In this document: piece by piece, positions 1-64,000 of the stretch
Position numbering within the stretch: position 1 is the stretch's first letter
Layout of the letters: each line of letters opens with the position of its first letter
Assembly: GCF_964204865.1 (NCBI RefSeq)
Contig: NC_135250.1
Coordinates: forward strand, 12,090,001 to 12,154,000
Source: Styela clava
Taxonomy: Eukaryota > Chordata > Ascidiacea > Stolidobranchia > Styelidae
Length of the DNA stretch: 64,000 bases
Direction: 5' to 3'
Position numbers and translations under genes: made by a program
Notes under the pieces: model-generated
Seen by the model: only the letters and a program-made list of their open reading frames with translations
Databases searched by the model: none
Told to the model about the DNA's origin: nothing

Positions 1-927
1 CGTAACACGAGTGCCTCTTGGTGTATTTAGTTATTCATCAAGGTGTAGTCACGCAGTCTAAAATAATAATAAAATAAATACCGCATAGAACTAATAATAG
101 TGCAGATGTCATTTTCTTATACCGATCATGCCGCTTGGGTGGGTGTCATGGCCTAAAGCCCAATTAAACATTATATTGCAAGTAACTATACTGTATACCT
201 GTTAACACTCGCTAACGTGACACTTTTGAAGTATCCTGGCCGACAGGTTTACAATTGGAGGTTGATGACATGCGCGTGTGAGTTTTATTTATTCGCTGTT
301 TGCGCACGACCATCTTCTCCCACTTGGTGCATTGTAAACAAGACTAGATAAGAAAAATATAACTCTTTGTTTCCCCCGTCAAGTATTAAACTGTTTATAC
401 ATCAATATGCTTTGAAAGAGGAGTCGATTGAGTAAATTTTGAGGACAATGCGCCAAGTGGGTAGAAGTATTTTAATATCAATCATAAGAGACTGAATGTA
501 AATCGGGAACGATGGCTGCCGACTTTTGATTTGATCAGGCTTGGCTAAAGTCTATGTAGTTAAAGTACGTACTTCGAGGAGGAAGGGTAACAATTTTCGT
601 TTGTCAATGAATACAACGCAGGTGCCGGGAACATGACGTTTAAAATAAGAAGTTGATCATGAGATTAAGAAGCGGGCAACTTGTCAGGGACACTATGATT
701 AAAATACGTGGTCCTAGTCGAGTAAATATGCAAACGTTTTCAACTTATGTCGGTAACCTCTTATGGTATGTACATACTACAAAGTTTAAGTTTTTTGAAG
801 CAAGAATTAGCTAAGAGTACATACGGTTTACCTTGCAATTCGATATTTTAGGTGAGAACATTTTCGAGAGTCAATTTGATAGGCTTCCTCGAAATCAACT
901 TCAAGTCTTGTTGCTAATGACCATGTA
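1..927. other. No gene seen
   Basis: AT-rich sequence with no convincing exon, RNA gene or repeat structure on either strand. It lies upstream of a small hAT-type element and could hold distal promoter sequence for the gene at 1917, but nothing specific supports that. Confidence 0.5.
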
Positions 928-935
928 GCCTATAT

Positions 936-1242
936 CAGGGCTACTCAACTGGCGGACCGCGGTCCGAATCCGGACCTTTCGGATATTCCATTCGGACCAC
1001 GTATAATTCTTTATTTTGGATCATTAGCCCCACTTTTGAAATTTCTTTTTATAAAATCACTTTTATAGATTTAAAAATATATAGAAAAAGGACAATAACG
1101 CCATACCAAACGATCTTAACAATCATATCATTAGTCGGCCGAGGAATTAAGGATGCAGAAATATAATTTCTGGGAAGTCCGGACCCAAATATGTTTAAAG
1201 TTTTGTATGCGGACCTTCGGTAAAAATAGTTGAGTAGCCCTG
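936..1242. mobile_element. hAT-type MITE, copy 1
   Basis: A 307-bp non-autonomous element. It begins CAGGGCTACTCAACT and ends with the near inverted complement AGTTGAGTAGCCCTG. It is flanked on both sides by the exact 8-bp duplication GCCTATAT (928-935 and 1243-1250). An 8-bp target duplication with CAGG-type ends is the hallmark of the hAT superfamily. A second copy of the same family is at 12683-12977. There is no transposase frame, so it must have been moved by an enzyme encoded elsewhere. Confidence 0.9.
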
Positions 1243-1250
1243 GCCTATAT

Positions 1251-1916
1251 ATCCAAACAATCTGCTGATGATGGAATCTATTGTCTAGAAATGTCAGCCT
1301 TGCCCTACGATTAGTCACATCATTCGTATAGCGTACTTCGTTACGGTCGAGGGAATTACTTTAGTTAACCGAAATCAGGTGAATACACAAATGGGAATAA
1401 GCACGGATTTCATTATACTTTGTTATGCTAAATCGTCAAAGTCAGTTACAATTTACGTCATAGCAAAGAAAACAATTGTGAGAAACGGCTAAGTATTTGA
1501 CGGACTAGTTATAACGACACGCTGAGATTTAGCTGTTTGGCGCAACAACCCAGGACGGGTACCACAGAATACTGCAGGGAAAACTTATTTTAGTAGTAAC
1601 AAACCATTGTCGAGCAAAAACCTTCATTAAGTACGCACAATTTACAGCATTAGTTTGGCGAATTAACGTAAATTAGTGGAATCTAAGCACATATTTTTAT
1701 ACCAAATCATTCATAATAATATATATGTGTGTGTTTCGAAACAGCCTTGCTCTGATTTCATGTGTAAACACACGTAGAAAATGTTTACCTCCATTTATAT
1801 GCTGTTTCAAGAACTGCATCATCTCGTTTTAAACTCAATTGATTTGTTGGCATTAGTCTGAATTATATCATGTTTTAATGCAATAAATCAAGCAAGACAA
1901 TATTCTATATTACAAT
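1251..1916. other. Upstream region of the gene at 1917
   Basis: No gene or clear repeat. It presumably holds the promoter and 5' UTR of the next gene, but I could not identify a convincing TATA box or initiator. Confidence 0.4.
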
Positions 1917-4825
1917 ATGTCTGCCGATGAATCGGACCAGAAGAACTTTCTGCAGAATGATGTGTCCGCTTCTACATCCCCCATAATAAAATCCATTGCA
2001 AACCCAAGTACAAAAATTTCCGTACAAGGAGATTATGATCAATTTGCCAGGCAACCAAAGAAAGAGAAAAATAACAAAAGCCGAGATCGAAGCCCGATAT
2101 CGGGAAGCAACAAACTGAAGAGAAACTCTGTAGAAAAACAACAATCGCCTACACAGAACGAGGAACAAAATACTAGTCCTGAAATAAGTAAATCATTCCC
2201 CAAAACCACAGAGGAATCAAAAGATTCGAACCCTAGTAGTTCCGAACGAAAAGATGAAAAAGGAAAATCGAAACGAGCATCTTTACAGAGTGAACAACCG
2301 AGCGCTAATATGTCGGTTACTACCCTAGGTGGCGAAGAGGGAAATCCTACGCTGTCACGTATGGACTCAATGCCTCCCCGCAAACATGCTCGGGTTGAGC
2401 ACATGAAACAGCTACGTAACGAGGGTTTTGAAACTCAATGTCAAAATAACATCCCGCAAAATATTCTTGAACAGAAAGACAAAGCCATTGGAACAGATGC
2501 ACAATGGATTGCGCAGCCTCTTAGGTATGAAGTAACTTCAGATTCGATACTATCTCCTTGTGATATTTATAACTTTGGACTGAATAAAATAATTGGGACT
2601 GCCCTATATAAGTAATATCATAATATGACAATTATGTCATTTTCTCATATATCATGTGATTTTGTAGTGGAACGGCGGTAGGACCATAACTCTGGTTACT
2701 TTTCCATTATATCTCCTGCAATTTCCGTTATCACTGGATACTTTTCTGAGATGGCCGTTTCGTTCTTCTTCTAGTGATCGCTTGGATATCTGAATACTTC
2801 ATGATTCTTTTTAGTTTCACTAATATTGGTCTGTAATTTTCATTTTAAGGCCTAATGAACACGCGTTTTTACCACCCGTTGCATCAGTCGTGGATTTTTT
2901 GGACAACCCAGATTTTAGAGATGGAGCTGTTGTTCTCAACAAGACATTTCTGTGAGTATCAAATTCATTGCATGAATACAATAAATTTTCCTTACACAGT
3001 AGCAAAACATAACTCCCCCTTAAATTTGAATTGTTTACCTGTCCATGGACAAGGAAAGATCGGCAGATTTCTGGTGCTTTTCACGATGCATGATAGTTCC
3101 GATCTGTCCAATGATCTGTCCCCGGTAATTATACGAAAAAGATGAACATTATGATCTAACAAACAACGACATTATGATCTAATAAAGATGGGACATTTAC
3201 TAAATCAAACACCGAAATGAATCTATCGTCAATTTAGTTATATAGTATGGATGAGTTTGGGATGGATAATTGTCTCTTAGAAAGATGTCATCAGTAGGCC
3301 TATTTTCCATGGTGGTCCTGGAGCTGCAGCCCTATCAGTCTCGTCTTAAACCGGCCCTCGATGAAAGTCTTGCACAACATGTACGTTTATATATCGAAAA
3401 CAAATATTTTTTTGTTGGTACGATTTTCTCATGTCTTATAGAAATGATATCATTTGCAATATCACTTCAGCCTTAAATTGGAACATCGAACCAAATCGGA
3501 AACTTTTTGCTATTTCGGGTGTAGCTGAAAACGACCGTAGCTATGTCACATATCACTAATAAATTGTTTTAAAATCTAATGACAATAGTAAAAAACTTGT
3601 TTAAACAAATATAGGCATAAAAGCGCCATTAAAGTATGTTTTTGCAGTGTGGATTGATATTAAAATTCAGCGTTCATGTCTTACCTTTGCAGGGATGATT
3701 TATTACGGGGCGGGAAATTTGACAACACAGCAATGTCAAGGTTGTCGGCGAAATACATGATACGTTATCTTGGAATAGGCGAAGATCCTCGTTCAAAGGA
3801 CGTTATAAGTTCAATGTTAGTTCGACCAATTTTGCCTCCAATAAAGCAAACAAGGAAAAGACGAGACATTGATTTGAACTTTCACACCAATTTAGACCTG
3901 GATGATCATTCTCCAAAATTTGAATTAAACCCCATTTTGCCTGGTCAAAGCAAAACTAAAGATGAAAATTCTCCTAGAAACTGGAAATACTCTTCGGATA
4001 TGTCTTACCACTTTCAGAGAGGAACACGACTACGACAAGGTGATTCTAAGTACGTTTACAAACCGCGTGCGCATCATTCCACCGGTGTTCTTGATGCGAC
4101 CACAAATTCCAGCAGAGAATTGCTTGAAATTGGGGGAGAAATTGAAGATAATTTTGATCGTGTTATAAGATGGAAATCAAAAGTGAGATATTGTGGGAAG
4201 CCAGCCATGTACAAACGAACAACATCTCCAACTTTAGGGGAAGAAGCCCTGAAGAGAAAGCTCAACCGCTTACCAACAAGACAGGCAAGTACAAAAATTT
4301 TCAAACAGTTTCACCGTTCAAAAACTTTATAAAATAGGCAATGTGGAATGTTATTAGCAACTTGCTCTCTTTCTGTTAACTTCGATTTTAGATGTATATT
4401 TTATCCATTTATCATACGTCAACTTACAAATGTTTTATTATACGATGTTGCAGTTGTTATTGTTGCCTCAAAAATTGTAGATTAAGAAAACAATTTTCAG
4501 TTTTTGTTCATTGTGTTTACAGTCTCATAAATTGTGGCCAGAGCAAGGCGATCTTTACTCAAAAGAACTCGATCAAAACGAAGCGTGGCGTCGACCGCCT
4601 TCTAATATGAATCCCAAACTATCTCCATTAGGACCACCAATAACATTAAGCAGTAACGGCAGTGGATTCAGGGCAAAACCACGTCGTCGAAGATCAACTG
4701 TAATAAATAAATTTCAAGAACAAAATTTGGAGATCATTGACACTTCGTCACGGCACCGCGGCATGTACTTGCCTCCACCAAGAATACCAGTGAGAAAGCA
4801 AAAACCGATGTGGCAACGGTTGTAA
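1917..4825 (+). CDS. Uncharacterised disordered protein, 4 exons, 563 aa
   Basis: I do not recognise this gene. Coding exons that join in frame are 1917-2611, 2850-2951, 3693-4284 and 4523-4825, with the stop at the end of the last. Junction phases are 2, 2 and 0, and each intron ends in AG. Introns 1 and 2 start with GT (gtaata, gtgagt). Intron 3 starts with GCAAGT after CAG, and only this GC donor keeps the frame; the nearby GT would cause a stop. Residues 1-230 are rich in Ser, Lys, Glu, Gln and Asn and look disordered. A more ordered segment (about 232-310) contains hydrophobic runs such as PPVASVVDFLDNPDF and RLSAKYMIRYLGIG. The C-terminus (about 490-563) is basic and ends KQKPMWQRL. No signal peptide or membrane segment is visible. 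The start is the first ATG of the long open exon. An AATAAA lies at 4994. A 100-nt open segment at 3281-3380 between exons 2 and 3 is left out because it breaks the frame. Confidence 0.75.
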
Positions 4826-4993
4826 CTCTAGCTAATAACCCATTACCTAGTAAAAGCAACTGCTGATAACATCTTGATTACAATATTTAATGACTAGCTG
4901 CCAATGTTTGAATCATACAGAACAGTTTGTTAATCTGTAGTATTTTCATTTTATACACAGCCTAACATATAAAGAATCTATTCGCCTAGGTTC

Positions 4994-4999
4994 AATAAA
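4994..4999 (+). promoter_or_regulatory. Polyadenylation signal AATAAA
   Basis: Canonical AATAAA about 170 nt after the stop codon of the four-exon gene, with a GT-rich stretch shortly downstream. It is the best candidate for that gene's 3' end. Confidence 0.55.
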
Positions 5000-5009
5000 A
5001 AAATCTGTG

Positions 5010-5839
5010 TAAAATTTGTGCTTGACACTGATCCTTTTGAAAGGAAGACAGAGTGGAATTCTAGATTTTTTGGACCTATATCAGTAATAAAATATTCGGT
5101 TTGATAAAACTAAAAAATTGACCTTCTGGTAACAACCCGAAATCGAGAGTGAATCGTCGATTAAAAGTTGGAAGACTATTGTAATACAAACGACACGAAC
5201 CAACCCTTCAATATATTCAACTTGTCTGTACCCAGTGCGTCTTTGTGGAAACAAGAAACTAGTCGAACAAGATCCGACTTTTATACCAGACACATGAAAA
5301 TTAAATGCTGTTCTGAATGTTTTAACAAATTAGCGAGGGAAGCATACGCTTTATGGACAAGTGATAGTTTACAATTTCATATTTGAACTTGGCTGTTTTA
5401 CTGCTATTCTAAACATTACATCATCTATCACCGTGGACAAATTTTGGATAGATCATCGACCTCACCACTATGCTCGATATCGGTGCAATCCAAATGTTCA
5501 CTCCCGATATTTATATTCACAATGGAATAACTGTTTATTAATTTTAAGTTTGCCAAACCACGCGTGGAAACGCCTAAGGTGGAAAATTACTTCCCTCACT
5601 TTGAAGATAACAAAACGACGACAACAACCATAAATTGGTAGAATTCATTTAAAAATCTCGTGTTTTTGGTAAATAAGTTCGTTTAACAACTGTTACTGAC
5701 ATTTGTGTAATTTTTTTTTCTAACATTGGCATTTGACTAAATTAACGAGAAACAATGAATTGTATGAAAAAAGAACACTATAATATAAGGATATAACTAC
5801 GTATAAATTGGTTAGTCGGATTATTCGATCACTTATCGG
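5010..5839. other. Intergenic, no gene seen
   Basis: Short frames on both strands but no codon pattern, domain or splice structure I can support. It separates two genes on the same strand. Confidence 0.45.
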
Positions 5840-6130
5840 CAGGCTTGCCCATGGGAATTGGACTTCCATGGGGTGTGTTGGGGCCGGACACATTTGTATT
5901 TCCCATGAGACAGTAGCCATTTCACAGGAACTTGATTACGTCAGAGCTAACATTGGTCTTCATATTTGTTTAACATTTTAAAGTTTTTCACTCTATTTTT
6001 TCTTTATATACTTGTATCTATTATTTATTTGCCCCAGACTTGGCCATTGGAAACGTCCCATGGGATGGGATGGGACAGGCATTAATTGCTATGGGATGGG
6101 ACAGAAAAATATGTCCCATGTACAAGCCTT
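5840..6130. mobile_element. Probable small hAT-like MITE
   Basis: The left end CAGGCTTGCCCATGGGA is mirrored by the right end TCCCATGTACAAGCCTT, so most of 17 terminal bases pair as an inverted repeat. Flanks CTTATCGG (5832-5839) and CTTATCAA (6131-6138) match at 6 of 8 positions, as expected for a decayed 8-bp duplication. The interior contains a run of ATGGGATGGGA-type repeats. No coding capacity. Confidence 0.6.
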
Positions 6131-6138
6131 CTTATCAA

Positions 6139-6799
6139 GGAGGAACCATGAGTGCATGGAGTTATCTATATCTACTTAATGATTAAAATATGGTATTATT
6201 GGTTTGTTTTTTGTCGCGATAATTTTCTTGTCGTCGATCTAATCATGTCCCATTGCCACCACACTCCAACAATTTCAATTGTATATGTGATTGCAAATTA
6301 TGATATTGAAATTCTGTTTGACAGGGAAATACAGTACATCACTATTTAATATATCTAATCATGGTTTGAATACGGATACACGCCATAAATTCCAATTATT
6401 TCACAATGACTGCCTAACCCTGGCCTGGAAGATACAAAGTGCAAATGCCAGGGCAAAAGAGATCTGACTATCAAATGCCCAAATTAAGTATTTTCTCAGT
6501 TCCGGTAAATTTCGTTCTATGCTATACCAAGCAGTTACTTGTCAATCTTGTTTTTGTTCTACTTATTAAACGTGTGCTTGACTACTACTTTTAATCCGTA
6601 ATGTATTTAGCTTTTTTGCCCAATGCCAGACACATTACGATTACAATATTTTAAATTTTATGACGTAACAATGGTAAAATAAACTTTCTAGTTTCTATAA
6701 AACGAATTTGACTGTGTAAATCGGAAATAGAAAGCCTCTAGACTAGCTATTGTAAGCGGTTAGACGTCCCGCCAACTAGGTAGGTTTGCAGGGAATAGG
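6139..6799. other. Upstream region of the Kelch-like gene
   Basis: AT-rich, no gene seen. A TTTGCAG tract ends at 6791, 8 nt before the start codon of the Kelch-like gene. It could be the 3' splice site of a 5'-UTR intron or a spliced-leader acceptor. Confidence 0.35.
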
Positions 6800-9344
6800 A
6801 TGTCAAAGTTGAAAGCAACACAGTTTACAAAGGGAAGGAACAAGTTTAGAATGCAGAATCCGTATAACATAGACGCTTTCAAGCGACAGGACGAAATTGA
6901 GTCTGACTTGATTTCACCGAATACCAATTTACCGCCAGTTGGTTCGTACGTCACAACTTGCAACCAGGAAAAAGTTTCTCATAATAAAGAAATAGAAAAA
7001 TTTGACAGTGATGAACAAACATTCGAAATGGAGACTCATGAGACTAAATTCTTTTCCGCAATAAGAGATCTATGGAAACAAGGAAAAATGTGCGATGTCA
7101 TGCTCTCAGTTGACAAAACGATTTTCCGAGCACATAAGGTAAGCATAAAATACTATCAAGTTTGATCATATGAAATTGAAAAAATATATAAGCAATTCAT
7201 GAGCATTGACCTAATAATGGGCAAGAAATGATGTAGTTTATCATATGAGCCAATTAAAAGTTTCATGCATTACGATTAATTAGTTTTGTAGATGGCTCCT
7301 CTTCTCGGTTGGGCAATCCACCACTGGCCACGATGGCTTCTACCTAAACATCGAAAATTCGCGCCATTGTGTTTCTCTTGTCGGATGCTGATAGAATCAT
7401 ACTATGAATCATAAATCAAGGCCTTTAATTTCTAACCAACATACCGAAAAAGTAGTTCTTGGTTCAGTCCAAAAATACCATATATATATAGATTCTCTAT
7501 CCACAGACTATGTTTACATTGAGTAGGATCTCTTCTCCATTCATGTTTTCACAAAACACAAGTGATCGTGTCAAAGTGTCTCAATCCTGAGAGCATTTTT
7601 GATATGTGTGCCTAATCTAATGCACATCATCTCAGGTGTGACTTTTCAGCGTTGAAAAATAAATGCTACACTACTAAAAAACACCACACTTCTCGCATCT
7701 TGATATTTATCAAATTTCATTCTCATTATGCCCATAAAAAGATGTCCGAAAGAGTTGTTTAATTGCAATGCACTTTTAAATCTAGATTGCACTTGCTGCA
7801 TGTAGTGAGCACTTCCGTGATCTTTTTGTCAGTCGCGAAAAAGCTTCAACGGTGATGGACACTTCTCGAATACCCCTCCTTGGTATCAAAAGTGAAATTG
7901 TGAAAAAGATTATCGACGCTGTTTATACGTAAGTAAGAAAGTGTAGTACGGAAATGTAGCTATTATAAGATCTATGCTTGTGTACAGCTGCGTTCATTCG
8001 GATGATCATTTTGGGTTGGAAAAATTAGGATAACCAAACGCTGATAACGCGGTACAGTTCATCATGTATACTAGACCTAAATTCGTCGAAACTGTTTATC
8101 GTAAATAGTGACTGAAATGTATGACAGTACGATACTTCCACATGCAATGATTGCCATATGACCAAGTTTTACATCATAGACCTCTGGTTTGAAAGTGTCG
8201 TCGAAGTCAGGCACAGTGTAATGTATTGCAAGTAGATGAGATAACTTCCAACTATCGAAATATTTGGTACTGAACCTTTCAAAAAGTTCCATTTGAAATT
8301 TAGTGTCATTGTGATTAATCCTTCTATATTAAAGCTGTATCAGTACCTTACAGGGCAAAAATAATTTTGAATTCGGCTACAGTTGGAGATGTCCTATCAG
8401 CAGCTGCTTATCTTAGAATGCCGTCGATAGTCGATGCCTGTCAATCGTATCTTTCACAACATCTCAGTGTTGATAATTGCATCAAAACAATTCAAGTAAG
8501 AACTGCAATGTTATGACCTAAATATTCTGGATAAATTGTCCACTCACAAACGTACAATCCTCATAGGTAGCTCACATGTATAATTTGGAGGCACTGAAAG
8601 AACGTTCATATCAAATCGCCTGCTTGAACTTCAAAACGGTATGCAATCATGCCGATTTTATGAAGTTACGATATTATGAGTTGCTTGAAATGTTGCCAAG
8701 ACAAGACCTTGCTTTGGATTCAGAAATCCAGGTTTTTAACGCAATCATACGATGGACCGATTACGAAGGGTTAGGACATTTAATTATTGCTGATTGTATT
8801 GATCATTCTATCAAACGCTTCGAAATATTCAATTTATTTGCAGGTCAACCAGACTACCTTACTTTGCTCGGCTTATGAGGCATGTAAGATTTCCGCTGAT
8901 GACAGAAAGTCAATTAGTGGATCAGGTAGAAGGATCAAGTTACGTTAACGAAAACGCCGAAGTTGGAGAACTTGTAAGAGAAGCTGTTCGTTATCATCTT
9001 TTGCCTTATAGGAGAAGTATATTACAAACCCCACGGACTAAACCAAGAACTACTTTTTCGGTATGTTGGTTAGAAATTAAAGGCCTTGATTTATGATTCA
9101 TAGTATGATTCTATCGGCACTCGACAAGAGAAACACAATGGCGCGAATTTTTGATGTTTAGGTAGAAGGCATCGTGGCCAGTGGTGGATTGCCCAACCGA
9201 GAAGAGGGACCATCTACAACACGCGTGTATTATTTAGTTCCAGATGAAAATATTTGGCGCCCATTGACGATTATGCCAGAAGCTCGACATCACCACGCAG
9301 GTTAGCGACATTCATACTAGCAATCTAATATTGAAATAAGCAAC

Positions 9345-9376
<32 letters not shown>

Positions 9377-12300
9377 GAAAGAAAATAAAAAATACAAATA
9401 TGAAAAATAATTCTCAATAGATTGAGTCACGGCAAATCAAAACAAGTTTTGAACATCATTCATCGTACATGAAAAAAATGAAAAATATGATTTTACGCGG
9501 CTTTATGAATATAACAAGGCAGAAACTTTCAAACACAACAACAACAACCGCTTTTAAATATAACCAAAGTTCAGATTACCTATCACTGGAAAGCATGAAA
9601 ATACCATACGATTTTACACATCTTTTATAGCTGCAGTACTTGGCGGATTTCTTTACATCGCAGGAGGAGACACGGGGCAAGGTTTAACAAACTCATCCAA
9701 TAAGGTAGCAAATTCATATCCTATAGATAGCACTACTCGGAACAAACATACCAACATTTTGTTGTAAGAAGAAGATACGGGATCACCAAATACTATTTTT
9801 ACTTTGACATGGCCTACTATACCATTTGCTTCGTCTGGTCACAGGGGCAGTACCAAAACTAACTAGCTCTAATCGTTGATTTGACACAGTGCACCATGGC
9901 GCAATCCCGCGTTCTCATCTTTGCCTAATCTGTATTTGTTCAGGTTTGGAGATACGACCCGTGGACCGAAGAGTGGTTGCAAATAGCTAGCATGATAAAA
10001 GCACGTCAAAGCTTTCAATTAGGAGTTCTTGATTCACGATTGTATGCAGTTGGTAATTTTTACAATATAATACAAAACTTATTTTCAAGAGTCATATTTT
10101 TCCAATTATTCTCTATTTATCTAAAAAAGTAATAGACCATATAAATGAAGTATTTTTCAATGATACGATTAAAAATTCAGGCATATTTAGTTTTGTTTTT
10201 CAAATATTTGAAAATTTCATACAAAATGGCAAATAAAATGAACATAGAAACACAATAAGTTCATTCACGATAAACATAGACCGTATAAAATGCATATAAA
10301 TGACGGTTAAATATCAGCTTTTTTGTACAAAAATATAACGTTTATTGACTTTGAACAGGTGGACGAGCACACAAAGATGAAACTTTGTCTCATGTAGAAA
10401 GATATAACCCATCCACTAATAAGTGGTGCGAAATAGAATCAATCAGCAGCCCCCGAAGATATGTATCAATAGCGACCCTCAGTGGACGACTGTACGCGGT
10501 CGGAGGATCAGGGAGTGATTTGATATCGCGAAGAGTAGAAAGGTGTGTAAAACTATTTATTGGACACGTCAATAGACATAACGATCGTTTCAATATTGTG
10601 TAGTTGTTCTTATGCTTGTTCTTTGACACGCGATGAAAAATTCGCTTCTCTCTTTGATTACTGGACCAATTGCTTTGAAATTTTCAGTGAGTGAGGATTA
10701 TATTTTTAGCTCGAAGGCTATTACTTTTTTTTGCTATGACGCCATCAAAATTTGCCACTATGTGGCGCTACGTGTCCATATATTTGAGCATAGCTCTCTT
10801 GTTTAATGTGAAATTAGAATTAGAAAACGTTAACAGATTCTGCGCCGTATGGCATAGAGATGTTATTAAGTTCGCCATCGCAAATCTAAGATTACCACTG
10901 ATCATTTGGATAATATACGAGAAGCTGTGTGTGTGACAATATTTATCCGTTGAACGCTCACATGTGAATTGGCATTTTTGATACTAAATTCGGTCACTCT
11001 TCCCAATCTCAGGAATAACAAATGAAATTGAAATTCTACACATTAATATCAAAAATCTATATTCAACTCGTGGACGTTTAAATCATCTAGATTCAATCCA
11101 GTTTCGTCTCAGTGGGAGCGTCGCCATCCAATTTGCAAACCTCGTTTCTCTGGCTCCCTTTACGTCAGCAAGAATCGACTGTGGCTTCTTGGCGGCGCTA
11201 CAGTGCTCGAGAAGGATTCTGCGAAAGGTGTTATCGGAGCCTCAGAGGTAAACATTTTCATTGTAGTATTCGCACGGCGTACATTTCACAGCTGATATAT
11301 TTGATATAGGAATACAATTTTTTCAAAGACTCCTTTTCAGGCATATTGGATTCTTTCCTACCAAAGGTAAAATAAATTTACTTTGAATTTTTAGATAGAA
11401 GTCTATTCACCGGCGATGGATCAGTGGACTATAGTTGGGAACTTCCCCCAACAACTTCGAAAAACTGAGTTGACCGATTTTGGTCAGGAAACGGAGTGAG
11501 TTAGATATATATATATCAAAGTTTAAATTACTTTTTTGGGGCTTTTGGACAAGAATGCCAAAGAGGTTCATCTTACCATAAGTAAGCTAATCTAGAGTTG
11601 TTTCGTCACTACAGTGATATTCCAGCCCCCGGCCCTTGGAGTTACACGATATGCAGTGATGTGGTTCAGGAGGTTCGCGCGAACCCGTTTCTGAAATATC
11701 CTGATAATCATCGAACCTGTTCTTGAGACTCTGCCGTGTAATTGAATTTATATTTATGCCGTCCTTATCGCTCATGACTGTACTTTTTAGATTTATTGAC
11801 GAACAGGACAAATTTCATGTCCAATTGTCTCGTACTGAAGCTGGATCCTGCATTTTAAACGAACAAGCGTATTTAATAGCTGGATATAGCTGGAAAGATA
11901 AAGATCGAATGAACGACGTTGAGCGTGTCGATTTAACCACATTGCCTGTTGGAAATTCAAAATATCCAAGCACTGCTCAGCTATATAAGGAAACATATAT
12001 CAATAAACGTGAGGTTTCAGTCAATATCAACTGCCAGAATATTTCGGTCGAATCACAAAAAAATCGTCCAACGAAATATCCGTTGCGATGCACAGGAGTT
12101 GCATGCGCAGCTCTGACACTCTACAAGACACCAAATTTTAGGGCTAAAAGCAGTGATTTTACGTCAACACCTCTCCCTATTCTATGTTCGGAACTAACTG
12201 AAAACCTTGAAAAAGAACAAAAACCAAAACGAAATCCAATATTTGCCTTCGGCGAAGTTCCTAAAACTGCAGATGGTCGCCTTCATTACACAGAAAATGC

Positions 12301-13242
12301 GACGCGAATCTCGAACCGTAATTCCATGGATCTCAAAGCAACGAGGATATCGAGTTTAGAAAGAGGGATAGAAACTTTGAGTAGCACAACATTTCCACCG
12401 AACAGGTCGCCGTCTTCACGACGTTATAATCCCCCTGTACGATTTGAAAATTATTCAGAATCAAATAGTTCTCGTCCGTTAGGATTATTCCCGGAAGATA
12501 TTACGGCGGAAAAGCCATATGCCGAAGCAGAAGACGAAGTAGACGTAGCTCTGGACAAAGTCGTTAGTCTTACGCTAGGTGAGTTATGTGAGAGACTAAA
12601 TCGAAAAGATATGTTAGCTATTCGAAAAGCAATTCCGGATCCCTGAAGCAGAACGCTGCAGAATTAACAGTATAACATAGATCAGGGCTACTCAACTGGC
12701 GGGCCGCGGTCCGAATCCGGACCTCACCTAATTCTTTATTTTGGATCATTAGCCCCACATCTGACGTTTCATTTTATAAAATGACTTTTATTGTTTTTAT
12801 ATATATGAAAAGAACTATAACACCATAATGAACAATCTTGAATAGCTGATAACCATTGACCGAGGCATCGAGGAAGTGCGCGTTTACGGGTGCCGAAATA
12901 TAATTCCTGGAAATACTGGACCCAAATAAACTGAAGTTTTGTATGCGGGTCTTCGGTAGAATAGTTGAGTAGCCCTGACATAGATGGTAGCGTAATACTC
13001 GTCATTTATATTGATAATGGTGGAAATTGGGCATGCAAAATTTAAACGTATAGGACCATGTCTGACTAGTACGGAGCGAAACGGTTCTGCGATAACAATT
13101 CCCTCATATTTCAGCTTATTTTCTTTTGTCAGAAAATTGGGACGACTTATCCGGAAAACAATCTAGTTCGCCGATGGAATCACGAACTACATCAGTAGCC
13201 TCAAACAAAGAATCCAAGCCGAACGTTTTCATGACAGAGTAA
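6800..13242 (+). CDS. Kelch-like protein (BTB-BACK-Kelch), 13 exons, 901 aa
   Basis: Members of this family are usually adaptors that hold a substrate on Kelch repeats while the BTB domain binds cullin-3. Exons, all joining in frame with GT-AG introns: 6800-7138, 7786-7928, 8354-8495, 8567-8769, 8844-9060, 9162-9300, 9631-9704, 9944-10052, 10359-10542, 11091-11247, 11395-11495, 11791-12578, 13133-13242. The BTB fold spans about residues 75-190 (MCDVMLSV, FRAHK, IALAACSEHFRDLF). BACK spans about 200-310 and ends in VRFPLM and YHLLPYRR. The Kelch blades run from about 350 to 650, with GG pairs (YIAGGD, YAVGGR, YAVGGSG, WLLGGA) and spaced Trp (EEWLQI, NKWCEI, SQWERR, DQWTIV). A tail of roughly 250 residues makes it longer than the usual 570-650 aa. 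Exon 12 can also read through its GTGAGT donor to a stop at 12646, giving 887 aa. I cannot assign a KLHL subfamily, and no expression data are available here. Confidence 0.92.
7286..7470 (-). repeat. Inverted copy of the exon 5/intron 5/exon 6 region of the Kelch-like gene
   Basis: This 185-bp stretch of intron 1 is the reverse complement of 9035-9219, with only a handful of mismatches and no length difference. The source spans the end of exon 5, all of intron 5 and the first 58 bases of exon 6. It lies antisense in intron 1, so the two arms could pair in the pre-mRNA around exons 2-5. No transposon ends are visible at its borders. Confidence 0.9.
9035..9219 (+). repeat. Source arm of the inverted duplication within the Kelch-like gene
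   Basis: Contains coding sequence (end of exon 5, start of exon 6) and intron 5. It pairs with the inverted copy at 7286-7470, with about 1.56 kb between the arms. This arm is under coding constraint, so it is taken as the original. Confidence 0.85.
9345..9375. repeat. (TA)n microsatellite
   Basis: Interrupted TA dinucleotide run just inside intron 6 of the Kelch-like gene, after the donor at 9301. Confidence 0.8.
10560..10803 (+). repeat. Family A interspersed repeat, copy in Kelch-like intron 9
   Basis: A roughly 244-bp repeat that starts TTGGACACG and ends near GAGCATAGCTCTCTTGTT. Other copies share internal blocks such as ACTGGACCAATTGCTTTG and CTACGTGTCCATATATTTGA. GGACACG near the left end and CGTGTCC near the right end form a short subterminal inverted repeat. 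The CRE-like site of other copies is mutated here (TGACGCCA). There is no coding capacity. Confidence 0.85.
12683..12977. mobile_element. hAT-type MITE, copy 2, in the last intron of the Kelch-like gene
   Basis: A 295-bp relative of the element at 936-1242, with the same CAGGGCTACTCAACTGGCGG left end and GTTGAGTAGCCCTG right end. It is flanked by the exact 8-bp duplication ACATAGAT (12675-12682 and 12978-12985). It lies wholly between donor 12579 and acceptor 13132, just after the alternative stop at 12646. It carries an AATAAA at 12925-12930 that could provide a poly(A) site for the intron-retained transcript. Confidence 0.92.
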
Positions 13243-13333
13243 TTTTTTCCACAAAAAGTTATCGGCTCATGAAATTTTTATTATCCATTCAAAGACAAAA
13301 TTGAATCGCCATTTTCCAACACAACTTAAGAGT

Positions 13334-13339
13334 ATTAAA
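13334..13339 (+). promoter_or_regulatory. Possible variant polyadenylation signal ATTAAA
   Basis: ATTAAA 92 nt after the spliced stop of the Kelch-like gene. The variant hexamer is common, but nothing else supports this site. Confidence 0.3.
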
Positions 13340-13524
13340 CTAGAAAAAAAGAAATTTGCGGTACAATTTGTGTTCACTGGTGGGAATATATAACATATTA
13401 CGCATTGCTCCAATCACGAACGACCTAGCATGAATTTTATAGGGTGTAAGTCGGACCAAGAATTGGCTTGGCAAAACGGGTGCAAGGTAAGACCAATAAC
13501 TGAAGAAACAAGAGAGATCGGCTC

Positions 13525-13838
13525 GGCGGTGTGGCGCATCGTGCTAAGCGTTAGGAATACGCTCGCCACCGCATGCCTGATTACCCTTCGTGGGTTCGCA
13601 GGTTCGAATCCCATGCGGGGATGATCATGTGCGAGAGGATTGCTAGACTCCTCGCCACCGTAGGGTGGTTCACGTAACCGCTGGTCGGTTACGGCGTCCT
13701 CTACCATCAAGTCCATGCTTCCGAAAACAAATAACTGACTAACTAATCCCATACCCGACCTGGACCGGTAAACGGAAGATAGGCCGTGGTTCGCCATATG
13801 GTTAAGCCGTCTTCTTATCTCCCCCGGGATTAATATGT
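13525..13838 (+). mobile_element. tRNA-derived SINE, copy 1
   Basis: The head resembles a tRNA-type internal promoter: a degenerate A-box near 13531 (GTGGCGCATCGTGC) and a perfect B-box GGTTCGAATCC at 13601-13611. The sequence cannot fold as a complete tRNA with a CCA-ready acceptor stem. It runs on for another 230 bases ending near CCCCCGGGATTAATATG. The same head and body occur in reverse at 59567-59862, which shows it is an interspersed element, not a tRNA gene. Confidence 0.75.
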
Positions 13839-15290
13839 AAATCCTTCCTTTATATGCTCAAACATGTGGACACGAAAAGCAAAACTAAATATTTATTATC
13901 AATTTCTCGAAAATCGCATGTGGTAACTCCCAGTAGCCGTATCGAGAGGTGGACAACTCGACTACCCAGGACCGGGGTACCATAGCTCTTCCAGGTCCTG
14001 CGACAATGATCCATTCTTCATGATTCAGTTTCAACGGGAATTGAAATACCAACTGATCCGAGTCACTTCTGTATTACCAAATCAGGTACCGCAGTCTGCC
14101 GTTCCTTATGAAAGAAACTCCCCACTTTCCCTAAGCACGAAATCTGTTGATATGCGTTCGCGGAACCGCCACATGGTGCGCAAATTTTGTTGACGTCACA
14201 ACACACAAAACGAATCCCTACAACAACAAAACAATCCATAGGTCCACTTCGTGTCCAACAATTCGAAAAGCCAAGAAAAACAGAGTAAATTCAATCTTCG
14301 AAATATTTTATTTAATAAATCTACCACTTGCGGTACTTTTTTGACAGCAAATTTCGTGCAAATTTGTTTAGCTTCCATGATTTATGCAACACTCATTTAT
14401 TGAAGTCTAATTCCTGACCTTGTTAAAATTAAACAGCTTGCTAGGATGATATTTGTTCAAGCAAAAACACTCGCCCACGCAATTCCACCCCGGTTCAGGT
14501 CATCCACAGCCAGTTGTTCACTGCGTATTTAAGTGTGGTCTCGAAATGATGGACAAAAGTAATATAAGGCTTTCTAGTATATTTTATCACTGCAGGTATA
14601 GGAATTTCATATCGAATGTATATACATAAAGCACTTTTTTATAACCGGGCATAAAAATAGAGGACTAATCACGAAATGGTATAACTGTTTGAAGCGCACT
14701 TATCAATCAATCAACAATTATTAGTCAACACAATATAAAGGCATCACCAGAAAAGGCAAATATCAAAAAAGCTTACTTAAATTGAGTGACAGGTGTCCTG
14801 AGGAACCTTACCTTGGAGGGTTTTAAAGCAGCAAAACCTACAAGATTCAGGTTGGAAGTATAAAAAATTAGTATAAGCTGTTGCTTCAGACACAAAAATT
14901 ATTATTGCATGATAACAGAAAACAAAGCACCCAAACACTTTAATATTCCAAGAATAAGAACATTTCTGAAGACAAGAAAAGCTTTGCAAGCTATTGCTCT
15001 CCACTTGAAATACGTACCGTACCGGTATGCATCAACAAAAACTCTCATTAAATATATGTATAAATATTACCACAAATGCCTTTCAACTGCTGCACACAAT
15101 GTCAGGTGGATCTTTTTAAAAACGCCTCTGTCCATCTCTATATTAGTGCTAATTCACATCTAGGTACACCAAACATGATTGCACATACATAAAATCCTAG
15201 CAAGAGGGAAGGCATTACTTTAAAAAAATTATCATGCTTCAAACGGCAATAGAAATAAATAAAACAGCGTTCTTGGTTTTTACAAAAAAG
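13839..15290. other. Intergenic, no gene seen
   Basis: Between the Kelch-like gene and the convergent VMAC-like gene. It contains a short fragment of the family A repeat at about 14219-14260 (minus orientation, ending GTGTCCAACAA). The region near 14300-14400 has TTTATT words that could act as minus-strand poly(A) signals, but none is close to a stop codon. Confidence 0.45.
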
Positions 15291-17435
15291 TTAGAGTTGT
15301 GTCTCATAAGATGGCATAAATTGTGTTTCATCAAAATTTTGAGATGTTGATGCACCTTCAATATTTAACGTTTGCTCGGTTTCTGTCTCCATATCAGCAT
15401 CGTTTTTGACTGCTCCGCCGGGGACTTTAGCAGGCGGTACATAGGACTTCCTACCATTAACATTCAAATTCTGAAAATCATCAAGTTGGGTCCTAGATTT
15501 TGGAGTCCAAATTATATTTTTTTCGTCTGTTTCTGAAAAACTGTCTTCTGATAATGAACTCTCTCTGCTGTTGTCACCATCTCCACTCTCAATTTTCGTG
15601 ATCAAAACTGAGTCAATTTTGGGAACATTCGATATTGGCATTGTTGGTACACTTACTGTGCTTCCAGAGGCTTCTGTGTTGTATTTTTCTAGCTCTGCAA
15701 AGCAGTTTAAAAGTCCTTCTAATCCTCCTTTATACCTGGACAAAAAAGATAAATAAGAGAGATCACAATAAAAGTAGAGTTTTGAGACTCGTGAAGAATT
15801 ACAGTGGTCAAATAAAATAATTTTTATGTGTGAATTGTGATCTAAACTCTCCAGCTAATCATACTGTTTCGTCAGGGTAAAAGTTTACTATCCTACCATG
15901 ATAAATCATATATGCTAGAAAGAACAATAAACACCATATGTTATTTCCTCAACTTTACCAAGAATCAGGACTTTTGTACTATTTCATGTTTTCCACTTAT
16001 ATGTGGGTATAATAAAATCCCCCCCCCCCCCCCCCCGTCTACAGTTTCCATAAATTAAACAAATTCCGCATTGGTCTTACTTGGAGATATTGGTTACCCA
16101 AGATAAAATTCTTTCAAATAAAACTGTTCTGAATTATTACATAAATCAAGAATTCTTAGTGTGGAATATAACCAATTTTGAATCGCTTTATTTTGAATTT
16201 CTTGGTTTGATCCCATGTTATAAAAATTGATACTCATTGTGTATGTCATAATTAGATGACAGATAAATTATCTTGTATGTGTTACCAATCAATTACCAAT
16301 AAAAAATCTAATCTTCCCGCAGTCACATCACAGATAAGATTGACATAAATTGGGCATCAACATACATTCCCGCCAAACCAAATTATCAATTCCTGAAATT
16401 TCCTTTATCTTAATTACCATACCAATATTTACAAATCAGAGATTAAAAATAGTGTAATACTTTCTAAGTGTATTGAGTTTACTAAGCAAACACTAACCCA
16501 AGTGCTTTGTCAAGAATCAATGATTTTGCTTTCAATTGTGATATTGTAACATCTTTATTGACTACATCAATGCTTAATCTTCTTATTTCAGTTTGTGTTG
16601 ACTGCAGCCATGCATTCTGCTTCTGAATTTCTGCATCTTTTTGCTGAATGATTAAGTCAATTTTTGCCTGAAAATGAGAGGATGTTATTAGAAATAAACT
16701 ATGGATAATAAGCAAAGCAAGTCATGTCACGATATGGCATAGTTATCAGAATGCCAGAACAGTCCCTGTATTCCAAGATAACAATTATAAAGGTGAATTC
16801 CTCAAGAGTAAAAAATGATTTATAGAAGGAAAGAAATTTAACCATAGCATCCAAGAGTTTTTAGCGAAAAAACAGTTGGCGTGGGAGAAGCTTTGGTTAC
16901 ATGACACGCCACCATGATTGATTTATATTATTATCACAACAAACATGGTGTGTTGTTATGCATCTCATCTAAAACCCTCGTTTATGGGACAAACAGAGTT
17001 TTTTCTATGAATCTGAATATCGAACACATTGGAATCAGAGAACTGTGCTTAAGGTTTGTGTTTGAAACCATAACTGTATCAAATAAAGAAATTCACTTTC
17101 CCAGTATTCACAACGATAAGTCACCATTGCAATCTGAAGTTTGTGTTATTAGAGAGAGAATTTTATTTTTAAGAAATGATCTTCGTGTAATGTATTTTAA
17201 TATGGAAATCATAAATTGAAAACCAAAAAAGATAAAAACCTAACTCAATGCAATATTAAGATAATAAGAGGAATGAGAATAATCAATCAATTGTCAGACT
17301 CACCTGGTTTTCAGCATTTATTTTTTCCAACTGCTCAGCTTGACTCTCAGCAAGTGCCTCAAGTTCTACGACTCTTCGACTTAAAGCAAGTAGATGCTTA
17401 TTGGCTTCTTCGATTGCAGTTTTATCAAAACTCAT
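15291..17435 (-). CDS. VMAC-like coiled-coil protein, 3 exons, 248 aa
   Basis: Exons on the minus strand are 17435-17304, 16667-16498 and 15735-15291. Phases 0 and 2 match, and all introns are GT-AG. The first about 100 residues form a continuous coiled coil, with EEANKHLLALSRRVVELEAL followed by Gln/Glu/Lys heptads and SQLKAKSLILDKALG. Then comes a short motif GGLEGLLNCFAELEKYN and an acidic, Ser-rich disordered tail ending MPSYETQL. The order (an ANxHL.A..RR..ELEA start, a KD.EI.-type second helix, then a GLL..LAE motif) matches vertebrate VMAC, the vimentin-type intermediate filament-associated coiled-coil protein. That protein is shorter (about 170 aa) and lacks this long tail. The match is from memory of the family and was not searched. 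The start is the first in-frame ATG after a stop; an out-of-frame ATG lies 5 nt upstream. Confidence 0.8.
16019..16036 (+). repeat. Poly-C tract in a VMAC-like intron
   Basis: An uninterrupted run of about 18 cytosines in intron 2 of the VMAC-like gene. The transcribed (sense) strand therefore carries poly-G. It is unusual in an AT-rich background, and its exact length may be unreliable in the assembly. Confidence 0.85.
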
Positions 17436-18799
17436 TGCATAGTTTATAGTATTCTATACAATTATGTATATGTGCATATAAATATAAAGACAAGACTGTA
17501 TAAAAAACAAATGCTAAATATAATTACTATGATATTACTTCATCATAGGATACAGAATATAAAACTGAGAAACATTAACAACTTGGAACATTTCTGCATT
17601 TGGAATAGTCAAATACGGTAGTAAACACAATTTGATAAATTAGCACAAATAACTGATAGTATGTCTGTAAGCTGGTATGTCTGTATGTGAAATCACATGA
17701 AATGCTTAAACATTCATGAACATTCCAGTTAAGTCGTAGAAACTAGAAAGACAGAAAAAAGTTCGAAGATCATCGAACACACTACAGCAAAATCTAAATT
17801 AACTGTAGGCCTAAGTCTGTAAGTGCTTACAGGCTCAAGTGTAGAAAGTTAGAGGCTAGGGATATCTGGATGACACATGACACAGAAAATTTAAGTGTCT
17901 TAAGTTTTCAGAGTTTACCAAGTCGATCAAATGAGCAAAAAAACTTTGAATTTTTATGGGCCTATGATAAAGTTTTTTGAGGACGAGCACACACAGACAC
18001 AGCATTTTCAAAAATTAAATATCTGAATCCTGGAATCTTCAGACTGGCAGAGCTTGTTCATTTTAAACATCTAGTCTAATTGTCTAACATTATCTATAAT
18101 AACTGTAAACCAGTACCGGTATACAGGGACAAGATGCAGCTAATCCTATCTTTCTTAGGATACCGGTACCTTATAGCCTAGTCTGATTCGGATAGACTAT
18201 AATTTTACGTTTTATGTGTGTTCAAATTCTTACACAAAGACCGGTAGGCTACCGGCCAAATTACCGGTATCGGTACGATACGAAGACAACACAAAGTACA
18301 TGAGTTAGGTCGCAATCTTTCAATTGAAAATACCCAAGCCTGGATACCGTCAGTGGCTGTAAGAGACTGTCAAATTAAATGTAAGGTACGGTAGCAAACG
18401 GCATTCTTTTTTTACAGCATTCTGGTAATAAACGAGTGCAAGCAATGGACGTTTCCCCGACCCTTGACTCCAAAAATATTCTTCCTGTGGACGACGGACG
18501 TTCTCCCGACCCTTGACCTCAAAACATTTCTCTCTCTACTTTACTTTAAAACTCATTTTTAAATTGTTTTGAAGAGTTGGCGCTTACAAACAGGTTGGCA
18601 TGTTCAAAACCAACATTTCAAAAAAAATATTCATCTATCAGGCCGTGAGACGAGGCTCTGAAAAACGCCCTAGATAATGAGTTTCTTATCGCACATCTGG
18701 TAACAATATAATTAATAAATTCTTCCGTTTTGTATGAAAATGAACATGAACATACAACTTGTTCCTACTAACGAAAGTTGCACATTTTCTATAAAACTT
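17436..18799. other. Upstream region of the VMAC-like gene
   Basis: No further exon recognised. About 18105-18395 is rich in TACCGGTA-type words, as in the 52-54 kb array. A 49-bp tandem duplication starts at 18447 and 18496 (shared core CCCGACCCTTGAC). Confidence 0.4.
18447..18531. repeat. 49-bp tandem duplication
   Basis: Two adjacent diverged units, each with GGACGTT, a CCCGACCCTTGAC core and an AAAA-ATTT end. It lies roughly 1 kb upstream of the VMAC-like start codon and may be part of its 5' region. No function is apparent. Confidence 0.6.
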
Positions 18800-19550
18800 A
18801 AGTGGGTATAAGGGGATTCCCCAAAAAATCAATAATCCCAGGTTTACAACGATACAGCATGAAAAGTTGCATTTATTTCATGGAACCCATCAATTTTTAT
18901 GCGATTAAGTCGCAAATTAACATCATGAGCGCAAAAACACAAGTAAATCGGTTAAAATTCTGATGCAAAAATTGGATATAAAGTGATTCCCCAGAAATCA
19001 ATTACCATAGGTTTACAACAACACAGCATGAGAAGTTGTTTTTTGGACACGTTTAGTGGCCATAACGATCGTTTCAATATTATGTTGTTGTTGTTCTTTG
19101 ACACGTTTTTAAAAAATCGCTTTTCTCTTCGAATACTGGACCAATTGCTTTGAAATTTTCAGTGGTTAAAGATTAATTTCCTCGGAAGGCTATTACTTTT
19201 ATTTATTTCAAAATTTTGCGTGAATTCTATGAAATTCGATATTTCGTCTAAAATTTTGCTGTATTATTTTTTATCCATGGAAACACGGATTTTAGTCAGT
19301 GTCATGACTGGCTGTACGTTTTGATTCTGCAAAATTCTTGCTACTGGAAATTCAGAACTTTTTTGAGGGTACCGGTAGCGTCAAAGGTACCGGTAAAGAC
19401 TGATTCGCTCTGGTCTAACGTGTCCATATATTTGTGCGTAGCTCTCTTGTTTATATATGCCATCAAAAGCGTCAATTTTTATGCAATGAAGACACAAATT
19501 AACATCGTGTGCAATAAAACACAAACAAATGGGTTATTTCTCACTGAGAA
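18800..19550. repeat. Tandem 170-bp repeat split by a family A insertion
   Basis: Unit 1 (18800-18970) and the beginning of unit 2 (18971-19038) share GATTCCCCA, AGGTTTACAAC and ACAGCATGA. The rest of unit 2 resumes at about 19458, with matching CAATTTTTATGC and CAAATTAACATC. A family A copy sits between the two halves of unit 2, so the tandem duplication is older than the insertion. Confidence 0.6.
19043..19451 (+). repeat. Family A repeat with a foreign middle
   Basis: The left two-thirds (TTGGACACG to CTATTACTTTTATTT, 19043-19205) and the right end (GTGTCCATATATTTGTG to CTCTCTTGTT, 19420-19451) match other copies. About 210 bases between them do not, so this copy has an internal replacement or insertion containing ACCGGTA words. 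Confidence 0.7.
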
Positions 19551-19884
19551 ATTCACACGGAAAAGTCAAGAAAATCAATTGGATACAGTATGTAGCCAAA
19601 ATAACATAATACACAGAATTATTACGATTGGTATTTTTTCAAATTATGTGGTTGTGTATTTGGAACAAAGGCAATATTATTTATAGAAACAGTACTTTCG
19701 ACACTAACAGATATCTGAGAAAAAACTAATAAGTATCAATTATAAAGTATCTAATTCACTTTCCTCTGAATCGCTGAATCGAAACCCGCATTCTCATAAT
19801 CTCATCAATGACATTAAACAAATTGTTTAATGTCATTGATCTAATCAAGTGGAAAAGAATGTTATGTATTTTGATATGAGCAGC

Positions 19885-20359
19885 CAGTGGCGTAGCAAGA
19901 CTCTCGTGGGCCCCCCGCAAAAATATTTCGTGGAAATGACTCTAAAAACTCTCGGACATAAGCTAAGACAACGTTTTTTTTTTATTTCGTCAAAAAGCAT
20001 AACATGTCGCTATAAAAAGACAATGGTAACCTAAAATTTGCCGTTTATTTTGGTTACTTTAATTTTTTTCCATGCGTTCTTCCTTTACTGTGCGCCACTG
20101 AGAGGTTTTGCTTTCGACATCATTCTGACAGCCTTCGTAATTTTGCCGGTGCGATCAAACCCAAGACGCCGAAAATCGACGACTTCCTGGCATTGTTACG
20201 TAACAAAACGATTTGAGCAGAACTAACATCAACGTTATAAGTTGTGCACTACGCTGCAGCATTTGATTTGCGGCTTAAATTTCTAAATTCTAACCGCTTG
20301 GGCCCCTCTGCGCTGTGGGCGCGACCGCGGGGGTTGCGGGGGTGGATGCTACGCTACTG
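19885..20359. mobile_element. hAT-like MITE with CAGTGGCGTAGCA ends
   Basis: A 475-bp element starting CAGTGGCGTAGCA and ending TGCTACGCTACTG, an inverted repeat with one mismatch. Flanks TGAGCAGC (19877-19884) and CGAGCAGC (20360-20367) agree at 7 of 8 positions. Both subterminal regions are GC-rich (GGGCCCCCC and GGGCCCCTC). Short frames inside are not transposase-like. Confidence 0.85.
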
Positions 20360-20888
20360 CGAGCAGCCTATTTAAACTGTTTGCAACTGTTATGATTCTC
20401 ATATATCCTACAGTTAAGCATTTCTTCTTCGATCGACTTCTTCTTCGATCCACAACATAAGTGTTTTTCGACAAATAAAATACTGAAATACCACTAAATA
20501 CTGGCTACTATTACTATTGAATTGAACAATGCTAACTTTAGACATCTTTTGTCCCAAGTTCTCTCAAAGATCAACAGGTCGAATTATAATTATATAATGG
20601 GTGATTTCAACTATAATCTTATTGATGAGTCCAATATGAATACCAGCCTATTTGTTGATATTATGCACAGTCTGGCCTATTATTCTCTGATAAACTGTCC
20701 CACCAGGATAACTTCAAGTTCTGCTACCTGTATAGACCACATCTGGACAACGTATATGATAAAAAAATTAACAGTGCTGTTTTAGCAGAATGTATTTCTG
20801 ATCATTTGCCAATTGTGCAATGCTCTCTCCTAGAAAAACAAATCCAAAACAGAATTGAAACACTTCGTCGCCATTTACTTCGTCCAAC

Positions 20889-22991
20889 TTGAATACTTTT
20901 ATAAATGAATTGAATTCCATTGATATTGATGACTTCAACAGCATACAGGATCCAAACATATGCTTTGAAAATTTTTTTGATAAATTCTCTACTGTTTACT
21001 CTCAGTCTTTTCCTTACAGAACACAAACAAACAGATTAAACAAACTTTGGTATGATACTGAGTTACGCAAACTCAACAAAGTCAAACAAAAACTTTATAA
21101 GAAATTAATAAACAATAAAAACATAGATGACAAACACAAGTCACATTATAATGAATGCAGGAATCTTTATGCTCGACTTCTCCATAAAAAGAAATCAAGT
21201 TATTATATGTCCAAATTTGCCTCTCACAAAGGCAACATTAAGGCAGTATGGAAAACAATTAATGAACTAATCGGTAAAAATAAAAACAATTCATGTCCTT
21301 TAATTGGACTTGAATGCAGTAATACACAAATTGCAAATAAATTTAACGAACATTTTTCCCAAGTGGCACAAAGATTGCTCGACAATATGCCACAACCAGC
21401 TAGCTGTGACAAAAATTACATTTCATATCTTGGGAGGCAAGAATCGTCATCCATGTTTTTAAGGCCAACTACAGCATTAGAAATAAAAAATATCATACGC
21501 GAAATGAAGCCCAAGTCAAGTTTTGGAATCGATGGTATTCCATTCAAAATATTGAAATATATTCCAGAACACATCACTGATATTCTAGCATACATTTTCA
21601 ATCTCTCACTATCTACTGGATTATTCATTGAAAGTTTCAAGACATCTAAAGTTCTTCCTCTCTTTAAAAAGGGTAGTGTCTCAGATCTTGGGAACTATAG
21701 ACCTATTAGTCTTCTACCGTCGTTTTCTAAGATTCTTGAAAAAATAATGTATAGTAGAATGTCAAACTACTTTGAAACCAACAATGTTTTCCACTCGCAT
21801 CAATTCGGTTTCCGCAAGCAACACTCCACTGCTATGGCTGCTAATGTTTTGGTACACAAACTTACCAAGGCTTTTGAAGGCAAACAACATGCAATTGGAA
21901 TATTCCTTGATATTTCAAAAGCTTTTGACACCATTGACCATTCCATCCTTTTAAGTAAGCTCTATCACTATGGAATTAGAGGCGTCCCATTCAATTGGAT
22001 CAGGAGCTACCTGCAAGACAGAAAACAAATTGTGCAATATGACAACTCATTCTCTACAAATATTTGTGTCATGAAGCACGGAGTTCCACAAGGATCTTTA
22101 CTTGGCCCATTATTTTTTCTAGCTTACATTAATGACATGTCCAGGTGTCTGAAATCCTCCGAGTCAATCATGTTTGCTGATGACACTGACTTGATTCTTC
22201 ATGGGGAAAACCTTGAAGATCTGTTTACAGTTGCAAACTACGAACTAGCCAACATTCATAGCTGGATGTTAGTTAATAAATTATCTCTTAATGCTAACAA
22301 GACTAAATTTGTATTATTCCATCCAAGCAAGCATAAAAGTGTGAGTTGTACGAAACCACTGCTGCTCAATGGCAATGAAATTGAAAGAGTGAAAGAAATA
22401 AAATTTCTAGGTGTTATCTTCGATGAAAATCTGTCTTGGAAATCACACATATTGCATGTTATTGGTAAAACAAAAAGAAACTTGGCAGTTGCTGCCAAAG
22501 TATCCCAGTGTGTTAATCAATCAGCTTTACTAGCAATGTTTCAATCATTACTACTCAGCCATATCCGATATTGTTGCTCAGTCTGGCTCCATGGTAAGAA
22601 AACACTTGTCTCAAAATTGCAAAGTATTTGTAATAATTTTCTAAGAATTCTTTTTAGGAAAGGTAAACGTGAAAGTGTAAACCATTTCTATAAAAAGCTA
22701 AATATACTCAAAGTTGAAGATATAATGAAATTTGAAGTATTATCATTAGTCCATGATTTCCATAACAATTCCTTGCCAAACTGCTTCGACGACATACTAA
22801 CTAAAATTACTTCCAATCGGAGAAGTAGTTCCAACCTGTTCATACCTTTTATGAGTACATCTGTGAGCCAGCATGCCTTATGTTATACTGGGCCCAAGCT
22901 GTGGAATTCTCTCCCCTTGAATTTAAAGACATTGAAATCCAAAAAATCTTTTCAGAAAAAAGTCAGGTCCTACTTGGTATCAAAATATTAG
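20889..22991 (+). CDS. LINE reverse transcriptase (ORF2 fragment), 700 codons open
   Basis: An RNA-dependent DNA polymerase of a non-LTR element, uninterrupted for 700 codons. Visible blocks in order are SSFGIDGIPFKIL, GNYRPISLLPSFSKILEKI, QFGFRKQHST, FLDISKAFDTIDHSIL with its first catalytic Asp, HGVPQGSLLGPLFF, the catalytic FADDTDLIL, then IKFLGVIFDENLSW. The C-terminal GPKLWNSLPLNL motif is seen in CR1/L2/Jockey-type elements. The nominal start is a TTG; the true protein would begin upstream in the endonuclease, which is frameshifted here. The intact polymerase suggests a fairly recent insertion, but the copy cannot make a complete ORF2 protein. Confidence 0.92.
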   Translation: MNTFINELNSIDIDDFNSIQDPNICFENFFDKFSTVYSQSFPYRTQTNRLNKLWYDTELRKLNKVKQKLYKKLINNKNIDDKHKSHYNECRNLYARLLHKKKSSYYMSKFASHKGNIKAVWKTINELIGKNKNNSCPLIGLECSNTQIANKFNEHFSQVAQRLLDNMPQPASCDKNYISYLGRQESSSMFLRPTTALEIKNIIREMKPKSSFGIDGIPFKILKYIPEHITDILAYIFNLSLSTGLFIESFKTSKVLPLFKKGSVSDLGNYRPISLLPSFSKILEKIMYSRMSNYFETNNVFHSHQFGFRKQHSTAMAANVLVHKLTKAFEGKQHAIGIFLDISKAFDTIDHSILLSKLYHYGIRGVPFNWIRSYLQDRKQIVQYDNSFSTNICVMKHGVPQGSLLGPLFFLAYINDMSRCLKSSESIMFADDTDLILHGENLEDLFTVANYELANIHSWMLVNKLSLNANKTKFVLFHPSKHKSVSCTKPLLLNGNEIERVKEIKFLGVIFDENLSWKSHILHVIGKTKRNLAVAAKVSQCVNQSALLAMFQSLLLSHIRYCCSVWLHGKKTLVSKLQSICNNFLRILFRKGKRESVNHFYKKLNILKVEDIMKFEVLSLVHDFHNNSLPNCFDDILTKITSNRRSSSNLFIPFMSTSVSQHALCYTGPKLWNSLPLNLKTLKSKKSFQKKVRSYLVSKY

Positions 22992-23132
22992 AATTTATTA
23001 TTAGAATCACACTGTTATATATTTTTCGTATGTAATTAGCTACAACTTCAAAAGAAAGACCATGACATAAGTTGGGACACTCAGCACTTGCACATACTTA
23101 TTGTTTTCATGAGAATGTTGAACAGCCATAAC

Positions 23133-23776
23133 ATTGTTATTGTCTCTGAGATTGCTAATTTATTTTTGAACAAGCAGTTGAGCTCTCTTCATCTGTTGTG
23201 CATTCTAGTTGGCCATTTATTTTGTTCTATAGCATAAGATTTTCCTTAATATGGCTGTTCACATTCTGATATCTGCATGTGCATGTTTCCTTTTCTTTCA
23301 ATGTTGGGTGTCTGATATTCCACATGCGTGAACTTTGTTTTCTATTTCAGTATTTGGGTGGTGTGGTTCTTTGTGAGGGTTGTAGACAGTAGAATTAAAC
23401 TCCTGTACCTAATATTGTAATTAGGTGACCAGTCGAGGTATATTTGGATTCTCCCCTATTGTTATTGTTTCTGAGATCACTAATTAATTTTGAACAAGCA
23501 GTTGAACTCTCTCCATCTGTTTGCATTCTAGTTGGCCATTTATTTTGTTCTATAGCATAAGATTTTCCTTAATATGGCTGTTCACATTCTGATATCTGCA
23601 TGCGCATGTTTCCTTTTTTTTTTTCAATGTTGGGTTTCTGATATTCCACATGCGTGAACTTTGTTTTCTGTTTGGGTGGTGTGATTTATTGTGAGGGTTG
23701 TAGACGGTATAATTTAACTCCTGTACCTAATATTGTAATTAGGTGACCAGTCGAGGTATATTTGGATTCTCCCCTA
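23133..23776 (+). repeat. 325-bp tandem duplication in the LINE 3' UTR
   Basis: Units 23133-23457 and 23458-23776 both run from ATTGTTATTGT through TTGGCCATTTATTTTG to GGTATATTTGGATTCTCCCC, with a few substitutions and small indels. It has no coding capacity. It is either a feature of the LINE family's 3' UTR or a duplication private to this copy. Confidence 0.9.
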
Positions 23777-25037
23777 CATTTTAACTTGCTGTAGTACTAT
23801 ATGCTGTGTCCTGCGTGTGTACAAAGTTTTTATCCTTGGTCGAATTTATGCTGTGTATAGCATGCAAATGTGTAAGGGTTAGTGTGATGTTAATGACTAA
23901 TGAAGATAATGGCATACATGTGTGTGGTTTGACCGACATTGAAAGGTTTTTGCATGGTTTGTGAACAATTTCTCTTGTGTCCCAACCACAATCTCTTCTT
24001 TCTCGGGTCTTTCAACTAGCAGTCTAATGATATTTAATTAATATTAATCAATATTTACACAATTCAACAACTTCCACTCAAAGGTGTAGGGTAGTTTTCT
24101 ATTGATTCCTCATTTGCAATCATTGAATATTGTATTCGCAGATATATTTTTCGTTTTTCAGGACGTCATGATGATCAATTTAAATGCTATCTATGTCAAC
24201 ATGAAAGGTGTATACATCAACAAAACTTGCAGACTGATGAATCATCCGTGATGAATTTGAACTGACCGCAGTGATCAACAACCTCAATTAAAGTTACTTG
24301 CCTATATACTTGAACCTTAAACACCATATATATTCCCTTAACCAATTTTCCTACCTCTGTATCATACCGCCCTAATTAATTTTAATTATGATTACCGGTA
24401 CTGTTATTGATTAATAGTATTTAAAATAATTTGGACGTTATTTGGCTTGTTGTGGCTTCTATTTGATGAGTGAAGCAGGTCTAGCCCACCTCTTCATACT
24501 TCCAACTTGGCAATTCTGATTGGGCAATTTGGCATTAGGTGACTCCAATTATAATCAGCTTGACGATATCTTTTGAGGAATACTTTTCTATCCACAATAC
24601 ATTACTCTTGTTGACTAATTCGGTATCCAATTTGGCAATCCTCATAAAATTATTAATTTGGTGTGGCAAAAGAATTTATTCATTTTTTATATTTGTTTGT
24701 ATATTTTCATTCCTTTTTACTTTTAAGTCTCGCTTTTTTCGCTTCCGACAGTATCATGTCTCGATGATTGTGTGTGTGTGTGTGCGTGCGTGCCTTAATT
24801 AGTTTTTTTTTTACTTTTGGGTGAGCGAACACGTACTACTTCTTTTATCAATACCTTTCCATCTAAAATCTGTACGTTTCAAACCTTACTCTAGGTTTTG
24901 TTCGCTTTCCCGATTCTATAATCAGTTACTTTTACTTTTGTTTTTATCTATTTTTTTTATCGTCTATTGCTGATTATGGAGTCGAAATAAACTTATACTT
25001 ATACTACTTCTCATGCATTTTATCTCATGTACTAGAG

Positions 25038-25560
25038 CAGCGTTTCCCAAACTTTTTCGGCCACGGAACACTTACACTTTTTATCTCGCCTTGCGGAACA
25101 CCAAAAAATGGAAGGGGGTAAAATTGATAAAGGAAAACGGTGTAATGTAGCTGTTCGTCATGGCGAGTTGTCAAATGCACCACGAAAACTAACAGAATTG
25201 TGTTAAACATACCTAAAATATGATTGAATATTTTACATATTGCATTTATTAAAAATGTTTTATTGTTTCTTAATTTGAATGATGTGTATCTGAATCAACA
25301 AATCGATTTTACTGTTCTATGTCCTTCACTTTCCATTACGTAGTGTGTGCCTCCAATGTTACGTCTATTGGAGATAGAAGTAGCCTACTTGCTGCAACTT
25401 CGCGGAACACTAGTGGAACATTTAATGTGACACTTTTTGTAAAGCATAAAGCTTGATACGTTTTCGACATCACTAAATGCGAACCATTTTCTAAATGGGA
25501 CACTGGATGAAGCCCAGATAAAACATTTTCTAATCCGAGTTCTCAGCTGTTCTTTGTAAT
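25038..25560. repeat. hAT-like element fragment
   Basis: Begins CAGCGTTTCCCAAACTTTTT, a typical hAT end. The interior (CCACGAAAACTAACAG and TTACGTAGTGTGTGCCTC) resembles the complete element at 57469-57965. A later part (ACATTTAATG, GTTTTCGACATCA, CTGGATGAAGCC) also recurs near 62090-62170. No matching right end or target duplication was found, so the right border is approximate. Confidence 0.5.
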
Positions 25561-27752
25561 ATTCATTTTCGAAAATAATTGTTCGCATGCATATGTACTT
25601 CCAAACATCGATGTGAATGTTTTCGCATGGTTTGTCAAGTTTGGATCGAGTTTTCCTGCAAGAAGATACTTTTTATAAAAAGCAATAGCGGTGATACATC
25701 TCTCGAATAGAATATAGATTTATTTTTTCATTGCATTGCATCTCGAAAAATTGCATTTGAATATTTTCTGCGTCATTGAACCCTATGCACTTAGCATCAG
25801 CTATTCTGCGGTTTGTAGCCATTTGTAAAATTATAGGATCATTTATTTACGATTTAACGAGTACAGTAATTGTGAGTTATATACTTGTTAGATTATTATA
25901 TAATTTAGTCTACACGTGTCTCAGAATAAATTCTGTTACGTGAAGACTGAAGAGTATAATCGCCAAAACAGCTGTTTTGTTACTATAATTCAGTGAAACA
26001 GCGCGGGCCGGATTATTTTACTCCGCGACCCGTAGGTTACCGACCCCGGCGAAGGAGAGATGCCGTATGCCGGAATCTCTCGTATAGGCTAATTTTCATA
26101 CACGTCGAATTACCGTTAGCGTTGTAGGTTACTACAGGGGCTGATTTGGCCTGTCTATTGATGTTTGGTAGCCTAATTGTTGTTTTAACCTTTCGGCTAA
26201 AACAAAAAATTAGGCTTATGAAATCAGTCTGATGGCCTCTCTTAGAAGACTTAAATTAGATATCAGATCTTTCAAAAAAAAACTGGACGACAAATTTCGA
26301 TTCCGTGGTTAAGGATCTCATTAAGAGCATCTTTTGACTATATTAGACGTTATCCAATGAAATTAATAAAATAAATTTGTCTTTCATCCGCTCACAAATA
26401 AAATCAGGTAGTTGACTATGCAAACCAAACACATGAAAATGTTTAGCACGCGAAGTTGCTTATTATTCATAAATTGGCACTCTGCGTTCGAAAAGTTGCC
26501 GACCGCTGGTTTAGACCAACTAACATCAGTCAAATTGGTTACCTTCCCCTCTTTCTCACAAACGTGCATTACACAAACGATCATTATTTTCTGAATCAAA
26601 TATGTTGTAGCCTATATAGTAGTATAAGTCTTCTGTATACTCAAGAATCGTCATTAAATTAATCATAAACCTTCAATACAAGCATGAAAATATAGTTGTT
26701 TGTGACATATCTTTCTGAGGAACCTAGGCCTAGCCTTCCTTTTAACACCGTGTTAGAATATCTATCTTATCTAATAACTAAAAAAGACGATGGAAAGGCT
26801 ACTCAACTCAACGCAAAAGCGAGCAATACATCTTGGATTCATCCGAACGCCTACAGCTGATCAAGTTTGAATTGTTACGTCATGCAGAAGTCTGCGTTCA
26901 TTAGCCACAGTTATCGGAAGAGCAGAGCATATAGGACAGACAATAACACATGTTCCTTGTAGTAAATGCGTCTTTTTCGTAAAACGTAAAAAAGGGGACA
27001 AAGTATTATTTGTTACTAAATTTCTAAGGAGCATTTCAAAATTATTTTCAGGTAGTTCCCTTATGTGCGCTACGAAACTGAAAGATAAAGGTTCTCGTCT
27101 CGCGGCCTATATGTGCTGCTTTCAGTTACGATATATAATTTTAGCCTAGTTTATCGCAGCGTTTGCGAGACTCATTTCTGACTATTCCGAATAAACTAAA
27201 GCTCCTCGGAAAACATAACGACAATTAAGGTATTTGATTCACAACTATTTATTGGGAACATTTTGAAAATTTACAAATAACACGCAACACCACGGAAAGG
27301 AGGCAACGTTTACAGCCATCATCTGCAGTGCAATTATGCTTGAATGTATGTCTGAGCGTCTGCACAAATTGTGATTGTCACGCCATTGTTCACTTTGGTC
27401 ATTGTTACGAATATAAATAAGAAAATCGATGATCGTTTTAGGGGTAATTTATACAAAAATAACGACTAAAAACTGGCTGATAGTAAAACAATAAAAATGA
27501 GCCAATGTTTGCAACCATACAGCCATAAATATATCGATTATTTATTCTGATTATCATTCATAATATATTACTCAGTGATAACTGAATTACAGATCAGAAC
27601 ACGAGCTTGTTCTTATACATGTCAATTAAACCCGCTTATGAAAAGGTGTGACCCCGGTCTTTCCACCTATTCCAATATATATAATACGCAGTTGCGGAAG
27701 TGAATTTCATACTTCACTGCACTACCACTTGATTTCTATGAAAATTACGTTA
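25561..27752. other. Intergenic, no gene seen
   Basis: No supported gene. At about 25994-26046 the sequence GCGGGCCGGATT...GGTTACCGACCCC looks like the right end of a further hAT-type element, comparable with the ends at 58071 and 61878, but its partner was not identified. Confidence 0.4.
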
Positions 27753-28281
27753 TTGGACACGTTTAGTGGCCATAACGATCGTTTCAAAATTTTGTTGTTT
27801 TTGGACACGTAGTGGACATAACGATCGTTTCAATATTATGTTGTTGTTGTTCTTGTTCTTTGACACGTTTTTAAAAAGTCGCTTTTCTCTTCGAATACTG
27901 GACCAATTGCTTTGAAATTTTCAGTGGTTAAAGATAAAATTTTTCTCCAGAAGGCTATTACTTTTTTTTTTGCTATGACGTCATCAAAATTATTGCCATT
28001 GGGTGGCGCTACGTGTCCATATATTTGAGCATAGCTCTCTTGTTGGACACGTAGTGGACATAACGATCGTTTCAATATTATGTTGTTGTTGTTCTTTGAC
28101 ACGTTTTTAAAAAGTCGCTTTTCTCTTCGAATACTGGACCAATTGCTTTGAAATTTTCAGTGGTTAAAGATAAAATTTTTCTCCAGAAGGCTATTACTTT
28201 TTTCTCTCGCTATGACGTCATCAAAATTATTGCCACTGGGTGGCGCTACGTGTCCATATATTTGAGCACAGCTCTCTTGTT
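27753..28281 (+). repeat. Family A repeat, fragment plus head-to-tail dimer
   Basis: A 48-bp left-end fragment (27753-27800) is followed by two full copies, 27801-28044 and 28043-28281. They join so that the end TGTT of one is the start of the next. Both carry the palindrome TGACGTCA (27976-27983 and 28213-28220). The copies are nearly identical, so the dimer is young. Confidence 0.88.
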
Positions 28282-28899
28282 GAGCGAAATATTTAACTGA
28301 ATATGAAATCACATCAGTGTTTGGTGGAACGTATGTGTGCGAACAATTATTTTCTGAAATTAACTTCACGGAGAACAAGTTGGGAACAGAATTACGGTAC
28401 TTATGATCAATTAGAAGATGGTCTGATAATTGTTTCATCTGGTATCTACACCCTTTGATCACATTTCCGATAAATGTGACATATTATTAACTACTTAGCT
28501 AATACTAATATACCGGTAAAAGCAGTGGAGCACTTTCAATCCCAACTAAAGTTGTATATATTTTGTTTTGTGTGGTGCTGGTGACTTTGCATAGTCCTTT
28601 GTACTTAAACTGTACCCTGTGGCCATACGAAACCTAAATCTTAACGCCCTAAAAACGAATTGACAGGGTCCATAAAATTGTAAAATGACTCATTGAATAA
28701 GGTGAGACGGCCCATCTCTTAACAAATTTTATCTTATTATTTAATGAATATCTCCCTCATCAAACTAGTATCGATCAGGTAAATCGGGCTCTTAGTTGCT
28801 ATCTTTCTACGACTTCTTTGTTATCGTAATACACCCACCGTTTTAAATTCCATTCAATCAAAAAAAAGTCTCGTGTATTAAAATTGGGCAAGATTACAG
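28282..28899. other. Intergenic, no gene seen
   Basis: No gene or clear repeat. It lies downstream of the minus-strand cysteine-rich gene. Confidence 0.4.
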
Positions 28900-28905
28900 T
28901 TTATT
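28900..28905 (-). promoter_or_regulatory. Polyadenylation signal (minus strand)
   Basis: TTTATT on the plus strand reads AATAAA on the minus strand, about 62 nt after the stop of the cysteine-rich secreted gene. Confidence 0.6.
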
Positions 28906-28966
28906 TACATCCAGTTATTGCCGTTGTGGCTTATTGCGTTGAATGAGAAAATCTGTATTGTGTACG

Positions 28967-31900
28967 TCACAAGCAGTTTTCTGTGTTGATTCTATTCCCT
29001 CTTCGGTCCAAGTAGCTCGGTTTACAACTCCCACATTCATGGATGCAAATTGCTTCAGGGTCAGATTTGCATATTCTTGAACAAGTATCGGGTATTTTGC
29101 ATCTGGATGATCTGCTATGCATTGATCCATGTGGGCATTTCACTTCTGAATAAATGAAGATCTGTTTACTAATATACACAGTAGCTTGTAGTAAGACAAT
29201 ATTTGCCGAGCACATGTTAGACCAGTGATCGGTAAAGTTTTTTTTTGATTAAGTGAGGCCCAAATAGTAAAATGGAAAAAGTTTCAAGGCCCAATAGCCA
29301 TCACGTTGGTGACAGCCTAGCTGGCAGCTGGTTAAGATTTCGTTGGAAATATTAAATTCAACCACATAATAAATTGTTAAGGGACATTTAAATTATAATT
29401 AAAACCAGTGCAAACGTGGCGGTACACGTCGTTAGTTTGCGCAATTGTCAGCTGTGGTGTACGTAATATTCAAATTTTGAAGTAAGTAAAAAATATAACG
29501 GAGTCAAACATCACCTTAACAAGATCACAACGCATATATTTCCTGTAAAACCATCTGATGTATGATAAATATTCATATTTTTGCTGTCATTTTGGCGAGT
29601 TTATGTAACTGTTTTATGCGGGCGCGGGCAAAAATAGGAGCGTGACAGGACAATTCGATTTATCAGCAAATTTTGTTTTTATAGAAACATGAGGGAGCTA
29701 TTTTTGTAACAATCCGTTTGGCGTATCTAATCAAAAATCTCACCAAAACCATAACGGGAAACTTGAAATAGACGAAAAAAGCCGTCCAATCTCACAGCAT
29801 ATCTTTTATTTTGATCTATCCGAGACTGTGAGAAAAACTGAGAATTTTGGGAGACACTGCCACTCAAAGCCTTCAAAATGTAATAGAGGAAACAAATAAA
29901 ATATACAGATTCATTTTTTCAACTTTTGAACAACCAATAAAACTTAGTACTTTTCGAAAATATTCCTTTATAATCACTCAAATGAAGTATAAGGAACAAC
30001 TCTAAACATGAGAGAAATGATATCGTTATATCGCCTTCCTTGCGTGGAATCGCATCAGGCCGTTGGCCAGAAATTTTGTACATTATTCTATCATTTGTGA
30101 TACTTTACTGTGATACCCGGTAGTTCGACGAGACATCGGAATCGCTAATTTTAGCGACAGCTTCAAAACTAAGGATTCCAAGTTGCCAAGATTGTTTCGC
30201 AAGGTAAAAACCGTACGCAACAATAGCATGAAAAGGAGCTAAATTATCTCGGGCTGGGCTAAAATGTAAATAGGATAATATACTCATCAGCAGTCTACGC
30301 CCGCAAGCGTCTCATAATATAAGAAATTTATCCAAGTATCTCGTTTATTTTTTAACGAAGTGTACCATTCATTCATCAGTCTTATATTTATAATCTTACC
30401 TTCGGGTTTATAAATCGGGTTTCCGCATGCTATTGGTTGATCAAACTCATTTACAAATTTATGAGTACATTCGCAATAATCTGGCACACAAATCAATGTA
30501 TCACTTGTAGTATTGCATGTAGCTTTTTTGCATGGGTCTTCAGCGCAAGGCTTTTTAGATCCTTGGCATTTCGCTGTTGAAACAGATAATCATCTTTAAA
30601 TCAAAATAAAAATAAAGTTTTTTAGATGAACTAGATTTCATCTTATTAAATAAACGCTGGAGGGTTGGTATGAAAGCGTATCTCAGCATAGAAAAAGTTC
30701 AATCGCCATATTCCTATTAAAAATATTACCAGTTGCCAGTACTGGGAAAATTATACTAAACTGGAAATCGCTCATCTAACGGATCAACAACCAATAAGTG
30801 ACAATCATACTCATTCGGGCGGACATTAGAATTGGTTTTCTTTTGAATTTGTTGCGGTCTGAATATCGACAATTATAACGGCGGTTTACTCATGTTGAAA
30901 TTCTAACACGGAACTGAAATATTTACCACTCCATAACATGCCTATATTTAAAAACGTTCTAGAATAGACACTCTTTGCACATATAAATAGTGGCCTAGTT
31001 TTTTTTGTGGCTCATATGAATTACTTACTGCGCACATTCTTCATTCGTGTGAAAACTACTAACTTGAGATTATAACTTTTTGAGTACGTGGCATATTTAT
31101 ATTTCAAATTTCCTAGTTCCGACATTTATGCATCTCCCACCATCGCTTGTTTTTGATCAAATTGATTGGCATGTTGTGACATACTTGTTACAACAATTAG
31201 CCTTGAGCAAACACCTGTCCTTGACACAACGATTACATTAACTGTTGCTAAAAATGACCCTAAGTGATCTAGTGGTATTTTAAATAACTATCTTGTTAAA
31301 TATTTTGATGGTATCAATTGATTAATCCGATGGCTTGTTTATGAGATTTATGCGATAATATTTAGGTATGAGTATATCGAAACATCATGATTTGATAATG
31401 TAGTTACCCACAGCCATCAACATCTCTTTTTCGACATTCATGAGTGAGCAAACGTCTGCCGAATTTGAAAAATATGCCACAGGAACTACATTCCATTGGT
31501 TCAATGAAAATAGCATCTGGGTGTTGTTCACATCTGAAATCTTTTTTTATCAACTCTGGACAGATTGCGGATGGAATTTGATGCTTGCATGCTATCAAAA
31601 CAGTTATTAAAGAGTTATTAAACATTCCTCATAAAATACAGAATTAATAGAAAATTTATAATGATTATCATGGATTTGTTACACTTTCAATTAATAAACT
31701 TACAACGTATTCTAAAATACACTTACAAAAATCGAAGCATTTCTCTAATGGAATTTTTCTTCCCGATTCGTCAAAGAAGTCCGGTCTACACCCTCCACAA
31801 TAATTTGGTTCGCATATTACATCAGGTCGTAATGGACATCTGTGCACAAGGCATGGGTTTGGATAACAATTCGTTCTAGGTGCATGCGGTGGACAAACTC

Positions 31901-32532
31901 CTTTAAACAAAAAAACCGAATTAGCTTGTCAAAGGTTGTATTACAATCACAGTTGTTAATATATCAGCATGCTTTTTGTCTATAGACAAAAGCTAGCCAT
32001 AGCTAAAATAGCTATAGCTAAAAATTTAGGATCACACTTTGTCGCATGTTTTGCATAATTAACAAGAAAGGCAATGATGGTAACCTATTTAGTGATATTC
32101 CAATATTATACAACCAACTAATGCAATTTGTGATTGCAGACATAAAATCATATCATATGTTCCCATTTTTAAACAAAATATATAAAGAAAACAAATTGAA
32201 ATCAGACTGACATAATTGTTTGGGAAATCAACAGTTTTCAGAATTATTACCGTTCTGTAACTTTATTTGTTTTTCCATAAAAAAAAATTGTTATCGCTGT
32301 ATTAACTTAGATTTCCGACTCAAACTTGTATACGTATGGAGCAAGGTTGAAAATCGTGCTTGCGAATAGACAATTCACAAACTTAGCATTTTCGTATTTT
32401 AGTTACAAATGTATCGAAATGATGTGTAATAAACAACTCACCTGGCCAATAGAAAAAATCAGGTAAAAATCGTGCCTGTCCCAGTCCAATAAAAGCTATA
32501 AGGTTTAGAACAATACATATATACCAGCACAT
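28967..32532 (-). CDS. Secreted four-domain cysteine-rich protein, 5 exons, 265 aa
   Basis: Minus-strand exons are 32532-32442, 31900-31727, 31591-31412, 30573-30400 and 29145-28967. All introns are GT-AG and every junction is phase 1. Exon 1 encodes a signal peptide (MCWYICIVLNLIAFIGLGQA). Each later exon (174, 180, 174 and 179 nt) encodes one domain of about 58 residues. The first has the clearest pattern: CYPNPCLVHRCPLRPDVIC, NYCGGCRPDFFDESGRKI, then Cys. A similar CPxxPxAxC...YCGGC spacing occurs in secreted cysteine-rich proteins of many marine invertebrates, which is family knowledge and was not searched. Domain 2 has lost the YCGGC core (MECSSC instead) and domain 3 has YCEC. The donor of exon 3 is GTGGGT; a nearby GTAACT would break the frame. 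No membrane anchor is visible. The biological role is unknown. Confidence 0.82.
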
Positions 32533-35500
32533 TCTTGATTTAATGTAATAATAAAAATCCTTCCTTGCAGCTAAAGATCAAATAATCAACTGAATCGCGA
32601 AGTACAGTCTCTATCAGATAAAACTGTGCTACGCATTAGAAAAAATGTATCAGAGAAATATACAAGCGCATATAGAACATTATCCTTCGAAGACGCGAGA
32701 CAATTTTAAAGTTCATTTTTTAATTTTAAATATATACTTATATTTGAGCTTCATGGCCATTCGATTCATCAAATATTCGTTCATAAAACTTTAAATTGCT
32801 GGGTTTCGGTCATTCCAACAAATATATTTTGCAACAATGCAAATAAGATATAAAATGCAAATATATCAAGGGTATTTGTTGATCAGTAGTGCGTGGAATT
32901 ACATTTCCTCTTACTCTATATTTTATTTCTATTCACATGGAATATTTTGTGATGTACAACTAATTCCTAATGATGGTATGTAATACAACAATAAAAAAGC
33001 CAATATCACAAGAAAGGCCCAGTAGATTGTGTCTTATATATATCCGAGTTACTATCGCTCGGAAGGATCAACGCGTAAGTTAACCCGTCCTATTGAAAAA
33101 TTATTAAAAAATCACCGGAAAATAATGGATAGGAAAATGACCAGAATTTGGCATTGCTAACGAGGAACGCCTTTCCTAACGCCATTGACAAGATAATCAG
33201 GACAGCGACAGGACATTTTAGTATTCGAATAACACTGCGAATATGGCCATTAATACCGACTAATATCTAGTCATAAACTAGAATACAATATTTCTTTTAT
33301 ATAAAACGCCTAATAGTAGTGATACCTATCTAAACTTAGTAGGACAAAAATGCCAGAACAAAATAAGAAATGATCAACTCAACAATTCATAAAGTCTATT
33401 TGTTACCTTTTCGAGACCTTGGGCGCTGCCCGATTATCGATCGATAAATTATAATAAACAGATGTTATCCTGCGACTTTAATATGAAATATCGACAACAT
33501 TTGTATACTTGACTAAAATATATAAAAAAATGTCTTGTTTTTACTGTTAGTACAATATTAAATGATATAAGTTACCCAATTGAGAAAAAAATGTAGCCTA
33601 TGTATAGAAAAATGATGATGCTTGGTAAAATCAGCAGTATTGTGAACAATAAGTCTGTGCCAGAAATTATAATGACTAAGAAATGTTTAGAAACTTTTTT
33701 TATTTTTCACTGTTGTTAATGTTATGATAAACAACGCTTGTTTTTTATTTATATGGAAAACCTTATCAACATTGACATCAATATTTTTGTCAAAATAAGC
33801 CACGCCTATTTTACATCGCCAAATTCAATATCAAATTCTAAATTAATTTCGTTATTGTGATCATGAAATTGCGTTAAAGGTATGAAAGTATGCTTATATT
33901 TGGGATTTCCTCCTAAAATTGTGGGATTTTGGGCCCAGACAATTGCGTGATTTATTTATATCTATCGTGATGATATGCTTGATTTTTATAACTAAGCCTA
34001 TACGCTATACACTAAGCCACCAATCCTCATATATTTTGATTTCGTGGTTAATGACTTATCGTTCATCCGCCTGATTTTCGCAAGGTTAGTAAAGAACGAC
34101 AGTATGGTACATATATAAAATTTACTATATTATAAATTCAGAACTTGCCACATTCATGTAAATGTATGAGTACTAAACTTTTAAATATAGTTAAAGTCTG
34201 TCGAAATGTACTTCAATTCAGTAAAAGAAAATGCCAGCACCTGCAACATTTGTATTGTTTTCCATACACAGTCGAAAACAAGTACAAGGCGAGATCAATT
34301 TTCCGATATTACATCACTCAACCTTATCTCTCCAGCAGGATGGGCGAATCCTGCCTCTCGCTTAGTCTGTAGCGTACACAGGATATCGCTGAGTGGAGGA
34401 GGGGGGATTGGGCATTTTAAAATTGAATATTTGTGACTTTATAATTCGAACAACTATGCGTTATATGGAAATTCGTAAAATATATAATGACGTCATGATG
34501 AATCTCCCCCATTTCTTTGAAATATTATGAAATCTGTTACTATTGCACGACCCAAGCGTGTGTTTAGTGACAAGTAAAGTCGACATTTAATTTAAATAAA
34601 AACAAATAATCATCACTTTTGAGTTGATTTCATTCATTCACTCAATGTCAATGAGAACCACCCACATGTATTTATGATACTGGACCTTTCTTTTGCATTT
34701 CGTTTTCTTTTCGGATATTGGATCAGAATTTTTTAGAACACAAAAACCGAATCTTATAAATTGTTTTTTTAAAACCCTGTGTATATATAATTACTCCAAG
34801 CCCATATGAATATGTAAGCGTAATAGAATTCAATTGACAGTTAGTTTAACTGAATTGTTCTGGTGCTTTGTGATTTTTTTGTTCTATAAACATCATAGGG
34901 GACAAATATTAAATTATCTTACGCCACGACAGGTAAATATGATAAAATAATTGATCGTGACGCTTTAAAACAAAACTAGGTATTTTTATTGAAGAAATGG
35001 AGGCCACAATTCCTGAAAGTTTTTGGATGAAAGTTTGAGAACCCCTGTTCTAAGACATGTGATTTTAAAAAGAGTATGAAGTGTACAAAATACCTGTAAA
35101 ATGGGAAATAAAATTGGAAATCACGAGTTTAATGCCGCTGAAAAAAACATCTTTGCTATCCTAACGTTCGTTACAAAATTATATCCGTATTTTATTAGCA
35201 CAATCAAACTTTATACTCAAGGTGGTGATAGAGAGTATAAATGTCGTATTGATTTACAATGATTCATTTGCGTCAAAACACACTGAAATTCAAAGTAATA
35301 GTTTCCGCAATGACTACATTATGTTTGTTAATATTATTCTGTGACAAAACGCATGAATCGTGGCTGTTATATACTAATGTTAGCTGGAGGTAGGGATGTG
35401 TAAATGAAATTGGCAAAGTTATCAAACAACAGTTGTATAATTTTGTATATTAAACAAGGGATGTATTAATGAAATGCGGCTATATAATTATCTGAAGACC

Positions 35501-37227
35501 AGTCCCACACTGATATATTTCAAAGAAAACTATTACACCATATAGTGGCCATAATATTTACCGTTTGAAGTCATTTTTAATTGGTATTTCAATTTTTTTT
35601 TTCAAATTTGGAAACTTGCTACTCAATCTTGAAAATATTACCCTGCGTCTTGATCTAATAGTTATTGAGAACTCAATTAAATTTAAAATATATATGCTCA
35701 TTCAAAATTCTATGTTCTTCAGAAGAGAATAGAACTATAAAGATTTCATATTTTAGATTAAGTCTTATTGGGCTGAGACTGTATTGCATCGCAAGTGAGC
35801 CCCTGTGAATGAAGAACGCTCCCTTGTGCTGGTATTAACATGATTTTTTATGTCATCAGCAGCTGTCTGTCTACTTTCAATTATTTTAATAGTTTTCATG
35901 TAAGCAGCAGTGTAGCCTATCATATGATACGAATTAATGGAAAATACTTGTGATAACATCAGAACCAAATACCGTTAATAAAATTTAATGCATTGTATCA
36001 GATATCTACGGTGCAACATAAGAGATAGGCGTTCAGAAAAAAAGAAACGCAAAAAATAAACTAATAAAGGCGTCATGCTGAAGAGAGTTTGTGCTTCGAT
36101 ATGCCTACTGTTCATTGCTTATCTCTGGACTATACTTAATAACGAACCAAGTTTTTCTAAATATTCTTGGCGTATTTTTTACATTTTATATCGCGCTGGG
36201 TGGTAAAGTTATAGAGTTTCAGTGTAATACGGTTTCGTTTCGCGATTACGCCATATTGTAAATACCATTACAGAAAACTAGAAATTTATATTCATCGATA
36301 AGATGATGATTCGAAGATTTTTTATTTTAAATTATTTGTGTTCCGAATGAATGCCGGAACGTCAATTTATAACTCAGGTATAGTTTGTTTTTGTGGAATT
36401 TCAAATTGAACTATCAACCAACGGCTAACACCGTTCTTTTTGAATAAATTCAATTATTCAACAATAAGGTCGGTTATATTATTTTTGTTGCGTTTTATAT
36501 AACAAGTTTGAGGTCATATTCATCCCTTACTCCTAATTTAAAAAACTCTTATCATCTGGTCTGGTGTCTTGTAATAAAATTCAAAACGAGAATATCGGTC
36601 AGAGACCGAAGACTTATCGATCGAAAGTTAGGGAATCCCCTAAAACAGCGCTCTTACTTCATAGTGACACCTTATGTCTCATCACTAATTAATTAATAAC
36701 TCGCTAATTATACGACATAATTCATCCAAAATCAATAGGCTTCTGGTCCGACATATGATGAATGCACATGCAAAATCTGGAGCAGATTCAATCTCGTTTT
36801 CGTGAGATATTGCGAGCATCTAACAGACAGACAGACAAATACCTATCAACATACTAACCGATTAAAATAGATAAGTAACAAACTGTTGCATTGTTACAGA
36901 ACTATGGTTGTTTTTTAGCTTTGTTAGGAACAATGACATGAATACTTCATAAAAATCACATCCTGCCTTTATAAAGCATAATAGCAAGATTGTATATTTC
37001 AATGAAATAAAACAATGGCTTTTGCGTATAAACATTATTGGTGCATTCTAGGCCGAGAAGCGTTTACTTTTGCATATCCACTATTTTTATGACATTTTTT
37101 CGTTTTTGCTTTAGTGAATAAATCTTTTGTAAATACATAATCGTTACAATGACAGTATACAATGACGGACCGCAAGTCGTTTAAATGTGACATAGCAGAT
37201 TCATCGTAGTAGACGATTTGAAATATC

Positions 37228-37440
37228 GTGCTTCGGTGGTTGAAGCATTGCGTCAAAATCGTTAGGATCGCGATTGCCATCGCATTGCCCGCCTCCGCAG
37301 AGTGGCGTACATATAACTGGAAGGTCAGATCTTCACTACATTATCCGGGTTCAAGTACGAGAAGCCATCAACAAATGAGGTATCTCCATAATATTTTCAT
37401 GATTAATGAAGACTGGTAACCGGGAAGAATCTTGGTCTGT
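37228..37440 (+). mobile_element. Diverged tRNA-derived SINE candidate
   Basis: Segments such as ATCGTTAGGATCGCGATTGCCATCGCAT, split here as ATCGTTAGGATCGCGATT and GCCATCGCAT, parallel the head of the SINE at 13525. GGGTTCAAGT resembles a B-box. Similarity to the better copies fades after about 100 bases. Confidence 0.4.
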
Positions 37441-38502
37441 CATATGACAATCCGCCTTATTGACTTTCTTTTACCCGAGAACAAATGAAAATCCTAGCTT
37501 ATTGCATTTTACAAAAACAGTGTGTCAAAAATGATTTTGCTTCTGTAGAGACTTGTTGTTGGGCCCATGGTGAGCTGAATGTGAATAAATTAAGAAACAA
37601 TTCTGTTGTTTCTTCTTGAATCACAATTTAATAAAAAAAATCCTAAAATTTCCATATATGGCAGCAAAAAAGACTAACAAAAAGTTATTTATCGATGATG
37701 ATCAACCTCTATTTGATATTCAGAATCATTTTTACATATAACCATTAATACCCTAGGTTTTGAATTAATACCTGTAAATCTTACATTACAAAAATTTCAA
37801 AGTGCCGCCACCTCCTCATCTCTTTTGATCAAAGCACAGGTCGATTTCCACTGCAATTTAAATATTCAGTACCCACGAAATTTGCGACTATTACCAGTAA
37901 TTCTATGAATAATTTCCTATCCAGTGATCATTTTATGCCATTAGGGTAAAAGTAATGTGACGCAACGTTAGGTTGGTTATACATTTTCTTCAATTGTTGT
38001 AAATATTCACTCGAAAAAAACTTTTATTTGAAATTTATACATAATGAGAATTTAGTCAAGTACGGGGCATTGGTATCACATATATAACGCTTGGATAACA
38101 TGGTGCGATATATTCACTAATAAAATACCGAAAGCTAGGAAATTCAAGGGAGTCCATTTGAATTTATAGAAGCTCATATTTTTGAGGATTGATATGTAAA
38201 AAAATATCTCGCCCTGAATAATTATGTAAAAAGTTCTTTCACCGTAGTGTTATATTTATAGTGATCAACAGATATTTGTAAACATATCAAGAGCGCCACG
38301 TTTTGGGATAGGGAGTCTCTTGTACATTCAAGGATAGTTTATTTCGCTCAGGAGTTTTATATAAAAAATAAATTAGTAATTGAAAATGTGTAAAGACGTA
38401 GGTATCGGCATGGAGAATTTATGAAAGACAATAATGCTAGACGCCGAGCTCTTTTGTCAATATTGCACACGTCGTTCATTTCAGTATTTTGATAATAATT
38501 CA

Positions 38503-38637
38503 GGCGCTCCACAAGTATGTGTACCAATATGGAGGTAAACAATTTTTTTCGCCTACTTTACATCAAGTTGTGTAAAGGGACGGAAGCTTATGGACAAGAA
38601 GTATATTCACTTGGCTAACACAGACAGTCCCCGAAAA
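38503..38637. repeat. Interspersed repeat, shared with 47172-47350
   Basis: Shares GTGTACCAATATGGAGGTAA, TTCGCCTACTTTACA and GTATATTCACTTGGCTAACA with the second copy. No ends or target duplication could be defined. Confidence 0.7.
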
Positions 38638-39523
38638 AGATTAAAGTAAAAATATTTTGATAAAAAATTTAAAAATAAAAGCATATGAATAAATAAAAAT
38701 TCATCCCGAACCCCCTCTTTAAGAGTTTTTGCTAAAATTAAATAAAACCTTTTCTGCCACATTTTCGTCTATGGATAGTGTCACGTGTTTTTAAAATAGC
38801 ATTTTTCAAATAAAATGGCGTAAAATTTAGAAAATGAGATCCATTTTCTAATCTCTCGTTTTAGCACAAAATCCGGAAAAAACATCGACGCATCACTGGG
38901 TTTTTCCAGATTCGAACATTTATAGCCACGCAGTTGAAGCTGAAACCTTGGATAATACGCTGGCTATTGTTTTGGGCATATATTCGGTTTTAAGATATTT
39001 TTTATTTGTTGTTGAGATTTCGATGCTGTCGAACAATGTTGTTAAATGATTTAATGAATTTCATTAATATGCGGTTAAGTCGACAAGATTGAATAATAGC
39101 AATCTCAAAAATAGAAATTAATATTCGATCAAACTCTACAACTGGATATCAATTTTAATACTAGAAGCCGTAGATAACGAAGAACAAAAGTAAGATTTTA
39201 GAATAAATGTCTCTTAAGGTCGAATTTATTTTTAGAATAAACGATTAAAAAAATTATATTTTTGTTCTCAGTTTTTTTTCTTAATTAATTTCACGTAGTA
39301 AGGTAGTAATCGAAGTTAAATTGACAAAGCGTGTATTTCTTAGTCCAATCGTACTTATAGAGACAAATTAGATCACTCGTATATTTATCCATCAAATATC
39401 AACGCGGGTAATATTGTTTTCAGTAGAACAACTATCATTGGTAGTATATTATCATACTAGTCTAGTCGCCAATTTCACCCTGTATTTTTAAGTGTGAATA
39501 ATACAATATATTATTTTATTTTC

Positions 39524-39525
39524 AG
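39524..39525 (+). promoter_or_regulatory. Candidate 3' splice site in the Dmrt 5' UTR
   Basis: A pyrimidine-rich TTATTTTATTTTCAG ends here, 43 nt before the Dmrt start codon. It could end a 5'-UTR intron or accept a spliced leader, as tunicates trans-splice many mRNAs. The sequence alone cannot tell which. Confidence 0.4.
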
Positions 39526-39568
39526 TTCTAATATTTATCATTATTCAATAAACTTGAATACAGAACAA

Positions 39569-41440
39569 ATGGCAAATGACAACGAAGAATTCGCGAATAC
39601 AGCCCTCGATTCATCACCAGAACAAGATGATCTTTCGTCGCCAAACATGGGACCTCAAAAGCCGCTCAGGACCCCAAAATGTGCTCGGTGTCGTAACCAC
39701 GGAGTCGTGAGCGCCCTAAAGGGACACAAAAGGCATTGTAGATGGAGAGATTGCCAGTGTTCAAACTGTCTGTTGGTTGTGGAAAGACAAAGAATAATGG
39801 CTGCTCAGGTAAAATATAATATATCCGACTGTGTTCTGTTGGAAGCTAGAAAAATCTGTGTGTTCCATGACTGAGAAAAATCACATATCAAATGCGCCGA
39901 ATCCCATATTTTATTCGAAAGTTGTAATTTAGGTTGAAAGGTTTTCATATTACAGTACCAGAAAAACTGGTATCATAATGTTTATAAACAAATATTACAA
40001 AATGGCGGAAGACATTGGTGTCAATATTCAGAAAAAAATAATGACAATCTATACCGAAATTGCTATATGAAGTAGCTTTGCAATGTATAAAGCCATGCGT
40101 CAAATAATTCTATGTCGATGTTACTTAAGATAAAACTCTGAAAATTGTTGGTTTGAGTTTCAGACAGTCGCAAGACCTTCTCATTGATGTTTTTATCCAG
40201 GTTGCACTCAGACGACAACAAGCTGCTGAGTTGAAAAAGGGCGGAAGTTTGTTGAATCCAGATTGTGACATCACCAATGATATTACGAGAAAACAATCGC
40301 GTGATGCAATGAACAGAGCAGCAGCAGAATCTTTGAAAATACGTAGCAGAGCATTGAGAAATGCTCGATTGTCCGCAAAGGGATTTCTTGACGGTAGGAT
40401 TTTATTTTGTACATCAGTGGAAGATGAGTTTTCAAAAGTGAACAATTACCCTATAGCATCGCATTTATGGTCAGAGTAGATTAGGTAATTAAAGATTTTC
40501 AATTCCGTTGTACAATTCCGTTTGTGTTCACTTCAACTTCAAAATTCTATTATTATATAAATCAGCTATTTTCTGTTTGCCAATTATTTACTTTTACCTT
40601 CTAGAGACTGGACTTGCTTTGAATCCAGACCATTTTCCACCGTTAACAGAACGAATGCGAAAACGTAAAACATTTGCTGATGAAAGTCTACAACATATGC
40701 AAGAGAGTGCAAATTATTTTCGACCTACATTTTACGCGCCGAAACCCAGTGCAAACGTGTTTACTCGTTATTGTGGGCAATCTATACCAAATAATTCCAG
40801 AGTGACTTCTCCCAAAGTTGTTCTACCAGAGAGATTGGGTCATTTGAGTAGAGTGCCTTTAGGCGTCGAGGAGAACCATTCCCTCACAAACCCGAATATT
40901 TCACCAAGGCAACGTGACGTCATTGCTGATACGCATCGCACCACGCCTGATTTTTCTTCTGAAGATGACGTACCTGACTCAAAACAATACCCATGGCTTT
41001 CACGTAAAAGAAAATCTACATGCCGGGTTTCACCACAAGAGAAGCGGCCTTGTTATCCATGGGACAAGCTACCACTCCAAACTAACAATGAAGTCGGAAA
41101 TTTTACCAATCCTTTGTATAATATGTTTCATTCGATGAATTCAACAATTCCGAAAGTTCCTTTCTCTAGTCCATTTGAATTTACCCCAGTTCCCAATTTC
41201 TTGGCTCTCGATACTCAATTAAAACAAATTCAACGAATGCAATTTCTCATATCAGCATATCAAAATAGTCGACTCCTTGATCAGAAAAGTCCTCTATATT
41301 TTCAACATCAAAATTTAATGTTGCCTAGTTCTTTATTTTCTTCTAACGTCGACGCTCAATCTCCGATAGCATCATCGCCAGTCGGCACAAAATTGCATCC
41401 GACTAATTTCACTGTAGAATCTATTATTGGTACTCAGTAG
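39569..41440 (+). CDS. DM-domain transcription factor (Dmrt family), 3 exons, 422 aa
   Basis: Exons are 39569-39808, 40201-40393 and 40605-41440 (phases 0 and 1, GT-AG introns). Residues about 34-94 form a DM domain, a DNA-binding fold in which two zincs are held by intertwined Cys/His sites. The ligands are visible as C38, C41, H44, H53, C57, C62, C64 and C67. The basic recognition helix continues over the first intron as [19 protein letters not shown]. The [13 protein letters not shown] core is most like DMRT4/5 (DMRTA) proteins, but I see no DMA motif, so the subgroup is open. The rest is low-complexity, Ser/Pro/Asn-rich, with a basic RKRKS-type patch. The last residues, FTVESIIG at 413-420, fit an eh1-like Groucho-binding motif. 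The start is the first Met after an in-frame upstream region that looks untranslated. An AATAAA lies at 41720. These factors typically act in sex determination, gonad or neural development. Confidence 0.93.
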
Positions 41441-41719
41441 AAAAATGAATATTCTTTCATGAGAGTTAGTGCTTCCTTTTTTGACATGTAGTTTGTCGAC
41501 CCTTGGACTGTAGCGGAAGCCCGTTATTGGCCCAATTTATTAGCAATTCATAGTTTACAATCCTTCAGAAATAGTGATAATCGTGGAATAATTCCTAGAG
41601 TTTAAAATCTTTCAATTGCAGATTCGTGTTTTGTTTTATCTTCATATTTTGTTATTGTAGCATATTCATGCATTATGACTTCATTCATAATTTTTTTTAT
41701 CATTTTTATACGTGGATAT

Positions 41720-41725
41720 AATAAA
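41720..41725 (+). promoter_or_regulatory. Polyadenylation signal AATAAA
   Basis: About 280 nt after the Dmrt stop codon, in a T-rich 3' UTR. Confidence 0.55.
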
Positions 41726-44700
41726 AGAGAATACCATATTAAAAGATGTTTGCTTTGCTTCTGGTACACTTGGTTTTATCCGGAGCCAGTATTTAGATCA
41801 CTGTAACTCTGTCCGCCGCATTGGGCCCACGATATTTCTAGATGTATTTTAGTAATTTAACCATTAAAATTATAATCATGTATATGTCAGCATGTTTATT
41901 GTATATATATATATACGCAGGACTCAAGTTACTTCAATCGTGTTTTGCATTCAGTTAAAAGGTATTAAACAAAAGACAAGTTCATTTTCTATTATAAAAT
42001 TTTAATTTTTGGTCGTTTCTCTCTCCACCCACCCAGACCAGGCCCAGCGTTTGTTGAGGCAGGCTCGGGTTTCATCAATCCTTCAATAATGTCAAAACAT
42101 GTCAAATAAAATTCATATTGATTTTGTGCGTTAGATGTTGTTTCAATTATGAATTCATTTTTGCATTTACACAGTTGCAAATCGAAATTTGGGGAAACTT
42201 TTATCCGGGACTCTTAATTTTCGCGGAATTTTTATCAAAAAAAAAATTGAAAAAAATAAAATAAGTCAAATGTTAAATACTATATTTAATTGGCAACCAA
42301 ACAAATTCGTGGGAAATAGTTCTGTTAAAAATGTTGATTAAACCTTGGAATTTATGCCTTCCCACCGGTATCTGTTTCTATTGAGGTTAACTTCCGGGAT
42401 CAAAGGCAATAGTTTCAGATTAAAATCATGTAATCAAAATAAAGTATCGTTGAAGCAAACAGAACAGTTTTTCTGAATCCAAACTAATTTTAACGTCTCA
42501 GCTATCAAGATTTGTTTGGCTTCAATTTACCGCAGAGACATTTTATAGCTGCAACATAAAATCGCACCAAAATTGTACAGATGTGATATCGTGTTCAGGT
42601 CCTCAAAATAAACAAAATTGAGTTGGCCTCTAAGTAGACCGGCATTCGCAAAACAAAAGAAATCAATCTGGTCCCCATCTAACTTGTAAACAATAGCTTG
42701 CGGTATAGTTACACTTCAAATGCGGAGGAATCGTGAATGGTTGTTTGAGCGTCTTATCAATCCGTGGGAAAATCAGAATGGGTTAAATTTGTCGAAATAC
42801 AACGCCGCTTCTATTGTCAAGAGTTGGTTCAAGTTTTATTTTTTCAAGGTGGTCTTAAATGGGAAAAATTTCGGAAACAGTTAAGACAGGAAGTTCAAGG
42901 TTAAGTTGTTAAAGAATTCTTTATGTGTATTCAAAAAATCGTATGTAAGAATATATAAGTCCGAAATATGAATGCAATATTTGTAATGGACTTTATGAAT
43001 ACGTTATTACAAGTTTTCCTGACTTTTATTCTGATCAAAGCTATACGCAGAAGCAAACACTCGGAAGTAGCAAGAAAACGAACTCGTTCTGCTTTAGTAT
43101 CGAAATCATCATCAAGTCTTCAGAGATCACTAACTTTGGACGTAGTGTACACTGATAATTCGTTACTATTATGCGCATAAAATGCCAGAAAAATGACAAA
43201 AACACAAATACAACCTATTTTTTTTATTAGTAAGTTTTTAAGGATGTTTCAAAAACAAAACTCCAACTTACAGCTCTAATAACTGTTTAAATATATACTA
43301 CTTGTACTACCGTTACTAACGCACTTTGTCAATTATAATAAGTGTTTATACATATGTTAAAAAAATGGCGATAATTGAATTACCTGATTACTGAGGAGTA
43401 TACGTTACAAGTTACCGCTTTATAGATAGCTCGTGTTGTTTTTGTAGTTTTAAAACAGCTTCGAACATCAACTTAGCTTCAAAGAAGCAAGAATGCATCA
43501 TGAGGTAACTTGAAGCTTTATACAAACACGCTTTGATTGCCCAAATCCTGAATAAAAGTGTTTGGTAAATGAAAAATTTTGTCCTAATTTCGTTATTTAA
43601 GAGTCATAATAAGTAAACCACGTTTGTTTTTTATTTGTATTTTATTGACATATTGGCAAATCGTTCAACAAAAACATTTTTTCCAATGTCAATCTAATTT
43701 ATATTTCGTATAGAATCATAATGTATAATAAAAATGCTGCTTTTCCGGTGATTATTTGCTGAGTAAAAATACCTCGATTACATGCGAGTATATAGGATTT
43801 GATGGCACTGAAAGAACCACATTATACAGGTACAGAAAAATTTTAATAAATATTACTTGCTTACAAAGTTTCGCATGTATTATCGTAAATGAACTACTAA
43901 ATTAAAAGATTGGGCATGTGTACCGTTCAGACAAGCATGATTTCCTCTCATTTTGACCCCTTCATGACACTCATGTTGACTCAGAGAATTACCCTGTTGC
44001 GTAAGGGTGAAGATTCGCTGTTATTATATAAAACCAAACCTTTAAGTAACTATTCATTAAAAATTTATTATCTGCTTTATACGGCACCACATTGATATAA
44101 AACGATTTAATTGAAATTAGTAAGAAAATTGAGGAATATTTGTTAATTTTCTAAACATCCAAGTGTGGTCCACCTAAAATGGGACGTCATAATTAAACTT
44201 TGGATTTTAGGTAAATAAGTTTTCAAATAGGAAGATGTTTTCATTCCCTTTAAGCGCCTGTTCTCAGATTTATACATCAATATTTGTATCACATTTAAAG
44301 CTGTCATCACCTAATTGGTCAGATTACATCACAACACATAGTTGGAGATGAATCATTCGCAAAGTGGGAGAAAAATTTATCGAAAGTTAAAAGATGCTCG
44401 AAATGTAACGGACGACTGATAATCGGCACCCACGCGTGCTCTTTTGTTTTTAGTATTTGATTGTTTTGCCATAAATCATGTGAATGAATTGTAATTTCCT
44501 ATATCTGACTCACAGATTTGCTAATTCTCTCTAAGGTGGTCTTTATTCGACGGAGTTGTATCTAAAATCACTCATCTTTGAAAGCAGGGTCTAATAAAAA
44601 GTTGGAATGAAGTGTTGTTTTGTCACAAACAGAAATGTTTCCAATTGAACAGATATTCACACAATTTTAAATGATTCCTCGTCCCTACATCTTTTATTTT

Positions 44701-47171
44701 TCTTTCTTATCCTTACTTCACATCAGACTTCATGCTTATGTTGAAATCTGGATTTTCAATTGTGACATCGTATATCTATTGTGACGTAATAACAGGCAAT
44801 CGAAAATAAAACTGTACTACATTGACAACAATAATCAATCACATGATAGGTGGTTAATGTTATTGCTCCAACGTGACGGGAACAAGTGATTCGAGAAAGT
44901 TCAAAGGCGCCATAGGTTATGAAATTGAAACCGAGAGTGACCGTAAACATAATGATCGCTTGCGGTGTATTGTTTGTTGAGGTATATCTACGGAACTGTG
45001 GGGTTACATATATGAACATGAAATCAGACCTTATAACAAGGTTCGTTACATTATTGCCACCGGTATGGCTGCTATCGTTACACTGTTCGAATCTTGGCAA
45101 AGTTTAAGCGTAAGATAAAGAATTCTCACAAACTTTAATTACAATCCGTCAAGTATGAATTATACTTCTCAGACTCAAATTCAGTAAAAACTCAAATAAA
45201 TAATGTTTCTCATATGTAATTACAGTCTAATATACTTTGCAATCCTGATTGAATTTACCTATTTTTTCAACTAATAAATGTAACACCTACATCCGATATA
45301 GCGCATTAAATTTTACTCGCGGTATTCAATTACGATGTTATCGCACTGATTTTCCATTAATTCTTAAACGTAAAACCTCATAAAAAATTTGAAAAGACCA
45401 CTTGAACTGATATTATTACATTTTGCTACTAATACGAAATAAAATGTTGAAAGTTTGCTATATCTCCAAAATATGTGCGCAGATTTTGAGAAATTTGAAT
45501 TGTGAAAATTGTGTAAAGCTTTTGAAACAAACGTGTACAAAACAGTGGCAAACCAACTCTTTAAGGTTAATTTACGAATTTTAAAAATTAGTATACCCTT
45601 ACACACTCCTGAAAGAAAACTAAAAATTGCTATTGAACGTCATGTGTTTAATGGAGAATGGACGAGCAAATATTACGTTACAGAGAATAAAATTGTGTGT
45701 GTGTTGTGCTAAAGAGGAGATCAACTTATGACATCATAAAAGCAAACGTGAAAATTTTGGCAGCAATTTTTCTAGGAAGAACAAAAAATATTATAAGCTA
45801 CGCATGGGGTAAAAAAATTCAAAATGAATAGACATTGTTTACGAAGCAATAAGCTATCCTACAATTTCGCCAAACGCAATAAGGCTTTCAAATCGAATGC
45901 AAATTATTTGGAATACCATATCACTATATCGCTCTTTGCTAACTTCTGTGGAGACGATGTGGCCCCAAGCCAACCCTAATAAATATATATGGACAATACA
46001 ACAAAATTGTTAACGGCAAATTATTATATTTTTACTTTGTACACAGTAAGAAATTGAAAATAAAACTAGTTGTTAGATATGAAAACAAACTATCAAAAGA
46101 ACGAATGATTTTCTTCCATTTTTGTTTTAAAAATGTACGGTACATACTGCCAAAATTTTAGCCCAACTTATCAGTCACCAGTCATCCTGTATGAAAAGGG
46201 ATATGCATCTTCAAAGGTAACAAAAAATACTCATTTGTCAACAAAACCCATGCGACTTAGACACGGTTCGTTAAACATGACGTATGCAGGTGGCATCATA
46301 TTGTCTTACAAAAAATAGGTGTCAAATTTCATTTTCTGCATGTAAATAAAAGGCGTCTCAAACGTCTATATCAAATGTAGTCAATTGCGATGAGGTAAAA
46401 TGCCATACAAATTATGAAAAAATAGTGTCCTAGGAGTCGAATCAAATAGTGTTTGAAAGCAAATCTATATAAACTCAAACGTATTGTATTCATGAAATAC
46501 TGTCAGTCTGTTGCAGGTGAAAAATATTGGTCGATGAGGGATTTGTTGAAACGTGTTCTCAATGATGTGGTGGACATAAATTGACGACCGAGATCATTTG
46601 CCTGAAATTATACTAAGAATACAATGAGAATATGCATGTTGTTGAGTGATACGGGCCTTGTGGTAAAATAAAGTTAATTTCTCGCAGGCATATGTAGTAA
46701 TATGAGCTGTTCCCAACATATCTACTGTTATAGATTAACGTTAGCAAGTCTTTTACTACGGCATCCAACTTCAAAGCAGAACAAACAGAATTACGTGAAT
46801 TCTTCTTATCTCAACTCTTGCTTCTTGCATTTACCCCTTATCATTCAGCGTTCTATTACCAAAGTATTCTAACAAAACGATGCTTTTGACACCCCAGCTG
46901 GAGATTAGTCATGCGTAATTAAACCTGTCTTATGTATCTAGATTGTTTTGTCAAATATCAGATAGTGGTTTCCCGCGGCCCAAAGGAACCATCAAAGTTA
47001 GTATAAACAGAATTAGAAAATTCAAATATTTGAAACAACGTATAGTGTTCTAGGCGAAGTCATTTGTGTACATCTGGTGTTACATAAAATTAGGTTCTAC
47101 TGCGGCTTTCCTATAATGAATATTACGATACTACTGCAAAGTAAAAAAAAGCATTTCTAGATATTCAAATT

Positions 47172-47350
47172 ACGGCGCTCCAGAAGTGTGTGTACCAATA
47201 TGGAGGTAACTAATTTTGTTCGCCTACTTTACACCAAGTTGTGTAAAAGAATTGAAGCCTATGGGTAGGTATGGGTAAGGTAGGTATATGGGTAGGGTAG
47301 GTATATGGGTAAGTATATTCACTTGGCTAACAAAGACAGTTCCCGAACTC
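47172..47350. repeat. Interspersed repeat with internal TGGGTA minisatellite
   Basis: A second copy of the repeat at 38503-38637. Where that copy has GCTTATGGACAAGAAGTATA, this one carries several tandem GGTAGGTATATGGGTA units (about 47263-47312). Confidence 0.75.
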
Positions 47351-50300
47351 AATTGGAATAAAATTATGGCCTAACCCTAAGCTGGTACACACACTACGGG
47401 AGTACCCAAATTACATTGATAATGAAAACACTACTATTCTTTTTATCAAGTAAATATGTCTGAGAGTACTTGTGGTGAAAAAATGGAAAAAAAAACGAAA
47501 CCCTCTAAGAAAGAGATGTGAAAAGTCTCCGTACCTTCGTTCCGCGTTTATTGTAATGCTGAATCCATATTTGATCTGTGACACAAGAATGCTTGAATAA
47601 GATAAAGTCAAGTGTTTATAGCACCAAATACGCATAATCTGTATTCACTCTTTAGAGTATTTCTGGGTATTCCTGATGGTAAAGCTTATACTATGTGGGA
47701 TGATATTTTTGGTTAAAATAAAATTTTATATATGCATTGAAATGTTATAGAAACTTGCTCTTAAAAAGCTGATATTGCAGCCGTCATTTGAATGCACGAT
47801 TATATTGTATCGGGACACAACGGACATAATATCTACCTACGTCTACTTTTTTGAACCATACGTTAATTCATTTGTTCACTTAAATTTCTATTAAATCTCA
47901 TATATAATTTTTATTCGCGTTATTTCGGTGAAACGTTTGATCTCCGGAAATTTCAACAATATCAAGTATGCTCGAAAAAATCATAATGTGTCTTGATATC
48001 AAAGTGCTACCCCTACTTTGACTCAATTTAGGTATCTATTTACCGCCAATTTTGCGACTATTACGAGTATAATGTAAATGGAACGTATCCGCTATTTATT
48101 TCAAGTCTGACAGTGACGTCACTCGGGGTGGTAATTTGGTGGGATTAGGCCGAATGTGGATCACCAATATGAAATTTCGCATGTTATAAATAATCGGTGA
48201 ATTGAAATATTTTTTTTTTAATAAACATAATTAATAATATCGAGATATTATACAAATCAGAAATATGATTAAAATATATAGAAAAAGGGTGTGAGCACTG
48301 AATATTTTTATGACCTTCATTAACTGCTGTTGTTGAAGTTAGTTATACAAAATGGCACAATTGTATTATTTAGAAACCTAATGAAGAATATTTTTTCATC
48401 CATGACTTCAGAGTACCGAGAGCAGCGTATATCACTTTTTCATATAGAGAATCCATCGAATGGCATATTTAATTGTTCATTGTGGACTATATACTGTTTA
48501 TATTCTGAACAAGTCTCTGATATTTCAATACCGTCAAAGTTCAATAGTATTTAAATAATCCACACTATACGAGTACATGCAACACATTTATTTCAAATAT
48601 TGAATTTGAAGCAATGTACTTTTTCGTATATATTTTAACAAGATAAATAAATGGTAGTTTTAAAGCGAGACATAGGCAACTTAAGTGATTCGGACCTAAA
48701 CAATGAAAACCATGAGAAAAATATTCTGGCGTAATTGTTTGCATTCAAACTAGAATAAAAAGTCAAAGTGCGACCGATAATAATATGTACATAAAGAGCT
48801 ATCCTTGCAGATAGCTAGTAAATTCACTCAAGCTTTTATTAGTTTTTTCGAAAAGTTATTTGCGAGGCAATTCCTCAGCTGAGTAATCTCCAATCCTATT
48901 AGTTGTAGCAACCACCAACTTTAAACGTCGGAAATTTCTTTCATGTAACGGTGTAAATACATTAGTAATGTGATCTATATCTTATTAACGGATGCTTTTG
49001 CAACATTTTGCAGCTTATTACCGGGGTTATAACTACTTTAAGTGAAAATTAGGGAAGCGCACTAACGGGAAACGATAACCAGGAAGAGAATAATGGTTTC
49101 GGTTACAATACAGACGACCTTAAAAGAAGGCTTGGTATTTTTGAACACCGCCGAAGATGGGCCATGTTTACGAATTCATTTATTTAGTAACAAGTCATCA
49201 GTTTTGCGTGAAATGCCACCACGCTATAGTACAAATTGTTACAAAAATGTAACAACTTTTAATGTTTCCATTGCATAAGAGCTGCATCGTGAGTATAAAT
49301 TGGATTAAAATATACCTAATGTATTTTCACAGAGAACCTTTAAAATACAGTCTTCTAATTTTATCTTTTTCTTATTAATTTAGACCGCAACTTCTTTTGA
49401 TGTAGACGGAAGCGTCTCACCCATAAACCAATTAGTTATCTACTGATTTATAATTTGTTAATTAAAAAACCTAAAATTACTATTTTAAACTGAACACCTT
49501 TTAAACCTTCGTGCATACTTGTGTTCATTTAAAAAACAGGTCGTGGCATTTCTTTAATTTATTTACAAAAAATACACGAATACAAAAAGCACAGGGAAAT
49601 GGATTTAACGGGGAAAAATACAACACATAAAGAATTATGCGCTGTTAGTCAACTAGTGGTTGGCAGAAGTTCCCAAGAAAATGTTTTCACGGAATGTTAT
49701 AGTCTTACGTATACTATAATTTCTTGACTCAGACAAGTTCCTCCTGTAGGATTTCATAGGTTACGTATTAGAAGAGACAAATGTGTTTATAATGAATTTG
49801 TTTTATTTATATGAACCCGGAAATCTGATGTTTACATTTCAAAATTCGTAAGGAAATAAAAAAACTAAATTTAGAATAACTTAAAAAAAATCAACGTGAT
49901 CTCAATGTCCCCTCTGCTTGCGCATGGATTAAAAAGGCTCCAACTCATCACCCGTCCCGTCTCTTTTCGTAAGCTACGATTAAAATTACTTTTGGCTCAT
50001 GGGTGGCAAAGTACTACTATGACGACTTTCGGCTTATAAGTGCATTTGGAAAGATACTCTTCGAGATATTCTTACAAATCCTATATCTAAGTTTTAAACG
50101 ACGGATACTTTTTGGATTATTCGGTAATTCAGACCACCCAAACGTTTTCGCTTTTGTTTAAATTTGTTACTTGATTTATGTAAACTACATGTATCTACGC
50201 GTCATTTTTAAATATGATGATACCGTATGGAAGAGCACTATCTGTTGTAATTTTGCTTATACTGAAAGAAAGTATTACAAGGATCATCTTCGATTGTAAA

Positions 50301-51598
50301 CAAAGTTAAAAGCGCAGAGTTTTATCGGTGCGACGGAAATAATTCAGAATACTAGCACTATAAATTTTTTTTCAGTTTTTGGGGATTTTGGTATGTTAAA
50401 GTTAAATTCATTTCATATAATAGGTAAATATTTATAATATGTAAACTCAATAAATATTGAATTGTGCCTTTTATTTCTCACGGACTCGACCGTGACTCAA
50501 CTTCGATCCATCCAGTAATAGGCACGCCTCAACTGTGTCGAATACGCTTCAGAGATAATTACTAATAAATATTTTGCAACCTACATCCAAGTAAATTCAC
50601 AAAATACAGGTGAATTTAAATTTTGGGATAAGTATTTTTCATCCTTCCATTGAGTATCATTCACGACATTAAGAAAGAAATGATGAAGGCAATAATAACA
50701 TTTTCAAATTCACGATTTTCAATTTTCTTAATTTGCGTAATTTAATATCAATTTATTTTACCAACTACGGGTCTAAACAGTCAAGTCTAGAAACAAGCGT
50801 TAAGAAATAGCTTGCAATCACTTTTTATTATGATTCAATTGTCTCAGAAATAGTATATTTTACTGAAAAACAAAATACATAATTAGCAACATTCTGAAAA
50901 ACGATGTGATTACAATATCTAAGCACTTGTAATCAAATATGATGTGGTACCACAGTCGTTGGACCAAAAATCTCTGACCGACATTGGTCTCGGGATCTTC
51001 ATGTGTTACAGAGTGTGCACGCATATTATGTGTAGTCGGACATCTCAAAGAAATGCAACACATATCAATACCCAACGGTCGTTTCAAACAACCCAGTACG
51101 CCATTAGTGAGGTAATAAATTAAATGCACCAAACTCGAAAAAATTCTCTTCGCTTCTACAGCTAGTCTTCAGAAAAGAAATCGTTTTATGAATGATTCAA
51201 TGGTGACACCTAACGAATAGAAAATAATCATAGATCCTCAAAATGTATGTCTATCGGTTTTACTCGCTTTTCACTAAAGGATCTCAGTAATCTCTCCACT
51301 CCTCTCAGCAATGGATCAATGGCGATTTGAATGATTTGAGGTACACGTATATAAGAAAATAAGTGGGTCTTGTAAGCCATTTATACCTCAAAAGGGACAG
51401 TCAATTGGAGTCTCCCACTTGAAGATAGCTACATGGCCGTGCAAAAATATTATAACACTTGTACTAAAATATTATATACTTATTATTTTTTTTGATATAT
51501 GACTTGAAATAATTTGGATAATCGATTTACTTAATTTTCTGATGGAAACTGTACTTGAAACTTGTTAATAACGAGAATCAAGTTCGAATCATAAATTA

Positions 51599-54122
51599 AA
51601 CAAGAGAGCTATGCTCAAATATATGGTCACATAATTTTGATGACGTCATAGCGAAAAAAAAGTAATAGTCTTCTGGAGAAAATTTTTATCTTTAACCACT
51701 AAAAATTTCAAAGCAATTGGTCCAGTATTCGAAGAGAAAAGCGACTTTTAAAAACGTGTCAAGCGGTACTGAGTTAGCAGTCAGGCAGCATCTTACCTGT
51801 ACACTGTAGGCCATATACGGTAATTGATCACAGAACAGTTGTTCCCTTGCAAATTTTATGTTGTTTACACTTTAGGAAATATAATTGATCACAGAACAAT
51901 TCTTCCCTTTCAAATTTTATGTTGTTTCCAGTAGACTCTCATCAAAATAAACAAATATAGTAGGCTGCAAGTGCTACAACGCTTGCATTACTGCACTGGT
52001 AGGACCGTGAAAGAATAAGTTACGGTAATTTCATTGTGGTAAGACACCGTACACTGTAGGCCATATACGGTAATTGATCACAGAACAGTTGTTCCCTTGC
52101 AAATTTTATGTTGTTTACACTTTAGGACAGATAATTGATCACAGAACAATTCTTCCCTTTCAAATTTTATGTTGTTTCCAGTAGACTCTCATCAAAATAA
52201 ACAAATATAGTAGGCTACAAGTGCTACAACGCTTGCATTACTGCACTGGTAGGACCGTGAAAGAATAAGTTACGGTAATTTCATTGTGGTAAGACACCGG
52301 TACCGGCACCAGTACCAGTATCGTACTTACGTACTGAGCTACCAGTACCGGTACCGAACCTGTAGGTCTGATATTCCGTTCCGCATACGATAGGCTATAA
52401 AACTTGCATTGCAGCATTAGTAATACCGCGGAAGGAATAAGTCAATTTCACTGCGTTACGGTACCTGTATGGCAACTTACCAGTACCGACCTACAGTAGC
52501 TGTAGTACTGAGCAAGACAATCGATCGCGAAACCGCTTGAAATAAGTGTAAAACAGTGTTCCCATGAGTAAAAATAAATACCGCGAAATTTTGTATGAAA
52601 TATCATATCTCATAGGATTCATATAAAATTTAAGAATGAACAAAAGTAATAGCCTTCTAGCGAAAAAATTAATCTTTAACCACTGAAAATTTCAAAGCAA
52701 TTGGTCCAGTATTCGAAGAGAAAAGCGACTTTTTAAAAACGTGTCAAAGAACAAGAACAACAAGTGAGCTATGCTCAAATATATGGACACGTAGAGTCAC
52801 ATAATTTTGATGACGTCATAGCGAAAAAAAAAGTAATAGCCTTCTGGAGAAAATTTTCATCTTTAACCACTAAAAATTTCAAAGCAATTGGTCCAGTATT
52901 CGAAGAGAAAAGCGACTTTTAAAAACGTGTCAAGCGGTACTGAGTTAGCAGTCAGGCAGCATCTTACATGTACACTGTAGGCCATATACGGTAATTGATC
53001 ACAGAACAGTTGTTCCCTTGCAAATTTTATGTTGTTTACACTTTAGGAAATATAATTGATCACAGAACAATTCTTCCCTTTCAAATTTTATGTTGTTTCC
53101 AGTAGACTCTCGTCAAAATAAACAAATATAGTAGGCTACAAGTGCTACAACGCTTGCATTACTGCACTGGTAGGACCGTGAAAGAATAAGTTACGGTAAT
53201 TTCATTGTGGTAAGACACCGGTACCGGCACCAGTACCAGTATCGTACTTACGTACTGAGCTACCAGTACCGGTTAGCAGTCAGCCAGCATCTTACCTGTA
53301 CACTGTAGGCCATATACGGTAATTGATCACAGAACAGTTGTTCCCTTGCAAATTTTATGTTGTTTACACTTTAGGACAGATAATTGATCACAGAACAATT
53401 CTTCCCTTTCAAATTTTATGTTGTTTCCAGTAGACTCTCATCAAAATAAACAAATATAGTAGGCTACAAGTGCTACAACGCTTGCATTACTGCACTGGTA
53501 GGACCGTGAAAGAATAAGTTACGGTAATTTCATTGTGGTAAGACACCGGTACCGGCACCAGTACCAGTATCGTACTTACGTACTGAGCTACCAGTACCGG
53601 TACCGAACCTGTAGGTCTGATATTCCGTTCCGCATGCGATAGGCTATAAAACTTGCATTGCAGCATTAGTAATACCGCGGAAGGAATAAGTCAATTTCAC
53701 TGCGTTACGGTACCTGTATGGCAACTTACCAGTACCGACCTACAGTAGCTGTAGTACTGAGCAAGACAATCGATCGCGAAACCGCTTGAAATAAGTGTAA
53801 AACAGTGTTCCCATGAGTAAAAATAAATACCGCGAAATTTTGTATGAAATATCCTATCTCATAGGATTCATATAAAATTTAAGAATAAACAAAAGTAATA
53901 GCCTTCTAGCGAAAAAATTAATCTTTAACCACTGAAAATTTCAAAGCAATTGGTCCAGTATTCGAAGAGAAAAGCGACTTTTTAAAAACGTGTCAAAGAA
54001 CAAGAACAAGAACAACAAGAACAAGAACAACAACAACATAATATTGAAACAATCGTTATGTCCACTACGTGTCCAACAACAACATAATATTGAAACGATC
54101 GTTATGTCCACTACGTGTCCAA
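51599..54122 (-). repeat. Composite A/B/C repeat array, tandemly duplicated
   Basis: Two large units of about 1.2 kb lie head to tail: 51599-52758 and 52759-54000. Each begins with a minus-strand family A copy that stops at GTGTCAA. Two B repeats of about 250 bp follow, then a C segment rich in TACCGGTACC words, then a second, partial A copy. B units start near 51763, 52049, 52935 and 53276; their GTACACTGTAGGCCATATA words are at 51799, 52049, 52970 and 53298. Within each B are two diverged halves (TGATCACAGAACA and CAAATTTTATGTTGTTT). The second large unit has an extra 78-bp piece at about 53219-53276. No coding frame is present. Confidence 0.85.
53892..54122 (-). repeat. Family A repeat closing the composite array
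   Basis: A minus-strand copy whose outer end is duplicated: GTCCACTACGTGTCCAA occurs twice (about 54060-54075 and 54106-54122), each preceded by ACAACATAATATTGAAAC. It also has an expanded (AACAAG)n tract after GTGTCAAAG. Confidence 0.8.
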
Positions 54123-54609
54123 TAACTATCCATATAATGATAACGAGAAGAAATATATATAATCAATGGTAGATCTTTAACAGGCATATATATACATATG
54201 TAAAGGCATACAGAGAGGATAGAATTGAAATTGCTTTTGATGAAAATGTATATTCAATACAAGATAAAGAAAAGTTTGTCAAATTATTGTATACTGCACA
54301 TAAGTCCGTAAGATCAAATTTCGTAAATTTGAAATAAATATCAATTGTACAGATTTTGGGAAAAAATAATATACGCCATCTACAATTTTTCTGCGCAATG
54401 TGAATAAAATATTGCTGATTTCACGCTAGCTACACGTGAAAGCGTGTACGAATAATCGACTGGATAAACCATATGATCAAATTTTTGACCAGTAGTGTTC
54501 TATAAGCTCTATTCTATAAAAATCTTTCAAAATGCCAAAAATATTCGATTTGGCTTCCTTATGTCTCGCTATCATACTGGTTTTACAGTCAAACATAACT
54601 GCTTTGATA

Positions 54610-54976
54610 AACAAAAGAGCAATGCGAAAATATATGGACACGTTGCCAAAACGATGTAGTATCAAAACTCCCACAGTGCCAGTAGTCTGACCACCAGATC
54701 AATGAGATGTGATCAAGGAACCACGGCAAGCAATGATTGATTTTGATGACTTCATCACACACAACTTTATATAAAAACGAATCCCACAGATATTTCTGAA
54801 ATAAATAAAAGTAATACCCTCCTAGCTACAACCACAAGTTTTAACCACTGAAAATTTCAAAGCAATTGGTACAGTTGTCAATAAAAAAAGCATTTTTTTC
54901 ATAATCACAAGAAATAAATCTAACAACAACGGCAGCATAATACCAAAACGATTCATATGTACATTTTATGTCCAAA
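54610..54976 (-). repeat. Old, diverged family A repeat beside AHCY
   Basis: Ends and internal blocks (AATATATGGACACGTTG, TTTTAACCACTGAAAATTTC, TTTCAAAGCAATTGGT) match other copies, but substitutions are many and there is extra central sequence. It ends about 200 bp before the adenosylhomocysteinase start codon. Confidence 0.7.
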
Positions 54977-55183
54977 AAGCATAAAGTATCACGCAATAAG
55001 CATAAGTGCAATTTTCCGGGGCCAAAGGTCGTGAAAACATCCATTCACAAATTTCGTAATGTTGACATTTCATGCTCGAGTAATTCTCCGCAGTATATAT
55101 TCTCACTTCTCGCTCTCACACGTCTCCTTTCACCAGCTGACACCGTTGTTGTTTCTTTTGTGCCAGGTAGAAAATTGCCGAAG

Positions 55184-56494
55184 ATGACGCCTTTACCTTA
55201 CAAAGTTGCTGATATAAGTCTTGCCGATTTCGGTCGCAAGGAAATAAATATAGCAGAAAATGAAATGCCAGGACTTATGTCGCTACGAAAATTATACGGG
55301 CCGTCAAAACCACTAAAAGGCGCTAGGATAGCGGGGTGCCTGCATATGACGATTCAGACAGCAGTTTTAATAGAAACTCTCAGAGAATTGGGTGCAGAAG
55401 TACAATGGTCGTCATGCAATATTTTTTCCACACAAGATCATGCTGCCGCAGCTATCGCATCGACCGGGGTTCCAGTTTTTGCATGGAAAGGTGAAACAGA
55501 TGATGAATACATGTGGTGTATTGAGCAAACATTGGTGTTTTCAGATGGCCAACCATTAAACATGATTTTGGATGATGGGGGCGATCTTACTAACTTGGTA
55601 CATCAGAAGTTTCCTCAGTATTTAGAAGGAATCAAAGGGATATCTGAAGAAACAACAACAGGTGTTCACAATCTGTATAAAATGATGGAAAAGGGTACTC
55701 TCCATACCCCCGCAATCAATGTAAATGATTCGGTTACCAAAAGCAAATTTGATAATTTATACGGATGCAGGGAGTCGCTGGTTGATGGAATAAAACGAGC
55801 TACCGATGTTATGTTGGCAGGAAAAGTTGCAGTCGTTGCAGGATATGGTGACGTCGGAAAAGGAAGTTCGTCTTCACTTCGTGCTTTTGGTTGCAGAGTC
55901 ATAATCACGGAAATTGATCCGATCAATGCATTGCAAGCAGCAATGGAAGGATATGAAGTTACAACAATTCAAAAAGCTGCTTCTCGTGCCAACATTATCG
56001 TTACAACCACTGGTTGCAAAAGCATTGTTACTCAAGAAATATTCGAAGCGTTGCCCAATGATGCAATTGTTTGCAATATTGGACATTTTGATTGTGAACT
56101 TGATGTCGCATGGCTCAATAAGAACGCAATTGAAAAAGTGACTGTTAAGCCACAGGTTGACAGATACAGAATGAAAAGTGGAAAGCACGTCATTCTACTC
56201 GCAGAAGGACGATTGGTCAATCTTGGGTGTGCAACAGGTCACCCAAGCTTTGTCATGAGTAATTCATTCACCAATCAAACTCTTGCACAAATTGAACTGT
56301 GGTCGAACAATGCTGAGTACAGCAAGTATGCAAAGGGAAAAGTTTACATGTTGCCCAAACAACTTGATGAAAAAGTCGCAGCATTGCATCTTGACCATCT
56401 CGGGGTCGAGCTCACTAAATTATCAGAAGATCAATCGCAATATCTAGGGGTCGCTGTCAAAGGGCCGTACAAACCAGAACATTATCGTTACTAG
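55184..56494 (+). CDS. Adenosylhomocysteinase (SAH hydrolase), intronless, 436 aa
   Basis: A cytosolic NAD-dependent enzyme that reversibly splits S-adenosylhomocysteine into adenosine and homocysteine, removing the inhibitory by-product of methyl transfer. The frame is complete from [20 protein letters not shown] to [11 protein letters not shown]. Family landmarks sit at their usual places: [11 protein letters not shown] at 130-140, [12 protein letters not shown] at 153-164, K186, D190, N191 and C195, the NAD-binding GYGDVGKG at 220-227, then [27 protein letters not shown] and the C-terminal Lys and Tyr that close the cofactor site. The open frame continues 72 codons upstream to an ATG at 54968, but family length and residue numbering fix the start at 55184. 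The gene has no intron, unlike the multi-exon neighbours and vertebrate AHCY, so it may be an intact retrogene. TATATAT at 55094-55100 is a possible TATA box. An AG at 55166-55167 after a pyrimidine-rich stretch could instead be a 5'-UTR acceptor. Confidence 0.95.
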
Positions 56495-56636
56495 TTTCAC
56501 AAGTATTGGTGTATCTGTAATCCCCAGAGCATGGCAGTTGGCTTAATTGCAAAAACTGCTAGCAAAGAAGGAGGGTTTTATTTCGAAATTGAAAAAATGT
56601 TAAAACCTATTTTGCAAAATGCTGACGTGCGAACCT

Positions 56637-56642
56637 AATAAA
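56637..56642 (+). promoter_or_regulatory. Polyadenylation signal AATAAA
   Basis: Canonical hexamer about 143 nt after the adenosylhomocysteinase stop. No long A tract follows that would mark a retroposed poly(A) tail. Confidence 0.5.
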
Positions 56643-57468
56643 TTTACCACGTATTTCCATACATCCACAATATATTACGAGTTCATGAACTAGACTGTTA
56701 CTGTTTCTCTTTCTACTGTAATAAAAATTGGAATTAGCAACAGTGAGAACGTACATTTTATCTGATTGATATGTTTGGTGTGTTAGAATCCGATACAATT
56801 AAAATGCTTCAGAAACTCGAATTAATCCCGTCGTTGAATGGCAAAGTCGTTTTAAAATAAACTATCTATCAAAACAAGATAACATCTGTTTGATTAAGCA
56901 CACTATTGCAGACTTAGCATTTCGGGAACCCTACGATTCAGCAAATTTGCTAATGATTAACCGCAGTGGTCTTTACTCTACTAAAACGTTTCGCAATCTG
57001 TCCCCATTCCACGACGTTGCTCGAGTACGGCGATCATGTTGGTTAGTGTACATAAGATAAGCTGGTTTAAGATATTCTAGTATGAGTTGGCCATTATGTA
57101 AAATTCATTTAGGATGACTGATACATTCATTTGTGTTGTAGGTAGGGTTGAGTGTTTCGAAACCCTGATATATATGTCGTTTGACTTAACAAAAAAATGC
57201 CAACGTCATATATTTTATCTTAATTATTTCAGATGCGTATGGTATGAACCCACTGGTTCGGAAGGATCTGTGGTATCGAATAAACAGGGGTGGACAACAC
57301 GTCGATCGCGATCGACCGGTCGATCGCCACGTCTCGAGCAGCCGAATGCGTCTAATGTTGAGTGAATTTTATTGAAATGTCCCCAAAAATTGCCTCGAAC
57401 CAGTTTTGTGTTTTACAACAGGAAGAATACAGTACTTTACATGCGCAAAATACAATATACACATACAG
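56643..57468. other. Intergenic, no gene seen
   Basis: No exon recognised. It contains a GATCG-rich segment with a 20-bp perfect palindrome at 57308-57327, next to CAGGGGTGGACAAC, which resembles a hAT terminus. Confidence 0.4.
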
Positions 57469-57965
57469 CAGCGGTTCCAAAAGGGTGTACCATGACGAGT
57501 TAGGTGCGCCGCGAAAATTAACAGTGATTGTATTTATTATACACGTTTCTTGTTTTACATGCTGTGTATATAGAATAAGGATCAATAAATTTATTTTACT
57601 TTTCTATGTCATTTACTGCCTGTTACGTAGTGTCTGCCTCTATTGTTATGTAACAATAGAGGGAGAAACTACTTGATGCAATTTCGTGAGCTGCAGTTCA
57701 TATATCTACTGAACCCAGTTTAGCAAATATGGGTGTTTTTTCCAGCATTTCGAAGGGAAATAGAGCAAAGATGAGGAAGAAGAGTTGACCTTTTGCTTTC
57801 ATTCCTTATGCCTACGTGTTTACAAACTTTCTAATGCATATTAAGTACAAATTAGCGATAACAAAATTGGGTTTTATTTCAAAAGCAGCATTTTTTTCGT
57901 ATAAGTGCGCCGTGAGTTTTTTTTTCCGTTTGGCGCCGCATGAACAAAAAGTTTTTGAACCGCTG
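57469..57965. mobile_element. hAT-like MITE with CAGCGGTTC ends
   Basis: A 497-bp element beginning CAGCGGTTCCAAAA and ending TTTTTGAACCGCTG, an inverted repeat with one or two mismatches. Flanks ACATACAG (57461-57468) and ACACACAG (57966-57973) match at 7 of 8 positions. The interior is related to the fragment at 25038. Confidence 0.85.
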
Positions 57966-58070
57966 ACACACAGTATTTGAGTCTGATAAAGCCTATTATT
58001 GCGTAAAAAATGGCAGTTTTTCCAGGGTTTAAAAATGAAGTGCCGAATATCGCGTGTCTAGAGTCTAGAC

Positions 58071-58526
58071 CAGGGGTCGGCAATATACGGCCCCTGGATC
58101 AGATCCGGCCCGCGGAACAATATAATCCGGCCCGCGACGCTTCACTGAATTATATTAACAAAACCACTTTATTGACGATATTCGTTACGTTACAGATTTT
58201 TTTTGAGACACTAAATTATAATATAACCTAACATGTATATATATAATTCACAATCACTCGTTTAATGAGCCTATGAATCGATTATAATTAAACAAATGGC
58301 AACAGAACGTAAAAAAGTTGATGCTGAGTGCAAATCATTTAATGGCGCAGAAAATATTCAAATGATCAGTCTTCGCGCGCCTGAAATTTAACTGGAATCT
58401 GTGTGAAAAAAATGTGATTCATTGGCCATTTCTTCGGTTTTTAACTTTCTAAAAGTATGTGCGGCCCGCCAATGACTTGGAACCTTCAATTTTGGCCCGT
58501 GAACGACGAAAGTTTGCCGATCCCTG
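58071..58526. mobile_element. hAT-like MITE with CAGGGGTCGGCAA ends
   Basis: A 456-bp element starting CAGGGGTCGGCAA and ending TTTGCCGATCCCTG. Flanks GTCTAGAC (58063-58070) and CTCTAGAC (58527-58534) agree at 7 of 8 positions. Subterminal GGCCCGCG and GCGGCCCGCC are typical of this large class of non-autonomous hAT elements. Confidence 0.87.
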
Positions 58527-58957
58527 CTCTAGACTGACAAACGATCATACAATAACTTCCGCAGTATGCGAATGTTATTGTCTCACTCCAAGATTAGTGT
58601 GATAAATTTTATTCGCAATGGTAGCAGTGGCATCAAAATGCCAAATTTGTTCTAATTCTAAGCAAGCGAAGAATCGCGTTTGGAGAAAATTGTAAATTGG
58701 ATACTGAAGTTTGAGAAGTCATGTAACATTCATGGTTTGAGAGAGAATATTTATTTTTCGCTGTTTGGATAATACTTGGCAAGGTTTCTTGAAGACTTTT
58801 CAACATTTACTAAAAATTAGTTACGCCCTTTATCTGAATTGTATGATTTAAATAAATCTTAAATAAATAATGAAACATTCACTCCGGGTACAATTAAATA
58901 ATAAAATCAACAACCTAAATAAAACATGAAAAATACAAATTTTGTGTCGATTTTAAT

Positions 58958-59314
58958 AACATAAGAGTTATGCTCAAATATATGGACACGGATGTACGGC
59001 GCTATTCGCCATTCCCCATTAACAAGTCCTAGCAAAGCAAGAATTTCGTTACATGGAAACCACCGACGTTCGATGAGCACTTGATCAAAAGAACAAGGTG
59101 ATGAGTGCCACCATAAACACAAATCGATTAGGTGTCAAAAAAAACGAATTCCCCCGTGATGTTCGGAAATTTTGAAATAGAGAAATTTGGTTTCCAACCT
59201 CTGAAAATTCCAGAGCAATTGGTCCAGTAATCAAAGAGAAAAGCGAATTTTTAGGTTTTCTACTAGGTGTCTAGAAAAAAAGCAAAACGATCCATAGGTC
59301 CACTCCGTGTCCAA
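58958..59314 (-). repeat. Family A repeat, diverged copy
   Basis: Runs from ATAAGAGTTATGCTCAAATA to CACTCCGTGTCCAA. It shares the GGTCCAGTAATCAAAGAGAA and CAGAGCAATTGG blocks but has a different centre (CGGCGCTATTCGCC and onward), so it belongs to an older subfamily. The fragment at 14219-14260 is closest to this version. Confidence 0.75.
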
Positions 59315-59566
59315 TAATGTGCCTACAAAGTCTTTTTATTGACAGCGGTGGAATTTTTTGTATGCGGGTGTGCAGTTATCTGCACATTCAGTGCTCATTC
59401 GTTTTTGTGTAGGACCTTATTACCGATCAGTCGATTCGCGATCTATGTTGAAGATAGTCGATCACGGTCAAAAGCAGGTTGGCCACCCGAGGAATATAGC
59501 ATCAAATGAGCTCAATCATAACATGCGATGCAAATCTACTTACTATGGTCCACTTAGGATAGTTTT

Positions 59567-59862
59567 TATATATTTATCCCGGAGTAGGGAAAATGCGATC
59601 AGACAACTATATGGCGCATCCGGCTTCTCTCCCCGATACTAGTCCATGTCGGGTATGGTATAAGTTGCTAGTATATGTTTCAGATTCATGGACATTGAGG
59701 GTGGGGGAAGCTGCAACCGACCAGCAGTTATGTGAAACACCGTGCGGCGAGTAGCTCAGCAATACACCCACACATCGTTATCTGCCACATGATGCGAACC
59801 CACGGAGGGTAATCAGAGGTGCGATGGCAAGCGTATTGCTAACACTGAGCACCGTAGACTAA
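59567..59862 (-). mobile_element. tRNA-derived SINE, copy 2
   Basis: Reverse-orientation relative of the SINE at 13525. On the minus strand it reads ACGGTGCTCAGTGTTAGCAA, then ATTACCCTCCGTGGGTTCGC, and ends CTACTCCGGGATAAATAT. The B-box region is degenerate, so this copy is probably silent. Confidence 0.7.
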
Positions 59863-59872
59863 CATGGTGGCG

Positions 59873-60731
59873 TGATAATAATATGTGTTCTCAAATTTTT
59901 CAGTTACAGCATCCTCAACTCCTTATAGAAGGTGTTCTCGTTTGCAGGTAAAACTGCTAGAGAATTGAGGCCAGGCTCAATAGGCAAACGCGTGAAAACC
60001 CTTTCAAGGAAACTGCTGATTTTTGAATGCATTAATTAGGAAAAAGTGGTTACATTTTACTCGCGCTTCTCTAAATGTACACCGATTTTCTTTTATTTAC
60101 ATGTACAAGTATATATGTAAAAATTCATTGCACATTTTTTTTCGTATAATTCGATTTGGTAACTGTTATATCATTAAGCAAAAACCGCAGTGACCGGTAC
60201 GCCATATTTCTTCATAACCGCTCGATCATTCTTTGGGTTCCGCACTTAAAATATTGTTTTGTAATAGGTAACCAATTATATATAGATTACAGTTTTCGAT
60301 GAGGTCAATGTACCGAGAGGTACCTAAAATCATGTTGAAATCTCTCTTGTAATAAGAGGTCGACGGTAATATATATATTTAATGTGGAATTGTCACGCTT
60401 TTCAGCGTTTTGTCCCGCCGTCCCGATAAGTCAACTAAAAGTCCCGCTTTTCCAGCATAATACAAAAGCATGTTCTCGTTACTGTTGTTTCTGTGTAGCG
60501 CAGCGCTAGCCTACTTACTGAAGGTGAATGCGTTCGTTTCCCGCTGATTCCCATTGATGGCAGACGTATCGCATGTAAAACCAATACTAATTAGTCTAAA
60601 TTCGAATTATTTGTACCGGTTTCGTTAACGTCAATTTCTTCCTATATTTCGAACTGAACCCGATATTTGGACAGAGAATATGCGCATGAAATTTCGATAA
60701 CAATATGGTCAATAAAGACAGCTTTAAATGT
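59873..60731. other. Intergenic, no gene seen
   Basis: No gene. A GTCCCGCCGTCCCGATAAG segment near 60410 looks like repeat sequence, but no partner or ends were found. Confidence 0.4.
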
Positions 60732-60739
60732 AGGCCTAT

Positions 60740-61759
60740 TAATGATGGGACGAGTCCGGCATTACTGAGATTCGACGAATCCGAGTAATAGGTCAAGGAC
60801 TCGAATCGAATCCTCCGAGTCCGTGACGTCACAATGTAAAAGTAGAAAAACACGTTTTTGACCATACTACAGCATCGCGCGCTTACAAACATACGTCGTA
60901 GCTCATATTTTTTTCCCTAATGGTTCCGCAGATAGCTGTTGAATCAATTTAAAAATATATTTTTCTTCTTTTTTGGCGGCCATAATACAAACGTAAACGA
61001 GGGTCAATGTGTGCTTTGGCTGTGAACCTGATTTCCAGCCCACCACCTTGCATCAATTCTGGGCGGCTATTTAGAAATTCTTACATGGCAATATGAAAAA
61101 TCAAAAGCTTTTGACTACAATGCTTTCCCATAATTCCAGATATTTCTAGCCTTAAATTTACTATGTCGCGTGCGCAAATGGTAGAGAGATGCCACTCGTC
61201 GTCAATACAATTGCAATTTAGTGGTTCATGTAAACGTTCTAAAACGCTCCATGCTTTCCATTGCTCATTTTTAGAGAAAGAATTGCACGTAATAAACTCG
61301 ATTTAGAAGATGTATTGATGGGATTCCCCCTTGGGTTGATCCTGCGCATGTTTCATATTTATTCATGCGAATCGAAAACTCAAAAATATTGCGCTAACGC
61401 ATATTTTATTGTGTACCACGTCCACGTGTATACTAAAAAGGATAGATAGTTTGAAGGCGACTGGCGCATCATTGTTATAAGCTATCAATAATTTTTAACT
61501 TGCGTTATATTATCTGGATATACGTCGTCGTTTTTATTAGGAGTGTTTATAATACACACGAGTGATATTGTTACATATCTAACCTTGAATTTCAACTAGT
61601 TAAGGTATGTAGTGAGATTTATAGGGGTAAAAGTACAAACATAGGCGTAAATTAGTAAAAACATAATTGATTATGGACTCGGTAAAAACGATGTGGACTC
61701 GAAATCGAATCAGAGTCCAAAAAATGCCTGGATTCGACTCGAATCCCGGCCCATTCCTA
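60740..61759. mobile_element. 1.0-kb DNA transposon with exact 8-bp target duplication
   Basis: Flanked by the identical 8-mer AGGCCTAT (60732-60739 and 61760-61767). Ends TAATGATGGG and CCCATTCCTA form an imperfect inverted repeat (7 of 10). Both subterminal zones are packed with GACTCG/CGAGTC words in opposite orientations. The longest frame inside (61261-61449) shows no transposase motif, so it is probably non-autonomous. Confidence 0.75.
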
Positions 61760-61767
61760 AGGCCTAT

Positions 61768-63710
61768 GTAGTAAAATCGGAAAGTGTGAAGTTATAAAAT
61801 CACAGCTAAGGGGTCGTTGTCTTTCTAAGCGTCCCGATTTGAAGTCACAAAAATGTGGTAATCCTAATTATATATATCAGGGGTCGGCAACCTTTTATCG
61901 CTAGCGAGCCTAAATGGAGGGTTGCAAGTCTCGGCGGGCCGCACATATTCTTAGAAAGTCCAAAACCGAACGAATGGCCGATGACTCACAATTTTTCGCA
62001 CAGATCAGAGGTTGAAAGTTTAAACTCGTCAACTCAACACAGTCGTCTTACTTGAAGTAAAAAAAAATTAACAATTGACATTTAATGGAACACTTTTTGC
62101 TGCATCACACTTCGCACGTTTTCGACATCAGGCGGCACACTTGGATGAAGCCAAGATTAGAACATTTTCTGAATGAGAATCACTAACCTGATTCAGATAA
62201 ATTGCGCATCGAGTGGTCACTAGAACTAGATGGTTAAATAAACAAATGCCCGCTTGTCCTTTTAAACCGGGGATCACCAAACTACGGCCCGCCGAGTCCT
62301 TTCATCCTGCCAGCGATAACCGAAAAATGGCGATTTTTTCGACTTCCTTGTTCATTTCGTAACATTGGCCAATCAGCAAGTTGCAAAAAGTGACGTGACA
62401 ATAGACCCTTTCGCATCCACTCAGACACTTTTGCACTCGGATAGTTTTTCAGTCGTGGTTATAAAAACAATAGCCTACTTCATTTTCACGATTTTGGAAG
62501 CTATTTGTCAGTTTTTGCTCGCGATTCCGAAATTTAAGTATGAATCAAATAAGTCAATCATCATTTTACCTCTTTAGGAGTTGTAGTTTAATTGCAGTAA
62601 TCAAAAATTGTCTAGAAATAGCTGAGATAAAACAGGCTAAAATTCACTAATATTCGATTGATATTTTTCTTCATAATTACGATGTACCATTCAAAATCTC
62701 AATATAAAATATTGGCAGCAAAAATAGCCAAATCAGTTGCTATAGTTTGGTATAAATAGCTGAAAACGGGTCAAAATGCTGTTCCCGTTTCTACACGCGG
62801 GATGGGGCGAACATGGCTCAGATGGAATGAAGCAGATGCTGTAAACATGCCTCACGAATTTCGGTTTTAAAGTTTACATGGCACGCGTGCATTCTACACG
62901 AAGTAATAGGCGATTGGACAATAAATACGCTTGTTCTTACTTCCTTAAGGGGTTCGACAGTTATCCAAAGTGCCAAAAACAAGTCGAATCCGCGATTATA
63001 GACTTCCTTGTTTATTTCTACAACAGTGGATAGATAATCGATCAGTTGTTAGTGTTGACGCAGCAATTAAACTTTCAACTAGGGATGGGCAATGTAGAAT
63101 AATTTACTATTCTAGAATAGTTAAATCGAATCCAGAATCCTATTCTATTTTCATACTTATTCAAATAGTGGGAATTTCTACATTGCTGGATTTAGATGGT
63201 AAAAAATTGCAAATGTATTACTTACTATAAATGTATTATCTATTTGGAAATGTCCTGAACATTGGATTTCATTTGATACTAAACAGGCAGTTCCCAGGAC
63301 AATAAAATTTAGGAATATTACAATATTTTTTGCCTTCAATTGTTCCAAATGTATGTGATCCCTAAATATTGATATGCTAAATTAAGAAACGCTTTACACA
63401 CTTCAATAGTAAGCGGTTAAATACAAAATATACATGAAACGGCGTTAAATCATTATTAATGTAAGTCTGCCGAGTATACTAAAACATACCCGCTGAGAAT
63501 TAATTAGATGCTGAACCAGCATGTGGCCACTGCAACCTATGCGCCGTTGTAAAATATTAAATTTAACCACTATTAATTAAAATCAACCTTCTATTCTGTG
63601 AGAGCAAGACACGTAAAACCAAGTTCCCGTAAACGCGATTTTGTACTTAGTTATTAGGTAATAACATCTGAAGACGAACTCATTTTCTATGATTATCGTT
63701 ACATATCATT
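61768..63710. other. Repeat-rich intergenic sequence, no gene seen
   Basis: CAGGGGTCGGCAACC at 61878 starts a hAT-like fragment. Its later part (GTTTTCGACATCA, TTGGATGAAGCC, about 62090-62180) matches 25440-25520. A further hAT-like end (GGGGATCACCAAACTACGGC) lies at about 62270. No complete element could be bounded and no exon was recognised. Confidence 0.45.
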
Positions 63711-64000
63711 ATCTACCCAGACTTGGCCCTACTCAAATTCAATACGTCACTATCTTCGCCAGATGCGGCAACTTTTTTCAAAATTCATCGGCGACTAAAA
63801 TACTACAGACTTTCGATCAAACGTGCGTCTATCTTGAACGATAGAAATGTTATTATTAATTATTATCTACCCAGACTTAGCCCTACTCAAATTCAATACG
63901 TCACTATCTTCGCCAGATGCGGCAACTTTTTTCAAAATTTATCGGCGACTAAAATACTATAGACACTCGATCAAACGTGCGTCTATCTTGAACGATAGAA
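63711..64000. repeat. Direct repeat, 154-bp period, running off the window
   Basis: Two copies of a 136-bp segment (63711-63846 and 63865-64000) begin ATCTACCCAGACTT and end TCTTGAACGATAGAA, differing at only a few positions. They are separated by 18 bases. The second copy ends exactly at the window edge, so this may be the start of a longer satellite array. Confidence 0.88.

What the first reader, a model, noticed from the sequence alone, without database searches (positions are those of the whole stretch)
7286..9219. Inverted copy of a Kelch exon-intron junction inside the same gene
7286-7470 in intron 1 is the reverse complement of 9035-9219, base for base in length with about 95% identity by eye. 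The arms flank exons 2-5, so the nascent RNA could form a 185-bp hairpin. Inverted repeats flanking exons are known to favour exon circularisation, RNA editing or skipping. The copied piece includes coding sequence and both splice sites of intron 5, which is unusual because such arms normally come from transposons.
Basis: partly seen in the sequence, partly recalled or inferred. Interest (0 to 1): 0.72.

Follow-up and report, generated by a model that had tools for sequence, protein, structure and literature searches.

The report
Inverted exon-junction copy within one gene
A 185-base piece of an animal kelch-type gene, spanning the end of one exon, a short intron and the start of the next exon, has been copied backwards into the gene's own first intron; it looks like a fairly recent accidental DNA duplication that could make the gene's RNA fold on itself, but no function is shown.

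Summary
Positions 7286-7470 match the reverse complement of 9035-9219 at 177 of 185 bases without a gap. Arm 2 covers the last 26 nt of exon 5, all of intron 5 (101 nt) and the first 58 nt of exon 6 of a BTB-BACK-Kelch gene. Arm 1 lies in intron 1. One search of the window's own 376.6-Mb assembly found only these two copies, so the arms do not look like a common transposon. The copy keeps the intron, shows no clear poly(A) or target-site duplication by eye, and differs by seven transitions and one transversion. All three differing codons change the amino acid. This fits a local DNA-level inverted duplication now drifting in intron 1. If arm 1 is still present when arm 2 is transcribed, the two could form a very stable duplex (-332.8 kcal/mol). 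Both splice sites of intron 5 would then be buried, which argues against the 9060-to-7786 circle and leaves 8769-to-7786, intron retention or editing possible. Four of seven transitions keep pairing, as expected without selection. No RNA data or relatives were available. Ordinary origin, untested consequence; possibly an earliest stage of a hairpin-RNA locus.

The parts
7283..7470 (-). Arm 1: inverted copy of the exon 5 / intron 5 / exon 6 junction, inside intron 1 (core 7286-7470)
9035..9222 (+). Arm 2: taken as the original; last 26 nt of exon 5, intron 5, start of exon 6 (core 9035-9219)
6800..7138 (+). Exon 1 (start codon, N-terminus, start of BTB)
7139..7785 (+). Intron 1, 647 bp, holds arm 1
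7786..7928 (+). Exon 2 (BTB)
8354..8495 (+). Exon 3 (BTB)
8567..8769 (+). Exon 4 (BACK)
8844..9060 (+). Exon 5 (BACK and linker)
9061..9161 (+). Intron 5, 101 bp, wholly inside arm 2
9162..9300 (+). Exon 6 (start of the Kelch part)

Best explanation
A fairly recent, local, DNA-level inverted duplication. A repair or replication error copied about 185 bp of the exon 5-intron 5-exon 6 junction and placed it backwards 1.56 kb upstream in intron 1 of the same gene, where it has since drifted to about 4% divergence. Shown: sequence, orientation, only two places found in the assembly, intron kept. Inferred: break repair or template switching as the route, arm 2 as the original, recency (no mutation rate was applied), and a near-neutral fate. 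In most transcripts intron 1 is probably removed before, or in competition with, pairing. When pairing does occur, the expected effect is a hairpin that hides both splice sites of intron 5 and could be a substrate for ADAR or Dicer.
For: 177/185 identity without gaps. Only 2 places found in 376.6 Mb. The copy keeps intron 5 with its GT and AG unchanged (sequences printed). Junctions show no clear poly(A) and no target-site duplication by eye. 7 transitions to 1 transversion (list); intron 4/101 and exon parts 4/84 differ about equally. All three differing codons are nonsynonymous (K/E, G/A, G/E), as expected if the copy does not code. G.U-keeping changes 4 of 7 transitions, the neutral half. 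Other low-copy local duplications occur in this genome: 8 direct pairs in 224 kb. Local inverted duplication is a known mode: newborn C. elegans duplicates were often adjacent and inverted (one passage in PMC2728529); short templated inverted insertions occur in apes and are enriched in introns (passages in PMC7954356).
Against: No microhomology beyond an imperfect 3 bp at one junction (2 of 3 match) and none at the other, so the specific route is not marked. A run of five A follows arm 1 on its right side; it is on the wrong side for a poly(A) tail of a sense transcript, but it is there. The length (185) exceeds the maximum reported for the ape gold-standard template-switch set (128). No related species or reads could be checked, so age, fixation and polarity rest on one sequence. 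In 160 kb of evenly spaced stretches no other low-copy inverted pair was found, so the event type is not shown to be common here. Rivals in which the duplex has a role are not excluded.
Confidence: 0.75

Rival explanations
1. The hairpin has a regulatory role at splicing: pairing hides both splice sites of intron 5 and brings 7786 near 8769, giving exon 2-4 circles, exon 5/6 skipping or intron-5 retention.
For: Duplex energy -332.8 kcal/mol and 181 of 185 arm positions paired in register in the fold of 7260-9260; donor and acceptor regions of intron 5 fully paired with arm 1 present, 56% and 86% paired when the fold starts at exon 2. Inverted repeats in neighbouring introns favour back-splicing (passages in PMC8516421).
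Against: No RNA evidence. Arm 1 leaves with intron 1 if intron 1 is spliced first. The differences do not favour pairing. Arm 2 contains the 9060 donor itself, so that circle is disfavoured. Without intron 1 the splice sites are also largely paired in the model, so the fold prediction discriminates poorly.
Confidence: 0.12
2. A nascent hairpin-RNA (endo-siRNA) locus: the foldback is diced and its siRNAs match exons 5 and 6 of the same gene.
For: A long near-perfect inverted fragment of a gene near its source resembles D. simulans hp58, a hairpin with an inverted fragment of exon 2 of a gene one gene away (section 12 of PMC10317233).
Against: No small-RNA data, organism unnamed, RNAi proteins not searched. 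Self-silencing would normally be selected against (reasoning, no source).
Confidence: 0.06
3. Assembly artefact (fold-back chimera).
For: Fold-back chimeras are known in long-read data (recalled, not searched).
Against: A chimera would be near-identical and usually palindromic with little spacer (recalled); here 95.7% identity, 7 of 8 differences transitions, and a 1564-bp spacer.
Confidence: 0.03
4. A transposon or retrocopy carrying gene sequence.
For: A reverse transcriptase frame lies in the window (20859-22988). A five-A run borders arm 1 on the right.
Against: Only 2 places found in the assembly, intron kept, no poly(A) on the expected side and no target-site duplication seen by eye.
Confidence: 0.04

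Closest known systems
Local inverted gene-fragment duplicates (as described for newborn C. elegans duplicates)
   Same: Adjacent, inverted, partial (one passage of PMC2728529)
   Different: Here 185 bp, not a gene copy, and lying inside its own source gene
Short-range template-switch insertions (four-point model, great apes)
   Same: Nearby reverse-complement copy, in an intron
   Different: Those gold-standard events have a median copied length of 12 and a maximum of 128 (passages of PMC7954356); here 185 with a 1.56-kb spacer
Drosophila hpRNA loci (e.g. D. simulans hp58)
   Same: Inverted gene fragment near its source gene that could fold into long dsRNA
   Different: No small RNAs shown here; one arm is the gene's own exon-intron-exon, and the loop is 1.56 kb of the gene
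Intronic inverted repeats that promote circular RNAs or A-to-I editing
   Same: Complementary arms on both sides of exons; low-divergence pair
   Different: Arms are single-copy gene sequence, and one arm overlaps two exons and both splice sites instead of lying in an intron

Membership tests
Local DNA-level inverted duplication | Inverted orientation, near the source, with intron kept | tested here: met
Local DNA-level inverted duplication | Not a dispersed repeat | tested here: met
   2 places in the own assembly; the tool warns that counts of repeats are lower bounds
Local DNA-level inverted duplication | Absence of the copy in an outgroup (empty site) | not testable with these tools
   the own assembly has no relatives held
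Template-switch / MMBIR product | Microhomology at junctions | tested here: inconclusive
   imperfect, 2 of 3 bp, at one junction, none at the other
circRNA-promoting intronic inverted repeat | Complementary arms in the introns on both sides of the circularised exons | tested here: inconclusive
   arm 1 in intron 1; arm 2 overlaps exon 5, intron 5 and exon 6
circRNA-promoting intronic inverted repeat | Back-spliced reads | not testable with these tools
   no RNA-seq
hpRNA / endo-siRNA locus | Dicer-dependent 21-22-nt RNAs from the arms | not testable with these tools
   no small-RNA data
ADAR substrate | Long near-perfect intramolecular duplex | tested here: met
   prediction only: 181 of 185 positions paired in register in the MFE
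ADAR substrate | ADAR gene in this genome | not tested
   searches did not complete
Retrocopy of a spliced mRNA | Intron removed, poly(A), target-site duplication | tested here: not met
   intron 5 present; no poly(A) on the expected side and no target-site duplication seen by eye

The most novel reading that the evidence does not exclude
A gene caught at the birth of a self-derived hairpin RNA: the inverted copy of its own exon-intron-exon junction makes a dsRNA switch that buries both splice sites of intron 5 and yields siRNAs or edited RNA acting on the same gene.
Probability: 0.08. Interest if true: 0.65.

Novelty: new member of a known kind. Interest (0 to 1): 0.3.

Why it matters
Where hairpin-RNA loci come from is called an ongoing conundrum by the D. 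simulans authors (section 12, PMC10317233). A low-divergence, two-copy inverted junction inside its own source gene is a clean natural test of whether such foldbacks are edited, diced, circularise exons or are simply ignored. As DNA it is an ordinary mutation.

Tried and rejected
Smaller templated pieces around arm 1: besides the two arms, only three 12-bp matches (E 0.28) in 9 kb around the gene. RNA families at gathering score and tRNAs in the window: none. I first guessed a schistosome; this was never tested, three paper searches leaned on it, and it is dropped. A GST family search of the assembly and the neighbouring adenosylhomocysteinase gene did not name it. Pfam scans of other window frames: 0 of 5 with a family (one of the five was exon 1 alone), 3 of 8. 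Selection for pairing: tested through the G.U count, no sign. Paper searches (5 papers listed of 5; 12 listed of 594) showed no title or abstract start that describes an inverted exon-junction copy in its own gene; of those papers only PMC9989829 was opened, in passages, so this is not a claim that none exists.

Background: the sample is 224 kb, the window plus 16 evenly spaced 10-kb stretches of contig C1 (4 of 20 requested lay beyond its end). Within 8 kb, at 80 bp and 80% or more, there were 19 inverted and 118 direct pairs. Of the 19, 17 lay in the spaced stretches, all with a median BLAST depth of 7 or more in the sample; the 2 low-copy ones are both in the window, the finding and 58397-58526/61878-62005 at 81%. 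Of the 118 direct pairs 8 were low-copy (6 in L007-L009, 2 in the window). With other settings (no dust filter; sites every 300 bp) 13 of 320 sites, in 4 of 16 stretches, had a reverse-complement match within 2 kb, identity up to 86.3%; in the window 2 of 200 sites, both the finding. The scans disagree on L009, which only the second flags, and holds one multi-copy inverted pair at 88.9% that the second did not sample. The window was chosen for this feature, so no unbiased rate follows.

Full report
Check of the observation. The two stretches are reverse complements at 177 of 185 positions with no gap; blastn gives 188 bp at 95.2% with the arms 1564 bp apart. This is far beyond chance.

The gene. 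Translating the exons 6800-7138, 7786-7928, 8354-8495, 8567-8769, 8844-9060 and 9162-9300 gives one open frame, with GT..AG at introns 1-5. The model was made by eye; no transcript was available. With three downstream Kelch exon parts joined by eye, it matches Pfam BTB (6e-26), BACK (3e-25) and Kelch_1 (4e-29), and phmmer lists long KEAP1 and KLHL22 chains among the best 60 of 190 matches, the top one being a designed Kelch protein. Arm 2 is the last 26 nt of exon 5, the whole of intron 5 and the first 58 nt of exon 6 (61 with the 3-bp extension). Arm 1 lies in intron 1 and is antisense to the gene. Because arm 2 carries the reading frame and the splice sites of the gene model, arm 2 is taken as the original (inference).

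How many copies. The window's own assembly (376,610,584 bases, 379 contigs) gave two matches to the arm, these two. The tool notes that counts are lower bounds for repeats and that very common words are skipped, but a dispersed family would be expected to show.

Background. In 224 kb, 17 of 17 local inverted pairs in the 16 spaced stretches were multi-copy, and the finding is the only low-copy inverted pair above 85% identity; against that, 8 of 118 direct pairs were low-copy, so local duplication as such is not rare here. With a local dsRNA scan modelled on the one described in PMC9989829 (passages), but at fixed 300-bp steps, 13 of 320 sites had a reverse-complement match within 2 kb, identity up to 86.3%; in the window 2 of 200, both from this pair. 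So near-identical inverted pairs of unique DNA look uncommon, but the sample is small, comes from one contig, and the window was selected.

Origin. The intron is present in the copy, so it came from DNA or unspliced RNA. By eye the junctions show no target-site duplication and no clear microhomology (2 of 3 bp at one side, none at the other); five A follow arm 1 on the right, the wrong side for a tail of a sense transcript. Seven of eight differences are transitions (list). Two pairs of neighbouring differences are swaps (GA for AG at 9208-9209, CT for TC at 9120-9121), so eight differences may be six events. Intron (4/101) and exon parts (4/84) differ alike. The three differing codons all change the amino acid (K/E at 9040, G/A at 9169, G/E at 9208-9209), which fits drift in a non-coding copy, though three is few and the polarity is not tested. 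Local inverted duplication is known elsewhere: one passage seen in PMC2728529, passages in PMC7954356.

What it would do in RNA. The arms form a duplex of -332.8 kcal/mol; in the fold of 7260-9260, 181 of 185 positions pair in register and the energy goes from -465 to -475 (arm 1 shuffled, three trials) to -705. With arm 1 present 9 of 9 donor-region and 14 of 14 acceptor-region bases of intron 5 are paired; when the fold starts at exon 2, 56% and 86%, so the contrast is modest. These are equilibrium folds and ignore transcription, proteins and splicing. Arm 1 is about 1.6 kb upstream of arm 2 and is removed with intron 1, so timing decides. Since the 9060 donor is inside arm 2, a circle closed at 9060 is not favoured by this geometry; one closed at 8769 is possible. 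Four of seven transitions keep a G.U pair, close to the neutral half (P = 0.5): nothing indicates selection for the hairpin.

Known relatives. Young repeats able to form dsRNA are the main A-to-I editing targets in most of the animals studied there, with flies and a sea squirt as exceptions (PMC9989829, passages); inverted repeats facilitate back-splicing (PMC8516421, passages); and D. simulans hp58 is a hairpin with an inverted fragment of exon 2 of a gene one gene away, which rises in a dcr-2 mutant (PMC10317233, section 12 read). The present locus works, at most, like these; none of their RNA criteria could be tested.

Verdict. A real inverted duplication of an exon-intron-exon junction within its own gene, found nowhere else in the assembly; ordinary in origin, with an untested RNA consequence.

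Noticed in passing
window 9120-9121/7384-7385 and 9208-9209/7296-7297: Four of the eight differences between the arms are two neighbouring pairs in which the two bases are swapped (CT/TC and GA/AG), hinting at multi-base mutation events.
   Followed up: partly
window 51599-54126: Tandem arrays with 250- and 328-bp units, 98% alike; parts recur inverted at 27.7-28.3 kb, 19.0-19.3 kb and 10.55-10.8 kb, the last apparently in an intron of the same kelch gene.
   Followed up: no
window 20859-22988 +: 710-codon open frame with a reverse transcriptase domain (PF00078), LINE-like.
   Followed up: no
window 39461-39871 +: Frame with a DM domain (doublesex/mab-3 type).
   Followed up: no
window 54941-56491 +: Adenosylhomocysteinase apparently in a single exon (frame residues 84-517 match solved chains over their length).
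   Followed up: no
window 58397-58526 and 61878-62005: Second low-copy inverted pair, 81% identical, 3.35 kb apart.
   Followed up: no
L007 5606-5995 and 7321-7710: A 390-bp direct repeat, 100% identical, 1325 bp apart, in a spaced stretch of contig C1.
   Followed up: no
G000 contig C13 about 3.07-3.15 Mb: A cluster of 11 matches to the GST C-terminal domain (of 26 in the assembly) on both strands.
   Followed up: no
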